Of a stretch of 64,000 nucleotides of DNA, positions 1 through 64,000 are shown in pieces. The notes beneath the pieces were generated by a model that had not been told where the DNA came from, searched no databases, and worked only from the letters and a program-made list of their open reading frames with translations. How positions within the stretch are numbered: the stretch's first letter is position 1; each line of letters starts with the position of its first letter. Source of the stretch: Paracoccaceae bacterium (GTDB lineage Bacteria > Pseudomonadota > Alphaproteobacteria > Rhodobacterales > Rhodobacteraceae); contig JAIOYF010000010.1 in NCBI GenBank assembly GCA_021741245.1, positions 105,485-169,484 on the forward strand, in the 5' to 3' direction. The translations under genes were made by a program, and so were the position numbers.

Positions 1-41
1 TGCGGGCGTTCTAAGGTCAGGCAGGAACAGAGGCAAGCCGC

Positions 42-1613
42 ATGGACATGTTTGACGACACGGGCCCCGAAGCGGGCCAACCCGGCAACCAGCCCGAATA
101 CACCGTGTCCGAGCTTTCGGGGGCGGTCAAACGGGTGATCGAGGGCGAATTTGGCCTTGTGCGGGTGCGTGGCGAAGTGGGCCGGGTCAGCCGCCCGGCC
201 TCGGGTCATTTGTATTTCGACCTGAAAGATGATCGCAGTGTGATTGCCGCGATCAGTTGGAAGGGGCAGGTCGCCAAGATGCAGGTCCGTCCCGAGGAGG
301 GGATGGAGGTTGTGGCCACGGGGCGGATGACCACCTTTCCCGGCCAGTCGAAATACCAGCTGATCGTTGAGGATGTGGCCCCGGCGGGGGCGGGTGCGCT
401 GATGGCGATGCTGGAAAAACGCCGGGCGGCGCTGCAGGCCGAGGGGTTGTTTGAGGCGGATCGCAAGCGGCCCATCCCCTATCTGCCGGGGGTGATCGGG
501 GTGGTCACCTCGCCCTCGGGTGCCGTGATCCGCGATATCTTGCACCGTTTGCGCGACCGCTTTCCGCGCCATGTGCTGATCTGGCCGGTGGCGGTGCAGG
601 GGCAGGCCTGCGCAGCCGAGGTGGCGGCGGCCATTCGTGGCTTTAACGCCATCGCGCCGGGGGGGCCGATTCCCCGGCCCGATCTTTTGATCGTGGCGCG
701 GGGCGGCGGCAGTCTGGAGGATTTGTGGGGCTTTAACGAGGAAATCGTGGTGCGGGCGGCGGCGGCCTCGGACATCCCGCTGATTTCCGCGGTGGGGCAT
801 GAGACGGATACGACATTGATCGACTATGCCGCCGATCGCCGTGCGCCGACGCCGACGGCCGCGGCGGAAATGGCAGTGCCGGTGCGGCTGGAGCTGTTGG
901 CGAGCAATGATGCCCTTGCCGCCCGGTTGAGCCGCGCGCTTGCCCAAGGGGTGGCCCTGCGCGGACAGCGTCTGCGCGATCTGGGGCGCGCACTGCCAAG
1001 GGCGGACACCCTGTTGACCGGCCCCGTTCAGCGGCTGGATACGGCGGCGGGGCGGTTGTCGGGCGCGCTGTCGATTGCGGTGGCGAAAAAACGCGGGGTT
1101 TATGAGCGCAGCGCGGGGCGGATGCGCCCGGAGGCGCTGCTGTCACTGATCACGCGGCGGGGGGATGGCGTAGCCTCGGCCGGGCAAAGATTGGGCAGCG
1201 CGCAGGGGCGGCGGCTGGAGCGGGCCCGTGACAGGGCCGAGGCGCTGTCGGCGCGGCTGGCCCCGGCGCTGGCGCGGATGATTGGCGATGCGCAGCGTGA
1301 GACGACAAAGGGCAAGGGGCGGCTGGCGGATCTGGGCTTGCGGCTTGACGCGGCCCCGGCACAACGGCTGAGTGCGCTGTCGCAACGGCTGGAGGCATTG
1401 GACCGCACGCGACAGACCCTTGGCTACGGCGAAACCCTGCGGCGCGGCTATGCCGTGGTGCGGGGGGATGGGGCCGTGGTCACCGGGCGTGCCGGGGCAG
1501 AAAAGGCGACCTTGCTTGAAATTGAGTTCCACGATGGCCGTTTGAGCCTTGGCGCAAAGCCTGCCACGAAAAAGGGCAGCGCCAAGCGCCCGGAACAAGG
1601 GTCGTTGTTCTAA
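42..1613 (+). CDS. xseA: Exodeoxyribonuclease VII large subunit
   Basis: 523 aa ORF with OB-fold N-terminus (YTVSELSGAVKRVIEGEFGLVRVRGEVG) and XseA core (GVVTSPSGAVIRDILHRLRDRFP; VARGGGSLEDLWGFNEE; SAVGHETDTTLIDYAADRRAPTPTAAAE). Confidence 0.97.
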   Translation: MDMFDDTGPEAGQPGNQPEYTVSELSGAVKRVIEGEFGLVRVRGEVGRVSRPASGHLYFDLKDDRSVIAAISWKGQVAKMQVRPEEGMEVVATGRMTTFPGQSKYQLIVEDVAPAGAGALMAMLEKRRAALQAEGLFEADRKRPIPYLPGVIGVVTSPSGAVIRDILHRLRDRFPRHVLIWPVAVQGQACAAEVAAAIRGFNAIAPGGPIPRPDLLIVARGGGSLEDLWGFNEEIVVRAAAASDIPLISAVGHETDTTLIDYAADRRAPTPTAAAEMAVPVRLELLASNDALAARLSRALAQGVALRGQRLRDLGRALPRADTLLTGPVQRLDTAAGRLSGALSIAVAKKRGVYERSAGRMRPEALLSLITRRGDGVASAGQRLGSAQGRRLERARDRAEALSARLAPALARMIGDAQRETTKGKGRLADLGLRLDAAPAQRLSALSQRLEALDRTRQTLGYGETLRRGYAVVRGDGAVVTGRAGAEKATLLEIEFHDGRLSLGAKPATKKGSAKRPEQGSLF

Positions 1614-1699
1614 AGGTTTCGTACCTTGGTTCTAATTGTGCAGTTATGCAGCGTGATTTTCGCCGGAAAATCGCACAAAAGGTTCGAATATGAAAAGCC

Positions 1700-2095
1700 C
1701 TAGACACCCACATCCGGCCCGGCGCATTGCAGCGGGTCGGGGGATTGGGCCACCTCTGACAGTTCCGAGCCCGGACCGTCGCCTTCAAACCGTGCGTTCA
1801 GCCCGCTTTCACCCTTCCAGAACGTCCAGCATTGCGGGGTGGCGTCATGCTCATAGACAAAGCAGATCTGCCCGGCCTCTTCATACCAGCGCCCCTCGCG
1901 GCATTCGTCATTGGTAAAGGCCCAGAGCACCCGCTGACCGGGCAAATATTGTTCTGCACCATAGACTTCGCCGGTTTGGGAATAGGTCAGGGTCTTGCCC
2001 GTGGCATAGGCGTCAAAATCAGCCGCCGACATCGGGTTTTCAGCAGCCGACAAGACCGTGGGAAACAGCACGAGGGACCAAAGAACTGCACGCAT
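1700..2095 (-). CDS. Hypothetical secreted protein with signal peptide
   Basis: ORF from internal Met (MRAVLWSLVLFPTVLSAAENPMSAADFDAYATGKTLTYSQTG), signal-peptide-like N-terminus, conserved-looking Cys. Confidence 0.75.
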   Translation of the reverse strand: MRAVLWSLVLFPTVLSAAENPMSAADFDAYATGKTLTYSQTGEVYGAEQYLPGQRVLWAFTNDECREGRWYEEAGQICFVYEHDATPQCWTFWKGESGLNARFEGDGPGSELSEVAQSPDPLQCAGPDVGV

Positions 2096-2228
2096 GAAAT
2101 GCCTCCGATTATGGGGCAATGATGCCACGTCGGGGCCATGGATGCCAGTCACCCTTGCGTCAGCAGGGGGCGCGCGCGCGAATGTGGCCCATGATCGCCG
2201 CCATAACGGATCGCGGAGCGCGCAGGGC

Positions 2229-3269
2229 CTATTGTGGGTCGTCCCAGACCGCCACATGGGGCCGCATCCGTCGCCGCCACAGGCGCGGGAGCATGGCCAG
2301 CACACAGGCCAACGGCAGGGGCCATGGCAGGCGCGGCGCATCATTGGGCAAGCGCAAGGCCGGAAAGGGCCGGGCCGGATGGGCGTGATGGTCGGAATGG
2401 CGCGGCGCGTTCAGCATCAGGGCTGATGAGAACCAGTGCGGCGCGTTCCAGGCGTGATGCGCGCCCACCGGCTCATACCGGCCATCGGGGCGCTTTGCCC
2501 GTTTCAGCCCGTAATGCTGCACATAATCGGCCAGCAAGATTTGCAATTGGGCATGGGCGGCAAGCCCGATCCACACAACGGCCCCCCAAGGCCCGGCAAT
2601 CAGACCCCCCAGAACCACGGATAAAACCGCCCCCCCAAGATAGACCGAATAGGGGTGCACGCCCCCCCGCGTTGCGCGGGCGCGCAAGGCATCTTCGGCA
2701 GCCCAACCTGCCCGGAAACTGCCGATCCATGCCCTTGGGGCAAAGGTCCAGAACCCCATGCCCGCCGGGGCGGAACTGGGGTCTTCGTCCGTTCCCACCA
2801 GCCGGTGATGCACCAGACGATGCGACGAGGCATGGTGACCGATCAAAAGCGTGGTGTAGATCGCCACCCCCAACCGATAAAGCCCGCGATCCGCCCGGTG
2901 GATCAGCTCATGCGCTGCCGGATGCGCCACCTGTCCCATCCAATAGCCGCAGCCCAGAAACAGCATCACCCGCCCCCCAACCGACAGGTCCGAGGCACCC
3001 GCCACCGCCCAGACCGCCAAGGGCAACAGCGCCAGATGCGCCAGACCCAGCGCCAGCAAAATCGCATCGGTGCCCGGAAATTCTGCCCCCTCGGGCGCGT
3101 TGCCCGCCACATGGGGGATCAGCTGGTCCAACAGCATCACCAGCAGGGCCATGTATAAAAAACCGGCCCAAAGCCAGATGCCCCCCCACAGCACCCCAAG
3201 CGCCAGCAAAGGCACCGGGGCAAGGGTTGCCACCGCAAAGGCAAAAAGGGACAGGGGACGCGTGCTCAT
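2229..3269 (-). CDS. Alkane 1-monooxygenase / membrane fatty-acid desaturase-like di-iron protein
   Basis: TM-rich; His motifs HELIHR, GHHASSHRLVHHRLVGTDEDPSSA, DYVQHYGL, APRHSDHHAHP as in the AlkB family; internal ATG at 3269 chosen over the 620 aa ORF extension. Confidence 0.88.
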   Translation of the reverse strand: MSTRPLSLFAFAVATLAPVPLLALGVLWGGIWLWAGFLYMALLVMLLDQLIPHVAGNAPEGAEFPGTDAILLALGLAHLALLPLAVWAVAGASDLSVGGRVMLFLGCGYWMGQVAHPAAHELIHRADRGLYRLGVAIYTTLLIGHHASSHRLVHHRLVGTDEDPSSAPAGMGFWTFAPRAWIGSFRAGWAAEDALRARATRGGVHPYSVYLGGAVLSVVLGGLIAGPWGAVVWIGLAAHAQLQILLADYVQHYGLKRAKRPDGRYEPVGAHHAWNAPHWFSSALMLNAPRHSDHHAHPARPFPALRLPNDAPRLPWPLPLACVLAMLPRLWRRRMRPHVAVWDDPQ

Positions 3270-3494
3270 TTCTGTCGGTGTAGCATGGAATTTGGGCAGG
3301 TCGATGGCAGAGCCGGTGGAAAAATTTGCCCCAGTGCCGCCGATATCCCAAAGCGGTCCCCGTGCCGCCCGGAAAAGGGGGGGGCGTCCGATCCGGGTTT
3401 CTTGCCCCCAAAGGGCCATCGTGCGTCGCGGGCCTTTCCTCGCCCGGCCAAAACGCTTAGGTGAAGACAAAGCCGCATGTGACCCGAGGCCCCG

Positions 3495-4568
3495 ATGTCC
3501 TTTTTCAAGAAACTGCGCGAAAAGATGTTCCGCTCCTCCGACAAGATCGGTGAGGGGCTGGAGGCGCTTGTGAGTGACGGCGCGGCTGAAACGGTCCCAC
3601 AGCCAGAGGCGCCGCCTGCCCCTCAGGATCCGGTCCCCGCAGCCCCCGCACCAGAGGTGCCAAAAGCGGCCGAGCCTGCGAAACCTGGCCTGATGGGGCG
3701 GTTGTTTGGTGCCAAACCCGCAGAGGCAGAAGCCCGTCGCATCTTTGACGATGCGATGCTGGAAAGCCTTGAGGAATTGCTCATTCAGGCCGATATGGGG
3801 ATGGACACCGCGCTGCGCGTCACCGCCAATATCGCCGAGGGGCGGATGGGGCGCAAAATCTCTACCGCCGAGCTGCGCGCCGCCCTTGCCGGCGAAGTCG
3901 CCCGCATCATGACACCCGTCGCCAAACCCATGCCGCTTTATCCGACCAAACCGCAGGTGGTGCTTGTGGTGGGGGTCAATGGCTCGGGCAAGACCACGAC
4001 GATCGGCAAACTTGCCAGCCAATTCCGGGCGGCGGGGAAATCGGTGATCATCGCGGCGGGCGATACATTCCGGGCCGCTGCGGTCGAACAATTGCAGATC
4101 TGGGGGCAGCGCGCAGGCGTGCCGGTGCTGACCGCCCCCGAAGGGTCAGACCCCGCCAGCCTTGCCTTTGACGCCCTGACCCGCGCCCGTGCCGAAGGGG
4201 TGGATCTGTTGATGATCGACACCGCGGGCCGCCTGCAAAACCGCGCCGATCTGATGGAAGAACTGGCCAAGATCGTCCGTGTCTTGCGCAAGGTCGATCC
4301 TACAGCCCCGCACAACACGCTTTTAGTGCTTGACGCGACCACAGGCCAGAACGCCGTCACGCAGGTCGAGATCTTTCGCAAGATCGCCGATGTCTCGGGC
4401 CTTGTGATGACCAAACTTGACGGCACTGCCAAGGGCGGGGTGCTGGTGGCGCTGGCCGATAAATTCGGGCTGCCGATCCATGCCATCGGCGTGGGCGAGC
4501 AGATCGATGATCTGGCCCCCTTCGATCCCGATGATTTCGCCCGCGCCCTTGTGGGACAAGACAGCTAA
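3495..4568 (+). CDS. ftsY: Signal recognition particle receptor FtsY
   Basis: NG-domain GTPase motifs VNGSGKTTTIGKLA, DTFRAAAVEQLQ, DTAGRLQN, TKLDGTAKGG; acidic/proline-rich N-terminal region. Confidence 0.97.
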   Translation: MSFFKKLREKMFRSSDKIGEGLEALVSDGAAETVPQPEAPPAPQDPVPAAPAPEVPKAAEPAKPGLMGRLFGAKPAEAEARRIFDDAMLESLEELLIQADMGMDTALRVTANIAEGRMGRKISTAELRAALAGEVARIMTPVAKPMPLYPTKPQVVLVVGVNGSGKTTTIGKLASQFRAAGKSVIIAAGDTFRAAAVEQLQIWGQRAGVPVLTAPEGSDPASLAFDALTRARAEGVDLLMIDTAGRLQNRADLMEELAKIVRVLRKVDPTAPHNTLLVLDATTGQNAVTQVEIFRKIADVSGLVMTKLDGTAKGGVLVALADKFGLPIHAIGVGEQIDDLAPFDPDDFARALVGQDS

Positions 4569-4572
4569 TCCC

Positions 4573-4622
4573 CTTCATCTGTTCAAAAATATCCCGGGGG
4601 TCCGGGGGCAGCGCCCCCGGGT
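4573..4622 (+). repeat. Intergenic repeat family A, copy 1 (TTCATCTGTT-N3-AAATATCC-CGGGGG plus G/C hairpin)
   Basis: ttcatctgttcaaaaatatcccgggggtccgggggcagcgcccccggg just after the ftsY stop; same organisation as 19651-19731 on the opposite strand. Confidence 0.6.
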
Positions 4623-4644
4623 CTCTCCCATCCAGAGACCCCTG

Positions 4645-5544
4645 ATGTCCGATTGGCTGATCTCCCTCGAAGGCACAAAAGCGGGCCACGATCTTGCCCT
4701 TGGCCTCGCCCTTATGGCAGCCTTTTTGCATGCGCTCTTTGGAGCCTTGCAAAAGGGCAGGCACGACCCTTGGCTGTCGCGGGCGGCCATTGACAGCAGC
4801 TATTGCCTGATGGCCGCGCCCTTTGCCCTGTTCGTCGTGCCATGGCCAGAGCCGCATATGTGGCCCATCTTTGCGGGCGCCTTTGTCATCCATGCCATCT
4901 ACAAGGTCTTGCAGGCCATGACCTATACGCGCGGGGCCTATACGGTGGTCTATCCGGTCGTGCGCGGCACCGGGCCGTTGGTAACCGTGCTTCTGGCGGG
5001 GTTGGTCTTTGGCGAGGTTTATGCGGCGGCGCAATGGTTGGGTGTGGCGGTGCTGGTCACGGGCATTCTTGGCCTTGCCGTCTATAATCTGCGCACGATC
5101 ACCCTGAACCGCGACCGGATGGTGCCCGCGCTGATCTTTGCCGTGCTGACCGGGGGGATGGTTGCGGCCTATACCACCTATGATGCCTGGGGCATCCGGG
5201 CGACAGCCGATCCCTTTACCTTTCTTGCATGGTTTTTCATGATTGACGGGGTCTTCATTCCGGTCGTCACTTGGCGCCGGTGGAGCAGCCTTGCCGGGGC
5301 CGAGGTTGTGCCCTTGATCAAAAGGGGTGTGTTGGGGGCCTTTGTGGCCTATTTCTCGTTCGGGGCGATCATGCTGGCCACGCGGCTGGACAAGGTCGGT
5401 GAGGCAGCGGTGCTGCGCGAAACCTCGACGGTGTTTGCAGCCCTGATCGGCTGGCTCGTCTTGGGCGAAAAGGTGGGGCCGGTGCGCACGGCCCTGATGG
5501 CGTTGATCGCGGGCGGTGCGGTCTTGATGGAATTTGCAGGATAG
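4645..5544 (+). CDS. EamA/DMT family transporter
   Basis: About 10 TM segments, duplicated EamA-type halves (AFLHALFGALQKG; GEVYAAAQWLGVAVLVTGILGL; GEKVGPVRTALMALIAGGAVLM). Confidence 0.85.
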   Translation: MSDWLISLEGTKAGHDLALGLALMAAFLHALFGALQKGRHDPWLSRAAIDSSYCLMAAPFALFVVPWPEPHMWPIFAGAFVIHAIYKVLQAMTYTRGAYTVVYPVVRGTGPLVTVLLAGLVFGEVYAAAQWLGVAVLVTGILGLAVYNLRTITLNRDRMVPALIFAVLTGGMVAAYTTYDAWGIRATADPFTFLAWFFMIDGVFIPVVTWRRWSSLAGAEVVPLIKRGVLGAFVAYFSFGAIMLATRLDKVGEAAVLRETSTVFAALIGWLVLGEKVGPVRTALMALIAGGAVLMEFAG

Positions 5545-5550
5545 GGCGAC

Positions 5551-6177
5551 ATGGCCGAAAAACAGATCAATGGTGTGATGAAGCAGGTTCTGGAACTGGG
5601 GCCGACGGTCGCGTTTTTCCTGCTGTATCTGCGCATCCGCGACGACAAATACACGCTCGCGGGAACCGAGTATTCCGGCTTTATCATCGCGGCCCTCGTC
5701 TTCATTCCGATCCTGTTGCTGTCCATGGCGATCTTGTGGAAGCTGACGGGCAAGCTCAGCCGGATGCAGGTCTTCACGGCCTTTATGGTCATCTTCTTTG
5801 GTGGCCTGACCGCCTATTTCAACGATGAGCGGTTCTTCAAGATGAAGACCTCCATCGTCTATGGCTGCATGGCGGCCCTTTTGGGGATTGGCCTGCTGCG
5901 GGGCCAAAGCTGGTTGCAATATGTGATGGCCGAGGTGCTGCCGATGCAGCCTGAGGGCTGGATGATCCTGACCCGGCGGTTGGTGGTGATGTTCTTGGCG
6001 CTGGCGGCCGCCAATGAGTTTATCTGGCGCACGATGTCGACCGATACTTGGGTCAAGCTGGAAACATTCGCCATGCCTGCGGCGCTGGTGGCGTTCTTGT
6101 GGTGGCAGATCTTTGCGCTGCAAAAATTCCTGATCGAGCCGGAAGAGGCCGATAAAACCCCGGATCAAAAGGGCTGA
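5551..6177 (+). CDS. yciB: YciB / intracellular septation protein A family inner-membrane protein
   Basis: KQVLELGPTVAFFLLYL...; multi-TM; NEFIWRTMSTDTWVKLETF is characteristic of the family. Confidence 0.85.
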   Translation: MAEKQINGVMKQVLELGPTVAFFLLYLRIRDDKYTLAGTEYSGFIIAALVFIPILLLSMAILWKLTGKLSRMQVFTAFMVIFFGGLTAYFNDERFFKMKTSIVYGCMAALLGIGLLRGQSWLQYVMAEVLPMQPEGWMILTRRLVVMFLALAAANEFIWRTMSTDTWVKLETFAMPAALVAFLWWQIFALQKFLIEPEEADKTPDQKG

Positions 6178-6186
6178 CAGCTTGCC

Positions 6187-6852
6187 ATGTTCCGGTCGCT
6201 TTTGTGCCGGAATTGCGCGCTACACCGTAAAGATGCAACCCTGAGGTGCTTCTTGACACAGTCATCTTTTGAACCCGAGTCCCTGCCGCGCTTTGATTAT
6301 GGCTATCTTTTGCCGGGGGTCATGGCGCTGGGCGTCTATCCCTTGCTGATGGCGCTGACCGAAGACCCTTCTGCCGCCTTTATCAGTGCCTTTTTCATGG
6401 GGCTTTGGGTCATTCTGGCCAAGAATGCGGAATGGGCGGCGCAGTATTGGCGCCTGCGGTTTTCGGTGCGCACGGCCAGCCTGCTGGCGGTCTGTGCAGC
6501 CCTTGGTCCGGCCTCGCTGTTGATGGCACTGGATCAGCCGCAATGGTGCCTGCGGCTGTTTACCCTGATGGCGACCATTGCCTGCTTTGCGATCCTGAAC
6601 GATCAACGCGATGGGGATCACGCCTATCTGCGGTTCCGCCTGCCGCAGCGCAAGGTCGACGGATCGGAGGCGGAGCTTGCCCATGCGTTTTTGACATGGA
6701 ACCTTGCGCTGATCTTGCTGAACGAAGGCATTATCGCGGTTTTAGACATCTCGGGCTGGATGACATGGTATGCGGTCTTGCCGCTGCTGATCCACGGGGT
6801 TGAGGTGGCCATCGTCTTTGCCGTGGCCCATCGCCGCCGTCTTATGGCGTGA
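6187..6852 (+). CDS. Hypothetical multi-TM membrane protein (start uncertain; TTG near 6253 possible)
   Basis: Hydrophobic ORF collinear with upstream genes and ending at a tandem hairpin element. Confidence 0.65.
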   Translation: MFRSLLCRNCALHRKDATLRCFLTQSSFEPESLPRFDYGYLLPGVMALGVYPLLMALTEDPSAAFISAFFMGLWVILAKNAEWAAQYWRLRFSVRTASLLAVCAALGPASLLMALDQPQWCLRLFTLMATIACFAILNDQRDGDHAYLRFRLPQRKVDGSEAELAHAFLTWNLALILLNEGIIAVLDISGWMTWYAVLPLLIHGVEVAIVFAVAHRRRLMA

Positions 6853-6853
6853 C

Positions 6854-6900
6854 GCAAATTTTTTGAGGAAAAAATTTGCCCGGAATTTTGCAATTCCGGG
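6854..6900 (+). repeat. Intergenic repeat family B, copy 1: two tandem hairpins
   Basis: gcaaattttttgaggaaaaaatttgc followed by ccggaattttgcaattccgg, 1 nt after the stop codon; same two-hairpin layout as 49976-50018. Confidence 0.65.
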
Positions 6901-6917
6901 ACCGCCCCTGACGGGCG

Positions 6918-6946
6918 TTGACAATCGACCTGACTAGGGCGTATCG
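6918..6946 (+). promoter_or_regulatory. Candidate sigma70 promoter for the SAM-II leader
   Basis: TTGACA (6918-6923), 17 nt spacer, GTATCG/TATCGG; predicted start coincides with the riboswitch 5' end. Confidence 0.5.
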
Positions 6947-6948
6947 GG

Positions 6949-7010
6949 TGCCTGTGGTGCTTTGTGCCGGATTGCGGGCCACGTTAAACATTCCGCTAAA
7001 AGGGTCTTGG
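6949..7010 (+). promoter_or_regulatory. SAM-II (metA-type) riboswitch
   Basis: ggtgctttgtgccggattgcgggccacgttaaacattccgctaaaaggg matches the SAM-II pattern (GGTGATTTG..CCG..TTGC..GCCACGTTAAA...GCTAAA) directly upstream of a methionine biosynthesis gene. Confidence 0.88.
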
Positions 7011-7014
7011 GTCG

Positions 7015-7048
7015 AACCCCGAAGCCTGTCCGGTTTCGGGGTTTTTTC
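7015..7048 (+). terminator. Rho-independent terminator between SAM-II aptamer and metZ
   Basis: ccccgaa-gcctgtccggt-ttcgggg-tttttt; 22 nt upstream of the metZ ATG, consistent with attenuation. Confidence 0.8.
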
Positions 7049-7070
7049 TTTGGCCAAAGGGGGCCGCGCC

Positions 7071-8252
7071 ATGACCGATACTTGGAAGACACGCACGAAA
7101 CTTGTCCATGAGGGCAGCCGTCGCAGCCAATATGGCGAAATGGCCGAAGCCATTTTCCTGACGCAGGGGTTTGTCTACCCCACCGCCGAAGACGCCGAGG
7201 CGCGGTTTGTCAAGGCTGGCGAGGACGAGTTCATCTATGCCCGCTATGGCAACCCCACGACGCGGATGTTTGAAGAGCGGATCGCAGGGCTTGAGGGCAC
7301 CGAGGATGCCTTTGCTACGGCAAGCGGGATGGCGGCGGTCAGCGGGGCGCTGACCTCGGTGCTGCGGGCGGGGGATCATGTGGTCAGTGCGCGTGCGCTG
7401 TTCGGCTCGTGTCTTTACATCCTTGAAGAGGTGCTGACCCGCTATGGCGTGCAGGTCACCTTTGTGGATGGGGCCGATCTGGAGGCGTGGCGCGCAGCGA
7501 TCACCCCCAAGACCAAGGCCGTGTTCTTTGAGTCAATGTCCAACCCGACATTGGAATTGGTCGATATTCGCGGCGTGTCTGAAATTGCCCATGCCAATGG
7601 CGCGCTTGTGATCGTCGACAACGTCTTTGCCACGCCGATTTTTTCGCGGGCGGTGGATCAGGGTGCGGATGTCATTGTCTATTCCACGACCAAGCATATT
7701 GACGGGCAGGGCCGGGCGCTGGGCGGGGTCGTGTGCGGCACGCAGGCGTTCATCCGCAAAACGCTTGAGCCCTATATGAAACACACGGGCGGCTCGATGA
7801 GCCCGTTTACCGCCTGGATCATGCTTAATGGCATGGCCACGCTGGACCTGCGCTGCCGCGCGATGGCGCAAAGTGCCGCCGCGATTGCGACCGCGCTGGA
7901 AGGGCACCCGAAACTGGCGCGTGTGATCTATCCAAGCCTTGCATCCCACCCGCAGCACGCCCTTGCGATGGCGCAGATGGGGTCGGGGGGCACCTTGGTC
8001 ACCTTTGATATTGCGGCAGGAAAAGAGGCGGCGTTCCGCTTTTGCAATGCCTTGGACATCATCAAGATTTCCAACAATCTTGGCGATGCGAAATCCATCG
8101 CGACGCACCCGGCCACAACCACGCACCAGCGATTGCCGCAAGATCAAAAGGACCTGCTGGGCATAACGCCGGGCTTGATCCGGTTGTCGGTCGGTTTGGA
8201 AGACACCGATGATCTGATTACGGATCTGATGCATGCGCTGGATCATGCGTGA
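7071..8252 (+). CDS. metZ: O-succinylhomoserine sulfhydrylase
   Basis: Cys/Met metabolism PLP enzyme: TRTKLVHEGSRRSQYGEMAEAIFLTQGFVY, YARYGNPTTRMFEERIAGLEG, VYSTTKHIDGQGR; SAM-II leader upstream. Confidence 0.93.
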   Translation: MTDTWKTRTKLVHEGSRRSQYGEMAEAIFLTQGFVYPTAEDAEARFVKAGEDEFIYARYGNPTTRMFEERIAGLEGTEDAFATASGMAAVSGALTSVLRAGDHVVSARALFGSCLYILEEVLTRYGVQVTFVDGADLEAWRAAITPKTKAVFFESMSNPTLELVDIRGVSEIAHANGALVIVDNVFATPIFSRAVDQGADVIVYSTTKHIDGQGRALGGVVCGTQAFIRKTLEPYMKHTGGSMSPFTAWIMLNGMATLDLRCRAMAQSAAAIATALEGHPKLARVIYPSLASHPQHALAMAQMGSGGTLVTFDIAAGKEAAFRFCNALDIIKISNNLGDAKSIATHPATTTHQRLPQDQKDLLGITPGLIRLSVGLEDTDDLITDLMHALDHA

Positions 8253-8462
8253 CGGTCTGACAAGCGTGACAGTCCGGACGGTTCAGGCCCTGTTTTGAAA
8301 AGTGATAGCCATGCGCGAGAATTCAGGGCATCACTAAGTCATGAGTTTCGGAAAAAGGGCGGAAATCGTCCCTTCACCTGATCCGCGCGCGACCTATCTG
8401 CGTATACCTGTTGACATTGAAGGCCATGGTGGACCCCAAGGCCGGAACCGGAAGGACCTGCC

Positions 8463-9554
8463 ATGAATATTCATACTCCCGAATTCGACCGCAAGCCATC
8501 GCGGGACGAAGCCGAGGCGGCCTTGGCCGTGCTGCGCCAATGGGCAGGCAAATCGTCGGATGATGAGATTGCGACGCTGGATTCCGCCGTTGGCTATCTT
8601 GTGCCGGGGCAGGGCTATCCTGCCCTGTCACGCGAGTATCCGACCGATTTTCGTGTGGATGACGTTTATAAAGACAGCCTGCCCGATCTGCAAAACGGGC
8701 CGTCGAGCCTGATCGTCGGGGCAAAGCAGCTGATCCAGCATGTCGGGATTTCCAACTTTCGGTTGCCGATCAATTATCGCACCCGCGACAATGGTCCGCT
8801 GACGCTGGAAACCTCGGTCACGGGCACGGTGAGCCTTGAGGCCGAGAAAAAGGGCATCAACATGAGCCGCATCATGCGCTCATTCTATGCCCATTCCGAG
8901 GCGGAGTTCAGCTTTGAGGTGATCGAGGCCGCGCTGGATGATTACAAGCGCGATCTGGGCAGCTTTGATGCCCGCATTCAGATGCGCCTGTCCTTTCCGG
9001 TCCGGGTAAATTCGCTGCGCTCGGGTCTGTCGGGTTGGCAATACTATGACATTGCTTTGGAATTGGTAGAGCGGGCCGGGGTGCGCAAAAAGATCGTGCA
9101 TCTGGATTACGTCTATTCCTCCACCTGCCCATGCTCGTTGGAACTGAGCGAACATGCCCGCCGCACCCGTGGCCAGCTGGCAAGCCCGCATTCGCAGCGC
9201 TCGGTTGCGCGCTTGTCGGTTGAGGTGAAGTCGGGCCGTTGCCTGTGGTTTGAAGATCTGATCGAACTGGCCCGTGACGGGGTGCCGACGGAAACCCAAG
9301 TCATGGTCAAGCGCGAAGATGAGCAGGCCTTTGCCGAGTTGAACGCCGCGAACCCGATTTTCGTCGAAGATGCGGCACGCAGCTTTTGTGCCGTTCTGAA
9401 GGGCGATCCGCGGATTGGCGATTTTCGGATCGTGGCCAGCCACCAAGAAAGCCTGCACAGCCATGACGCGGTGTCGATTCTGACCGAAGGGCCGACCTTT
9501 GCCAGTGACAGCCTTGATCCACGTCTGTTCCAGACGCTGTTCCATATCGGCTGA
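8463..9554 (+). CDS. folE2: GTP cyclohydrolase FolE2 (type IB)
   Basis: 363 aa; LDYVYSSTCPCSLELSEHARRTRGQLASPHSQRS and DAVSILTEGPTF are typical of FolE2. Confidence 0.94.
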   Translation: MNIHTPEFDRKPSRDEAEAALAVLRQWAGKSSDDEIATLDSAVGYLVPGQGYPALSREYPTDFRVDDVYKDSLPDLQNGPSSLIVGAKQLIQHVGISNFRLPINYRTRDNGPLTLETSVTGTVSLEAEKKGINMSRIMRSFYAHSEAEFSFEVIEAALDDYKRDLGSFDARIQMRLSFPVRVNSLRSGLSGWQYYDIALELVERAGVRKKIVHLDYVYSSTCPCSLELSEHARRTRGQLASPHSQRSVARLSVEVKSGRCLWFEDLIELARDGVPTETQVMVKREDEQAFAELNAANPIFVEDAARSFCAVLKGDPRIGDFRIVASHQESLHSHDAVSILTEGPTFASDSLDPRLFQTLFHIG

Positions 9555-9705
9555 GTCGTGCGGGTCTGACCTGTCGTCGCCGGGGGCAGTGATGCCTCCG
9601 GCGCGCCTATTTTGCGGGCGGAGTTGGCACCTTGGATCTGTGGCATCGCCTGCGCTGCCAAGGCTGATTGACGGCTGCCGCCGACAGGCGTAGCCAAGCC
9701 GCATC

Positions 9706-11154
9706 ATGGTGGACATCCGACCCATTGCCTATCTGATTGGCCGAATGCTGGTCGTGCTGGCGATTTTGATGTTGGCCCCCGCGATCATTGATTTGCGGGC
9801 GGGCTTGCCCAACGGCCGGGATTTTCTGGAAAGCGCGCTGATCACCGGGGGCGTGGGGGGGCTGATTGCCTTGGCCACGGTCAACGCGCTGGGGCATGGG
9901 CTGGATATACGGCAGGCCTATTTGCTGACGGCCGTCATCTGGCTGGGGCTTCCGATGTTTTCCGCCTTGCCCTTTTTCCTTGGTGCGCCGGGGCTTTCGC
10001 TGACAGATGCCTATTTCGAAGCCGTGTCGGGCATGACCACAACCGGATCAACCGTGATTGTGGGGCTGGACGCCTTGCCTGTGGGCACCAACCTGTGGCG
10101 GGGCATGCTGAACTGGATTGGTGGGCTGGGCATTGCCTTTATCGCGATGATCTTTTTGCCGATCATGCGGGTGGGTGGCATGCAGTTTTTCCGGACCGAA
10201 GGCTTTGACACCTTTGGCAAGGCGCTGCCACGGGCGACCGATATCGCGCGGGCCTTGCTGTTGGTCTATACCGGGCTGACGGTGGCCTGTGTGCTGAGCT
10301 ATCTTTTGCTGGGCATGACGATCTTGGATGCTTTGGTCATGGGGGCGGCCACCATTGCGACGGGTGGCTTTGCGCCGACGGACGCCTCTTTTGGCAAGTA
10401 TCCCGGGGCGGCGGAATATGTGGGCGCGATCTTTATGGTGCTGTCGAGCCTGCCCTATATCCGCTATGTCCAGCTTGTCTCGGGCAGGCGGCGGGCGCTT
10501 TGGGATGATTTGCAGGTCCGCGCGATTGTGCTGTGGCTGTTGGTTGCCGTGGCGATTGTCAGCCTTTGGCGGATCGTGGTTGCGGATGCTGGCGCAGAAG
10601 AGGCGTTACGCGAAAGCCTGTTCAATCTGACGTCGATCCTGACGGGCACGGGGTTCTTTTCCGGCAGCTTTCCGATCTGGGGCAGCTTTGCGCTGGTTGT
10701 CGCCTTTGTCTTGGGGATGATCGGGGGCTGCTCTGGCTCCTCTTCGGGCGCGCTGAGCGTTTTCCGGGTGCAACTGTCAGCGCGCGCGATTGGGGCACAG
10801 ATCGCGGCGATCAATCACCCAGACCGCGTGGTGCCGCTGCGCTATGCCGGGCGGCCCGTGGAGATTGAGACGATGAATGCCCTGATGCTCTATGTCACGG
10901 GCTATATCCTGACCATCGGGGTTCTGTCGGTCGCGATGACCATGGTTGGGGTTGATATCACCTCGGCGCTATTTGGGATTTGGACATCGCTTGGCAACAT
11001 CGGCTATGGCTTTGGCCCGATGTTGGCCGAGACGGGCACCTTTCGCGATTTCCCCGATGCCGCCAAATGGATCATGACGCTGGCCATGTTGCTGGGTCGG
11101 CTTGGCTTGCTTGCGATCTTCGTGTTGGTCCTGCCGCAGTTCTGGCGCGCATAG
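9706..11154 (+). CDS. TrkH family potassium uptake protein (copy 1)
   Basis: Four P-loop repeats: SGMTTTGSTV, TIATGGFAPTDASFG, ILTGTGFFSGSF, LGNIGYGFGP; GGCSGSSSGALSVFR. Confidence 0.93.
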   Translation: MVDIRPIAYLIGRMLVVLAILMLAPAIIDLRAGLPNGRDFLESALITGGVGGLIALATVNALGHGLDIRQAYLLTAVIWLGLPMFSALPFFLGAPGLSLTDAYFEAVSGMTTTGSTVIVGLDALPVGTNLWRGMLNWIGGLGIAFIAMIFLPIMRVGGMQFFRTEGFDTFGKALPRATDIARALLLVYTGLTVACVLSYLLLGMTILDALVMGAATIATGGFAPTDASFGKYPGAAEYVGAIFMVLSSLPYIRYVQLVSGRRRALWDDLQVRAIVLWLLVAVAIVSLWRIVVADAGAEEALRESLFNLTSILTGTGFFSGSFPIWGSFALVVAFVLGMIGGCSGSSSGALSVFRVQLSARAIGAQIAAINHPDRVVPLRYAGRPVEIETMNALMLYVTGYILTIGVLSVAMTMVGVDITSALFGIWTSLGNIGYGFGPMLAETGTFRDFPDAAKWIMTLAMLLGRLGLLAIFVLVLPQFWRA

Positions 11155-11202
11155 AGTGTGAACTGTTGACTTGGGCAAAGCTTGCCGCCAAGGCTCTGGC
11201 GT

Positions 11203-12651
11203 ATGATTGATGTGCGTCCTGTCGCCTATGTGATCGGCCTTCTGGTGTCTGCCATGGGGGTCTTCATGATGTTCCCCTTGGCGCTGGATCTGGCGGCGGG
11301 GGATCCGCATTGGCGGGCGTTCTTCCGTTCGGCCGTGATTTGTCTTGTGGCGGGCGGCGCGACGGCGATGGCCTCGGCCAATGGCGCAAACGGGTCGATG
11401 ACCTTGCAACAGATCTTTTTGCTGACAACGGGGGTCTGGCTGGCGATGCCCGCCTTTGGCGCGCTGCCGCTGATCTTGGGGGAGCCGGGGCTAAGCCTGA
11501 CGGATGCGTTTTTCGAAAGCATTTCGGGCATGACCACGACCGGAACCACGGTGATTGAGGGGATCGATGCCCTGCCGCTGGGCACCAACCTGTGGCGTGC
11601 CATTCTGCAATGGCTGGGGGGCCTTGGGATTGTCATCGTCGCGATGTTGTTCTTGCCGGTGATGAAGGTGGGGGGGATGCAATTCTTCCGATCCGAAGGA
11701 TTTGACACGTTGGGCAAGGTTTTGCCGCGTGCGCTGGATATCTCATCGGCCTTGATCCAGATTTACGTCTTGCTGACGGTGGCCTGTGCGATCACCTATT
11801 TTGCCTTGGGGATGAGCGGGTTTGAGGCGGTTTGCCATGCCCTGACCACGGTTTCCACGGGCGGGTTTTCCACATCAGACCGCAGTTTCGGGCTGTTTCA
11901 GGGGCCTGCGGAATATGCGGCCTCGATCTTCATGCTGCTTGGCAGCTTGCCGTTCATCCGTTTTGTGCAACTGGCCCAAGGCTCTATCCGCCCGCTTTTG
12001 ACCGACAGTCAGGTGCGGGCCTATTTGCGCTGGAACGCCTATGCCGTTGTGGCGATTGTTGCCTATGAGTTGTGGCACGGTGGCCAAAGCCTGCCTGTGC
12101 TGCTGCGAGAAACCACATTCAACGTCGTCTCGACCTTTTCCGGCACCGGGTTTTCAAGTGTGGACCTGTCATCTTGGGGGCCGTTCCCCTTTGTGCTGTT
12201 GATCGTGGTGGGGCTGATCGGGGGGTGCACGTCGTCAACCGGGTGTTCGGTCAAGGTGTTTCGCTATCTGATCTTGTTCGAGGCGATCAAGGTGCAGATC
12301 AAGCGCCTGCATAACCCGTCTTCGGTCAATCCGATGCGCTATGACGGGCAAGCGGTCAGCTTTGACGTGGTGGATTCGGTGATCGTGTTCTTCACCATGT
12401 TCATCCTGACCTTTGGTCTTTTGGCTGTGGCGCTTGGGTTGTCGGGGCTGGAGTTCAAGACAGCCGTGACCGCCGCATGGACATCCGTGGCCAATATCGG
12501 CCCGGTTTTTGGCCCCGAGGTGGGGCCAACCGGGGCCGTACACGGATTTCCCGACTTTGCCAAATGGCTGATGATGGCGGGAATGTTGGTGGGGCGACTG
12601 GAGCTTTTGTCGGTCTATGTGCTGTTCATGCGGCGGTTTTGGCAGACCTGA
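11203..12651 (+). CDS. TrkH family potassium uptake protein (copy 2)
   Basis: Paralogue of the previous CDS: SGMTTTGTTV, TVSTGGFSTSDRSFG, TFSGTGFSSVD, VANIGPVFGP; ATG at 11203. Confidence 0.93.
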   Translation: MIDVRPVAYVIGLLVSAMGVFMMFPLALDLAAGDPHWRAFFRSAVICLVAGGATAMASANGANGSMTLQQIFLLTTGVWLAMPAFGALPLILGEPGLSLTDAFFESISGMTTTGTTVIEGIDALPLGTNLWRAILQWLGGLGIVIVAMLFLPVMKVGGMQFFRSEGFDTLGKVLPRALDISSALIQIYVLLTVACAITYFALGMSGFEAVCHALTTVSTGGFSTSDRSFGLFQGPAEYAASIFMLLGSLPFIRFVQLAQGSIRPLLTDSQVRAYLRWNAYAVVAIVAYELWHGGQSLPVLLRETTFNVVSTFSGTGFSSVDLSSWGPFPFVLLIVVGLIGGCTSSTGCSVKVFRYLILFEAIKVQIKRLHNPSSVNPMRYDGQAVSFDVVDSVIVFFTMFILTFGLLAVALGLSGLEFKTAVTAAWTSVANIGPVFGPEVGPTGAVHGFPDFAKWLMMAGMLVGRLELLSVYVLFMRRFWQT

Positions 12652-12662
12652 GCCTTTTCAGG

Positions 12663-14006
12663 TCAGACCGCTGCCTCGACCGCGCCGACAATCTCATTCA
12701 CCACAGAGAGCAACATCGCCTCATCCTCACATTCGGCCATCACGCGGATCAGCGGTTCGGTGCCGGATTTGCGGATGAGGATGCGGCCCTTGCCCTTTAT
12801 CCGCGCGGCATTCGCCTCGATCACCGATTTGACGGCGGCTTGCTCCAAGGGTTTTACGCCATCGGGAAAGCGGACGTTCTTCAACAGCTGGGGCACGGTT
12901 TCAAACTGCTGCACAAGGGTGCTGGCCTTATGCCCGGTGCGGGCCATCTCGGCCAGAAATTGCAGACCCGCGATCAGACCATCCCCGGTGGTGGCATAGT
13001 CGGTCATCACGATATGGCCCGATTGTTCGCCGCCAAGGTTAAAGCCCCCGGCGCGCATCCGTTCCACCACGTAGCGATCCCCGACCGCCGTGCGCTCCAA
13101 CCGCAGGCCACGCGCCGCCAGATGACGTTCCAGCCCAAGGTTTGACATAACGGTGGCGACAAGGGCCCCGCCGCGCAGTTTGCCCTCTTCGGCCCAGCGG
13201 GTGGCCAGCATGGCCATGATCTGGTCGCCATCCGCGACGCGGCCTGTTTCGTCCAAGATCATCACGCGGTCTGCATCGCCATCAAGGCAGATGCCCACAT
13301 CGGCACCATGCGCCACCACTGCCTCGGCCGCGGTCTGGGTATAGGTGGAGCCGCAGCGGTCATTGATGTTGGTGCCGTTGGGCGCAACACCAATGGGCAC
13401 CACGGTTGCGCCCAGTTCCCAAAGCACCTCGGGCGCGGCCTTGTAGGCCGCCCCATTGGCGCAATCGATCACCACCTTTAGCCCATCCAGACGAACGCCC
13501 GCCGGAAAAGTGGTCTTGACGAATTCCTGATAGCGGCCACGGCCATCCTCGATCCGCTTGGCACGGCCAATATTGTCAGCCTGCGCATATTGGATTTCGC
13601 CTTCGACAATCGCCTCGATCTCGGCCTCGGCCTCATCCGACAGCTTGAAGCCGTCGGGGCCGAAGAATTTGATCCCGTTGTCTTGATGCGGGTTGTGGCT
13701 GGCCGAGATCATCACGCCCACATCCGCCCGCATGCTGCGCGTCAAGAACCCCACGGCGGGGGTCGGAACGGGGCCAAGCAGCAAGACATTCATGCCCGTG
13801 CTGGTCAGCCCGGCGGTCAGGGCGTTTTCCAGCATATAGCCCGACAGGCGCGTGTCCTTGCCAATGACAACACGGTGGCCTGCCGCCCCGTCCCGGCGAA
13901 AGAACCGGCCCGCCGCAGCCCCAAGGCGCAGGGCCATGTCGGCGGTCATCGGAAAGGCATTGGCACGGCCGCGCACACCGTCGGTTCCAAACAGCTTGCG
14001 TGTCAT
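12663..14006 (-). CDS. glmM: Phosphoglucosamine mutase
   Basis: [65 protein letters not shown]. Confidence 0.97.
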
Positions 14007-15013
14007 TCACTCGTTCCTTTTGTTGCTACTTGCCACAGCGAAAGCGCCGCCCGTGTTTCGGCCACATCATGCACGCGTATCATCTGCATCCCCTGCGCCA
14101 CACCTGCCAGCGCCACCGCCAGCGATCCGGGCATGCGGCGCGCGGCATCCTCTTCGCCCGACAGCGTGCCGATAAAGCGCTTGCGGCTGGCCCCCAGCAA
14201 GACCGGCACGCCAAGCCCGTGGAACAGCGACAGCCGGGCCAGAAGGGTCAGGTTGTGGGTCAGCGTCTTGCCAAACCCGATGCCGGGATCAATGGCGATA
14301 TTGTGCTTGGCGATGCCAGCGGCCTGCGCCTCGGCCATGCGGGAGGCCAGCGCGTCATAGACATCAAGAAGAACATCGTCATAGCGCGGATCGTTTTGCA
14401 TGGTCTGCGGATTGGCGATGGAATGCATCAATATCACGGGGGCCGCTGTCTGGGCCACAAGGCCCGCCATCCTTGGGTCAAAGGTCAGGGCGGTGACGTC
14501 ATTGACAATGCCTGCCCCCGCGCCAAGGGCCGCTTGCGCCACGTCGGCCTTGCGGGTGTCGATGGAAATCGGGCGGGCGATGCCTGCGGCCCGCATCGCC
14601 GCGATCACCGGGGCGGTGCGGCTGATCTCATCGGCAACGGCAACCTCTGCCGCGCCGGGGCGGGTGCTTTCGCCGCCGATATCCAGAATATCGGCCGTTG
14701 CCGCCATCTGCCGCGCGCCCATCAAGGCGGCCTCGGGGCGATAAAACAGCCCCCCATCCGAGAAACTGTCGGGCGTCACGTTGACGATTCCCATGATCCG
14801 GGGCTGGTTCATCGCAAGCCCGGCAAAGTCGGGGCGCGGGGTGGTGAGGGAGGCCAGATCAGCCGCCGAAAAATCGCTGGCCGGCATCACCTTTGGGGGC
14901 TGACCACGCTCCAGCACCTCGACATGGGAAAAGTGGCACCATCCACCGGCCAGCGGCAAGGCCGTCTTGGGTTTGGCAACATCGGTCACAGGAATTGGGC
15001 GAATGTAGATCAT
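14003..15013 (-). CDS. folP: Dihydropteroate synthase
   Basis: [52 protein letters not shown]; 4 nt overlap with glmM. Confidence 0.96.
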
Positions 15014-15052
15014 AAGACTGCATTAGGCCCCAGACCTAGGTTTTGGCAAGGG

Positions 15053-15967
15053 TTACGACGGCGCGCGCTCTACCGGAACGCGGCTTCCTGCCGGGAGTGC
15101 AACATCCCCGTGAACGACCAAGCCGCTGGCGGCCATCGTCTCGGCCAGCCAAAGCGCAAGGCCGACAGGTTCGGCCAATTTTGGGCCATCAACCGCATCA
15201 AGCACCATCTTGGACGGGGCCCAGACCACCGATTGGCCGCGCTTTATCGCCCAGTCCATCTCGGTCCGGGTGGCCACGACCACACAGCGCGGATCGCGGG
15301 CGGCCAAGGTCCATGCGTTTTGTTCGATGGCCAACATGTCGATCCGGCGCTGTGTTGGCTTGTGCCCGGTTTGGGCGCGCGGGGTATCCGGCAATCCGAC
15401 GGTCAAGATCAGCGGCATGCCGCGCCGCAACAGCGCATCCAGCAGCCCCGACAGGCCGGCGGAGGCGATGGCCTCATTGTCCAGATGCACGACAAGGGGG
15501 TGAACGGCGGCCTCTTCCCCGTCGTTTCCAACGACGCGCACCGCCGCCTCTGCCCGGCTGCGCACGATCTCGACGCCCAGTTTATAGGGGCCGATATCCA
15601 GCTTTTCGATCCGGACAAAGACCCGCATGGCCTGCGGTTCCGCCAAGATGCGTTCCGCCAGACGTTCGGCCAATGTTTCCAGCAGGTTCAACCGCTCGGC
15701 CGCAAGCTCTGCGGCGATGGCTTCGGTGATCCGGTCATAGGACAGGATGCGGTCCACATCATCGTTCAGGGGCTGTGCGACGGGGCGGACCTCGACCACG
15801 ACGTTGAACATCACGCGTTGCTTTTGGCCGCGTTCCTTTTGAAAGGCCCCGATATCCACATCCACCACATGATCGCGCAGCGAAATGCGGTCGCGCGGAT
15901 CTGCACTGGCAGAGGCGTGGCTGCGTTCTTCGGGATGGGCAAAGGCAAGCTGGATGTCGGTGGTCAT
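15053..15967 (-). CDS. Dihydroneopterin aldolase family protein with about 150 aa C-terminal extension
   Basis: FolB-like region (DRISLRDHVVDVDIGAFQKERGQKQRVMFNVVVEV...LLETLAERLAERILAEPQAMRVFVRIEKLD); C-terminal half not recognised. Confidence 0.82.
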   Translation of the reverse strand: MTTDIQLAFAHPEERSHASASADPRDRISLRDHVVDVDIGAFQKERGQKQRVMFNVVVEVRPVAQPLNDDVDRILSYDRITEAIAAELAAERLNLLETLAERLAERILAEPQAMRVFVRIEKLDIGPYKLGVEIVRSRAEAAVRVVGNDGEEAAVHPLVVHLDNEAIASAGLSGLLDALLRRGMPLILTVGLPDTPRAQTGHKPTQRRIDMLAIEQNAWTLAARDPRCVVVATRTEMDWAIKRGQSVVWAPSKMVLDAVDGPKLAEPVGLALWLAETMAASGLVVHGDVALPAGSRVPVERAPS

Positions 15968-16085
15968 CTGGCTCCCCGGCGCAGGCTGTTGATGGCAGGG
16001 CGACTGTATCGCCCGCCGTGACCTGCACTTGCCCTAAGCCGACCGATGAGGCAACCCCAGCGACCGACTTATAGCGCAAGATTGC

Positions 16086-16763
16086 CTAGGGTTGGCGATA
16101 GAACATATGCGCCCCGATCGAGGCGGTGCGGGGGAAACGATGCGCCCAGCGGGGACGCACGGCATTGGTATGAAAATGCGTGGCGCCATCGGTCAGGGTG
16201 CGGGGGGCCCCGTCAAGCATCAGCCGCGCAATGCGTCCGGCGCGATCAGCCGCACCTTGTTCGCGCATCACATCCTTGATCCCGTCGCAGTTGAACGAGA
16301 ACTGGCAGCCCTTGCGGCCCCCTTGGTTGACGACCCCGCACACCGAATGCGGATAGCTTGGATTGTCGACCCGGTTCAAAATGACCTCGGCCACGGCAAA
16401 CTGGCCCTTGAGTGATTCACCACGGGCTTCGAAATACAGCGCCGTGCGCAGGCATTGCCATTCCACATCGCCCGATGGGGAAGGCTGAGAGGCCAGATAG
16501 GCGTCATCATAGCGCAGAGTGCCGGTCAGAGGGGCCGGGACCTTGGCTGCCTTGGACGACAGCTTGCCCTGCGCCACGGCAGACAAAGTGTTTTGCCCAA
16601 GCGCACGGATTGTGGCATGCTCTACCCCCATGAGGGAGGAGACTTGTTCGGCCAAACCCATGGCCGGGCTGTTAGAGTGGCTCACCGTCACCTCGGCGAA
16701 GGCCGCTCCACCTTGAACAAGGGCCACCGTGGTGGCCAGTGCCCAGAATTGTCGCAAGCGCAT
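16086..16763 (-). CDS. SleB-type cell wall hydrolase
   Basis: CLRTALYFEARGESLKGQFAVAEVILNRVDNPSYPHSVCGVVNQGG...CQFSFNCDG; signal peptide. Confidence 0.9.
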   Translation of the reverse strand: MRLRQFWALATTVALVQGGAAFAEVTVSHSNSPAMGLAEQVSSLMGVEHATIRALGQNTLSAVAQGKLSSKAAKVPAPLTGTLRYDDAYLASQPSPSGDVEWQCLRTALYFEARGESLKGQFAVAEVILNRVDNPSYPHSVCGVVNQGGRKGCQFSFNCDGIKDVMREQGAADRAGRIARLMLDGAPRTLTDGATHFHTNAVRPRWAHRFPRTASIGAHMFYRQP

Positions 16764-16988
16764 TGTCTACTGTTCCGTATTGTTGCCTTTTCGCACAGAC
16801 CCCCTCACATCTGCGTGATCTGTGCGCCAGAGGAACGGGTTAGGGTAAGATGCCGCGTGAGTCTATGTATGTGGCAAAAACACAACAAGACAGGCCGAAT
16901 TATCGGCGGAAATCCGCGCAAAACTTAATTCTCCACATAAGGATCGCCCTGTAACTACCTTATATTGTGGTGTTTTTAGACTTATCCA

Positions 16989-19526
16989 CTAGTGTAATAT
17001 TGGGTCCTGCAGGGCAAGATGGGCGGCTGCCAACCGTGCCAAAGGCACCCGATAGGGCGAACAAGAGACATAATCAAAGCCTGCCTTGCGGCAAAAGGCG
17101 ATTGATTCGGGGTTGCCGCCATGTTCGCCGCAGATCGACAGGGTCAGATCCTGCCGGGTTTGGCGACCCCGCTCGGCCCCGATCAACAGCAATTCCCCCA
17201 CCCCATCCACATCCAGAATATGGAAGGGATCTTCGGGGAACACGCCTTGCTGGACATAAGTGTTCATAAAGCGCCCGGCATCATCGCGGCTGAGGCCATA
17301 GGTCATCTGCGTCAGGTCATTGGTGCCAAAGGACAAGAAGGCGGCATGTTGCGCAATCTCGCCCGCGCGCAGGGCGGCGCGCGGTGTTTCGACCATCACG
17401 CCCAGCTTGTAGTCGAAATCTGTCCCTTCCTTGATCCGCACCGATGCGGCGACGGCATCGATATGGGTCTTGACCAACTCCACCTCACGCCGGGCGCTGA
17501 CAAGGGGGATCATGATCTCGGGCACGACGGCGGCGCCACGGCGGGCAACCTCGACCGTTGCCTCAAAGATCGCCTGTGCCTGCATGGCGTATATCTCGGG
17601 CAAGACCACGCCCAAGCGGACCCCACGCATGCCCAGCATCGGGTTGAACTCGGCCAGGGCCTCGGCCCGGCGCGTCACGTCCGACAGAGGTTTGTCCAAG
17701 GCCTCGGCCAATTCGCGCAGACCTTCGCGGCTATGGGGCAGGAATTCGTGGAGCGGTGGGTCAAAGAGGCGGATGCAGACCGGAAGCCCTGCCATGATTT
17801 CAAACAGCTGCACGAAATCGGCGCGTTGCATCGGCAAAAGCCGGGTCAAAGCGGCGGCCCGTTCCTGTGAGGAATCTGCAAAGATCATCTCACGCATCAC
17901 GACCAGGCGGTCTTCTTCAAAGAACATATGTTCGGTCCGGCACAGGCCAATGCCTTGCGCCTTGAACGTGCGGGCCATGGCGGCATCGGTGGGAGTGTCG
18001 GCATTGGCCCGAACGCCAATGTCGCGGAATTGGTCGGCCCAGCCCAGCAGGGTCTGGAAATGCTCATCCAGCGCGGGGGGCAGCATGTCGGCAGCCCCGG
18101 CAAGGACCTGACCCGTGGTGCCATCCACCGTGATCAGATCGCCCACGCCAAAGCTTCGCCCCTGCGCATGGATGCGCTTTTCCTTTGGGTCCAGCCGGAT
18201 ATCGGCCCCGACCACGCAGGGCAGGCCAAGGCCACGGGCGATCACGGCGGCGTGGCTGGTCATGCCGCCCCGCTCAGTCAGGACGGCGGCGGCGGAGTGC
18301 ATGCCGCGAATATCTTCGGGGGCGGTTTCGCGGCGCACCAGAATGCAAGGCTCGCCCCGCGCAGCGCTGGCTTGGGCGGCGGCAGAGGAAAACACGATCC
18401 GCCCCACGGCGGCACCCGGGCTTGCGGCAATGCCACGGGCGACCACATCGCGGGGCGCGCGGGCGTCGACCTGCGGGTGCAACATTTCGGTCAAGGCGCG
18501 GGGTTCGACGCGCAGAACCGCCTCTTCTTGGGAAATCACGCCATCCATGGCCAGATCCACCGCGATGCGCAGCCCGGCACGGGCCGAGCGCTGCACCTTG
18601 ACCGCGTCAAGAACCGCCAATCTGCCATCTTCGATGGTGAATTCGATCTGCATCTCTTCGCGCAGGCGGGCGCGGCAGGCCACGCCATAGCGCAAGAGGT
18701 CGGCAAAGATCTCGGGCGCGATGTCTTGCAGCGAGGGGCCGCGCGGATCATGCGTAAGGTACAGCGCCTGCTCGGCCTTGAGCGCATCACGGCCCTGACC
18801 CTGCCCAAGGTAACGCCCGGTGATCTGGGACTGTCCGGTCACGGGATCGACGAACTGGATCACGCCAGAGCCGGAAATGCCCTGACCAATGCCCTGCGCC
18901 ATGGCCTGCACCACAAGACCCAAGGGGGCCTCGGCGGGTGCGCCCTTGGCCTGACGCAGCAGGCGGGCGCTTGTCCCCTCCCATGCGCGGGCCATGGAGC
19001 GCAGCACCTCGGCCAGTTGGCGGGCGGGGTCAAAGGGGAACTCCTCGTCCATCTCCACCTCATAGACGCGCAGGGCGTCCTTGATGGCGGAGGCTGAGGG
19101 TTGGGTGGTGGCAAACATATCGGGGTCAAGCCGCGCGACATGGGTGGAATAGCTTTGGATAAAGCGCAGATAGATGGCATCCGCCGCCGCCTGACCATGA
19201 CGCAGCACAAGGGCTGCATGCTGATCGGCGTTGAGCCCGATGTTGAGCACCGTGGCAGGCCCGCCCCAATCGGGGTTTTCCGGGCTGGGCCGGACCGAGA
19301 TCAGGGAGGTTTCCCCGAAATGGGCCAGGATTGCTTTGCTGTCAATGGGATGACCCGCCGCGATGGAGCGCACGGTCGGGGCGGACAGGGCCACGGTTTC
19401 GGGTACGGGCAGGTCCAGCCGGACCAGACGTTGCAGGCATTTCGCGCGCCAGCCATGCGACGGACGGTCGATCCGGGCGGTGGGCGTGATGCGGGCAAAG
19501 TCGCTGACGTGGTCGGTTTTCTGCAC
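16989..19526 (-). CDS. Pyruvate phosphate dikinase-like / PEP-binding protein with divergent N-terminal domain
   Basis: LTERGGMTSHAAVIARGLGLPCVVGADI (phosphohistidine domain), CRTEHMFF, GTNDLTQMTYGLSRDDAGRFM, CGEHGGNPESI; N-terminal GGKGANL and WMLQTR-type motifs not found. Confidence 0.85.
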   Translation of the reverse strand: MQKTDHVSDFARITPTARIDRPSHGWRAKCLQRLVRLDLPVPETVALSAPTVRSIAAGHPIDSKAILAHFGETSLISVRPSPENPDWGGPATVLNIGLNADQHAALVLRHGQAAADAIYLRFIQSYSTHVARLDPDMFATTQPSASAIKDALRVYEVEMDEEFPFDPARQLAEVLRSMARAWEGTSARLLRQAKGAPAEAPLGLVVQAMAQGIGQGISGSGVIQFVDPVTGQSQITGRYLGQGQGRDALKAEQALYLTHDPRGPSLQDIAPEIFADLLRYGVACRARLREEMQIEFTIEDGRLAVLDAVKVQRSARAGLRIAVDLAMDGVISQEEAVLRVEPRALTEMLHPQVDARAPRDVVARGIAASPGAAVGRIVFSSAAAQASAARGEPCILVRRETAPEDIRGMHSAAAVLTERGGMTSHAAVIARGLGLPCVVGADIRLDPKEKRIHAQGRSFGVGDLITVDGTTGQVLAGAADMLPPALDEHFQTLLGWADQFRDIGVRANADTPTDAAMARTFKAQGIGLCRTEHMFFEEDRLVVMREMIFADSSQERAAALTRLLPMQRADFVQLFEIMAGLPVCIRLFDPPLHEFLPHSREGLRELAEALDKPLSDVTRRAEALAEFNPMLGMRGVRLGVVLPEIYAMQAQAIFEATVEVARRGAAVVPEIMIPLVSARREVELVKTHIDAVAASVRIKEGTDFDYKLGVMVETPRAALRAGEIAQHAAFLSFGTNDLTQMTYGLSRDDAGRFMNTYVQQGVFPEDPFHILDVDGVGELLLIGAERGRQTRQDLTLSICGEHGGNPESIAFCRKAGFDYVSCSPYRVPLARLAAAHLALQDPILH

Positions 19527-19650
19527 TGCGGCAATCCTTCTGATGCCCAGACACTACACCGATTTCACGGTGTGGCAAGCGCCCGGCAGGGGGCGGGCTT
19601 GCGACTTTTTGGGGTAGGGCAGTGTAGGATTCGCGGGGCGCGGAAACGAA

Positions 19651-19731
19651 GAAGGGGGGGGCTGTCTGCCCCCCCATCGCTTTTCTGGCGAAAAGCGATT
19701 CCCCCCCGAGGATATTTAGAAACAGATGAAA
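19651..19731 (-). repeat. Intergenic repeat family A, copy 2
   Basis: Reverse complement reads ttcatctgtttctaaatatcctcgggggggaatcgcttttcgccagaaaagcgatgggggggcagacagccccccc, starting just after the glyS stop. Confidence 0.6.
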
Positions 19732-21948
19732 TCAGCCGTCGAGTTTGGTCAGGTCCGCGACCGAGAGGCAGATGGTGCGGATGCGGTGCAGAAGGTTCAG
19801 GCGGTTGCGCCGGACGATCTGATTTTCGGTGTTGATCTGTGTCGCGGTGAAGAAGGCGTCGATGGGCGCGCGCAAGGTCGCCATCGACTGCATGGCGGTG
19901 GTGAAATCTTCCGTTGCCATGGCGGGTTTGATCGTGCCTTCGGCGGTATCGAGGGCGGTGAAGAGGGCGCGTTCCTCATCCGTTTCCGCGAATTTCGGAT
20001 CGGCGCCGTAGGAATATTCGACGCCATCCTTTTCTTCGGCTTGGGTGAGGATGTTGTTGGCGCGTTTGAAGCCCGCGACGAGGTTTGCCCCGTCTTCGGT
20101 GGCAAGGGTGGCTTGCAGCGCCTGCGCGCGTTTGACCAGCAGGGTGAGGTCGCAATTCCCCGGCATGGCAAGGCAGGCGTCGATGACATCGTGGCGGGTG
20201 TTCTGGTCTTTGAGGAAGACTTTGAGGCGCTCATGCAAGAAATCACGAAGGCTGTCGCTGAGGTCGGGGTTGTGGTCCCGGACGGGAACGAGCCAATCGG
20301 GGACGAGCTTCTCCGCCCCGTCGATCAGTCGGCGGGTTAGGTCACCAAACATGCCGTGCTGAGTTGCCGTCGAAAGGATCTGGGTGAGCAGGTCCAGTGC
20401 AGCCGGATTTGGCCCTGATTGATGACGCAGGATTTGAACATCGACAAGGCGGTCGATGGAGAGGCGGACATCATTCCCCAGCACCAGTCGAATAACCCCC
20501 AGTGCCGCGCGGCGCAGGGCGAAGGGGTCTTTGCTGCCGGTGGGTTTTTCGTCGATTGCCCAGAAGCCGGTCAGGGTGTCGAGTTTGTCGGCCAGCGCCA
20601 CGGCGACCGAAACGGGTTCGGTTGGCACGGTGTCGGTGGGGCCCAAGGGAGAGTAGTGGTCGCGGGCGGCGAGGGCCACGGCCTCTGGCAGGCCAGCGGC
20701 ACGGGCGTAATACATGCCCATCAGGCCCTGAAGTTCCGGGAATTCGCCGACCATGGCAGAGCGCAGGTCGGCCTTGGCCAGCTTCGCCGCCTGTTCGGCC
20801 ATGTCGGGGTCGGCCCCGACCATGGGGGCGATTTCGCGCGCCAGCGCCGCGATGCGGGTGATACGCTCGGCCTGTGAGCCCAGTTTGTTGTGGAAGGTCA
20901 CGGATTTGAGGCCATCAAGCCATTCGCCCATGCCCGCGCGGGCCACGCGCAGGTCGTTTTCCCAGAAGAATTTCGCATCCGACAGGCGGGCGCGCAGCAC
21001 CTTTTGGTTGCCGTGCAAGATGGTGGCGCCGTTGTCGGCGGTTTCGGTATTGGCGACGGTGATGAAGCCTTCGATCCGGCCGGATTTCGGGTTTTTCACC
21101 GAGAAGAACTTTTGATGCTCGCGCATGGAGGTTTGCAGAACCTCTGGCGGCAGGTCGAGGAAGGCCGCGTCAATGCGGCCCATCAGGACCACGGGCCATT
21201 CGACGAGGCCTGCGACCTCGGTCAGCAGGGAGGGGTCTGCGACCACCTCTAGCCCGGCGGCGAAGGCGGCGGTGGTGGCGTCGTGCCAGATCGCGGCCTC
21301 ACGCTCGGCGCTGTCCAAGATCACATGGGCGCGTTTGAGCTTGGCGGTGTAGTCGTCGAAACTGCTGACCGCAAAGGGGGCGGGGGAGAGGAAGCGGTGG
21401 CCGTGGGTGGTGTTGGAGGCGGTGATGCCGTCCACGGTCAGGGGGACAACCTCGGCCCCGGCCTCATCGGTCAGCAGGCAGAGGATGGAATGGAGCGGGC
21501 GGACCCATTTGAGCGAGCCTGCCCCCCAACGCATGGATTTGGGCCATGGGAAGGTGCGGATCGTGGCCTCCAGCACCTCGGCGATGATCTCGGGCGCGGC
21601 GCGGCCGGGGCGTTCGATGACCGCAAAATAGGCCTCGCCCTTTTTGTCGGCGCGCTTTTCCAGTTGGTCGATGGTGAGGCCGGTTGCGCGCAAAAAGCCG
21701 TCGATGGCCTGTTGCGGCGCGGTGGTGGCGGGGCCTTTGCGTTCCTCGCGCACCGCCGCCGAATGGGCGGTCAGCCCCTCAACGGCGAGGGTCAGGCGGC
21801 GCGGGGTGGAAAGGGCCGCGGCATGGGCATAGGTCAGCCCAGCGGTCACAAGACCATCGGTCACCATGCGGCGCAGGTCATCGCGGGCGCGGGCCTGCAT
21901 GCGAGCCGGGATTTCTTCGGAGAAGAGTTCGATCAAGAGGTCGGGCAT
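19732..21948 (-). CDS. glyS: Glycine--tRNA ligase beta subunit
   Basis: MPDLLIELFSEEIPARMQ; GlyS core KFFSVKNPKSGRIEGFITVANTE, DKLDTLTGFWAIDEKPTGSKDPFALRRAALGVIRL. Confidence 0.97.
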   Translation of the reverse strand: MPDLLIELFSEEIPARMQARARDDLRRMVTDGLVTAGLTYAHAAALSTPRRLTLAVEGLTAHSAAVREERKGPATTAPQQAIDGFLRATGLTIDQLEKRADKKGEAYFAVIERPGRAAPEIIAEVLEATIRTFPWPKSMRWGAGSLKWVRPLHSILCLLTDEAGAEVVPLTVDGITASNTTHGHRFLSPAPFAVSSFDDYTAKLKRAHVILDSAEREAAIWHDATTAAFAAGLEVVADPSLLTEVAGLVEWPVVLMGRIDAAFLDLPPEVLQTSMREHQKFFSVKNPKSGRIEGFITVANTETADNGATILHGNQKVLRARLSDAKFFWENDLRVARAGMGEWLDGLKSVTFHNKLGSQAERITRIAALAREIAPMVGADPDMAEQAAKLAKADLRSAMVGEFPELQGLMGMYYARAAGLPEAVALAARDHYSPLGPTDTVPTEPVSVAVALADKLDTLTGFWAIDEKPTGSKDPFALRRAALGVIRLVLGNDVRLSIDRLVDVQILRHQSGPNPAALDLLTQILSTATQHGMFGDLTRRLIDGAEKLVPDWLVPVRDHNPDLSDSLRDFLHERLKVFLKDQNTRHDVIDACLAMPGNCDLTLLVKRAQALQATLATEDGANLVAGFKRANNILTQAEEKDGVEYSYGADPKFAETDEERALFTALDTAEGTIKPAMATEDFTTAMQSMATLRAPIDAFFTATQINTENQIVRRNRLNLLHRIRTICLSVADLTKLDG

Positions 21949-21952
21949 GGCA

Positions 21953-22426
21953 TTACTTCTCGGCCGAAGGGTTCAGTTGGTTCCAGGCAAAGGCGCGGCC
22001 ATCGGGAAAGATGGCGACAACGCGGTCCACATCGGTGTGGATATTGGCCTGCGACAGAAAGGCAAGCGCCTCGCCGCGCTCCAGCGCCTCGCCGATGGCG
22101 GTTGCGTCAAAGCAGTCAAACCAGCCGGGCGCGATCAGGGGGGTGGCCCCCTCATAGGCGACATAGGTTTCGGTCAGCATGGCCTGTGTCATCGGGGTGG
22201 TGAAGCAGGCGCGAAAGCGCAGCGGGCTGCTGTCGGCGTCGATCCCGGTGACGGCCTCGGCAAGGATCGGTTCGGGTTGGCCGCCCTCGATCGTGGTCAG
22301 GGTGATTTCGGCACCGGGCGTAAAGCTGACGGGCGAATAAAAGGCATAGACCTGCAGGTAATAGACTGCTGCCCCGACGATTGCTGCGCTGACCACGATG
22401 GACCCCACCAGATATTTCCCGTTCAT
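21953..22426 (-). CDS. DUF6446-like single-pass membrane protein between glyQ and glyS
   Basis: [38 protein letters not shown]...[10 protein letters not shown]; start overlaps glyQ end. Confidence 0.8.
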
Positions 22427-23370
22427 GCTGCTGTTCCGACGGTGTCCAGATCGGCCCCCGCCTCGGTCAGCCGGAAGGCATCGGCGCAGAGTTTGGCCAA
22501 GGCCCGGACGCGACCGATATAGGCCTGCCGTTCGGTCACAGAGATCACGCCGCGCGCATCCAGCAGGTTGAACAGGTGGCTGGCCTTGATGCATTGGTCA
22601 TAGGCCGGGTGGGCCATGATGATGCGCTTGCCGGAATTCGGGTCCTGCGCCGGGAAGTCCAGCAGGCGCTGGCATTCAGCCTCGGCGTTCACAAAGTGTT
22701 GCAGCAGCATATCGGTATTGGCCCCATCGAAATTGTGGCGGGAGTATTCTTCCTCGGTCTGGCGGAAGATATCGCCATAGGTCAGCGGGATCGGCGACTG
22801 CGGATCGTTGAAGGGCATGTCCATGACGTGGTCAATCCCAAGCACGTACATCGCCAAACGCTCCAGCCCATAGGTCAGCTCACCCGAGACGGGGCGGCAA
22901 TCGTGGCCGCCGACCTGTTGGAAATAGGTGAACTGGCTGACCTCCATCCCGTCGCACCAGATTTCCCAGCCAAGCCCCCATGCGCCAAGGGTGGGGGATT
23001 CCCAGTCATCCTCGACAAAGCGGATGTCGTGCAGCGCGGGATCAAGGCCGATGGCGCGCAACGAGCCAAGGTAGAGCTCTTGCATATCGGGCGGGCTGGG
23101 TTTGATGATGACCTGATATTGGTAATAATGCTGCAAGCGGTTGGGGTTTTCGCCATAGCGCCCATCGGTCGGACGGCGCGATGGCTGGACGTAAGCTGCG
23201 GCCCACGGCTTGGTGCCTAGGCTGCGCAGGGTGGTTGCGGGGTGAAAGGTGCCGGCCCCCACCTCCATGTCATAGGGTTGCAGGATGGCACAGCCCTTGG
23301 TCGCCCAATAGCTTTGCAGCCGCAGGATGATTTCCTGAAACGAGCGTGGGCGTGTGGTCACATCTGACAT
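22423..23370 (-). CDS. glyQ: Glycine--tRNA ligase alpha subunit
   Basis: [72 protein letters not shown]. Confidence 0.97.
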
Positions 23371-23545
23371 GGTCGTATCCCTTTGGGCGCTGCGGCCCCT
23401 TGAAATGCTCGCCCTCCATAGGCAAGAGGCGCGAAAGGGTCAATGCGGGGCAAAGTCGCGTAAGGCCATGCGAAAAGCACTCGCATCGCGCCGCCCGCGC
23501 CTTTAGGGTGGTAATAATTTGGTTTTCAAGGGGTTGAAATTTGAG

Positions 23546-25303
23546 ATGAGACATCTGCGTGTTGTGGTCTGCGCCCTGTTGTCGCTGATTTGGGCCGGTG
23601 TGGCCACAGCCCAAGATCGGGCTTGGGTTCAAATTGAGGCGCACCCTACCTTGGCCGAGGCGGAACAGCAGGCCCGCGCTTATATGTCGGTTTTTCCCGA
23701 CGTGCAGGGCTTTCGACTTGGGTCGCGCTGGTATGGAATCGCCCTTGGCCCCTATTCCCGCGATGATGCGGCGGTGCGCCTGACCCAGTTGCGGCGCGAG
23801 AATCTGATCCCGGTCGATAGCTTTATCTCTGACGGCAGCAATTTCCGTGAGCAATACTGGCCGGTGGGCGGCACGCAATCTTCGCCCGTCCAGCCGTTGC
23901 CCGCAGCCCCTGCACCCGAAGCCGCTGCTACGGCGGTGCCGGCACCGACGGACCCTGTGATCGCAGAGCCGCGTGACGAAACCCCAGCCGAGGCGCGCCG
24001 ATCAGAGGCGCTGCTGACAGCCGATGAGCGCAAGGATTTGCAACGTGCCCTGCAATGGCAAGGGTTTTACAATGCCGCCATAGACGGGGCCTTTGGCGCA
24101 GGCACGCGGCGGTCGATGGCCGATTGGCAAACCGCCATGGGCGTGGAGCCGACGGGAATTCTGACCCAACGCCAACGCGGAACGCTGGTTGCCAATTGGC
24201 AGGCCGATCTTGCGGAATACGGCTTTGAGTCGGTCATTGAATCCGAGGCGGGGATTGAGGTCACGCTGCCCTTGGGCCTTGTGGTCTTTGACCATTATGA
24301 GCCGCCATTCGTGCATTTCGCCCCCAAGGTGGAGGGGGGGATGCGCGTGATCTTGATCTCGCAGCCCGGTGATCGCGCCGCGCTTTATGGGCTTTATGAT
24401 ATTTTGCAGACCCTTGCGCTGGTGCCGGTGGAGGGCGCGCGCAGCCGCAACGAACGCTCATTCGAGATCAACGGCGCAAATGCGACCGTGCAAAGCTATG
24501 CCTATGCCGAGTTGAGCCGGGGCCTAGTAAAGGGCTATCTGGTGGTTTGGTCGCCTGAACAGGCCGAAAAGGCGGGCCGGGTTCTGACAGAGGTGAAGGC
24601 CAGTTTCCGGGCCGTGGGCAACCGCGCCCTTGACCCCGGCATGGTTGCGATGTCGGACGCCGCGCGCCGCGGCTTGCTGGCGGGGTTGGAATTACGCCGC
24701 CCCAAATTCTCACGCTCGGGCTTTTATGTGGATGGCTCTGGTAAGGTTGTGACCAGTGCCGAGGCTGTGGCGCAATGTGGCCGCATCACGCTTGATGGGG
24801 TGACAGAGGCCAGTGTGACGCTGACGGATGCGGCGACGGGTCTGGCGGTGTTGACGCCCAAGACAGCCCTTTCCCCCCCGGTCGTGGCGGGGTTTCAACT
24901 GGCGGCGGACCGGATCGGGGCCGAGATTGCCGTGGCGGGCTATGCCTATGAAGACACGCTGCCCGCGCCGGTTGTGACCTATGGCACATTGGAAGATGTG
25001 CAGGGCCTGAACGGCGAGGCCGGGCTGAAACGGCTTGGGATTGCCACGCTGCCGGGTGATGCCGGGGGGCCGGTGATTGATGGCACAGGCGCGGTGCTTG
25101 GGATGCTGCTTCCGCGTGCAACGGGCAGCACACGTATCTTGCCCGAGGGGGTGGAGTTCGCTGCCGCGTCCAGCGCCCTTGTGGATGCCCTGCGCGCAGG
25201 GGGGGTGGCGACAACCGAGGCCCCGGCCGCAGGTGCGCTGGCGCCCGAGGATCTGACGCGCAAGGCGATGGCGATGACGGTTCTGGTCTCGTGCTGGGAA
25301 TAG
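23546..25303 (+). CDS. SPOR/peptidoglycan-binding protein with degenerate trypsin-like domain
   Basis: Signal peptide; SPOR-like N-terminus; PG-binding domain (LQRALQWQGFYNAAIDGAFGAGTRRSMADWQ); C-terminal trypsin-fold pattern GKVVTSAEAVAQC ... LPGDAGGPVIDGTG. Confidence 0.8.
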   Translation: MRHLRVVVCALLSLIWAGVATAQDRAWVQIEAHPTLAEAEQQARAYMSVFPDVQGFRLGSRWYGIALGPYSRDDAAVRLTQLRRENLIPVDSFISDGSNFREQYWPVGGTQSSPVQPLPAAPAPEAAATAVPAPTDPVIAEPRDETPAEARRSEALLTADERKDLQRALQWQGFYNAAIDGAFGAGTRRSMADWQTAMGVEPTGILTQRQRGTLVANWQADLAEYGFESVIESEAGIEVTLPLGLVVFDHYEPPFVHFAPKVEGGMRVILISQPGDRAALYGLYDILQTLALVPVEGARSRNERSFEINGANATVQSYAYAELSRGLVKGYLVVWSPEQAEKAGRVLTEVKASFRAVGNRALDPGMVAMSDAARRGLLAGLELRRPKFSRSGFYVDGSGKVVTSAEAVAQCGRITLDGVTEASVTLTDAATGLAVLTPKTALSPPVVAGFQLAADRIGAEIAVAGYAYEDTLPAPVVTYGTLEDVQGLNGEAGLKRLGIATLPGDAGGPVIDGTGAVLGMLLPRATGSTRILPEGVEFAAASSALVDALRAGGVATTEAPAAGALAPEDLTRKAMAMTVLVSCWE

Positions 25304-25350
25304 GCGGTGTAGGGGCGCAGGCCCGTTCAACGCCCGTCTACCGCATACAG

Positions 25351-25381
25351 AAAAAGGGCGCCCATGGGCGCCCTTTTGTTT
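25351..25381. terminator. Bidirectional terminator between convergent CDSs
   Basis: aaaaagggcgcccatgggcgcccttttgttt perfect hairpin. Confidence 0.8.
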
Positions 25382-25397
25382 GTGCTGTGATCTGTGA

Positions 25398-26546
<1,149 letters not shown>

Positions 26547-26548
26547 TC

Positions 26549-27007
26549 ATGCAGATTGACGAGGCTGACCGCCGCATCCTGCGCCATTATCTGGCAGAGC
26601 CGGGATTGGACCGCGCCGTGCTGGCGGAACGCGCCGGGGTCACCACGGCGACCCTGTGGCGACGGCTGGAGCGGCTGCGTGAGGGGGGTGTGATCCGCGC
26701 CGAAGGGGCGGTGATCAACTGGCGCCGCTTGGGCTATGAGGTGGAGGTGTCCTTGCGCTTTACGCTTGATAAGACCAACCCCCGCGCCTTTGACGAATTC
26801 ATCGAGGCCAGCCGCGAGGTGCCCGAGGTGGTGGCGATTGAAACCTTTTTGGGCCGCGTGGATGTGCGGCTGAACGTGATTGCCCGCGACATGGCGCATT
26901 ACCAAGAGGTCTACCGCACCCGCATCCTTGCGCTTCCGCATATTGCGGAACTGGACGCGCTGATGCTGATTGCGACGATCAAGGATGATGAAGGGCTGCC
27001 GCTATGA
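26549..27007 (+). CDS. Lrp/AsnC family transcriptional regulator (copy 1)
   Basis: DEADRRILRHYLAEPGLDRAVLAERAGVTTATLWRRLERLREGGVI plus RAM-like domain. Confidence 0.9.
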   Translation: MQIDEADRRILRHYLAEPGLDRAVLAERAGVTTATLWRRLERLREGGVIRAEGAVINWRRLGYEVEVSLRFTLDKTNPRAFDEFIEASREVPEVVAIETFLGRVDVRLNVIARDMAHYQEVYRTRILALPHIAELDALMLIATIKDDEGLPL

Positions 27008-27468
27008 GCGGGGTTGATTTGGACGATCTGGATCGTGCGATCCTGCGCGCCCTGTCGCAAGACGGCAGTCTTGGGGCGGGCGAATTGGGGCGTAGGCTGG
27101 GGCTCAGCCAACCTGCCGCTTGGCGCCGGGTCCGGCGGCTGGAAGAGGCGGGGGTGATCGCGGGGCGGCGGGTGGATGTGGACCGGCCCGCGCTGGGCTT
27201 TGGCGTGACGGTGTTTCTGGGGGTCAAGTTGGCGACCAAAGGCCGCGTCAGCCTTGAGGATTTTGAGCGTGCAGTGACGGCCATCCCCGAGGTGCAGGTG
27301 GTGCAACACGTGCTTGGGGTGTTCGACTACCGCTTGCGGGTGGTGGCGCGCGATATTGCCGACTTTGAGCGGGTCTTGCGCCGCCGGATCATGACCTTGC
27401 CGGGCGTGGGGCAGGTGGAGGCCAATGTGTTGCTGACCGAAGAGCGCAGACCGGGGCCGATTGGGTAA
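27004..27468 (+). CDS. Lrp/AsnC family transcriptional regulator (copy 2)
   Basis: LDDLDRAILRALSQDGSLGAGELGRRLGLSQPAAWRRVRRLEEAGVI; ATGA overlap with copy 1. Confidence 0.9.
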   Translation: MSGVDLDDLDRAILRALSQDGSLGAGELGRRLGLSQPAAWRRVRRLEEAGVIAGRRVDVDRPALGFGVTVFLGVKLATKGRVSLEDFERAVTAIPEVQVVQHVLGVFDYRLRVVARDIADFERVLRRRIMTLPGVGQVEANVLLTEERRPGPIG

Positions 27469-27473
27469 GCAAT

Positions 27474-27522
27474 AGCTGACTTTTTCCTTCAGCGAGGCTT
27501 TGGTAAGCTGACGCCGTCAGCT
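27474..27522 (+). promoter_or_regulatory. Candidate operator with three AGCTGAC half-sites
   Basis: AGCTGAC (27474-27480) and AGCTGAC-GCC-GTCAGCT (27506-27522), 10 nt before the ATG at 27533. Confidence 0.45.
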
Positions 27523-27532
27523 GGAGCACTCA

Positions 27533-28639
27533 ATGAAGATCGTCAAACTGGAAACCTTCGGGAATGAATTCGTGACCTTCGTCCGGGCCACGTCGGACAC
27601 CGGGGCAACAGGCTGGGGCCAGCTTTCCACCTATAACGCCGACATTACGACGACGATCTTTCACCGCCAGATCGCGCCCCATGCGCTGGGCACCGATGCG
27701 TTGGATTTTGCCGATACCCTTTCGCTGATTGGCGAGCGGGAGCATAAGTATCCCGGCAGCTATCTGCGACGGGCCATGGCGGGCCTTGATACCGCCCTGT
27801 GGGATCTGCGGGGCAAGGTGGAGGGCAAGCCCGTGGTCAGCTTGCTTGGTGGCACGCCCGGCCCCTTGCGGGCCTATGCCAGCAGCATGAAGCGCGACAT
27901 CACCCCAAAGGATGAGGCGGCACGGTTTTTGCGCTTGCGCGATGAACAGGGCTTTACCGCGTTCAAATGGCGCGTGGGGCGCGAATGTGGCCGGGACGCG
28001 GATGAATGGCCCGGACGCACCAAAGAGGTGATCGAAGGCGTCGCGGCCGCCTTGGGCGACGGGATCGACAAGCTGGTGGATGCCAATTCCTGCTACTCGC
28101 CCGGTCAGGCGATCCGCGTCGGGCATATGCTGGAAGACAACGGTATCGGGCATTTCGAGGAACCCTGCCCCTATTGGGAATATGAGCAAACCGCCTTGGT
28201 GCGGTCCGAACTTGCGCTGGATGTCACCGGGGGGGAGCAGGATTGTGAATTCGCCACATGGTCGCGCATGTTCGATCTGGGTGCGGTCGATATCGCGCAG
28301 CCCGATGTGATGTATATGGGCGGGATCACCCGCACGCTTGAGGTGTGCCGCATGGCGCAGGCCGTGGGGCTGAAGGTCACGCCGCATGCCGCCAACCTGT
28401 CCTTGGTCACGATGTGCACGATGCATCTGCTCAAGGCCATTCCAAATGCCGGAAAGTATCTGGAACTGTCGATTGAAGGGGCCGATTATTACCCGTGGCA
28501 ACAAGGGCTTTTCCAAGGCGATCCGTACCGCGTGGACGGCGGGCAGGTCATCGTTCACGACGCGCCGGGCTGGGGGATCGAGATCAATCCCGAGTGGTTG
28601 GCAGATGCGACATATCAGGTGTCGGACATGGCTGGATGA
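27533..28639 (+). CDS. Mandelate racemase/muconate lactonizing enzyme (enolase superfamily), MR-like
   Basis: FKWRVG, VDANSCYSP, HFEEPCPYWEYE, TGGEQD, VDIAQPDV, TPHAAN: MR-type metal ligands and His dyad; substrate unknown. Confidence 0.9.
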   Translation: MKIVKLETFGNEFVTFVRATSDTGATGWGQLSTYNADITTTIFHRQIAPHALGTDALDFADTLSLIGEREHKYPGSYLRRAMAGLDTALWDLRGKVEGKPVVSLLGGTPGPLRAYASSMKRDITPKDEAARFLRLRDEQGFTAFKWRVGRECGRDADEWPGRTKEVIEGVAAALGDGIDKLVDANSCYSPGQAIRVGHMLEDNGIGHFEEPCPYWEYEQTALVRSELALDVTGGEQDCEFATWSRMFDLGAVDIAQPDVMYMGGITRTLEVCRMAQAVGLKVTPHAANLSLVTMCTMHLLKAIPNAGKYLELSIEGADYYPWQQGLFQGDPYRVDGGQVIVHDAPGWGIEINPEWLADATYQVSDMAG

Positions 28640-28685
28640 TTCATCACTTTTGCACTAGCTTTGTGCCAAAGAAATGGAGAAGCCT

Positions 28686-29810
28686 ATGCCCGGATTGCAC
28701 GCAAATGTTGACCCTGATGGACTGGAAGAGTTCTCGGTGGTGTTTACCGACCGATCGCTGAACCACATGTCCGCCAAATTTCAGGCCGTGATGCGCGATG
28801 TCTCGGGTATGCTCAAAGAGGTCTACAAAGGCTCGGCCGTGGCCCTAGTGCCCGGTGGCGGCACCTATGCGATGGAGGCTGTGGCACGGCAGTTCGGTCA
28901 GGGTAATGCGCTGATCGTGCGCAATGGTTGGTTTTCCTATCGCTGGACCCAGATTTTTGAGGCCGGCGGATTTGCGCAATCCACCACCGTGGTGATGGCC
29001 CGCCAGACCGGCAATGACCCGCGCGCGCCCTATGCGCCGCCCCCGGTGGAGGAGGTCTGCGCCAAGATCCGTGAGACAAAGCCCGATGCGGTTTTTGCCC
29101 CGCATGTGGAAACCAGCGCCGGGATCATCCTGCCTGATGACTATATCACGAAAATCGCCGCCGCCGCACATGAGGTGGGCGCGCTGATGGTGCTTGATTG
29201 CATCGCAAGCGGCTGTATCTGGGTGGATATGGAAGCGACGGGCGTCGATGTTCTGATCTCAGCCCCGCAAAAGGGCTGGTCGGCCAGCCCCTCGGCCGGG
29301 GTCGTGGTGATGAGCCCGCGTGCAGAAGAGCGTCTGGCGGCGACCAGTTCCAACAGTTTCGCGGTGGATCTGAAGAAATGGCGCGCCATGATGGCCGCCT
29401 ATGAGGGGGGCGGCCACGCCTATCACGCCACCATGCCGACCGATGCGATCCTTGGGTTCCGCGATGCGATGCTGGAAACCAAGACGATGGGATTTGACAC
29501 GGCCAAGGCGGCGCAATGGGATCTTGGCAACGCGGTCAGGGCCTTGATGGCAAAAAAGGGCGTGAAGTCGGTGGCGGCAGAGGGGTTTCAGGCCCCCGGT
29601 GTGGTTGTCAGCTATACGGACGATCCGGGTGTGCAAAACGGCTCCAAGTTCCGCGAACAGGGCTTGCAGATCGCCGCTGGCGTGCCGTTGCAAGTGGGCG
29701 AGGGCGAGGCGTTCAAGACCTTTCGGCTTGGCCTTTTTGGTCTGGACAAGCTTAAAGACGTGCCAGCAACCGTGGCGCGGCTGGAACGGGCGGTCGAGGC
29801 GGTTCTGTAA
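28686..29810 (+). CDS. Class V aminotransferase (alanine/serine-glyoxylate aminotransferase-like)
   Basis: VPGGGTYAMEAVARQF, HVETSAGI, ISAPQKGWSASPSAGVVVMS (PLP lysine region). Confidence 0.87.
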   Translation: MPGLHANVDPDGLEEFSVVFTDRSLNHMSAKFQAVMRDVSGMLKEVYKGSAVALVPGGGTYAMEAVARQFGQGNALIVRNGWFSYRWTQIFEAGGFAQSTTVVMARQTGNDPRAPYAPPPVEEVCAKIRETKPDAVFAPHVETSAGIILPDDYITKIAAAAHEVGALMVLDCIASGCIWVDMEATGVDVLISAPQKGWSASPSAGVVVMSPRAEERLAATSSNSFAVDLKKWRAMMAAYEGGGHAYHATMPTDAILGFRDAMLETKTMGFDTAKAAQWDLGNAVRALMAKKGVKSVAAEGFQAPGVVVSYTDDPGVQNGSKFREQGLQIAAGVPLQVGEGEAFKTFRLGLFGLDKLKDVPATVARLERAVEAVL

Positions 29811-29862
29811 GATCACGTGGATCAGGCTGGAAAATCGTTTCCAGCCTGTCCTTGCCGAGGCT

Positions 29863-31086
29863 TCAGGGGGTGGTCGTCTTTGTGTCCACCGACCGCACGC
29901 CAAGGCCAACGCGCATCAGGGTTTGGCGCACGGGCCGCGCGGAATAAAGCGCTTCCAGCGCCTTTGCCCGCAGATCGCGCAGGCCCTGCGCGCCCACCAT
30001 CGACGCCCGGTTCAGCAGATCAATCCCCGTCACCCGCGCCTGAACATCCAAGTGCCGCTTGCGGTGATAGGTTTCCAGCATCTTGTCCGAGCCGATCTCT
30101 GCCGGTGCCGCTTTTGCCAGATCCAGCAGTTCCCGCAGATCGGCCAAACTCATGTTCAGACCCTGCGCCCCGATGGGCGGCATCACATGCGCGGCCTCTG
30201 CCATCAGCGCGCAGCGCTCGCCCGACATGCGCGCCGCGATCTGGCTGATGATGGGCCAGACCGTCAGGTTGCTTGCCAAGGTCAGGGGCCCCAGCACATG
30301 GCAGGACCGCAGGTTCATTTCGGCCTCAAATTCCGGGACGGGCAGGGCGGCCAGCCGCTCCACATTTGGGCCCGTTTCCATCCACACCACGGCCGAGGCC
30401 GGCAATCCATCGCGATCCGGCAGGGGAACCAAGGTGAACGGCCCACCGCTGCGGTGAATTTCGGTTGAAACGTTCTGATGCGGCAAGGGATGCGTGACGG
30501 CAAAGGCAAGCGCCTTTTGGCCATAGCGCGTTGTCGTGACAGGAATGCCAAGCGATTGGCGCACCAGCGAGTCGCGGCCATCCGCCCCGATGACCATGCG
30601 CGCCCGCACATTCGTGCCATCCGAAAGGGTGACCAAAGCCTCGCTCGCCCGTGTCAGGAGCCGGGTCGTGGCGGTGCCGGGGCGAAAATCGACATTGGGC
30701 AGCTCGGCCAGACGCGCGACCATTTCGCGGCGCAAAAGCCAGTTGGGCAGGTTCCAGCCAAAGGGTTGGTCCGAAACGTCAGAGGCGTTGAAATCCTTGA
30801 TCAGCCTTGGTTCGGGCACAACGCCGCCCGCATCGATGATGCGCATGATCTGCAGCGCCGCCGCATGGGGAAACAGGCGATCCCAAAGCCCCGCCTCTTG
30901 CAGCACCGAGACCGAGGGCTGCAAGAACGCCGTGCTGCGCAAATCGGCACCGGCATCGCTGGCCGAGGTGACAGGGGGGCTTGGATCAACGCAGATGACC
31001 CGAAACCCGGCCGTGCCAAAGGCCGCCGCGGCTGTCAGGCCGGCCACACCGCCGCCGGAAATCAAGATATCTGTCTCAAGGCGCAT
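29863..31086 (-). CDS. UbiH/UbiF-family FAD-dependent hydroxylase
   Basis: DILISGGGVAGLTAAAAFG, GADGRDSLVRQSLGI, GEALCALMAEAAHVMPPIGAQGLNMSLADL-like COQ6 pattern; start at 31086. Confidence 0.9.
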   Translation of the reverse strand: MRLETDILISGGGVAGLTAAAAFGTAGFRVICVDPSPPVTSASDAGADLRSTAFLQPSVSVLQEAGLWDRLFPHAAALQIMRIIDAGGVVPEPRLIKDFNASDVSDQPFGWNLPNWLLRREMVARLAELPNVDFRPGTATTRLLTRASEALVTLSDGTNVRARMVIGADGRDSLVRQSLGIPVTTTRYGQKALAFAVTHPLPHQNVSTEIHRSGGPFTLVPLPDRDGLPASAVVWMETGPNVERLAALPVPEFEAEMNLRSCHVLGPLTLASNLTVWPIISQIAARMSGERCALMAEAAHVMPPIGAQGLNMSLADLRELLDLAKAAPAEIGSDKMLETYHRKRHLDVQARVTGIDLLNRASMVGAQGLRDLRAKALEALYSARPVRQTLMRVGLGVRSVDTKTTTP

Positions 31087-31160
31087 GATCGTGGCCCTCC
31101 TGTCGCCCAAGATAGGGGCCAATGCCGCGAATGCGAGGCGACAAAGCGCCCCGGTCAGGA

Positions 31161-31811
31161 TCAACTTTGTGTCAGCCGCCGCAAGAAGGCCGTCAGATCA
31201 TCGGCGTGGTGGTGGATATGGGGGGCAGGGGCGGCCTCGGGGGCGATATGCACGGTGCGCAGGCCCATCTGATGCGGCACCGCCAGATTTCGGGGGTCGT
31301 CTTCGAACATCGCGGCCCGCTTTGGGTTCAACCCATCGGCGGCAAAAACCGTCTCAAAGGCGATTGCCTCGGGCTTTGGATGAAAACCTGCGTGTTCAAC
31401 GCCATAGACGGCATCGAACAGCCCGGTCAGGCCCCGCGCCTGCAAGACCTTTTGCGCATAGGCGGCATCGCCATTGGTGAAGACAATCCTGCGCCCCGGC
31501 AGGGCACGCAGGTGATCGGCCAGTTCCGCATCGGGTTCCAGAACCGAGAAATCGATATCATGCACATCGGCCAGATAGTCCATCGGCTCGATCCCATGTT
31601 CGCGCATCAGGCCCGCCAAAGTGGTGCCATAGGTCGCCCAGTAATGGTGGCGCAGGTGATCGGCGTGATCCCGCGCCACACCCAACTTTGCCATGACCCA
31701 ATTGGTCATGCGGACCTCGATCTGGTCGAACAGCCGCATCCGTGGCGGGTAGAGGGTATTGTCAAGGTCAAAGACCCAGACATCCACATCGAAGAAATGT
31801 TCTTGCATCAT
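31161..31811 (-). CDS. HAD-family pyrimidine 5'-nucleotidase
   Basis: VWVFDLDNTLYPP, RIVFTNGD, HPKPEAIAF, AAMFEDDPRNL. Confidence 0.9.
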   Translation of the reverse strand: MMQEHFFDVDVWVFDLDNTLYPPRMRLFDQIEVRMTNWVMAKLGVARDHADHLRHHYWATYGTTLAGLMREHGIEPMDYLADVHDIDFSVLEPDAELADHLRALPGRRIVFTNGDAAYAQKVLQARGLTGLFDAVYGVEHAGFHPKPEAIAFETVFAADGLNPKRAAMFEDDPRNLAVPHQMGLRTVHIAPEAAPAPHIHHHADDLTAFLRRLTQS

Positions 31812-31930
31812 TCCCGTGACCTAGCCCGTCTGACCCGATGCGGCAAGCTGATTGGGCGCGCCGCCTTGCCAAACCCTTATGGGGGGCTGTAGCGTGCCCA
31901 GTGTAAAGCAAAAGTGACGGGACACGGCTG

Positions 31931-32566
31931 GTGCAAAAGGATGCCTATACACTGATCCTCGAGGCGATCGAGGCGGGGGTTTACAAGCCCGGCGACAGGC
32001 TGGTCGAATCCGAACTGGCAGAGCGGCTGGGTGTCAGCCGGACCCCGGTGCGCGAGGCGCTACAGCGGTTGGAAACCCAAGCGATGCTGACGCGGGACGG
32101 GCGCAGCCTGATCGTGGCAAGTCTGGATCATAACCAACTGGCCGAACTTTATGCCGTGCGGACCGAGTTGGAGGGGCTTGCCGCCCGGCTGGCGGCCCGC
32201 CATGCGACTGATGAGGAAATCCGGGTGCTGCGCGCCATGGTGGAAGATGATCGCAAGCTGCTGGGAGATCCGCTTGGGCTGAGCCGGGCGAACAAACGCT
32301 TTCACCATCAGGTGCATCTGGCCAGCCATAACCGATTCCTCGTGCAGCAATTGGATTTGGTCCATCGCTCCATGGCGCTTATGGCGACCACTTCTCTTGC
32401 CGCCGAGGGGCGGAGTGAGATTGCGCTGGCCGAGCATGACCGGATTGTTGCGGCCATTGAAGCGCATGATGGCGAGGGGGCCTATCAGGCCTTGAAAACC
32501 CATATCAGCCGCGCCTTTGAGACGCGGCTTCGGGTCGATGCGGGCGAGATCCGGCTGCGCAGCTAG
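31931..32566 (+). CDS. GntR family (FadR/VanR-type) transcriptional regulator
   Basis: GVYKPGDRLVESELAERLGVSRTPVREALQRLE plus FCD-like domain; GTG start. Confidence 0.92.
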   Translation: MQKDAYTLILEAIEAGVYKPGDRLVESELAERLGVSRTPVREALQRLETQAMLTRDGRSLIVASLDHNQLAELYAVRTELEGLAARLAARHATDEEIRVLRAMVEDDRKLLGDPLGLSRANKRFHHQVHLASHNRFLVQQLDLVHRSMALMATTSLAAEGRSEIALAEHDRIVAAIEAHDGEGAYQALKTHISRAFETRLRVDAGEIRLRS

Positions 32567-32591
32567 GCCACCGAAGGGTTAAAGTGGCAGG

Positions 32592-34514
32592 TTACGGCGG
32601 ATCGAAATGGCCGTGATCGGTCTTGTCCCAGTAAAAGGGGCGATAAACCATTTCCCAAGCCGCCTTATACGAGGCCAGCGCACCAAGCGAGAAATAGAAA
32701 TGCATCAAGGGCACCCAAAGCCGCGAAAACCGATGTCCCGATAGCCGCAGGCCAATCAGGCCGAGGGTGATATTCACCCCCTCGGTCAGCACAAACAGCG
32801 CGATCAGGCCAAAGGCAGCCCAATGCGGCAAGGCGCTGGCGATGGGGTGATGGAACCCGAAAGCCGTGATCCAGAACGACCAAAGCACGGGCAGCAGCAG
32901 GAATTGAGACAAGGTGCACAAGAACAGCACCTGGAAACCCGCGAATTGCCACGCCCCCAATTGCCGCCACAAAACCACCGGGTCGCGCATATGCGTGGCC
33001 CATGTCATCATATAACCCTTTAGCCAGCGTGAGCGTTGCTTGACCCATGGCAGGGCCCGGCAATTTGCCTCTTCACCGGTGACGGTTTCAATCAACTCTG
33101 TCCGATAGCCGTGGCGATAGAGGCGCATGCCAAGATCGGCATCTTCGGTCACGTTATGGGCATCCCAGCCCCCTAATTCCTCCAGCACGGCGCGCCGGAA
33201 AAACAGCGTGGTGCCACCCAACGGAATGGGCAGGCCCAAACGCTGCAGGCCCGGAAGGATCAGGCGAAACCATGTGGCATATTCAATGCAAAAACAGCGT
33301 GATAGCCAATTTGTGGTGGGGTTGTAGAAATCCAGAACGCCCTGAAGGCAGGCCACATCCGGCCCGCGTTCGGCAAAGCGGTGCACGACGCGGGTGATCT
33401 GATCAGGCTCTGGCGCGTCCTCGGCGTCATAGACCCCGACGATGGAGCCGCGACAATGATCCAGCGCAAAATTGAGCGCGCGCGGCTTTGTCTTGACCTG
33501 ACCATCGGGCACGACAACGATCCGCATCCATGGCGGCAGGTCGGTTGCGGCAAGGGCGGCGCGGGTCATATGATCCTCGGCCTCCACCACCAGAACAATG
33601 TCCAGCAATTCACGCGGATACTCCAGCCGCCCCAGCCTGCGGATCAGTCGCGGCGCGATATCGCTTTCGCGGTAGAGGGCCACCATGATGGACACGACAG
33701 GCAATCGGGCCAAGACCGGGGCGGGGCCAGAGGGCGCGCGGCGCAAGGTCGAGGCAAAGCCTGCCGCGATCTTGAGTGCGGTTGACAGCGCCAAGGTGAC
33801 AACGGCCCAGCCCACCACACCCCAAACAAGGGTCATTGGGGACAAGACGGCTAGAACAGACAAGATCAGTCCAAGAAGGAAAAGCGGCACAAACAAGCGT
33901 CTGCCCGCCAGATTGCGGCAGCTTTCGGCGGCGCAAACACGGGTTTCGGCGGCCCGCGCGAGGCTTTTCCCGCGATAGGCAAGGATGGTCTGCTCAATCT
34001 CTTGTGCGGGGGCAATGGCCATGGCGACGGGGCCAAAAACCTCGGTCAGTTTGGCGCGGTGGCGTTCAAACTCCTCTGGCTGCGCGGTGGCGATCACCGT
34101 CACCGCCCCGGTCTGACGCCAAGGCAACAGGCTGTTGCGCAAACAGAAATTCCCGCCAATCCTGTCGATAAGACGGATGTCGGGCTTGGCGGCCATAGGA
34201 TGGATCACTTCGGTTTTCCAATGGCGGGCCAACGCCACACAAAGCTCATCCGGGCCGATGAGGTCGCGTGACACCAAGATATCTGTCAAGCGGCCGCTGC
34301 GTCGGGCGTGCAGGGCCAGTGCACGCACCATTTCATCCGGCGCAATCAGACCATCGCGCAGCAAGGCCACGCCCAGCGTATCCGCAGGGCTGGGCCTTTC
34401 GGCGGCAGGACGCAACTTGGCTGCGGGCAGTGCTTGCCGCAGGTCTTTTGCCAGATGATCTTGGGACAGGGCTTGCAGCTTGGGACTCCTCAGCGCTTTG
34501 GCCGAGGGTCCCAT
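32592..34514 (-). CDS. Family 2 glycosyltransferase (processive synthase type) with N-terminal MshEN-like domain
   Basis: TLGVALLRDGLIAPDEMVRALALH-ARRSG-RLTDILVSRDLIGPDELCVALARH then TMs and GT2 motifs VVEAED, GVYDAEDAPEPDQI, TEDADLGMRL, QRSRWLKG. Confidence 0.9.
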   Translation of the reverse strand: MGPSAKALRSPKLQALSQDHLAKDLRQALPAAKLRPAAERPSPADTLGVALLRDGLIAPDEMVRALALHARRSGRLTDILVSRDLIGPDELCVALARHWKTEVIHPMAAKPDIRLIDRIGGNFCLRNSLLPWRQTGAVTVIATAQPEEFERHRAKLTEVFGPVAMAIAPAQEIEQTILAYRGKSLARAAETRVCAAESCRNLAGRRLFVPLFLLGLILSVLAVLSPMTLVWGVVGWAVVTLALSTALKIAAGFASTLRRAPSGPAPVLARLPVVSIMVALYRESDIAPRLIRRLGRLEYPRELLDIVLVVEAEDHMTRAALAATDLPPWMRIVVVPDGQVKTKPRALNFALDHCRGSIVGVYDAEDAPEPDQITRVVHRFAERGPDVACLQGVLDFYNPTTNWLSRCFCIEYATWFRLILPGLQRLGLPIPLGGTTLFFRRAVLEELGGWDAHNVTEDADLGMRLYRHGYRTELIETVTGEEANCRALPWVKQRSRWLKGYMMTWATHMRDPVVLWRQLGAWQFAGFQVLFLCTLSQFLLLPVLWSFWITAFGFHHPIASALPHWAAFGLIALFVLTEGVNITLGLIGLRLSGHRFSRLWVPLMHFYFSLGALASYKAAWEMVYRPFYWDKTDHGHFDPP

Positions 34515-34589
34515 ATGCTGGTTAACGTATGCTTAACGGCCGCCACACGCGCCGGAAAGTCTTGTCGGGCAAAGTCTTGGTAGGCGGGG

Positions 34590-35750
34590 TCAGGCGGCGC
34601 GTCGTGCAACCATGGCTTGGGCAAAGCGCTCAAACAGGTAATAGCTGTCTTGCGGGCCGGGGCTGGCCTCGGGGTGGTATTGGACCGAGAAGATCGGCTT
34701 GCCATCCACGGCAATTCCGCAGTTCGACCCATCGAACAATGAGACATGGGTTTCACTGACGCCCGATGGCAGGGTCTGGCTATCAACGGTAAAGCCATGG
34801 TTCATACTGGTGATCTCAACCTTGCCGGTTGTCAGATCCTTGACCGGATGGTTCGCACCGTGGTGACCGTGGTTCATCTTGACCGTCCGCGCCCCAAGGG
34901 CGAGGGCCAGCATCTGGTGCCCAAGGCAGATGCCGAAAACGGGCAGATCGCGGGCCAGAACGCCTTGGATCATCGGCACGGCATAGGCCCCGGTCGCCGC
35001 CGGATCGCCCGGACCATTGGACAAGAAAACACCCTCGGGGTTCAGGGCAAGCACATCTTCTGCCGTCGCAGAGGCGGGCAGAACCGTGACTTCACAGCCC
35101 GCACTGGCAAGGCAGCGCAGGATGTTGCGCTTTGCGCCATAGTCGATAGCCACAACCCGAAGGCCTGCCCCCTCACGCCGGGTGTAACCTTCGGGCCAAG
35201 CCCAGCGTTTTTCGTCCCAACGATAGGATTGGGTGCACGACACGTCCTTGGCCAGATCAAGGCCGACCAGACCCTTCCAGGCCCGCGCCTTGGCCACGAG
35301 AGCCTCGATATCAAACACGCCATCGGGATTATGGGCCAAGGCCACATGCGGGGCCCCTTGCTGACGGATGGCGCGGGTCAGGCGACGGGTGTCAATGCCG
35401 CCCATGCCGATCCGGCCCTTTTGCACCAGCCAATCAGCCAGATTTCCGGTGGCGCGCCAATTCGACGGCTCCGTCGGATCCCATTTCACGATCATGCCAG
35501 CGGCGACGGGATCGCCCGTTTCGTCATCCTCGGAGGTGACGCCGGTGTTGCCGATATGGGGGAAGGTAAAGGTCACGACTTGCCCGGCATAAGAGGGGTC
35601 GGTCATGATTTCTTGATAGCCCGTCATCGCGGTGTTGAACACCAGTTCAGCCACCGTTTCCCCCGTGGCGCCAAAGCCGTGGCCGTAAAACAATGAGCCA
35701 TCCGCGAGGGCAAGGCATGCGGTCGGGCGGGGATTGGCGGAGGTGGGCAT
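34590..35750 (-). CDS. carA: Carbamoyl-phosphate synthase small subunit
   Basis: ACLALADGSLFYGHGFGATGETVAELVFNTAMTGYQEIMTDPSYAGQ; FGICLGHQMLALALGARTVKMNHGHHGANHPV. Confidence 0.97.
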   Translation of the reverse strand: MPTSANPRPTACLALADGSLFYGHGFGATGETVAELVFNTAMTGYQEIMTDPSYAGQVVTFTFPHIGNTGVTSEDDETGDPVAAGMIVKWDPTEPSNWRATGNLADWLVQKGRIGMGGIDTRRLTRAIRQQGAPHVALAHNPDGVFDIEALVAKARAWKGLVGLDLAKDVSCTQSYRWDEKRWAWPEGYTRREGAGLRVVAIDYGAKRNILRCLASAGCEVTVLPASATAEDVLALNPEGVFLSNGPGDPAATGAYAVPMIQGVLARDLPVFGICLGHQMLALALGARTVKMNHGHHGANHPVKDLTTGKVEITSMNHGFTVDSQTLPSGVSETHVSLFDGSNCGIAVDGKPIFSVQYHPEASPGPQDSYYLFERFAQAMVARRAA

Positions 35751-35928
35751 CTGCGGCGACTCCTTTGGGCAAATTTCGCGGAAACTACGGGGGTATAGCG
35801 ACGGGGTCAAGGCTTTGGCGCAAATGGATTATGAAGGAAAAACAATGGCTTGATAAAATCGTGATAGGTTGTTCTTCTGGCTTATACCTTGTATTGTATC
35901 GCGGTGCATCATCTGGGGATATGCGGAC

Positions 35929-36387
35929 ATGTCACTGCGAGAAAGACTTCAGACGTCTTTGAAAGAAGCCATGAAGGCCAAAGAGGCAGAACGTCTGTCT
36001 ACCCTGCGCCTGATCAACGCCGCCATCAAGGACCGAGAGATCGCCGCGCGCGGCGAAAGTGGTGATATTGAGGTCGGCGAGGCCGATATTCTGGCCATTC
36101 TGGGCAAGATGGTCAAACAGCGCCACGAATCCGCGCGCGCCTATGAAGAGGGCGGCCGTCTGGAACTGGCCGAAAAGGAAATGGCCGAAATCGGGGTCAT
36201 TGAAGAGTTTCTGCCGCGGCAACTTTCGGCTGATGAGGTCGAAGCTGCCATGGTATCGGCGATTGCCGAGGCGAGTGCCTCCAGCATCCGGGATATGGGC
36301 AAGGTCATGGCCGTGCTCAAAGGCAAGTACACGGGCCAGATGGATTTTGGCACTGTCGGACCCATGGTAAAGGCCCGGTTGTCCTGA
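35929..36387 (+). CDS. GatB/YqeY domain-containing protein
   Basis: SLRERLQTSLKEAMKAKEAERLSTLRLINAAIKDREI...EFLPRQLS. Confidence 0.92.
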   Translation: MSLRERLQTSLKEAMKAKEAERLSTLRLINAAIKDREIAARGESGDIEVGEADILAILGKMVKQRHESARAYEEGGRLELAEKEMAEIGVIEEFLPRQLSADEVEAAMVSAIAEASASSIRDMGKVMAVLKGKYTGQMDFGTVGPMVKARLS

Positions 36388-36437
36388 CAGACCTGTTCTT
36401 GGCGCGCCAGTCTTGCTGCCAAAGCGAGGTTGGTGCG

Positions 36438-36830
36438 TTATTCGGGGTACTTGCGCCTTGCCTTGGCAACGCCAAGCTTACCCCCTGATTTTCCCGTTTG
36501 CGCTGTCGCCGTCCATTCGTAGGTATGTTTACCTGACGGTGGGCAGGGGCTCTTGTACTTGAACGCGCCGGGTTGAACGGTGGATTTGCCATTCCAAGCG
36601 ACGACCCCGCCGCCATGATTGTAGGCAGGCACATCGCGATCAACCAAGCGGAAACGGATGTACTTTGTGCCTGCCGGAACATCCTTGAGCGAGAATTTTG
36701 GATTCGCGACCGTGTTCGGGTTACCCGAGGTGCAAAGTTTCAGACCAGCCCAATCAAACCCAATTTCGAACGCTGATGCCATCGACGATGTCATAGCAAA
36801 GAGTGCAAAAGCAATGATCGCTGGTTTCAT
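36438..36830 (-). CDS. Secreted PEBP/YbhB-like protein
   Basis: Signal peptide; DVPAGTKYIRFRLVDRDVPAYNHGGG and YKSPCPPSGKHTYEWTATAQ resemble the PEBP family. Confidence 0.7.
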   Translation of the reverse strand: MKPAIIAFALFAMTSSMASAFEIGFDWAGLKLCTSGNPNTVANPKFSLKDVPAGTKYIRFRLVDRDVPAYNHGGGVVAWNGKSTVQPGAFKYKSPCPPSGKHTYEWTATAQTGKSGGKLGVAKARRKYPE

Positions 36831-36897
36831 CAGACTATCCCTTGTTACAATCGGTGTTGATCAAGGCTAGGTCTGATCACCCATGCTGTAAATGGGC

Positions 36898-37383
36898 TTA
36901 TCGCAAACTCAGCAGTGACGAGGACAGGTCTTGGGCCAATGACACGCGCTCTTCTTCCGACAGGAAGGCGCCTATTTCCACTTCGCGCGGGCCACCCTTG
37001 AGTGTCAGGTAATGCGGAACCGGGCCGCCCTTTGGGTGAACGGTGACCTGAACCCAATAAGGGTTTGCCTCCCATTCCTTGTGCAGATGCCGGGGACCGT
37101 GGCGGGTCAGCGTTATTCGTTGCGGAGACAGGATCACGTTTTCGATGATCTGCCCATCGCGATAGCTGCGCATAAGCGCCCACCAGATCCCGGCCATGGC
37201 AAGCACGATAAAGGGCAAAAGACCCCAGACCACCGGGGATCCCAGCAGCGCGATCAAGGGCAGGGAAATCAGGGCCGATGTGCCCCCTATGAACAAGACA
37301 AACCCTTGCCGGGGCAGGGAGCGGTGCGGCCAGAGATGCAGGTGGCGGGTGTCGCCCTCATCGGGCAGCCATTCATAGGGCAT
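36898..37383 (-). CDS. DUF2244 domain-containing membrane protein
   Basis: LHLWPHRSLPRQGFVLFIGGTSALISLPLIALLGS...WEANPYWVQVTVHPKGGPVPHYLTLKGGPREVEIGAFLSEEER. Confidence 0.85.
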   Translation of the reverse strand: MPYEWLPDEGDTRHLHLWPHRSLPRQGFVLFIGGTSALISLPLIALLGSPVVWGLLPFIVLAMAGIWWALMRSYRDGQIIENVILSPQRITLTRHGPRHLHKEWEANPYWVQVTVHPKGGPVPHYLTLKGGPREVEIGAFLSEEERVSLAQDLSSSLLSLR

Positions 37384-37461
37384 GGTGGGATTCGCGGTCC
37401 TTTTGTTCAGGCCCTCAGGGTAAAGCGCTTGGCACGGAAGTCCAACGGGTGCGACGCTTTG

Positions 37462-37770
37462 TCAGCCGGTGCAGGCATAGGTGATCTCATAGTCCCGAAA
37501 TAGAAATTCCTCGCCGATGACCTCGGGTCCGTCCGGGCGCTGGGAATGGATGGCAAAGCCGGAACGGCCACAGTTCACCAGTGCATCCGCGCGGATCTGG
37601 GCGCGAAAGGCGTCTTCCCTTGGGTCTTCCAGCGTATAGGCCCGCTCGATCCGCAGGCTGTGAAGCGTAAGGGTGCCATCATCGGGCGGGGCAGGGGCCG
37701 CAGGGTTGGGTGCCGTTTGGCAGGCCCCAAGGGTGGCAAGCAGCAACAGGCCAATCAGTCTTTTGTGCAA
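37462..37770 (-). CDS. Small putative lipoprotein (TTG start inferred)
   Basis: LHKRLIGLLLLATLGACQTAPNPA lipobox; purine-rich RBS-like sequence before the TTG. Confidence 0.55.
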   Translation of the reverse strand: MHKRLIGLLLLATLGACQTAPNPAAPAPPDDGTLTLHSLRIERAYTLEDPREDAFRAQIRADALVNCGRSGFAIHSQRPDGPEVIGEEFLFRDYEITYACTG

Positions 37771-37930
37771 GGGAGGCTCCGTCAGGGGACAAGGGGCGGC
37801 GTTTGTTCGCCTTTGCCAAGGATCGCGGTATCGCCCGATTGTGCAAGGCAGGGATTCAAGCCGTTCCCCAAAATTGCAAACGGCCCCGGAAACATCCGGG
37901 GCCGTTTGGGAAGGTTCGTCAGCCTTGGCC

Positions 37931-39601
37931 TTAGTGGGCGTGGCCCTTGTCCCAATCAGATTGCTTGGGCAGCGTTTCGAACGTGTGCTCTGGCGGTGGC
38001 GAGGACAGGGTCCATTCCAGCGTATCGGCATATTCGTTCCAGTAGTTGTTCTCGGTCACGCGGCGACCGAACTTCAACGAATAGATCATGATGCCGATAA
38101 AGAACGCGAACGAGGCAAAGGACAGGAACGCACCGATGGACGACCAGTAGTTCCAGTAAGCAAAGGCTTCCGGATAGTCGATGTAGCGGCGAGGCATGCC
38201 CTGACGGCCCAAGAAGTGCTGGGGGAAGAAGGTCAGGTTCGCGCCGATGAACATCGTCCAGAAGTGCAGCTTGCCTGCCCATTCCGGGTAGTGACGTCCC
38301 GACATCTTACCGAACCAGAAGTAGATCCCGGCAAAGATCCCGAACACGGCACCCAAGCTCATCACATAGTGGAAGTGTGCCACGACGTAATAGGTGTCAT
38401 GATAGGCGCGGTCGATTGCAGCCTGGCTCAACACGATGCCGGTCACGCCGCCAACGGTGAAGAGGAACAGGAAGCCAAAGGCCCAGAGCATCGGCGTCTT
38501 CATCTCGATCGAGCCGCCCCACATGGTGGCAATCCATGAGAAGATCTTGATGCCTGTCGGCACTGCGATCACCATGGTGGCCAGCATGAAGTAGGATTGC
38601 TGGGTGAGCGACATACCGACGGTGTACATGTGGTGCGCCCAGACGACAAAGCCCAGAACACCGATTGCTACCATCGCATAGACCATCGGCAGATAGCCAA
38701 AGATCGGCTTTTTCGAGAAGGTCGCGATCACCTGGCTGATGATGCCAAAGGCTGGCAGCACGATGATATACACTTCCGGGTGGCCAAAGAACCACAAGAT
38801 GTGCTGATACAGGATCGGGTCGCCGCCGCCTTCAGGTTGGAAGAACGTCGTGCCAAAGTTCCGGTCGGTCAGCAGCATGGTGATGGCGCCTGCCAGAACC
38901 GGAAGGGCAAGCAAGATCAACCATGCGGTCACAAAGATCGACCATGCAAACAGCGGCACCTTGTGCAGCGTCATGCCCGGCGTGCGCATGTTGAGGAAGG
39001 TGGTGATCATGTTGATCGCGCCAAGGATCGACGAGGCACCCGACAAGTGGACCGCAAAGATTGCGAGGTCCATCGAATAGCCGCCTTCATTGGTCGACAA
39101 TGGCGGGTAAAGCACCCAGCCCACGCCCGAACCCAGCTGGCCATTACCGCCCGGCGAGAACACCGAAGCCACCGCCAGCGAGGTGCCGGCGACATACATC
39201 CAGTAGGAAAGGTTGTTCAACCGGGGGAAGGCCATGTCCGGCGCACCGATTTGCAACGGCATGAAGTAGTTGCCAAAACCACCGAACAGGGCCGGGATGA
39301 CGACAAAGAACATCATCAAGATGCCGTGGCCCGTGATCAGAACGTTCCACAAATGGCCGTTTGGCGTACAGTCGCTGGTGGCAGCGGCCGTCAGGCGCGC
39401 ACCCTCCATACACATGTATTGCACGCCCGGATGCATCAGCTCCATGCGCATGTAGACAGTGAAGATCACCGACAGCAGACCAACAAAGCCGCCTGTGAAC
39501 AGATAGAGGATTCCGATATCTTTATGGTTGGTCGACATGAACCAGCGGGTGAAGAACCCCCGCTCGTCATGGTCGTGGCCATGGATGGCTGCGTCCGCCA
39601 T
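37931..39601 (-). CDS. ctaD: Cytochrome c oxidase subunit I (aa3-type)
   Basis: [85 protein letters not shown]. Confidence 0.98.
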
Positions 39602-39736
39602 TGGCGTCTCCCGTTTTTTGTTGCGCCCACGGGGGTATACCCGCGGGATGTTCCCTTCCACCCAACCTCCGGCGCACGGAGTCGGGGCGACAGTTTTGGT
39701 AATAGCTTGCGAGGAACACAGGGGCAACGGCGGAAA

Positions 39737-39750
39737 TTGACCTAGATCAA
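39737..39750. promoter_or_regulatory. Candidate FNR/FnrL box upstream of ctaD
   Basis: TTGACCTAGATCAA matches TTGAT-N4-ATCAA with one mismatch, 136 bp upstream of the ctaD ATG. Confidence 0.55.
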
Positions 39751-40007
39751 GCCCTGATGTCGCAGGGCACTTGTAATTATTCGTTCTGAGGCGTCAGGGG
39801 GCCACGGGTGTTCCGCCCAAGAAGATCATCTGTAAAGACATATAAATCAATTATTTGCATGGATATCTGCGCCTGATGCAAAGCCGCTGAAACAGGTTAT
39901 CTGCCGAAATTGGCGTTGTGCTGCGCATCATTCCAAAAGTGCTGCATCCAGATGAGTCAAAAGAGAAAATTTTCATCGACTTGCCGGGCAGGCGGCCTTT
40001 GGGATGC

Positions 40008-40640
40008 CTAGTCGCCGACCATCATCCCAACCACGATCAGCACCTGATAGTCTTCTTTGGAACAGCCATCGATGCTTGGCATGGCCTCGGACGGGGGCAT
40101 AGGGAACCGGCTGAGCGGAGTGTTGTCGGGCGTGCAAGACGCCCCGTCGCGGGGGGTGTAAAGTGCCGCACGGCACCGCAGGTGGGTGACGTCATAGACG
40201 GTGGCCGCGTCCGACAGGCTCCAGCCTTGCGCGCCATTTGCGTCGGGGGCGGTGACGGTCAGGACCGCCGTTGCCTCGCGCCCACCCGTCACCACATATT
40301 TGCCTGCGGGCAGCGGAAAGTTCGGGGCCTCCATGATCAGGCCGTTTTCCTCGATCCACCACGCGTTGGCGTCAAACTGCCAGCCTGCGGGGGCGATGCC
40401 CGCTGCGGCTTTCAGATCCTCATAATTGCGCACACGAACCCCGCGCGGGCCGGGATCAACCGGCCACAGGCCCCATGTTGCCGCATCCGTCCCCGAGGTG
40501 GCGGAGGAGGGGCCAAGGGCGGCGATGTATTGTGTGGGGATGCGTTGAAACGTCGCCTCGGCATGTGCAGGGGCGGTCAGGGTCAAAATCGCCAGACTGG
40601 TGCCCAGAACCAGATTGGTGCCCAGAAAACGTTTCCACAT
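40008..40640 (-). CDS. Hypothetical secreted protein
   Basis: MWKRFLGTNLVLGTSLAILTLTAPAHAEATFQR signal peptide; Trp/Pro/Gly-rich mature region. Confidence 0.75.
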   Translation of the reverse strand: MWKRFLGTNLVLGTSLAILTLTAPAHAEATFQRIPTQYIAALGPSSATSGTDAATWGLWPVDPGPRGVRVRNYEDLKAAAGIAPAGWQFDANAWWIEENGLIMEAPNFPLPAGKYVVTGGREATAVLTVTAPDANGAQGWSLSDAATVYDVTHLRCRAALYTPRDGASCTPDNTPLSRFPMPPSEAMPSIDGCSKEDYQVLIVVGMMVGD

Positions 40641-40900
40641 CCCAATTCCCCTTTTCCCACGCAATGCACTAGCGTTCAAAGTAGGGCAAAGCGACGTTCT
40701 GTCTAGGCTCGTGTCAGCCTGTCGCCTTTGCATGCATTTCGCCTGTGCCTGACGTTCGTGGACGCGGGGTGCCCTGCCTTCGGCCATGCACTTCGTGGAC
40801 CCCAAAGGCCTCTACTGTAAACTGGGTAAGGCACGTTGACTTATCCGATGCGCCGCGACAGGGTGCTGACGAACAGGCTGGGCTGGCCGTGCAGGGGGAA

Positions 40901-42112
40901 ATGATGCGCTGGGAAGATGTATTGGCCACGCGGAACACGCGGATGAAGGCATCTGAAATCCGTGAACTGCTCAAGCTGCTGGATCAGCCCGACATCATCT
41001 CTTTCGCGGGGGGAATTCCCGACCCTGCGCTGTTTCCGGTGGCGGCGTTTCAGGCGGCAATGGCGGGCGCCCTTGGCCCCGGCCGTGCCGAAACCGCCCT
41101 GCAATATTCGGTAAGCGAGGGCTATTTGCCGCTGCGCCGTTGGCTGGCCGCGCATATGGCGGGCTTGGGCATTCCGTGTGGCGTGGACAATATCTTGATC
41201 ACCTCGGGGTCGCAGCAGGCCCTTGATTATCTTGGCAAGCTGATGATCTCGCCGGGCGATACGGTGCTGGTGAACTGGCCGACCTATATGGGGGCCTTGG
41301 GCGCGTTTAACGCCTACGAGCCGACCTATGACAGGCTTGATCCGCGCGAAAACCGCGGCGCGGCTGAGTATCGGGCCAAGGCGGCTGAGGCGGGGGGGGC
41401 GGTGAAATTCGCTTATCTCTCCACCGATTTTGCCAACCCCACGGGCGAAACCGTGGACCGGCCCGGGCGCGAGCGGGTGCTTGACCTGATGGACGCTATC
41501 GGTGGCGCGGTGGTCGAAGATGCCGCCTATCAGGCCCTGCGCTATGACAGCGAGGCGATCCCGCCGATCCTTGCACTTGAAGTTGCGCGCAAGGGGGGCA
41601 TCGAGGACTGCCGCACCATCTATTGCGGCTCTTTCTCCAAAACCCTTGCGCCGGGGTTGCGGGTGGGCTGGGTCTGTGCGGCCTCGCCCGTCATCGGGCG
41701 TCTGGTGCTGATGAAACAGGCCGCTGACCTGCATTCCAGCACACTCAACCAGATGGCGGTGGCCGAAGTGGCCGAAAACATCTTTGACACCCATGTGGCG
41801 GGCGTGCGCGCGGTCTATAAAGCGCGGCGCGACCATATGCTGGCGGCGCTTTCGCGGCATATGCCCAAGGGCGTGGAGTGGACGCGGCCCGAAGGCGGCA
41901 TGTTCGTCTGGATCACCCTGCCCGAAGGCATGGATGGCGCCGATCTGCTGGCCCGGTCGCTGGAGACGGAACGGGTGGCCTTTGTGCCGGGTCGGGCCTT
42001 TTTTGCGGATGGATCTGGGGCCAATACCATCCGCCTAAGCTTTAGCCGCGCCGATGAGGCCGCGATTGATGAGGGAATTGCAAGGCTGGGCCGATTGATT
42101 GCAGCCGGGTAA
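40901..42112 (+). CDS. Class I/II PLP-dependent aminotransferase (2-aminoadipate aminotransferase-like)
   Basis: ASEIRELLKLLDQPDIISFAGGIPDPALFP; ITSGSQQALDYLGKLMISPGD; YCGSFSKTLAPGLRVGW. Confidence 0.92.
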   Translation: MMRWEDVLATRNTRMKASEIRELLKLLDQPDIISFAGGIPDPALFPVAAFQAAMAGALGPGRAETALQYSVSEGYLPLRRWLAAHMAGLGIPCGVDNILITSGSQQALDYLGKLMISPGDTVLVNWPTYMGALGAFNAYEPTYDRLDPRENRGAAEYRAKAAEAGGAVKFAYLSTDFANPTGETVDRPGRERVLDLMDAIGGAVVEDAAYQALRYDSEAIPPILALEVARKGGIEDCRTIYCGSFSKTLAPGLRVGWVCAASPVIGRLVLMKQAADLHSSTLNQMAVAEVAENIFDTHVAGVRAVYKARRDHMLAALSRHMPKGVEWTRPEGGMFVWITLPEGMDGADLLARSLETERVAFVPGRAFFADGSGANTIRLSFSRADEAAIDEGIARLGRLIAAG

Positions 42113-42409
42113 GGGGCGGATTGGGAATTCCTGCCAGAGAGCCAAGGCTGCTTTGGGCCGATTGCGACGCTCCTTTCTTGCCCGGAATCAAGGCGCTTGC
42201 GCCGCCGGGCCGCGCCCGACCTCCCCCCGGGAGGGCGCGTTTGCAGCCGTTGCCAGTAGAACTTCGGGGGAAGGACTTGAGCGATAAAGTGCCTCGAACA
42301 GGCTTCGGTGCGCCGTCCCGAGGTCGGACGCCGCCCTTTGTTGTGTACATTCTGAACAGCAACTTCGTCCGCAAAACGCACATATCAGCAACCTTCGGGC
42401 GGATACGCG

Positions 42410-43105
42410 TCATGTCTTGCACGCAGGCGGGTTCAGGCCATCGGGTTGCATCCCGCCCTCGGGGAAAAAGCGGGGGAAGGTAGCCATCAGGGCGGCGTCA
42501 AGGTCGGCCATGGTGACGGGCAGGCCGAGGTCCACAAGCGACGTCACCCCGTGGTCGCGGATGCCGCAGGGCACGATGCCTGAGAAATGGTGCAGGTCCG
42601 GCTCCACGTTGATCGAGATGCCGTGAAAGCTGACCCAACGGCGGAGTTTGACGCCGATGGCGGCGATCTTGTCCTCGGCAGGGGTGCCATCGGCATTGGC
42701 CGGGCGGTCGGGGCGGGTGACCCAGACGCCGACGCGGCCGGGGCGCACTTCGCCGCGCACATTGAATTCGGCCAAGGTGGCGATCACCCAGTTCTCTAGT
42801 GCGCGCACAAAGCAGCGCACGTCGCGCCCGCGTTCGCCGACATTGAGCATCACATAGATCACCCGCTGACCGGGGCCATGATAAGTGTATTGCCCGCCGC
42901 GCCCCACCTGATGCACGGGAAAGCGGTCGGGGTCGGTCAAGTCTTCCCGCCGCGCGCTGGTCCCTGCGGTGTAAAGCGGCGGATGTTCCAAAAGCCAGAT
43001 CGCCTCTTTTGCCTCGCCGCGCCCGATAGCCTCGGCCAACGCCTCCATCTCGGACAGCGTCTGGACATAGGGGGCAAGGCCGGGAACGTGGCGCCAGTGC
43101 GGCAT
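42410..43105 (-). CDS. lipB: Octanoyltransferase LipB
   Basis: [67 protein letters not shown]. Confidence 0.95.
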
Positions 43106-43209
43106 GGGAGTCCTTTCTGGATGGGCGGTCGGGAATTTGATACTTGGTCTATTCGAAAGTCGTGGTAGGTTTAGGGGGTATTGAATCGGATATTGCGTGG
43201 AGAGGTGCT

Positions 43210-44757
43210 ATGAAACTTAAGGCAATTGCAACAGCGGGGGTCGTGGCAAGCCTGTCACTTGTTCCGGCACAAACGGCACATGCGGATGCAGGCGATGCAA
43301 TCGCCGGGGCGCTGATCGGCGGCATCATTGGCCACGCCATTGCGAAAGATCAGCAAAAACGATCCTCCACGCGAAGATATACCAGAACGACAAAACCATC
43401 CATCTCGTCCGCGCAGCGCCAGCAGAACCGTGAGGTGCAGACGGCGCTGAACCATTTTGGCTATCCGGTCGGCACACCCGATGGGGCCATTGGCCCAAAG
43501 AGCCGGGCCGCCATCTCCAATTATCAGGCAACCTTGGGCTATCCGCCGACAGGTCAGATGACCGATTATGAGCGGAACTTGTTGTTGACGGCTTATCAGC
43601 GCGCGATTTATGGCGGGCCTCAGGTGGCACAGGTGGCGGCCACCCATCCCATGGGTATGAAGGGCCTGCTTTTGATGCAGCGCGACGAGATGGCGGGCCT
43701 TCCGGTGACGATGCCTGCCGCCCCGCAACCCTATGTCGTGCAGCCCGTGGCCCCGCCGGTTTACGCAGCCCAACCCGAGGCACCGCAGGCCTCGCGCGGG
43801 GTGGCAGGGGCCGGTCTTGTCAGCGCCTTGCCATCCTTGATGCCAGAGGAGCCCGTTCCGGCCGCTGCCCCATCGCTGCCCTCGTTCATGGGGTCCGGCG
43901 TGGCGCAGGTGTCCTTGGCCAGCCAGTGCAACAAGATCAGCCTGATGACCAACACCAATGGTGGCTATGTCACGGCCGCCTCGATGACAGACGCAGGATT
44001 CGCCTTGGGTGAGCAGTTCTGTCTGGCGCGCACCTACGCGATGGCCACGGGTGAGGAACTTGCAGCCAAGGTCGCAGGCTTTACGCCGCAGCAAATCTCA
44101 GAGCAATGTGCGGGCTTTGGCCCGGTTCTGGCCGAGCATGTCAGTTCCCTGTCGCTCAAGACCCGCGATGAGGTTTTGGCGGGAGTGAAGGGGTTCATTC
44201 TTGGGTCGGGCATGTCGCCTGCACAACTGTCTGGCACCGCTAAGGTCTGCCTTGGCGTTGGCTATACAACCGATGCGATGGAGGTTGCCGTCGGCTCGGC
44301 GCTGCTGCTGACCGCCATGGGCGAGACAGGCTATGCCGAATTGTTGGGCCATCACCTGAGCCAAGGGTTTGGGGCAACCGTGCGCCCGGATCTGGCGCTG
44401 GACTGGTATCAGATGGGTCTGGATGCCATGGGGCAGGGGGCTGCCATCTTTGCGCCCGGTCTGGCAGAGCGTCCGGATCTGATTCGCAAGGCGGCCTTTA
44501 CGATCGCGGGCCGTGCGGGTGACTTGGCGCCAGTTGTTCCGGCGGCCTTGCCACAGTTTGCAGTGGCGCCAGAACCCGCAGCCCCGGCTCTGGTGTTGGC
44601 ACAGCCCACAGCACCTTTGGCCCCGGTCGTCGCAGAAGCGCCTGCCGCCCTGGCCCCCACAGCCCCAGCTACGGTGGTTGCCGTCGCGCCAGAGGCTGCT
44701 GGCGCGCGGGTCGTCATGTCGGCGGCGAAACTGCCATTTCTGCTCTTTGGCAACTAA
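43210..44757 (+). CDS. Secreted peptidoglycan-binding domain protein
   Basis: Signal peptide; GDAIAGALIGGIIGHAI; VQTALNHFGYPVGTPDGAIGPKSRAAISNYQATLGYPPTG; long Pro/Ala-rich tail. Confidence 0.85.
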   Translation: MKLKAIATAGVVASLSLVPAQTAHADAGDAIAGALIGGIIGHAIAKDQQKRSSTRRYTRTTKPSISSAQRQQNREVQTALNHFGYPVGTPDGAIGPKSRAAISNYQATLGYPPTGQMTDYERNLLLTAYQRAIYGGPQVAQVAATHPMGMKGLLLMQRDEMAGLPVTMPAAPQPYVVQPVAPPVYAAQPEAPQASRGVAGAGLVSALPSLMPEEPVPAAAPSLPSFMGSGVAQVSLASQCNKISLMTNTNGGYVTAASMTDAGFALGEQFCLARTYAMATGEELAAKVAGFTPQQISEQCAGFGPVLAEHVSSLSLKTRDEVLAGVKGFILGSGMSPAQLSGTAKVCLGVGYTTDAMEVAVGSALLLTAMGETGYAELLGHHLSQGFGATVRPDLALDWYQMGLDAMGQGAAIFAPGLAERPDLIRKAAFTIAGRAGDLAPVVPAALPQFAVAPEPAAPALVLAQPTAPLAPVVAEAPAALAPTAPATVVAVAPEAAGARVVMSAAKLPFLLFGN

Positions 44758-44760
44758 CTG

Positions 44761-44791
44761 CGGAAGGGGGTGAAAATCCCCCTTTCCTTTG
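44761..44791 (+). terminator. Rho-independent terminator
   Basis: ggaaggggg-tgaaaat-ccccctttcc. Confidence 0.65.
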
Positions 44792-44833
44792 GCGCGCGGC
44801 TTGGCTAAAAGCCCGCCATCCAAGTCGTGATCT

Positions 44834-44920
44834 GCGGATGTGGCGGAATTGGTAGACGCGCAGCGTTGAGGTCGCTGTTCTTTAATCGGAGTGAAAGTTC
44901 GAGTCTTTTCATCCGCACCA
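44834..44920 (+). tRNA. tRNA-Leu (anticodon GAG)
   Basis: GCGGATG/CATCCGC acceptor stem, CAGCG-TTGAGGT-CGCTG anticodon arm, long variable arm, GTTCGAGTC T-loop, encoded CCA. Confidence 0.96.
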
Positions 44921-44938
44921 CGACTTGGAATTATCGAC

Positions 44939-44969
44939 AAAGGGCGCCACGCGAAAGCGGGCGCCCTTT
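44939..44969 (+). terminator. tRNA-Leu terminator
   Basis: aaagggcgcc-acgcgaaagcg-ggcgcccttt. Confidence 0.7.
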
Positions 44970-45416
44970 GTGCATCTTTGGCCCGCAGATCTGTCGTCCA
45001 TGGGTATTTGGTGGGGCCATCAAGACACCTGCCGCCCAAAACCGCTGTCGAATCATTCAAAACGAACGTGGGATGGGGGCAAAGGCAAGGATACTGCGGG
45101 TATCGGCCCCGATTGCCGGGGCTGCCGCTGATAAACCAACGGGCATGGCGGCAAACCGGCCGCTCCTCCCCACGGATTGGTCACGTGCCCTCACCGTTTC
45201 CGCGCCATCTTAGCCACGAAGAAGCCGAATCTCCTGTCATGGAAAACCCGACTGCCGTTTAAGGCGGCGAAAGTGGCGCAATATGACCGTTTTTCCCGCA
45301 TTTGCCGTGAGAAGCCTGAAAATGTGACAAGTCGGTTGCATTGCTTGGGTGCATTGGCTTTAGTCAGGGCTAACGAGTGCAGGACACCTGCCGGACCATA
45401 CGGGGAGACTAGCGCC

Positions 45417-46517
45417 GTGAGCGTAAGCCACAACGACGCATATGTTGCATTCGAACACGTGCAAAAAAGCTACGATGGCGTAAGCCTCGTGGTGAAAGAC
45501 CTGAATCTGAATATCGGCAAGGGTGAATTCCTGACCATGCTTGGCCCCTCGGGGTCGGGCAAGACGACTTGCCTTATGATGTTGGCAGGCTTTGAAACCG
45601 CCACCAATGGCGAGATCAAGCTTGATGGCCGCCCGATCAATCAGGTGCCGCCGCACAAGCGTGGCATCGGGATGGTGTTCCAGAACTACGCCCTGTTTCC
45701 GCATATGACGGTGGGGGAAAATCTGTCCTTCCCGTTGGAAGTGCGCGGGATGGGCAAGTCCGAGCGGGAGGCCAAGGTCAAGCGCGCGCTCGACATGGTG
45801 CAGATGTATGACTTCATCAACCGCCGCCCGGCACAGCTTTCAGGCGGACAGCAACAGCGGATCGCCCTTGCGCGCGCATTGGTGTTTGATCCCTCGCTGG
45901 TGTTGATGGATGAACCGCTTGGTGCGTTGGACAAGCAGTTGCGCGAACATATGCAGTTCGAGATCAAACATCTGCATGAAAGCCTTGGCATCACCGTGGT
46001 TTATGTGACCCATGATCAGGGCGAGGCGTTGACGATGTCTGACCGCATCGCGGTGTTCAACGATGGTCGCATCCAACAACTTGCGCCGCCCGCTGATCTG
46101 TATGAGCGTCCTGACAACAGTTTTGTGGCAGGCTTCATCGGTGAGAATAACAAACTGCCGGGAATCATCGAGGAATTGTCGGGTGACAAGGCCCTTGTGC
46201 GTCTGGCCACAGGCGAGGTGATCGACGCCACGGCGGTGAATGTCACCCAAAAGGGGCAAAAGACGCTTGTCTCGATTCGCCCCGAGCGGGTTGAATTCAA
46301 ACCCGAGATGATGCCAGAAGGCGCCCATATGATCGGGGCCGATGTGCTGGAGGTCATCTATATGGGGGATATTTTGCGCGCGGTTCTGCGGGTTGCGGGA
46401 TCGGATGACTTTGTCATGAAAATGCGCAACACTCAGGGCCAGACCCGGCTGACGCCGGGTCAAAAGATCCGCGTCGGCTGGCATCCACAAGATGCCCGCG
46501 CGCTGGAGCCTATGTAG
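45417..46517 (+). CDS. Spermidine/putrescine-type ABC transporter ATP-binding protein
   Basis: LGPSGSGKTTCLMMLAGFE, LSGGQQQRIALARAL, VLMDEPLGALDKQLR, TOBE-like tail; GTG start. Confidence 0.93.
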   Translation: MSVSHNDAYVAFEHVQKSYDGVSLVVKDLNLNIGKGEFLTMLGPSGSGKTTCLMMLAGFETATNGEIKLDGRPINQVPPHKRGIGMVFQNYALFPHMTVGENLSFPLEVRGMGKSEREAKVKRALDMVQMYDFINRRPAQLSGGQQQRIALARALVFDPSLVLMDEPLGALDKQLREHMQFEIKHLHESLGITVVYVTHDQGEALTMSDRIAVFNDGRIQQLAPPADLYERPDNSFVAGFIGENNKLPGIIEELSGDKALVRLATGEVIDATAVNVTQKGQKTLVSIRPERVEFKPEMMPEGAHMIGADVLEVIYMGDILRAVLRVAGSDDFVMKMRNTQGQTRLTPGQKIRVGWHPQDARALEPM

Positions 46518-46518
46518 A

Positions 46519-46559
46519 AATACCCGCAAACAGCGGGTAAACCGCCCGGCGCGGTTACC
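46519..46559 (+). repeat. Two adjacent hairpins between ATPase and binding-protein genes
   Basis: tacccgc-aaaca-gcgggta then aaccgc-ccggc-gcggtt. Confidence 0.55.
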
Positions 46560-46593
46560 ATAAAAAAGCCGAAACTCAATCAGGGAGCTACGA

Positions 46594-47667
46594 ATGAAAA
46601 AACTTCTTATTCTTTCTACTGCACTAACCGGCGCCTCCTTTGCGGCGAATGCACAGGAAGTCAACGTGATGTCATGGGGCGGTGCCTATGCTGTCAGCCA
46701 GGTAGAGGCCTATCACAAGCCGTTCACAGCAGCGACGGGCATCACCGTTGTGTCGATCGACGCCGACAATCCGGCAACGCCGATCAAGGCCCAGGTCGAA
46801 GCTGGCAACGTGACGATTGACGTGGCCGACGTGGAATATGCCGATGCGATCCGCCTGTGCGACGAAGGTCTGCTGGAAGAGATCGATATGGCCATGCTGC
46901 CGCCCGCGCCCGACGGAACCCCAGCGGCTGAGGATTTCTTGCCCGGCGCTGTGACCGATTGTGCCGTATCGACCATCGTGTTCTCGACCGTGTTCGCCTA
47001 TGACACGACAAAATTCCCCGAAGGCCCGACAACCATGGCCGATTTCTTCAACATGGAGAAATTCCCGGGCAAGCGCGGAATGCGCAAGGGCGCGAAAGCA
47101 AACCTCGAAATGGCGCTGATGGCCGATGGCGTGCCAGCGGCTGACGTTTACGCCACGCTGGAAACCCCCGAAGGCATCGACCGCGCCTTTGGTATTCTGG
47201 ACAAGATCAAGACCGATACGATCTGGTGGGAAGCGGGCGCTCAGCCGCCACAACTGCTCGCTGATGGCGAAGTTGCGATGACCACGGCCTATAACGGCCG
47301 TATCTTTGCGGCTGCCGTGGCCGAGGGCAAGCCCTTTGGAACCGTCTGGGATGGTCAGGTCTATGAATACGATCTGTTCGTGATCCCGAAGGGCGCGCCG
47401 AACCTTGAGGCTGCAAAGCAGTTCATCACCTTTGCGACCGACACTCAGCGTCTTGCTGATCAGGCCAAGTGGATCGCCTATGGTCCGGCCCGCAAATCGT
47501 CGGGTGCGCTTGTTGGCATGTATCAGGACGGCAAAACCGAGATGGCGCCCTATATGCCCACCTCGGCTGCGAACCTGACCAATGCCTTGGCTTCTTCCTA
47601 TGAGTTCTGGGTCGACCGTGACACCGAACTGAACGAGCGTTTCAACGCTTGGCTTGCTGCCAACTGA
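46594..47667 (+). CDS. ABC transporter substrate-binding protein (PotD/F-like)
   Basis: Signal peptide MKKLLILSTALTGASFAANAQE, VNVMSWGGAYAVSQVEAYHKPF; context. Confidence 0.92.
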   Translation: MKKLLILSTALTGASFAANAQEVNVMSWGGAYAVSQVEAYHKPFTAATGITVVSIDADNPATPIKAQVEAGNVTIDVADVEYADAIRLCDEGLLEEIDMAMLPPAPDGTPAAEDFLPGAVTDCAVSTIVFSTVFAYDTTKFPEGPTTMADFFNMEKFPGKRGMRKGAKANLEMALMADGVPAADVYATLETPEGIDRAFGILDKIKTDTIWWEAGAQPPQLLADGEVAMTTAYNGRIFAAAVAEGKPFGTVWDGQVYEYDLFVIPKGAPNLEAAKQFITFATDTQRLADQAKWIAYGPARKSSGALVGMYQDGKTEMAPYMPTSAANLTNALASSYEFWVDRDTELNERFNAWLAAN

Positions 47668-47735
47668 TCACGAAGGGGGCGGCGGGCTATCTGCCGCCCC
47701 ACTTTTGACCCCATCCATTGACCCAAGGGGCAAAC

Positions 47736-49004
47736 ATGGCCGATATCACCGCATCCGAGATACCCGCTGGCGGCTTGGTCACCAGCGATGGTCGTCCTCT
47801 GAAGACAGCGCTTGCCGATGCACAAGCGCGGGCCAAACGGCGGGCGTTCTTGCTCGTGGCACCGTTGCTGGTGTTTGTCGTTGTGACCTTCATCGTGCCT
47901 ATTGGGCAGATGATGCACCAGTCGATCTACAATGACGGATTTTCCGCAAACATGCCGCGCATCACGGCGTGGTTTGCCGAGAACCCCATCGGGACGGAGC
48001 CTGACGAGACAGCGTTTGAGGCACTCGCGCTTGACGTCAGGGATTCCGCTGCTGCCAAGACGATTGGCGTTGTGGGCACAAGGGTGAATTATGAGATGTC
48101 CGGCACCCGGTCCCTCTTCACCTCGACCGGGCGCAAGGCCAAGGATTTTTCTGAGCCCTATCATGAGGCCTTGCGCGCGGCTGATGCCAAATGGGACAAC
48201 CCGGAGCTTTGGGCCACGATGCGTCAGGTTTCGCGCGCCTACAGCCCGAATTTCTTCTTGGCCGCACTTGACCTGACCCGTGACACGCAAGGAAACATCG
48301 TCCGTGTGCCAGAGGAGCGTCAGGTTTATGTGAACCTGTTCATAAAGACCTTTGGTCTGGGTCTGTTGATCACCTTTACCTGCTTTCTCCTTGGCTTTCC
48401 CATCGCGCATCTACTGGCAATTCTGCCGCTGCGCTGGTCAAACCTGTTGATGATCCTTGTGCTGCTGCCATTCTGGACCTCACTTTTGGTGCGCACGACA
48501 AGCTGGATGGTGCTGTTGCAACAACAAGGGGTGCTCAACAGCCTGCTGGTCTGGTCCGGGATCATTGGCGACGATGGCCGCATCCAGATGATCTATAATC
48601 AGACCGGCACCATCATTGCGATGACGCATATCTTGCTGCCCTTTATGATCTTGCCGCTTTATTCCGTTATGCGGCCAATTCCACCGTCGTATGTGCGGGC
48701 GGCGCGGTCTTTGGGGGCAACGAGTTGGACAGCGTTTCGCCGGGTCTACCTGCCACAAACCCTGCCGGGCATCGGTGCCGGATCGTTGCTCGTGTTCATT
48801 CTGGCGGTTGGCTATTACATCACACCTGCCCTTGTCGGTGGCGCGAGTGGTCAGTTGATCTCCAACCTGATCGCCTTTCACATGCAAGACAGCCTGAACT
48901 GGTCGTTGGCGGCGGCGCTTGCCGCGCTGTTACTGGCCGCGGTTCTGGTCCTGTATTGGCTCTACGACCGTCTGGTCGGCATTGACAACCTCAAGCTGGG
49001 ATAA
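47736..49004 (+). CDS. ABC transporter permease (PotB-like) with large loop after TM1
   Basis: BPD permease motif AARSLGATSWTAFRRVYLPQTLPGIGAG; RBS aagggg before ATG at 47736. Confidence 0.92.
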   Translation: MADITASEIPAGGLVTSDGRPLKTALADAQARAKRRAFLLVAPLLVFVVVTFIVPIGQMMHQSIYNDGFSANMPRITAWFAENPIGTEPDETAFEALALDVRDSAAAKTIGVVGTRVNYEMSGTRSLFTSTGRKAKDFSEPYHEALRAADAKWDNPELWATMRQVSRAYSPNFFLAALDLTRDTQGNIVRVPEERQVYVNLFIKTFGLGLLITFTCFLLGFPIAHLLAILPLRWSNLLMILVLLPFWTSLLVRTTSWMVLLQQQGVLNSLLVWSGIIGDDGRIQMIYNQTGTIIAMTHILLPFMILPLYSVMRPIPPSYVRAARSLGATSWTAFRRVYLPQTLPGIGAGSLLVFILAVGYYITPALVGGASGQLISNLIAFHMQDSLNWSLAAALAALLLAAVLVLYWLYDRLVGIDNLKLG

Positions 49005-49011
49005 GCGGACC

Positions 49012-49965
49012 ATGGCCCTTCCAACATATGCAGACCCGCTTGAGAAGATCTGGTACTACACCTACCGCACGATTTGTGCGCTGATCTTCATCTTTCTGAT
49101 CGCGCCGATCCTCATCGTGATCCCGCTCAGCTTCAACGCCGAGCCCTATTTCACCTTCACCCAGAAGATGCTGTCCTTTGATCCCGAAGGCTATAGCCTG
49201 CGGTGGTATGATCTGTTGCTGACGCAGCCGGGTGTGCCTGCCGATGTGCCGCGCGATGCCGCGTGGTGGGCGCGCGTCTGGAACGAGGCCGCCTGGATCA
49301 ATGCGGCCAAGAATTCGGTGATCATCGGATTTTTCTCGACCATCGTTGCCGCCGCCTTGGGCACACTTGCGGCCCTTGGCCTCAGCCGCCCGGAAATGCC
49401 CTATCGCCGTGCGATCATGGCGGTGCTGATCTCGCCCATGATCGTGCCGATCATCATCACGGCAACGGGGCTGTTCTTCTTTTACTCAAACCCCTGCGCC
49501 CTGATTTCATGGACAGGACTTGATCAACAATGTGGTCGCCTGGCGGGAACCTATTTTGGCGTTGTGCTGGCCCATGCGACGCTGGGTATCCCCTTCGTCA
49601 TCATAACCGTGACGGCCACACTGGTCGGGTTTGACCAGTCGCTGAACCGGGCCGCGATGAGCCTTGGGGCCTCGCCCACGACGACATTTTTCAAGATCAC
49701 CATGCCGCTGATCTTGCCGGGCGTGATCTCGGGCGCGCTGTTTGCCTTTGTCACCTCGTTTGACGAGGTGGTGGTGGTGCTGTTCGTGGCGGCCCATGAT
49801 CAACAGACAATCCCGCGCCAGATGTGGAACGGTATTCGCGAGCAGATCAGTCCGGCGATCCTGTCGGTGGCCACCATTCTTGTGATCGTCTCGGTGGGTC
49901 TGCTTGCAATGGTGGAACTGCTGCGCCGCCGGTCTGAACGCCTGCGCGGGGTGACCCCGCACTGA
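49012..49965 (+). CDS. ABC transporter permease (PotC-like)
   Basis: AAMSLGASPTTTFFKITMPLILPGVISGALFAF. Confidence 0.92.
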   Translation: MALPTYADPLEKIWYYTYRTICALIFIFLIAPILIVIPLSFNAEPYFTFTQKMLSFDPEGYSLRWYDLLLTQPGVPADVPRDAAWWARVWNEAAWINAAKNSVIIGFFSTIVAAALGTLAALGLSRPEMPYRRAIMAVLISPMIVPIIITATGLFFFYSNPCALISWTGLDQQCGRLAGTYFGVVLAHATLGIPFVIITVTATLVGFDQSLNRAAMSLGASPTTTFFKITMPLILPGVISGALFAFVTSFDEVVVVLFVAAHDQQTIPRQMWNGIREQISPAILSVATILVIVSVGLLAMVELLRRRSERLRGVTPH

Positions 49966-49984
49966 AAAGTGCGGGGCAATTTTT
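49955..49984 (+). terminator. Terminator hairpin overlapping the permease stop codon
   Basis: ccccgcact-gaaa-agtgcggggcaattttttt; TGA stop (49963-49965) lies at the loop edge. Confidence 0.75.
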
Positions 49985-50018
49985 TTGAAAAAAATTGCAA
50001 GGATTTTGCAAAATCCTT
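49976..50018 (+). repeat. Intergenic repeat family B, copy 2: two tandem hairpins
   Basis: gcaatttttttgaaaaaaattgc then aaggattttgcaaaatcctt; same organisation as 6854-6900. Confidence 0.65.
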
Positions 50019-50026
50019 GGGTGCGC

Positions 50027-50965
50027 CTAGGGCAGAACGTGCAGCCAAACCCAAGTGGTGCCGATCGACAGTGCCGTGGAAAACAGCACGGCTGATGCCG
50101 TGACCCGCTTGCCCACGCCATAAATGTTAGCGAAGAGATAGGCGTTGACGCCCGGGGCCATGGCGGCCGTGATCACGGCCGAGCGCAAGTCCGCCGTCTC
50201 AAGGTGAAATACAGCCGTCCCCAGCAGCCAGGTGATGGAGGGGTGCAAGATCAGCCCGATGGCGCAGATCATGGCAATCGTGGCACGGTCGCCTTCGGGC
50301 TTGTAGCGTAGCAAAACGCCGCCCAGACCAAACAGCGCGGCCGGAATTCCGGCACGCGCCATCAGGTCAATGCCAGACCAAAAGGCAGAGGGCAGCGCCA
50401 ATCCGCTAAAGTTGACCCCGTAGCCCAGCAAGATGCCGATCACCAAGGGCTGGGTCAGGATAGCGCGGCCAATCTGGAGGGCGAGGGACGCAAAGCTGAG
50501 CGCCTGTGTCCGCTCTCGCACGCATTCCATCACCACGAAGCCGACAGAGTAAAGCAGCGGCGCGTGGGTAGAGATGATCACGATATTGCCCTGAAGCGCA
50601 TCAGGCCCATAGGCGCGTTCGGTGATTGGCAGGCCCAGCAGGACTGTGTTGGAGAACATGCAGGCAAAGCCGATGGCCACGGCATCGGCCCAGGGCCTGC
50701 CAAAGATTACTCTGGCCCCGGCAATGCCCGCGGCAAAACCCGCAAGCGCCCCCGCATAAAACGAAAACAGGATGTTTGGATCAAAGGCTGCAGACAGATC
50801 AAGATGCGCAATGGATCGAAACAGCAGGCATGGGATGGCAAAATTTTGCGCAAAGCGCATCACGCCATCGACAGCATCACCCGAAAACAATCCGGCGCGC
50901 GCCACGGCATAGCCAAATCCGATCACCAGAAAGACGGGCAAGATCACATCGAGCAGCGCGCTCAT
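50027..50965 (-). CDS. AEC family transporter
   Basis: 10-TM protein, VILPVFLVIGFGYAVARAGLFS, ITAAMAPGVNAYLFANIYG. Confidence 0.9.
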   Translation of the reverse strand: MSALLDVILPVFLVIGFGYAVARAGLFSGDAVDGVMRFAQNFAIPCLLFRSIAHLDLSAAFDPNILFSFYAGALAGFAAGIAGARVIFGRPWADAVAIGFACMFSNTVLLGLPITERAYGPDALQGNIVIISTHAPLLYSVGFVVMECVRERTQALSFASLALQIGRAILTQPLVIGILLGYGVNFSGLALPSAFWSGIDLMARAGIPAALFGLGGVLLRYKPEGDRATIAMICAIGLILHPSITWLLGTAVFHLETADLRSAVITAAMAPGVNAYLFANIYGVGKRVTASAVLFSTALSIGTTWVWLHVLP

Positions 50966-51777
50966 GCCGCAAGCTCAATCACCATCCCATCAAAGGCCGG
51001 GCGGATCGAGGGGGGCAATTCACCCTCCAGCGTCGCAAAGTCGAGGTCATTGTGCATATTGGTCAGAACGGCGCGCTCTGGTTTGGCGCGCGCGATCCAC
51101 TCCAGTGTCATCGCAAGATGGGCATGGGTGGGGTGCGGCTTGCGCCGCAGCGCATCGACAACCCAGACTGAAAGCCCGTCAAGCAGCGGCCAATGCGCCT
51201 CTGGTATCGCCACGGCATCCGGCAAGTAGGCAAGGCCCCCGATGCGAAAGCCAAGCGCGTCCATGCTGCCATGTTCGCACAAAAACGGGATTAGGGTCAC
51301 GTCGCCGCCCGCCCCGGTGACCGTCACGGCCCCGTCGATGCCATGCAGTTCCAGAATGGGCGGGTAGGGCGAGCCGTCGGGTTGCACAAAAGCATAGCCA
51401 AAGCGCGAGATCAGGGCGTTTTGTGTGGGGCCATCCGCCCAGACTGGCAGGCGGCGGCGGATGTTGAAGACGACCTGGCGCAGATCGTCGATCCCATGGG
51501 TGTGGTCGGCATGGGCATGGGTGTAGACAACACCATCCAGCACACCCACCCCCGCATCCAAAAGCTGTGCATGCATGTCGGGCGTGGTGTCGATCAGCAC
51601 GCGGGTCGTGCCCGCAGTGCCAATCCGCTCAATCAACATCGAGCAACGGCGGCGGCGGTTCTTGGGGTTGTTTGGGTCGCAATCCCCCCAATCGGCCCCC
51701 ATCCCCTCGGGGCCTAATCGTGGCACCCCGCCAGAAGAGCCGCAGCCAAGAATGGTAAAACGCAGCGTTGCCATCAT
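50962..51777 (-). CDS. MBL-fold metallo-hydrolase (PhnP-like)
   Basis: LGCGSSGGVPRLG, DTTPDMHAQLL, YTHAHADHTHGIDDLR. Confidence 0.9.
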   Translation of the reverse strand: MMATLRFTILGCGSSGGVPRLGPEGMGADWGDCDPNNPKNRRRRCSMLIERIGTAGTTRVLIDTTPDMHAQLLDAGVGVLDGVVYTHAHADHTHGIDDLRQVVFNIRRRLPVWADGPTQNALISRFGYAFVQPDGSPYPPILELHGIDGAVTVTGAGGDVTLIPFLCEHGSMDALGFRIGGLAYLPDAVAIPEAHWPLLDGLSVWVVDALRRKPHPTHAHLAMTLEWIARAKPERAVLTNMHNDLDFATLEGELPPSIRPAFDGMVIELAA

Positions 51778-52577
51778 GCGGCCTTTGTAAAGAGGCGGTT
51801 GAAATTGGCCGTGGTCTGGGCCGCAAACTCGGCTTCTGTCATGCCAAAGACCTGCGCACCCGTCTTTGCGGTAAAGGCGGTGTAGGCCGGTTCATTGCGA
51901 CGGCCCCGATGGGGTGGGGGGGCCAGATAGGGGCTGTCGGTTTCCAGCAAGATCCGATCCACCGGGGCTTTGGCAAAGATATCGCGCAGGTCCTGACTTC
52001 TGGGAAAGGTCGCAATCCCCGACATGGACAGATAAAACCCAAGCTCCAGTGCCGCTTTTGCCAATCCCTCGCTGCTGGAAAAGCAATGCATGACGCAGCC
52101 ATAGGGTCGGTCCTTGAAGCCTTCGGTCAGGATCTCTGCCATGTCCTCATCCGCGTCGCGGGCGTGGATGATCAGGGGCAGTCCGGTTTCTTGTGCCGCC
52201 TGAATGTGCAGGCGCAGGCTGACCTTTTGAACGGCCTTGCTTTCGGCCGTATAGTGATAGTCGAGGCCCGTTTCCCCAATGCCCACAAACTTTGGGTGGC
52301 GAGCAAGGGTGAGAAGGTCATCAAGGGTGACGGGCGCGTGGTCCGCCGCACTCATCGGATGCACCCCTGCCGCATAATAGACGCTGTCATAGGCCTCCGC
52401 GATGGCGCGGACCTGCGGTTCATTGTGCAGCTTTGTGCAGATCGTGACCATCCGGCGCACGCCAGCGGCATGCGCGCGGGCGATCACAGCGTCCAACTCG
52501 CCGTTGAAATCTGCAAAATCGAGATGACAGTGGCTGTCCACGATCTCGGGCGGGGTCATTTGTGGGGCATCAGACAT
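51774..52577 (-). CDS. TatD family metal-dependent hydrolase
   Basis: VDSHCHLDF, AAGVHPMSA, IGETGLDYHY, LIIHARDA, HCFSSS, LLETDSPYLAPPPHRGRRNEPAY. Confidence 0.95.
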   Translation of the reverse strand: MSDAPQMTPPEIVDSHCHLDFADFNGELDAVIARAHAAGVRRMVTICTKLHNEPQVRAIAEAYDSVYYAAGVHPMSAADHAPVTLDDLLTLARHPKFVGIGETGLDYHYTAESKAVQKVSLRLHIQAAQETGLPLIIHARDADEDMAEILTEGFKDRPYGCVMHCFSSSEGLAKAALELGFYLSMSGIATFPRSQDLRDIFAKAPVDRILLETDSPYLAPPPHRGRRNEPAYTAFTAKTGAQVFGMTEAEFAAQTTANFNRLFTKAA

Positions 52578-52583
52578 GGGGGC

Positions 52584-53714
52584 TCACCTTTGGGCGAGCA
52601 GGGCTGCCGCCTCGTCGAGTTTCAGGAAGCTATCCATCAGAAGCGCGGCAGGGTCAAGGTTGACTGCCTTGCCACGCCGGGCACGCAAGGAAAGGTGTTG
52701 CGCCAGATCGGCCCAACTGCGCGCGGCAGCCTCATTCGGGGCAAGGCGCTGAAACAGATCACTTTCGCCCTTTGCGGCCTCGGGCGGAAGTTGCCGTGTC
52801 ACCCCCGCGCGGGCCAGTCGCGCCAAAAACAGGTCCAAAAGGGTGATGATCAGGTCAAACCGCTCCTCCGCGCCCTTGCCAGCGCCCAGTTCGGCAAGGG
52901 CAAGCGCGCGCGGACGGTCCATGCGGGGCAGGGTGGCCAACAGGGCGACAAGCGCTTGATACAGTTTCAGCCCCTCCAGATTGGAAAGCCGGAACGCCTC
53001 GCCCACCGATCCCCCGGCCAATTCGCCAAGGGCCTGTACCGCATCCGGGTCAACCGCGCCGCCCACTTGTTCCAGTGCCTTCGCCAAGGCCTCGGGCGCA
53101 AGTGGGGTCAGGCGCAGTTCGCGACAACGCGAGCGGATGGTGGGCAGCAGGCGGTGCGGCTGATGCGCGATGACAAGGAAGGTGACCTTGGCGGGCGGCT
53201 CTTCCAGCAGTTTGAGCAAGGCGTTGGCGGCGCCTGTGTTCATCTCATCCGCCGCATCGATGATCGCAACTCGTCGTCCGCCATCCGTGGCGGAGAGGGC
53301 AAAGAACGACTTCATCTTGCGCACCTCATCCACCCGAATATCGGCGGAAAGGGCTGTGGCCTTGTCATTGGGACCACGGCGCAGCAAGAACAGCCGGGGT
53401 TCCGCCAGTTGCGCCATCCGCCGGACAACGGGCGTGTGCAGATCAACATCAAGGCTTTCGGGGGGCGGCGGTGCGCCAAACAGGCCGCCATCCTCTTCGG
53501 GGGTGTTCAGCAAGAACCGCGCAATACGCCATGCCAGCGTGGCCTTGCCCACGCCCTTTTGCCCGGTAATCAGCCAGCCATGATGCATCCGGGCCGAGGT
53601 ATAGGCGCGCAAAAACTCGGCCTCGGCGGCCTCATGCCCAAAAAGGCGCTGTGTCTCGCGGGGGTGGGGGGCACCCTCGATCCGGTCGGGTTCGGGCAGA
53701 TCATCCGCGGCCAT
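52584..53714 (-). CDS. holB: DNA polymerase III subunit delta'
   Basis: LFGHEAAEAEFLRAYTSARMHHGWLITGQKGVGKATLAWRIARFLL; AANALLKLLEEPPAKVTFLVIAHQPHRLLPTIRSRCREL. Confidence 0.95.
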   Translation of the reverse strand: MAADDLPEPDRIEGAPHPRETQRLFGHEAAEAEFLRAYTSARMHHGWLITGQKGVGKATLAWRIARFLLNTPEEDGGLFGAPPPPESLDVDLHTPVVRRMAQLAEPRLFLLRRGPNDKATALSADIRVDEVRKMKSFFALSATDGGRRVAIIDAADEMNTGAANALLKLLEEPPAKVTFLVIAHQPHRLLPTIRSRCRELRLTPLAPEALAKALEQVGGAVDPDAVQALGELAGGSVGEAFRLSNLEGLKLYQALVALLATLPRMDRPRALALAELGAGKGAEERFDLIITLLDLFLARLARAGVTRQLPPEAAKGESDLFQRLAPNEAAARSWADLAQHLSLRARRGKAVNLDPAALLMDSFLKLDEAAALLAQR

Positions 53715-54337
53715 CAGCGCGCCATTGCCCCGGCCAGGGCCGCGCCCAGCACATCCTCCGCCACCAGATCCGGTATGCGTGCACCGTCGATCACCCGGAA
53801 CCGATCATGCCGCTTGGCCAGATCAAGAAAACCCGCCCGTGCAAGGGTTTGGAACGCAAGGCCCATATCTTCGAACCGCATTTCCTTGCCCGCGCGGGCG
53901 GTGGCGCGGGCAAGACCCTCGGCCGGGTCCAGATCAATCAGGATCGTCAAATCAGGTTCGACCCCGATCATCAAGGCATGCAGGCTGTCAACGGTTTGGG
54001 TCAGATCGCCCCGCGTGATGCCCTGAAAAATCCGGGTGCTGTCGGCAAAGCGGTCGGATATGACGATATCCCCGCGTGCAAGGGCAGGGCGGATCGTCTT
54101 TTCCAGATGGTCACGGCGGGCGGCGGTAAACAGCAAGATCTCGGTCTCGGCTGACCAGCGATCCGTCTCCCCCTCCAGCACAAGGCGGCGGATTTCTTCT
54201 GCCCCCGCGCTGCCACCGGGTTCACGGGTCAAGACAACGCTGTGGCCCAGATCGCTCAGGGCTTGCGCCAATCGGCGTGCCTGTGTCGACTTGCCAGAGC
54301 CGTCGATGCCTTCGAAACTGATGAAACGCCCTGCCAT
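53714..54337 (-). CDS. tmk: Thymidylate kinase
   Basis: RFISFEGIDGSGKSTQARRLAQAL, TREPGGSAGAEEIR, ISDRFADST. Confidence 0.97.
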   Translation of the reverse strand: MAGRFISFEGIDGSGKSTQARRLAQALSDLGHSVVLTREPGGSAGAEEIRRLVLEGETDRWSAETEILLFTAARRDHLEKTIRPALARGDIVISDRFADSTRIFQGITRGDLTQTVDSLHALMIGVEPDLTILIDLDPAEGLARATARAGKEMRFEDMGLAFQTLARAGFLDLAKRHDRFRVIDGARIPDLVAEDVLGAALAGAMAR

Positions 54338-54349
54338 GGCCCTGCCTTA

Positions 54350-55504
54350 TCAGGAGGCAGAGGCCCCGTCGAGATAGCGCGCACGCAGGTCATTGGCCGC
54401 TGTCATCAGTCGCTTCAAGAATCCACCAACCGCCACATCCGTTTCCACCACCAGCGGCACCCGCGAATCGGGCAGGTCGGGCACGTGGATGATCATCTCG
54501 GCCACCTTGGTTCCTGCTTTCAACGGGGCTTGCAGGGGGCCGGTAAAGATCACTTCCGCCGTCGCACTTTCTTGCACAAGAGCGGGAACCAAAAGCCGAA
54601 CATCTGTCGGCGATACAAGGCCAACCCGATCCGCGCTGCCCATCCAGACCTCGGCCTCTGCCAGACGGGTGCCCGCCTTTACCAGAGTTTTCTCGGTGAA
54701 CTGCCGAAAGGCCCAGCCGACGATCCGCTCTGCCTCTTCTGCGCGTTCCTTGTCAGATGTCAGGCCGGTCACAACAAAGATCACCCGCCGATCACCCTGT
54801 TGGGCAGAGCCTACAAGGCCATAGCCTGCTTCGGTTGTGTGGCCGGTTTTCAGGCCGTCCGCCCCCACGCCAAGCGCAAGGAGCGGATTGCGATTGCTGG
54901 AATTTGCCGGTGCGCGGTCTTTGTAGTTAAAGGTGGTCTCGCCAAAGATCGGATAATACTCGGGAAATTCGGTCACAAGCCGCGTGGCCACGATGCCAAG
55001 ATCCCGCATCGACATGCGGTGCTGTGGGTCCGGCCAGCCAGAGGCGTTGGAAAAGTGTGAATTCTGCATCCCCAGTGCCTTGGCCCGCTGTGTCATTTGC
55101 TGGGCAAAGGCTTCTTCCGTGCCCGCCAACCCCTCGGCCACCACCACACAGGCATCATTGCCGGAATTGATGATCATCCCATGGATCAGGTCCGAGACCG
55201 ACGGGCGATCCGTTTCTTGCAAGAACATGGTCGAGCCGCCCATCGCTTTGGCCCGCGAGGAGACGGCGAATGTCGTCTCCATCGTGACCCTGCCATCGCG
55301 CAGCGCTTCAAACAGCATGTTGATGGTCATCAGCTTTGACATGGAGGCCGGCGGCAACGGCTGGTCTGCGTTCTTGTCCATCAGCACCGTGCCCGTGGTC
55401 ACATCAAAGACCCATGCGGCAGTCGCACGCGTCTCGAATGCCTGCGCCAAGGTGGCACAGGCGATCATGGCAAGGGTCAAGGCAAGGCGGAAAGGATGCA
55501 GCAT
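54350..55504 (-). CDS. D-alanyl-D-alanine carboxypeptidase (PBP5/6 family)
   Basis: PPASMSKLMTINMLFEAL (SxxK), INSGNDACVVVAEGLAG (SxN-like), GLKTGHTTEAGYGLVGSA (KTG). Confidence 0.95.
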   Translation of the reverse strand: MLHPFRLALTLAMIACATLAQAFETRATAAWVFDVTTGTVLMDKNADQPLPPASMSKLMTINMLFEALRDGRVTMETTFAVSSRAKAMGGSTMFLQETDRPSVSDLIHGMIINSGNDACVVVAEGLAGTEEAFAQQMTQRAKALGMQNSHFSNASGWPDPQHRMSMRDLGIVATRLVTEFPEYYPIFGETTFNYKDRAPANSSNRNPLLALGVGADGLKTGHTTEAGYGLVGSAQQGDRRVIFVVTGLTSDKERAEEAERIVGWAFRQFTEKTLVKAGTRLAEAEVWMGSADRVGLVSPTDVRLLVPALVQESATAEVIFTGPLQAPLKAGTKVAEMIIHVPDLPDSRVPLVVETDVAVGGFLKRLMTAANDLRARYLDGASAS

Positions 55505-55532
55505 GGGGCCTCCGGTTTGGGCTCAGATGGCG

Positions 55533-56405
55533 CTAGCGTTTCAAGAAATAGGCGTCAGGGAAACCAAGCCCCTTAACCTTGGTCAAGGCCGCCGCATCCC
55601 CGCTTGAGGTGACGGACCAAAGGACCTTGCCCGCAGTCTCTTCGCGACGAATGGTGCCTGTCAGCCCGGCCTTTTTCAAGGTGTCAGCCGCGCGTTTGGC
55701 ATTGGCCTCAACCGAGAAGATGCCGATCTGAATGGTGCGTCCCCCGGCATTTGCGGCGGGCTGTGGTGCGGGTGCAGGCTTTGGCGCAGGGGCGGGCTTT
55801 GCTGCGGCGGGGGCGGCAGTCACTGCGGGTGTGGCGATGGGTTTGCTTTCAACACGGTCCAGCGCGGCTGCTGCCGCAGGAACGGGATCAAGGGTCGCGG
55901 TTTCAACGCTTTCCGAACTATCCAGAATAGGCTTTGTCGCATCAGGCTCAACCCTGCCTTCTTCGCGGCGCAGGGCCGTGACGGAGATTTCGGTTGGCTG
56001 TCCCGCAAGAATGCCTAGGGCCGCTGCGGCATCGGATGAAATCTGCAGCTTTGGCCCCGGATTCTCGATTTCGCGCCGGAAAAGCGCGCCAATCACGAAT
56101 TTGCCGTTGCCCTTGTTGCGGATGATCACCCGTTCCGGGTCTTTCGTGTCGGGTGAGGCAACCCAAACCCCGCCAAGCGAAGGCCTGCCGTCCCACAGCG
56201 ATTGATCCGAGGTCTGAAACACCTCCGGTGCCTCGACATCGCGATCCACCAGACGGGTGGATTTGGCGGTTGGCGCTGCCGCGACGTCTGTTCCATCCCC
56301 GTCCACGGATTTGCGGGCAAACGGGCTTTCGCCGTTCACGCACCCCGAAAGCGCAACCGCCGCCGCGGTCATCAGGAACATGGTCCTGAGTGTTACCTGT
56401 GCCAT
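55533..56405 (-). CDS. SPOR domain lipoprotein (RlpA-related C-terminus)
   Basis: Lipobox ALSGC, Pro/Ala linker, C-terminal SPOR repeat RTIQIGIFSVEANAKRAADTLKKAGLTGTIRREETAGKVLWSV. Confidence 0.88.
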   Translation of the reverse strand: MAQVTLRTMFLMTAAAVALSGCVNGESPFARKSVDGDGTDVAAAPTAKSTRLVDRDVEAPEVFQTSDQSLWDGRPSLGGVWVASPDTKDPERVIIRNKGNGKFVIGALFRREIENPGPKLQISSDAAAALGILAGQPTEISVTALRREEGRVEPDATKPILDSSESVETATLDPVPAAAAALDRVESKPIATPAVTAAPAAAKPAPAPKPAPAPQPAANAGGRTIQIGIFSVEANAKRAADTLKKAGLTGTIRREETAGKVLWSVTSSGDAAALTKVKGLGFPDAYFLKR

Positions 56406-56643
56406 CTCTAGCCCCCGATCCGCGCCGGTTTGTCCCGCGCTTGTCTGTTTCAACGTCTTTGGCACCCTTGGGGCACCCTGACCTGCTCGCCGCAATCAAG
56501 TGATTTGCCGCCGTACCATACCTTTGCTACGCCCCTGTGGAAAGGGGACAGGCAACGATCGGCACAGATAGGCGCGAAGAGTTGATCTATTTGCCGAACT
56601 GCCGCTTGTGTTTCCGCGGGCACAAGGCTAATTCGGGCGCGCT

Positions 56644-56733
56644 GGAAGTGTGGCCGAGTGGTTTAAGGCTCTAGTCTTGAAAACTAGCGTGCGGGGAACC
56701 GTACCGTGGGTTCGAATCCCACCGCTTCCGCCA
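56644..56733 (+). tRNA. tRNA-Ser (anticodon TGA)
   Basis: GGAAGTG/CGCTTCC acceptor, CTAGT-CTTGAAA-ACTAG anticodon arm, long variable arm, GGTTCGAATCC T-arm, encoded CCA. Confidence 0.96.
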
Positions 56734-57028
56734 ATTTTTACCTGATAATACTTTGTATAGTATGAAAAAATTGCCTCGGTGTTTGGGCCGCGGATACATT
56801 TTATACCGAGCCCAAGAGTATTCGAAGGCAGCAAATGTCATGGCGGCACTTCTTTGCCCTTTCGCTTTCTCATTCATGTAAATCTCGAATGCTCTTCTGA
56901 GACAAAACAGTCTACGATGTGGGGCGACTGATAATCCCACGGCGGCAAAACAGTCTGCACGAGATGAGATAATTTTTGTCGGTTTTTCATCCACTTTCGG
57001 CGTCTTAGGGTCAGGGCTCGTTCTCGTT

Positions 57029-57840
57029 TCATAGCCAGAACATGACGGTTGCGGCGAGTGCAACGGCTGAGAGAAAGACCTTCGGGCACCTATCATAGCG
57101 CGTCGCAACCCGTCGCCAGTCCTTGAGCCTGCCGAACATGATCTCGATCCTGTTGCGGCGTTTGTAGCGGCGCTTGTCGTATTTGATGGGTTTGACGCGC
57201 GACTTCCGGCCTGGGGTGCATGGCTTTATCCCTTTGTCTTTCAACGCTTCTCGGAACGAGTCGGCATCATATCCACGGTCGGCCAACAACCAATCTGCTG
57301 ATGGTAGGCTGCTTAGCAGCGCCGCCGCACCGGTGTAATCGCTGACTTGGCCTGCGGTCATAAAGAACCGGATCGGACGGCCATTGGCATCGGTGACGGC
57401 ATGCAGTTTTGTGTTCATACCGCCCTTGGTTCGGCCAATCACCGCCCACGTTGGTCGTCCGGCCCCCTTTTTCGACCGCAGGCTCGTCGCCGTGCGGTGC
57501 GCCTTCAAATAGGTCGCGTCGATCATTACCGTCTTCAGAACCGCCGCCTTCGAGGCCAACCCTTCCATCATTCGAGCGAAGACGCCTTTGTCGCCCCATC
57601 GCTTCCAACGGTTGTAGAGGGTCTTCGGAGGGCCATACTCCTTTGGTGCGTCGCACCACCGCAACCCGTTGCGATTTATGAATATTATTCCGCTCAAGGC
57701 CCGACGGTCATCGACCCTTGGCCTGCCCATCCTCAGGAAAACAGTCCCCCGGACTGTTTTCTGATCTTCGAAAACTCTTGGGAAAGAACGGCATCAACCA
57801 CCCCATTTGCTCGTCCGACAACCAGAATAAATTGCTCATC
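57029..57840 (-). pseudogene. IS5-type transposase, reading frame split near the N-terminus
   Basis: N-terminal part MSNLFWLSDEQMGWLMPFFPKS (ATG at 57838-57840) is out of frame with GRPRVDDRRALSGIIFINRNGLRW...MFWL (57029-57730) because of an inserted palindromic segment. Confidence 0.75.
57734..57765. repeat. Small palindrome inside the transposase gene
   Basis: TCAGGAAAACAGTCC-CCC-GGACTGTTTTCTGA. Confidence 0.8.
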
Positions 57841-57916
57841 ATCAATATCCCCATCAGTTTGGGAAATTGAATCATGTAGGCACGGCAGCCTCAAGGACAT
57901 CAATGGGTCCTGACCC

Positions 57917-58449
57917 TAGCGATGCTCGGCGGTCTGACGCGGGTTACCGAGGTAAACCCCTCGGAATTCGCATGGCGCGTGGCCGACCGGCTTTCTGCGG
58001 AATGATACATGCTAGCCGCGCCCGTCTATGCGCCCGACCCGGCCACGCGCGAGGCGCTTCTGGGCCATCCGGGCCTGTCCGAAGTCTTTGCCCGCGCCAA
58101 GACGCTGGATATGATGGTGGTGTCGGCCGGTGACCTGACGCCGCATTCGGTGTTTTCGGAATACGGGCTGCTGACGCGGGACGAGATCGCCTCGCTCGAG
58201 GCGGCGGGAGCGGTAGGCGACCTCTTGTGCCATTTTATCGATGCAGACGGCAATGTGATCGACCATCCGGTAAATGACCGCGTCCTCGCCGTGAACCCGA
58301 TGTCGTTGCGCGGCACGCGCCAGATCGTGCTCGCTTCGGGAGGATGGCCCAAGCTGACGGTGATCCGTGCTGCGTTGAAGCTGCTGCGCCCCACTGCGCT
58401 CATCGTGAACGAACTGGTGGCCGAAAGACTGGTGAAGGAAGACCGGTAG
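57917..58449 (+). pseudogene. SorC-type sugar-binding transcriptional regulator, N-terminally truncated by the IS and with an internal TGA
   Basis: LGGLTRVTEVNPSEFAWRVADRLSAE*YMLAAPVYAPDPATREALLGHPGLSEVFARAKTLDMMVVSAGDL...VNPMSLRGTRQIVLASGGWPKLTVIRAALKLL; 57922-58005 and 58009-58449 share a frame. Confidence 0.8.
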
Positions 58450-58706
58450 CCTTTGCGCTGATCGCTGAACGGATCACCTCAGCCTTTCCGCTCGGCCGTC
58501 CGCTTTCCGCCCGTTGCGACGCCGCGGGCATCCAAGACGTGTTCGGCCCAAAGCGGCCGTGCGCTTAGGCCACTCTATTGGTAAGTCGCGACCTCAATCG
58601 GTGCGGGATTTTGCTGTCATTGGGTTGGAGGAATCGAAGGTCCGCTTCCCTTCGATTTCTTGCCTTATCCTTCGTTACTCCCATAAAACGAAACAGTACG
58701 TCTCGT

Positions 58707-59147
58707 CTAACTCGGATCTTTGGCAACAAGTTCGACGGTGTTGCCGTCCGGGTCGGAGGCGAAAATGCCGCGCCAACCCACCCAATCGAATTCTTCGACA
58801 TGGTATTCCAGGCCGAGTTTCTCATACCACCCGATGACAGCCTCCTGCTCATCCCAAGGCAGGCTGAGCGCAATGTGATGAAGCGATGAGCCTGGACCCG
58901 TCGCAGGGGGCAAGTCACCCGCCCGCGTCTGGCCTGCGGCTTCGATGTCATGACGAAACAGAGCCAGCACCGTTGTATGGCCGCCAAATCCCTCGGCGAT
59001 GCGAAGGAATACGATACGGCCGTTGCTCGGATCGCTGAGCGGTTCAAGCCCGATGACATCGCGATAGAATGCGACCATTGAGTCAAGATCGATGCACCGG
59101 ATGGCGATTTCGCCTAGGGCGCGGACAGTGAAACCTCGTTGAGACAT
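58707..59147 (-). CDS. VOC family (glyoxalase-like) protein
   Basis: IAIRCIDLDSMVAFYRDVIGLEPLSD...LHHIALSL...GIFASDPDGNTVELV. Confidence 0.88.
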   Translation of the reverse strand: MSQRGFTVRALGEIAIRCIDLDSMVAFYRDVIGLEPLSDPSNGRIVFLRIAEGFGGHTTVLALFRHDIEAAGQTRAGDLPPATGPGSSLHHIALSLPWDEQEAVIGWYEKLGLEYHVEEFDWVGWRGIFASDPDGNTVELVAKDPS

Positions 59148-59288
59148 GAATCCTCTCCATCTTGATCGCGAGAAGTCGAAACTGGCTGTTCCGAGGTCTC
59201 CGACATCGGCGTAAGGGCGCACATCTCTTGATCTGCGGCGCATTCGATCCGGACAGCTCTTGAGACGACCTTTTCAACCTGGTCCATG

Positions 59289-59966
59289 TTAGACCGGGTT
59301 CCTTTGAAAAAGTAGCCGGAGGCAGAACGCCGTCTCGGCGAGGATCGTCAGTAGATACGCGGGTACGAATGCCTGAGACCATTCAGGGGAGAAGAAGCGC
59401 AGGCCGCTGCCGATCAGATAGACGAGCCCAGCGATCGCCAGACCAGCCCCGAAGCCCTTTGCAAAAAGGCGTGAGCGCCAGACAAGCGGACCCATGATCA
59501 GGCTGTTGACGCCAAAGAAGACGAGGCCGAGATCATAGCCATGACCGTGTAGATCAAGGAACACCAGCGCAAGCGCGTTGGCATCGGCAAGCGCGTTGGG
59601 GCCAGAAATCAGAACCCACGCGGCTTGCAGGGCCATGAGGTTCGCGGCGATCAGCACGGTCTGGATCAGTCGGAACACCATCGCGGACAGGGCAAGCCCC
59701 GGCGACGCGGCCCGAAAGATCAGATAAAGCAGTATGGCGAGCCCGGCATCACAAAGCGCCATCACCAGGTCGGCGGCGATGGCCAGCCGGAACTGGCCCG
59801 GGGCGGCCAGGATCTCCGCCGCGGTGCCTGCCGCATCGTCAAGGTCGATCAACGGGCCACGAAGGGCCAACTCGGCCCCTAGGCCCGCGACGATGATGAG
59901 CAGGTACAGCATGCCTGCAAGGCGGGCTTGGCGGGCAAACTCGGGCGTTAGCGCGGGATCGGTCAT
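59289..59966 (-). CDS. DUF4386-like membrane protein
   Basis: ARQARLAGMLYLLIIVAGLGAEL...; 6-7 TM; FGVNSLIMGPLVWRSRLF. Confidence 0.78.
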   Translation of the reverse strand: MTDPALTPEFARQARLAGMLYLLIIVAGLGAELALRGPLIDLDDAAGTAAEILAAPGQFRLAIAADLVMALCDAGLAILLYLIFRAASPGLALSAMVFRLIQTVLIAANLMALQAAWVLISGPNALADANALALVFLDLHGHGYDLGLVFFGVNSLIMGPLVWRSRLFAKGFGAGLAIAGLVYLIGSGLRFFSPEWSQAFVPAYLLTILAETAFCLRLLFQRNPV

Positions 59967-60955
59967 CAGGGCCTCCTTTCGGTGCGATTGGTCATGACGT
60001 ACCGGAACGGATTCGCGCCAAACATTGCCAGAAACGCACCGGTGCGGTTCACGATCGTTCCGCCCGCCGGAACGGGACTCGCCTTCGGCATTGCCGAAAC
60101 TGGCGTTGTTGGGCGGTTCGCGCGCTGGCCAGCCCAGACCGAGCCAAGGACGATCAGCGCGCCGAGCCCTTGCATCAGGGACAGCGACTGACCCAGTACC
60201 ACCCAGCCCAAAGCCACGGCCGTAACTGGGCTCATCATGCCCAGCATCGAGACTGCGCCGGGCTCGATCCGGGCGACGCCCCGGAACCAGAGCGCATAGG
60301 TGGCCGCAGCGCCGATGAGGCCGAGCCAGACAAGCCCGGCCAGGTTCGTCGCCGTGAGCGGGGGCAGCGTGGGTTCAATGATCAGCGCCAGCGGTAGCAG
60401 GATCAAACCCCCGGCAGTCAACTGCCACGCGGCGAAGCTGAGAGCCGAAACGGGCGGCTGCCATTTCCGGCTTAGAACAGTGCCCGCCGCCATGGACGCG
60501 GCGCCACCGAGGCCGGCGGCAATACCAATGGGATCGAGGGCGGCATCGGGGCCGATCAACAGAAGCGCCACGCCTAGAACACCAGTGGCCGCCGCGGCGA
60601 CTGCACCCGCCCGGATCGGCGTGCCGAGCCACCCGCGCGCCATGAGGATCACCATCATGGCCTGCAGCGATCCCAGCGTGGCCGCAACCCCGCCGGGAAG
60701 CCTGTAGGCGGCGACGAACAACAGCGCCCAGAACAGCGCGAAGTTGAAACTGCCGAGTAGGAAGACGCGACCGAGCCAGGCACGGGGTGGCAGGCAACGC
60801 GTGACAGCAAGCAGCAGCAGCCCGGCTGGCAAGGCCCTAAGTGCTGCAAGGGTCACGGGATATCCCGCAGGCAGCGCCTCGGTCGTGACGAGATAGGTGC
60901 TTCCCCAGACCGCCGGGGCGAGCGCTGTCAGAAGGATGTCGGTGGTGCGGGACAT
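59966..60955 (-). CDS. EamA family transporter
   Basis: LLTALAPAVWGSTYLVTTEALPAGYPVTLAALRALPAGL; 10 TM; start MSRTTD at 60955. Confidence 0.88.
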   Translation of the reverse strand: MSRTTDILLTALAPAVWGSTYLVTTEALPAGYPVTLAALRALPAGLLLLAVTRCLPPRAWLGRVFLLGSFNFALFWALLFVAAYRLPGGVAATLGSLQAMMVILMARGWLGTPIRAGAVAAAATGVLGVALLLIGPDAALDPIGIAAGLGGAASMAAGTVLSRKWQPPVSALSFAAWQLTAGGLILLPLALIIEPTLPPLTATNLAGLVWLGLIGAAATYALWFRGVARIEPGAVSMLGMMSPVTAVALGWVVLGQSLSLMQGLGALIVLGSVWAGQRANRPTTPVSAMPKASPVPAGGTIVNRTGAFLAMFGANPFRYVMTNRTERRP

Positions 60956-60977
60956 GGCTTGATCTCCTGGCGGGTGC

Positions 60978-61127
60978 TCACCAAAGCGGATGGAAGGGCA
61001 AGCGCGGGCGGTCCGGCCATGGATCAAGGCCGATGTCGCGCATCAGGTGGGGGGACAGGTCGCGCGGCACGCCGCGCGGGATGTGGCGACAGTGCCGGGC
61101 ACCAATGCGGAGGAATGAGACGGTCAT
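60978..61127 (-). CDS. Small DUF1127-like protein (49 aa, absent from the ORF track)
   Basis: MTVSFLRIGARHCRHIPRGVPRDLSPHLMRDIGLDPWPDRPRLPFHPLW; LSxHLMRDIGL core. Confidence 0.65.
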   Translation of the reverse strand: MTVSFLRIGARHCRHIPRGVPRDLSPHLMRDIGLDPWPDRPRLPFHPLW

Positions 61128-61138
61128 GGCATTTCCTT

Positions 61139-61777
61139 TCAGGAGACAAGGCGGAAGGCGGCGCGCAATTGCGAGGCCAGATCATCGCGCGGTCCGTTGA
61201 CGAGGCGGAAACCGGTCTCGCGGACGGTGAGCGTTGGAATGGACCGGACCTGGAGGGCACGGGCGTGTTGCCAGTCGGCGTCGACAGCACGAAGGGTTTT
61301 CGGGTCCTCGAAAACATCGGCGAAGGCAGCGCTCTCGAAACCTAGGTCCCGGGCAGCATGCAGCACCGTTGCCGGGTCGGCGACGTTCCGCGCCTCGGTC
61401 AGATGCGCGCGCTGCAGACGGTCGAACATGTCCCAGTGGGCAGCCTGCCCACTGAGCTGTTCTGCCGCCTTGCAGGCAAGCGCCGCGGTCATCCCGTGGG
61501 GATAATCGAACGGGGCTGCCCGCATTGCGTCGATGTCGACGAGCTCCGGCTGGTCGCTGACCTGCCGACAGACCGACCAGTGCCCAAGAATGGTGTCGCG
61601 GGCCTGTTCGGGGCCGCCCCAGCGCGCTGCCATCTCGGTACGGCTCGCTTGCAGCACGAAGGTGCGGTGCCGGATATCGAGGTCGAACTCGGCTGCAAGG
61701 TCATGCATCCGAGACGAGATGTTGAAGCACCAGCAGCAGACGACATCGTGGAAAAAGTCGATGGTGAGGGAAGCCAT
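61139..61777 (-). CDS. DsbA family (FrnE-like) thiol oxidoreductase
   Basis: IDFFHDVVCCWCFNIS (CxxC), VRSIPTLTV. Confidence 0.88.
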   Translation of the reverse strand: MASLTIDFFHDVVCCWCFNISSRMHDLAAEFDLDIRHRTFVLQASRTEMAARWGGPEQARDTILGHWSVCRQVSDQPELVDIDAMRAAPFDYPHGMTAALACKAAEQLSGQAAHWDMFDRLQRAHLTEARNVADPATVLHAARDLGFESAAFADVFEDPKTLRAVDADWQHARALQVRSIPTLTVRETGFRLVNGPRDDLASQLRAAFRLVS

Positions 61778-62400
61778 TACGCGGCCTCCTCGTGCAGGTT
61801 GGCCCCGGCAAGCCGCGCAGCGATCCGCGCAACATGCGCGCCTTGGAACCGCGCACCGGCAATGTCGACCTCAGAAGGCGACCGCGAGCCATCGGCCCCG
61901 GCGATCGTGCCCGCGCCATAGGGCGCGCCGCCGACGATGCTCTCGGACGTCGTCTGACCTGCAAAGGTGTAAGGCATGCCCGCGATCAGCATGCCGAAAT
62001 GTTGCAGCGGGATCTGGGTCGACAGCAGCGTCGCCTCGTGCCCGCCATGCTGCGAGCCGGTGGAGGCGAAGACGGCAGCGACCTTGCCGACCAGAGCATT
62101 TCGCGCCCAAAGGCCACCGGCCTGGTCGAGGAAGGATTTCATCTGCCCGGCCATCATACCGAACAGCGTGGGCGTGCCGAAGATGATGGCGTCGTATGCC
62201 TCCAGATCGGCCGGTGCCGCGACCGGCGTGTCATCCGCTACGAAGCCGGCCTTCTGCCGGATCGCCTCAGGGACAGTCTCGGGCACGCGCCGCAAGTCGA
62301 CATGGGTGCCGGGAACGCTGCGGGCGCCTTCGGCTTCCGCCTGTGCGAGGGCACGGACATGGCCATAGCTGGAATAGTAGAGAACGAGAACACGGGTCAT
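61777..62400 (-). CDS. wrbA: NAD(P)H:quinone oxidoreductase, WrbA type
   Basis: [82 protein letters not shown]. Confidence 0.93.
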
Positions 62401-62507
62401 GGGATCCTCTCAGTGCATTGGGTTTCGATGCCTGAGAGGATGGGGGATCGGTCGAGCCGGAATAACCCGCTGACTTTCACTTCATTCTTTACGCAGGTTG
62501 AAGAATG

Positions 62508-63407
62508 TCAGGACCGGAGCGCCGCGCGCAGGTGGTCGAGGAAGGCCGTGACCTTCCCGTCCATCCCCAGCCGCGAGGCCGTCACGGCGAAGATCTCTGG
62601 CGCGGGAAGCTCCCAGTCGGGTAGAACCCGCACCAGCGCGCCCCGCGCCTCGCCCTCGTTCGAGACGAAGTCCGGCAGGGTGCCGATGCCCTGGCCCGCG
62701 ATCAGGAGGTCGCGCAAGACGAGGCTGTTGCCGACACGAACCGGCGAATCGAGGTCGATCGTGACCGTGCCGGAAGGGCCAGTCAGCGCCCAAGTGCTCA
62801 GGTGGTTCGCAAGCAGGAAGCCGATCACCCGGTGCCGGGCGATATCCTGCGGGACAATCGGCACGCCCGCCCTTTCCAGATAGGCAGGTGCCGCGAAAAT
62901 CCGCTGTCGCATCGTCCCGATCCTGCGCGCCACCAGCGCCGAGTCCGGCATGGCAGGACGAATGCGGATCGAGACGTCGAACCCGCCCTCGACCATGTCC
63001 ACCACCCGGTCGTCCATGGACAGTGTCAGACGCAGATCGGGATAGGCGTCGAGAAACGTCGGCAGGATCGGCGCGATCACCGTCTGCCCGAACGAGCTGG
63101 AGGCGTTGACCTTAAGGTGACCGCGCACGGCCCCGGCGCCATCGCGGATGCGCGTCTCGACCTGGGTCATCGCATCCAAAATGCCTGTCGCCTCATCGTA
63201 GTAGAGCCGCCCGGCATCAGTGAGCGACATGGAGCGGGTCGTGCGGGTGAGCAGCGTCGTGCCAAGACTCTCTTCGAGCAGCTTGATCTCGCGGCTCAGA
63301 AGTGCCGGCGACACGCCAAGATCCTCCGCCGCACGCGCGAAGCTGCCGCGTTCGACTATGCGACGGAAGGCATGCATGACGGAAAGTTTGTCCATCTCGG
63401 GGTGCAC
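62508..63407 (-). CDS. LysR family transcriptional regulator
   Basis: MHAFRRIVERGSFARAAEDLGVSPALLSREIKLLEESLGTTLLTRTTRSMSLTDAG. Confidence 0.93.
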   Translation of the reverse strand: MHPEMDKLSVMHAFRRIVERGSFARAAEDLGVSPALLSREIKLLEESLGTTLLTRTTRSMSLTDAGRLYYDEATGILDAMTQVETRIRDGAGAVRGHLKVNASSSFGQTVIAPILPTFLDAYPDLRLTLSMDDRVVDMVEGGFDVSIRIRPAMPDSALVARRIGTMRQRIFAAPAYLERAGVPIVPQDIARHRVIGFLLANHLSTWALTGPSGTVTIDLDSPVRVGNSLVLRDLLIAGQGIGTLPDFVSNEGEARGALVRVLPDWELPAPEIFAVTASRLGMDGKVTAFLDHLRAALRS

Positions 63408-63604
63408 TCGGTCGGATTGATTGGCGATCCGAACTGGAACGCGCTTTCCACTGAAATATCACAAACTAAAGAATCCGTGAACTGTTTGGCCGAAAGCCTG
63501 CCTCGCCTTCGGACGCCAGCAGAGAACCGAAAGGACCTTGCACAGATAGAAAGCGCGCGGCGGCCTGCGGAGTAACGGGTTTTGAAAGACTTCGTTCATC
63601 TGTT

Positions 63605-63862
63605 TCATGCCCGTGATTTTGAGTCACGTGCATGGTCATGCACCACAAGATTGAAACCTTCGACCGGCGACGGCGCCACGAAATGTCTGGTGAACTGATG
63701 GAACTGGGCTTCTGTCACCGCGAACGGGTGATCGCCCTGCGCGTTGCGCGCGCGCAGTCTCGCGAGGCAGACCTCGTCCGAAACGGTCAAGACATGAAGC
63801 TGATGGGACGCGTCGGTGCGTTCCACGATGCCACGCATCCAGTTGCGTTGTTCGACGGTGTT
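63605..63862 (-). pseudogene. 3' fragment of a P-loop kinase/AAA ATPase-like gene truncated by an IS
   Basis: VEQRNWMRGIVERTDASHQLHVLTVSDEVCLARLRARNAQGDHPFAVTEAQFHQFTRHFVAPSPVEGFNLVVHD; no N-terminal P-loop before the IS end at about 63863. Confidence 0.65.
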
Positions 63863-64000
63863 TGAACCGCCCCGGGTTTGCCGGAGACCAATTAGTCCGT
63901 GTTACGCGACCATATCGAGTGTGTTCAAGTTTGCATAGAAGGCCTCCTCTGCTTCGGCGGGTGGGATGTTTCCAATGGGCTCAAGCAGGCGGCGGTTGTT
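63863..64000 (-). mobile_element. IS3-family element, 3' end only (runs off window)
   Basis: Terminal TGAACCGCCCCGGGTTTGCCGGAGA; minus frame 64000-63902 reads NNRRLLEPIGNIPPAEAEEAFYANLNTLDMVA*, the C-terminus of an IS3-type transposase. Confidence 0.85.

Follow-up and report, generated by a model that had tools for sequence, protein, structure and literature searches.

The 64,000 bp stretch of Paracoccaceae bacterium DNA analysed here (the window) carries a gene in which two MshEN-like motifs precede a GT2 polysaccharide synthase. The first-pass annotation proposed that exopolysaccharide synthesis is gated here by c-di-GMP without a PilZ domain. Does the encoded protein still have the means to sense c-di-GMP, and how does it compare in this respect with its relatives?

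An MshEN domain in front of a GT2 synthase

The gene, its parts and its two immediate neighbours are given below.

32592..34514, minus strand: MshEN-GT2 gene (P0001), 640 aa, from ORF call and Pfam
34308..34379, minus strand: MshEN_N motif I, residues 46-69, TLGVALLRDGLIAPDEMVRALALH, with T for Arg9, Gly11 and Gly18 retained, and H for Gln32
34293..34307, minus strand: spacer ARRSG, 5 residues (70-74), read from the translation
34221..34292, minus strand: MshEN_N motif II, residues 75-98, RLTDILVSRDLIGPDELCVALARH, with T for Gly40, D for Gly47 and H for Gln61; NF053729 28.3 bits, below the cut-off of 38
33966..34220, minus strand: MshEN_C alpha/beta subdomain, residues 99-183 (Pfam PF05157; model helices and strands at 113-190)
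33747..33902, minus strand: putative N-terminal membrane-helix pair, residues 205-256 (model helices 205-224 and 226-256)
32946..33698, minus strand: GT2 catalytic domain, residues 273-523 (PF13641, E=2.3e-27; PDB fold matches led by cellulose and hyaluronan synthases)
33417..33428, minus strand: DAED, residues 363-366, invariant in 44 aligned orthologs
33141..33149, minus strand: TED, residues 456-458, catalytic-base motif; T456 and E457 invariant and D458 at least 90% in 44 aligned orthologs
33024..33038, minus strand: QRSRW (QxxRW), residues 493-497, invariant in 44 aligned orthologs
32610..32630, minus strand: C-terminal WDKTDHG, residues 629-635, past the last membrane helix; W629, K631, T632, H634 and G635 invariant in aligned orthologs
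34590..35810, minus strand: carA, carbamoyl-phosphate synthase small subunit, named from sequence recognition; conserved neighbour on the same strand, 75 bp upstream
31931..32566, plus strand: GntR-family regulator, recognised from sequence; convergent conserved neighbour

The exact 24-5-24 arrangement first read at the N-terminus was recovered, with residues 46-98 mapping precisely to 34379..34221. Compared with the consensus RLGxx(L/V/I)(L/V/I)xxG(L/V/I)(L/V/I)xxxxLxxxLxxQ published earlier (PMC5013675), the two motifs together fit 17 of 22 scored positions, and 2000 shuffled versions of the protein reached 15 at best. Pfam MshEN (PF05157) matched residues 101-183 with 35.2 bits (cut-off 23.1). 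The NCBIfam c-di-GMP motif NF053729 matched residues 47-97 and stayed below its cut-off of 38, with 28.3 bits on the protein and 33.1 bits for the gene in the genome scan, while the NfrB model aligned to residues 40-176. As all three match, the domain covers about residues 43-190, and is thus longer than first annotated. A profile built from 44 orthologs matched MshE (5HTL) at 3.7e-11. A chance pattern is ruled out by the shuffles, the HMM matches and the fold. The exact spacing, on the other hand, is not diagnostic, since the c-di-GMP-binding NfrB has a 4-residue spacer in our own reading of its translation.

The full-length AlphaFold2 model (pLDDT 89.6, pTM 0.88) starts with a disordered N-terminus, followed by the MshEN_N helices (43-53, 59-72, 76-82 and 88-98) and MshEN_C (113-190), and continues with two long helices (205-256), the GT2 domain and more long helices beyond the QxxRW helix. 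As read from the model, the long helices flanking the GT2 domain are presumably membrane helices. Because Foldseek of the full-length model returned GT2 structures only, among the matches listed, the MshEN part was modelled separately (residues 40-195, pLDDT 93.4). Its top PDB match was the c-di-GMP-bound MshE 5HTL (TM 0.76/0.85, 2.1 A); Thermus PilF domains came next, then Xanthomonas PilB-PilZ complexes (7LKM and 7LKO) and the non-binding XpsE (2D28). The protein has both the four-helix MshEN_N and the alpha/beta MshEN_C, homologous to MshE 1-145. The structure prediction that had been suggested as a check, with a fold unlike MshEN as the possible refutation, therefore came out in favour of the domain assignment.

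The catalytic part was also correctly read as a processive synthase; DAED (363-366), TED (456-458) and QRSRW (493-497) are intact, in the model the domain lies between long hydrophobic helices, and the top PDB fold matches are bacterial cellulose synthase BcsA and hyaluronan synthases. The 640-aa product is probably a membrane enzyme making a surface polysaccharide.

Comparison with known synthases

The best NCBIfam glycosyltransferase score was that of PgaC (54.3 bits), and the protein falls far short of the curated cut-offs of BcsA and PgaC alike (422 and 699). Membership of BcsA is ruled out by the CelA score (49.5 bits against at least 699) and by the absence of PilZ from the genome, that of PgaC by a score far under the curated cut-off and the absence of partner genes beside the gene, and an NfrB equivalog by NF008411 (25.4 bits against at least 1170) and the reversed domain order. 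NfrA_C (PF13283) was not found in the window's genome, the E. coli control being positive.

The window protein shares the processive GT2 fold and motifs with the BcsA cellulose synthase and the PgaC PNAG synthase, but it has no PilZ domain and no adjacent bcs or pga partners. E. coli NfrB, a c-di-GMP-activated GT2-MshEN protein and the synthase of the N4 glycan receptor, likewise joins GT2 (with TED and QxxRW) and MshEN in one membrane protein. WDKTxH after the last membrane helix is common to NfrB (WDKTTH) and the window family (WDKTDHG in the window), and some orthologs carry the NfrB motif pattern PLG..R / RLG..G..Q. Unlike in NfrB, where GT2 precedes MshEN, MshEN comes first in the window protein, GT identity between the two is 24% over 335 aa, neither nfrA nor ybcH neighbours the gene, and Gly40 is gone. 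Sinorhizobium BgsA, a mixed-linkage glucan synthase, is another alphaproteobacterial GT2 without PilZ and is reported to be c-di-GMP-activated (PMC5567048), but it acts via its own C-terminal segment, which is not described as MshEN.

Genomic context

Wherever the flank of a family locus was long enough to judge, carA lay beside the gene; the synteny on that side also includes yqeY, and the opposite side mostly has GntR, a HAD hydrolase and ubiH (gene names recognised from sequence, not by Pfam). The genome-context check proposed earlier thus revealed a carA adjacency that is conserved in the Rhodobacterales family loci examined. No terminator-like site was found in the 75-bp gap between carA and the window gene, so the two may be co-transcribed. 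The earlier description of a gene standing alone holds as far as EPS or export genes are concerned, since no conserved neighbour of this kind was seen in the family loci read, but it overlooked that the gene follows carA on the same strand. Elsewhere in the window, a SAM_alpha (SAM-II) riboswitch (6944-7020, plus strand, 55.7 bits) lies upstream of, or overlaps, the start of the ORF at 6918-8252.

State of the c-di-GMP binding site

The window protein has the same fold and the same 24-5-24 register as V. cholerae MshE (PDB 5HTL), but its MshEN is fused to GT2 instead of an ATPase and carries five replacements, R9T, Q32H, G40T, G47D and Q61H. The two substitutions noted at first in the second motif, T and D for glycine, are those of Gly40 and Gly47; that list was incomplete, as Arg9 is replaced by T and both Gln32 and Gln61 by His. 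Leu10, Gly11 and Gly18 of motif I and Arg38, Leu39, Leu54 and Leu58 of motif II are retained. Of the four glycines demanded by the filter behind the published logo (positions 11, 18, 40 and 47; PMC5013675) the protein has only the first two, and it falls short of the curated NF053729 threshold of 38 bits.

Which of these changes matter can be judged from characterised proteins. V. cholerae MshE variants G11L and G40I show no thermal stabilisation by c-di-GMP, and XpsE, whose changes include G11V and G40L, has lost c-di-GMP binding (PMC5013675). In NfrB, G491L abolishes function and the motif II glycine change G519S does so partly, with phage N4 killing as the readout (PMC8669472). NfrB binds c-di-GMP with a Kd of 1.0 uM, and in our own reading of its translation it is without Arg9, Gly18 and Gln32. 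As it departs at each of these positions and in the exact spacer and yet binds, none of them is decisive, and a single deviation from the consensus tells little. Judged by these comparisons, Gly11 and Gly40 are the informative positions, of which the window protein retains the first and has lost the second. A Thr at Gly40 might leave part of the function, since NfrB G519S does and the MshE test used the bulky G40I. Canonical high-affinity c-di-GMP binding in the window copy is probably lost or strongly weakened, because Gly40 is absent from motif II throughout its clade and the copy has the other binding-site changes.

Distribution and history of the family

MshEN-GT2 is a core gene of Rhodobacterales, with orthologs in 191 of 198 genomes and 88 of 89 genera; it fell below the cut-off used in 6 genomes of genus g49 and in one other of the 198. 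When 76 orthologs were placed in a tree by their GT part, with the MshEN columns excluded, the window fell in a clade of 25 sequences (99% SH-aLRT), and Gly40 is absent from every member. Gly11 and Gly40 are both present in 29 of the 76 orthologs, and all four glycines in 15. The Gly11 plus Gly40 state needs 11 changes over the tree, against a mean of 23.3 when shuffled. Same-locus orthologs above the NF053729 cut-off include L050 (51.8 bits), which holds 14 of 14 key positions, L047 (57.8), L049 (57.5) and L024 (58.3), and the highest score of a same-locus ortholog is 72.9 bits. Close kin of the window (L033, 26.7 bits; L039, 32.4 bits) also fail the cut-off of 38.

Distant full-length relatives from other alphaproteobacterial families (~35% identity) have the same domain order and mostly both glycines; carA was not seen beside them within roughly 1.5 kb of flank. 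Since these relatives mostly retain both glycines, the Gly loss appears to be derived, and the pattern supports a Gly-Gly ancestor, loss in the window clade and several further losses elsewhere. It is likely that the ancestral synthase responded to c-di-GMP and that the sensor then eroded in the window's clade. In ten sequences sampled from this clade, the median dN of MshEN_N relative to GT was 3.4-fold, compared with 1.9-fold in the Gly-keeping set, and MshEN_N dN/dS was ~0.37 in the window clade. These rates point to selection on MshEN_N that is relaxed in the clade rather than abandoned, with the domain still constrained.

Several orthologs have an altered gene structure. In L030, L054 and L056 the MshEN_N motif region is largely gone at the same locus and GT2 is retained. 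In Pseudotabrizicola alkalilacus (L065:6760-10209), and also in G002, the ortholog is split near residue 440 by ~3.4 kb of additional DNA that looks like an inserted element. In L064, around 9245-9374, it falls into two reading frames that overlap or adjoin each other, and at G024:C3:1693664-1695258 it lies in two frames, the break dividing the MshEN part from the GT part.

c-di-GMP signalling in the genome and the order

The window's genome encodes three GGDEF proteins: one is a REC-GGDEF protein whose motif reads GGEEF, another shows a weak HNOBA match, and the third is of the GGDEF-EAL type. No PilZ was found anywhere in this genome, and the window gene encodes its sole MshEN. The proposed c-di-GMP-gated synthesis without PilZ stands in its components (MshEN fold, GT2, c-di-GMP synthesis genes, and no PilZ in protein or genome), but the gating itself is doubtful for the window copy.

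Across 37 genomes of the family, including that of the window, GGDEF occurs in 36, MshEN in 36 and PilZ in 4. Among the 198 Rhodobacterales genomes, 53 have PilZ and 91 have the c-di-GMP motif above the curated cut-off; in all 80 of these 91 for which the ortholog position is known, the motif lies in the MshEN-GT2 ortholog. For the model species Dinoroseobacter shibae, a published search reports no identifiable PilZ-domain gene (PMC6473078). As the curated motif sits in this protein and PilZ is scarce in the order, MshEN-GT2 with an intact motif is, judged by its distribution, the obvious candidate c-di-GMP effector of Rhodobacterales. Genomes with an intact MshEN motif have PilZ less often than the others (14/91 vs 39/107; Fisher p = 0.0012, not corrected for kinship). 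Many genus g49 genomes carry PilZ, and six g49 genomes lack the MshEN-GT2 gene at the cut-off. Given the uncorrected kinship and the many PilZ genomes supplied by g49, the anticorrelation is only a hint.

Two diguanylate cyclase genes lie ~7 kb apart at G000:C21:41578-42039 and 48770-49270 (L096:5552-6592, minus strand, and 11862-13295, plus strand). One encodes the GGDEF protein that weakly matches HNOBA (heme-NO-binding-associated), the other a PleD-like REC-GGDEF protein. A similar pair at a similar distance was observed in several relatives, including G018, G020, G022, G025, G027 and G031.

Explanations for the window gene

The explanation that we regard as reasonably probable is an ancestral c-di-GMP-switched MshEN-GT2 downstream of carA, whose sensor has lost or weakened its binding in the window clade. 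The protein would be a polysaccharide synthase of the processive GT2 type that sits in the membrane and carries a regulatory MshEN domain in the cytoplasm, at its N-terminus. In its ancestral form, which is still common, c-di-GMP would by homology bind between the MshEN motifs and switch on the GT2 fused to them, as shown for NfrB (PMC8669469). In the window clade, where Gly40 is gone, high-affinity binding has probably disappeared or become much weaker; MshEN would persist there as a folded domain of the enzyme, and the synthase is likely constitutive or otherwise controlled.

Partly overlapping with this explanation, the domain may serve as a protein docking surface, with control exerted by a partner protein, which we consider somewhat unlikely. 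XpsE and Xanthomonas PilB have comparable N-terminal domains, degenerate or partner-binding. The model also matches XpsE (2D28), which is reported to have lost c-di-GMP binding (PMC5013675), and the PilB-PilZ complexes (7LKM and 7LKO), and the fold is under purifying selection despite the motif loss. However, these partner-binding domains match less well than the ligand-bound MshE, no conserved partner gene was found beside the gene, and the fast evolution of MshEN_N in the clade does not suggest a tightly kept interface.

It is unlikely, in our estimation, that the window copy is a working c-di-GMP-gated synthase of lowered affinity, as the first-pass annotation had proposed. Because PilZ and any other MshEN are absent from the window's genome, some effector may be expected to remain there, and its diguanylate cyclases are intact with no other recognised dedicated receptor domain. 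The predicted MshEN fold is intact as well, Gly11, Gly18 and most hydrophobic contacts are retained, and NfrB binds without Arg9, Gly18 and Gln32. Against this stand the change of Gly40, a guanine-contact glycine, to Thr, that of Gly47 to Asp and of both Gln to His, together with the absence of Gly40 from all clade members and the NF053729 score under the curated cut-off.

That MshEN is a decaying relic without a current role, in a gene that may be on its way out, is improbable, for although the motif region is missing in L030, L054 and L056, the gene is interrupted in L064 and L065 and it is missing at the cut-off used in seven genomes (six of g49 and one other), 191 of 198 genomes have an ortholog, the catalytic motifs are invariant, the dN/dS of the domain is clearly below 1 and the predicted fold is confident.

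Significance

NfrB, one MshEN-GT fusion, was reportedly characterised in 2021. The existence of MshEN-glycosyltransferase fusions had already been stated in 2016 (Wang 2016, PMC5013675). Three points, all drawn from sequence comparison, appear to be new here: the reversed-order fusion is a core gene of the whole order, it is linked to carA, and its glycines have been lost in the pattern described. We found nothing direct in the literature on the MshEN-GT2 family in Rhodobacterales, although the supplementary lists of PMC5013675 may include such fusions.

The wider proposal, to which we give slightly less than an even chance, is that MshEN-GT2 beside carA acts as the principal dedicated c-di-GMP effector in Rhodobacterales, repeatedly uncoupled by loss of Gly11 or Gly40 and unwired in the window clade. 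If true, the c-di-GMP-switched synthase of a surface polysaccharide, present in nearly every genus, would come as a natural series of orthologs, wired and unwired, at the same locus. The family provides one named gene for testing the role of c-di-GMP in abundant aquatic bacteria that make and break this messenger, and comparing intact-motif with Gly40-less orthologs at the same locus would also tell how a second-messenger switch goes while the enzyme stays.
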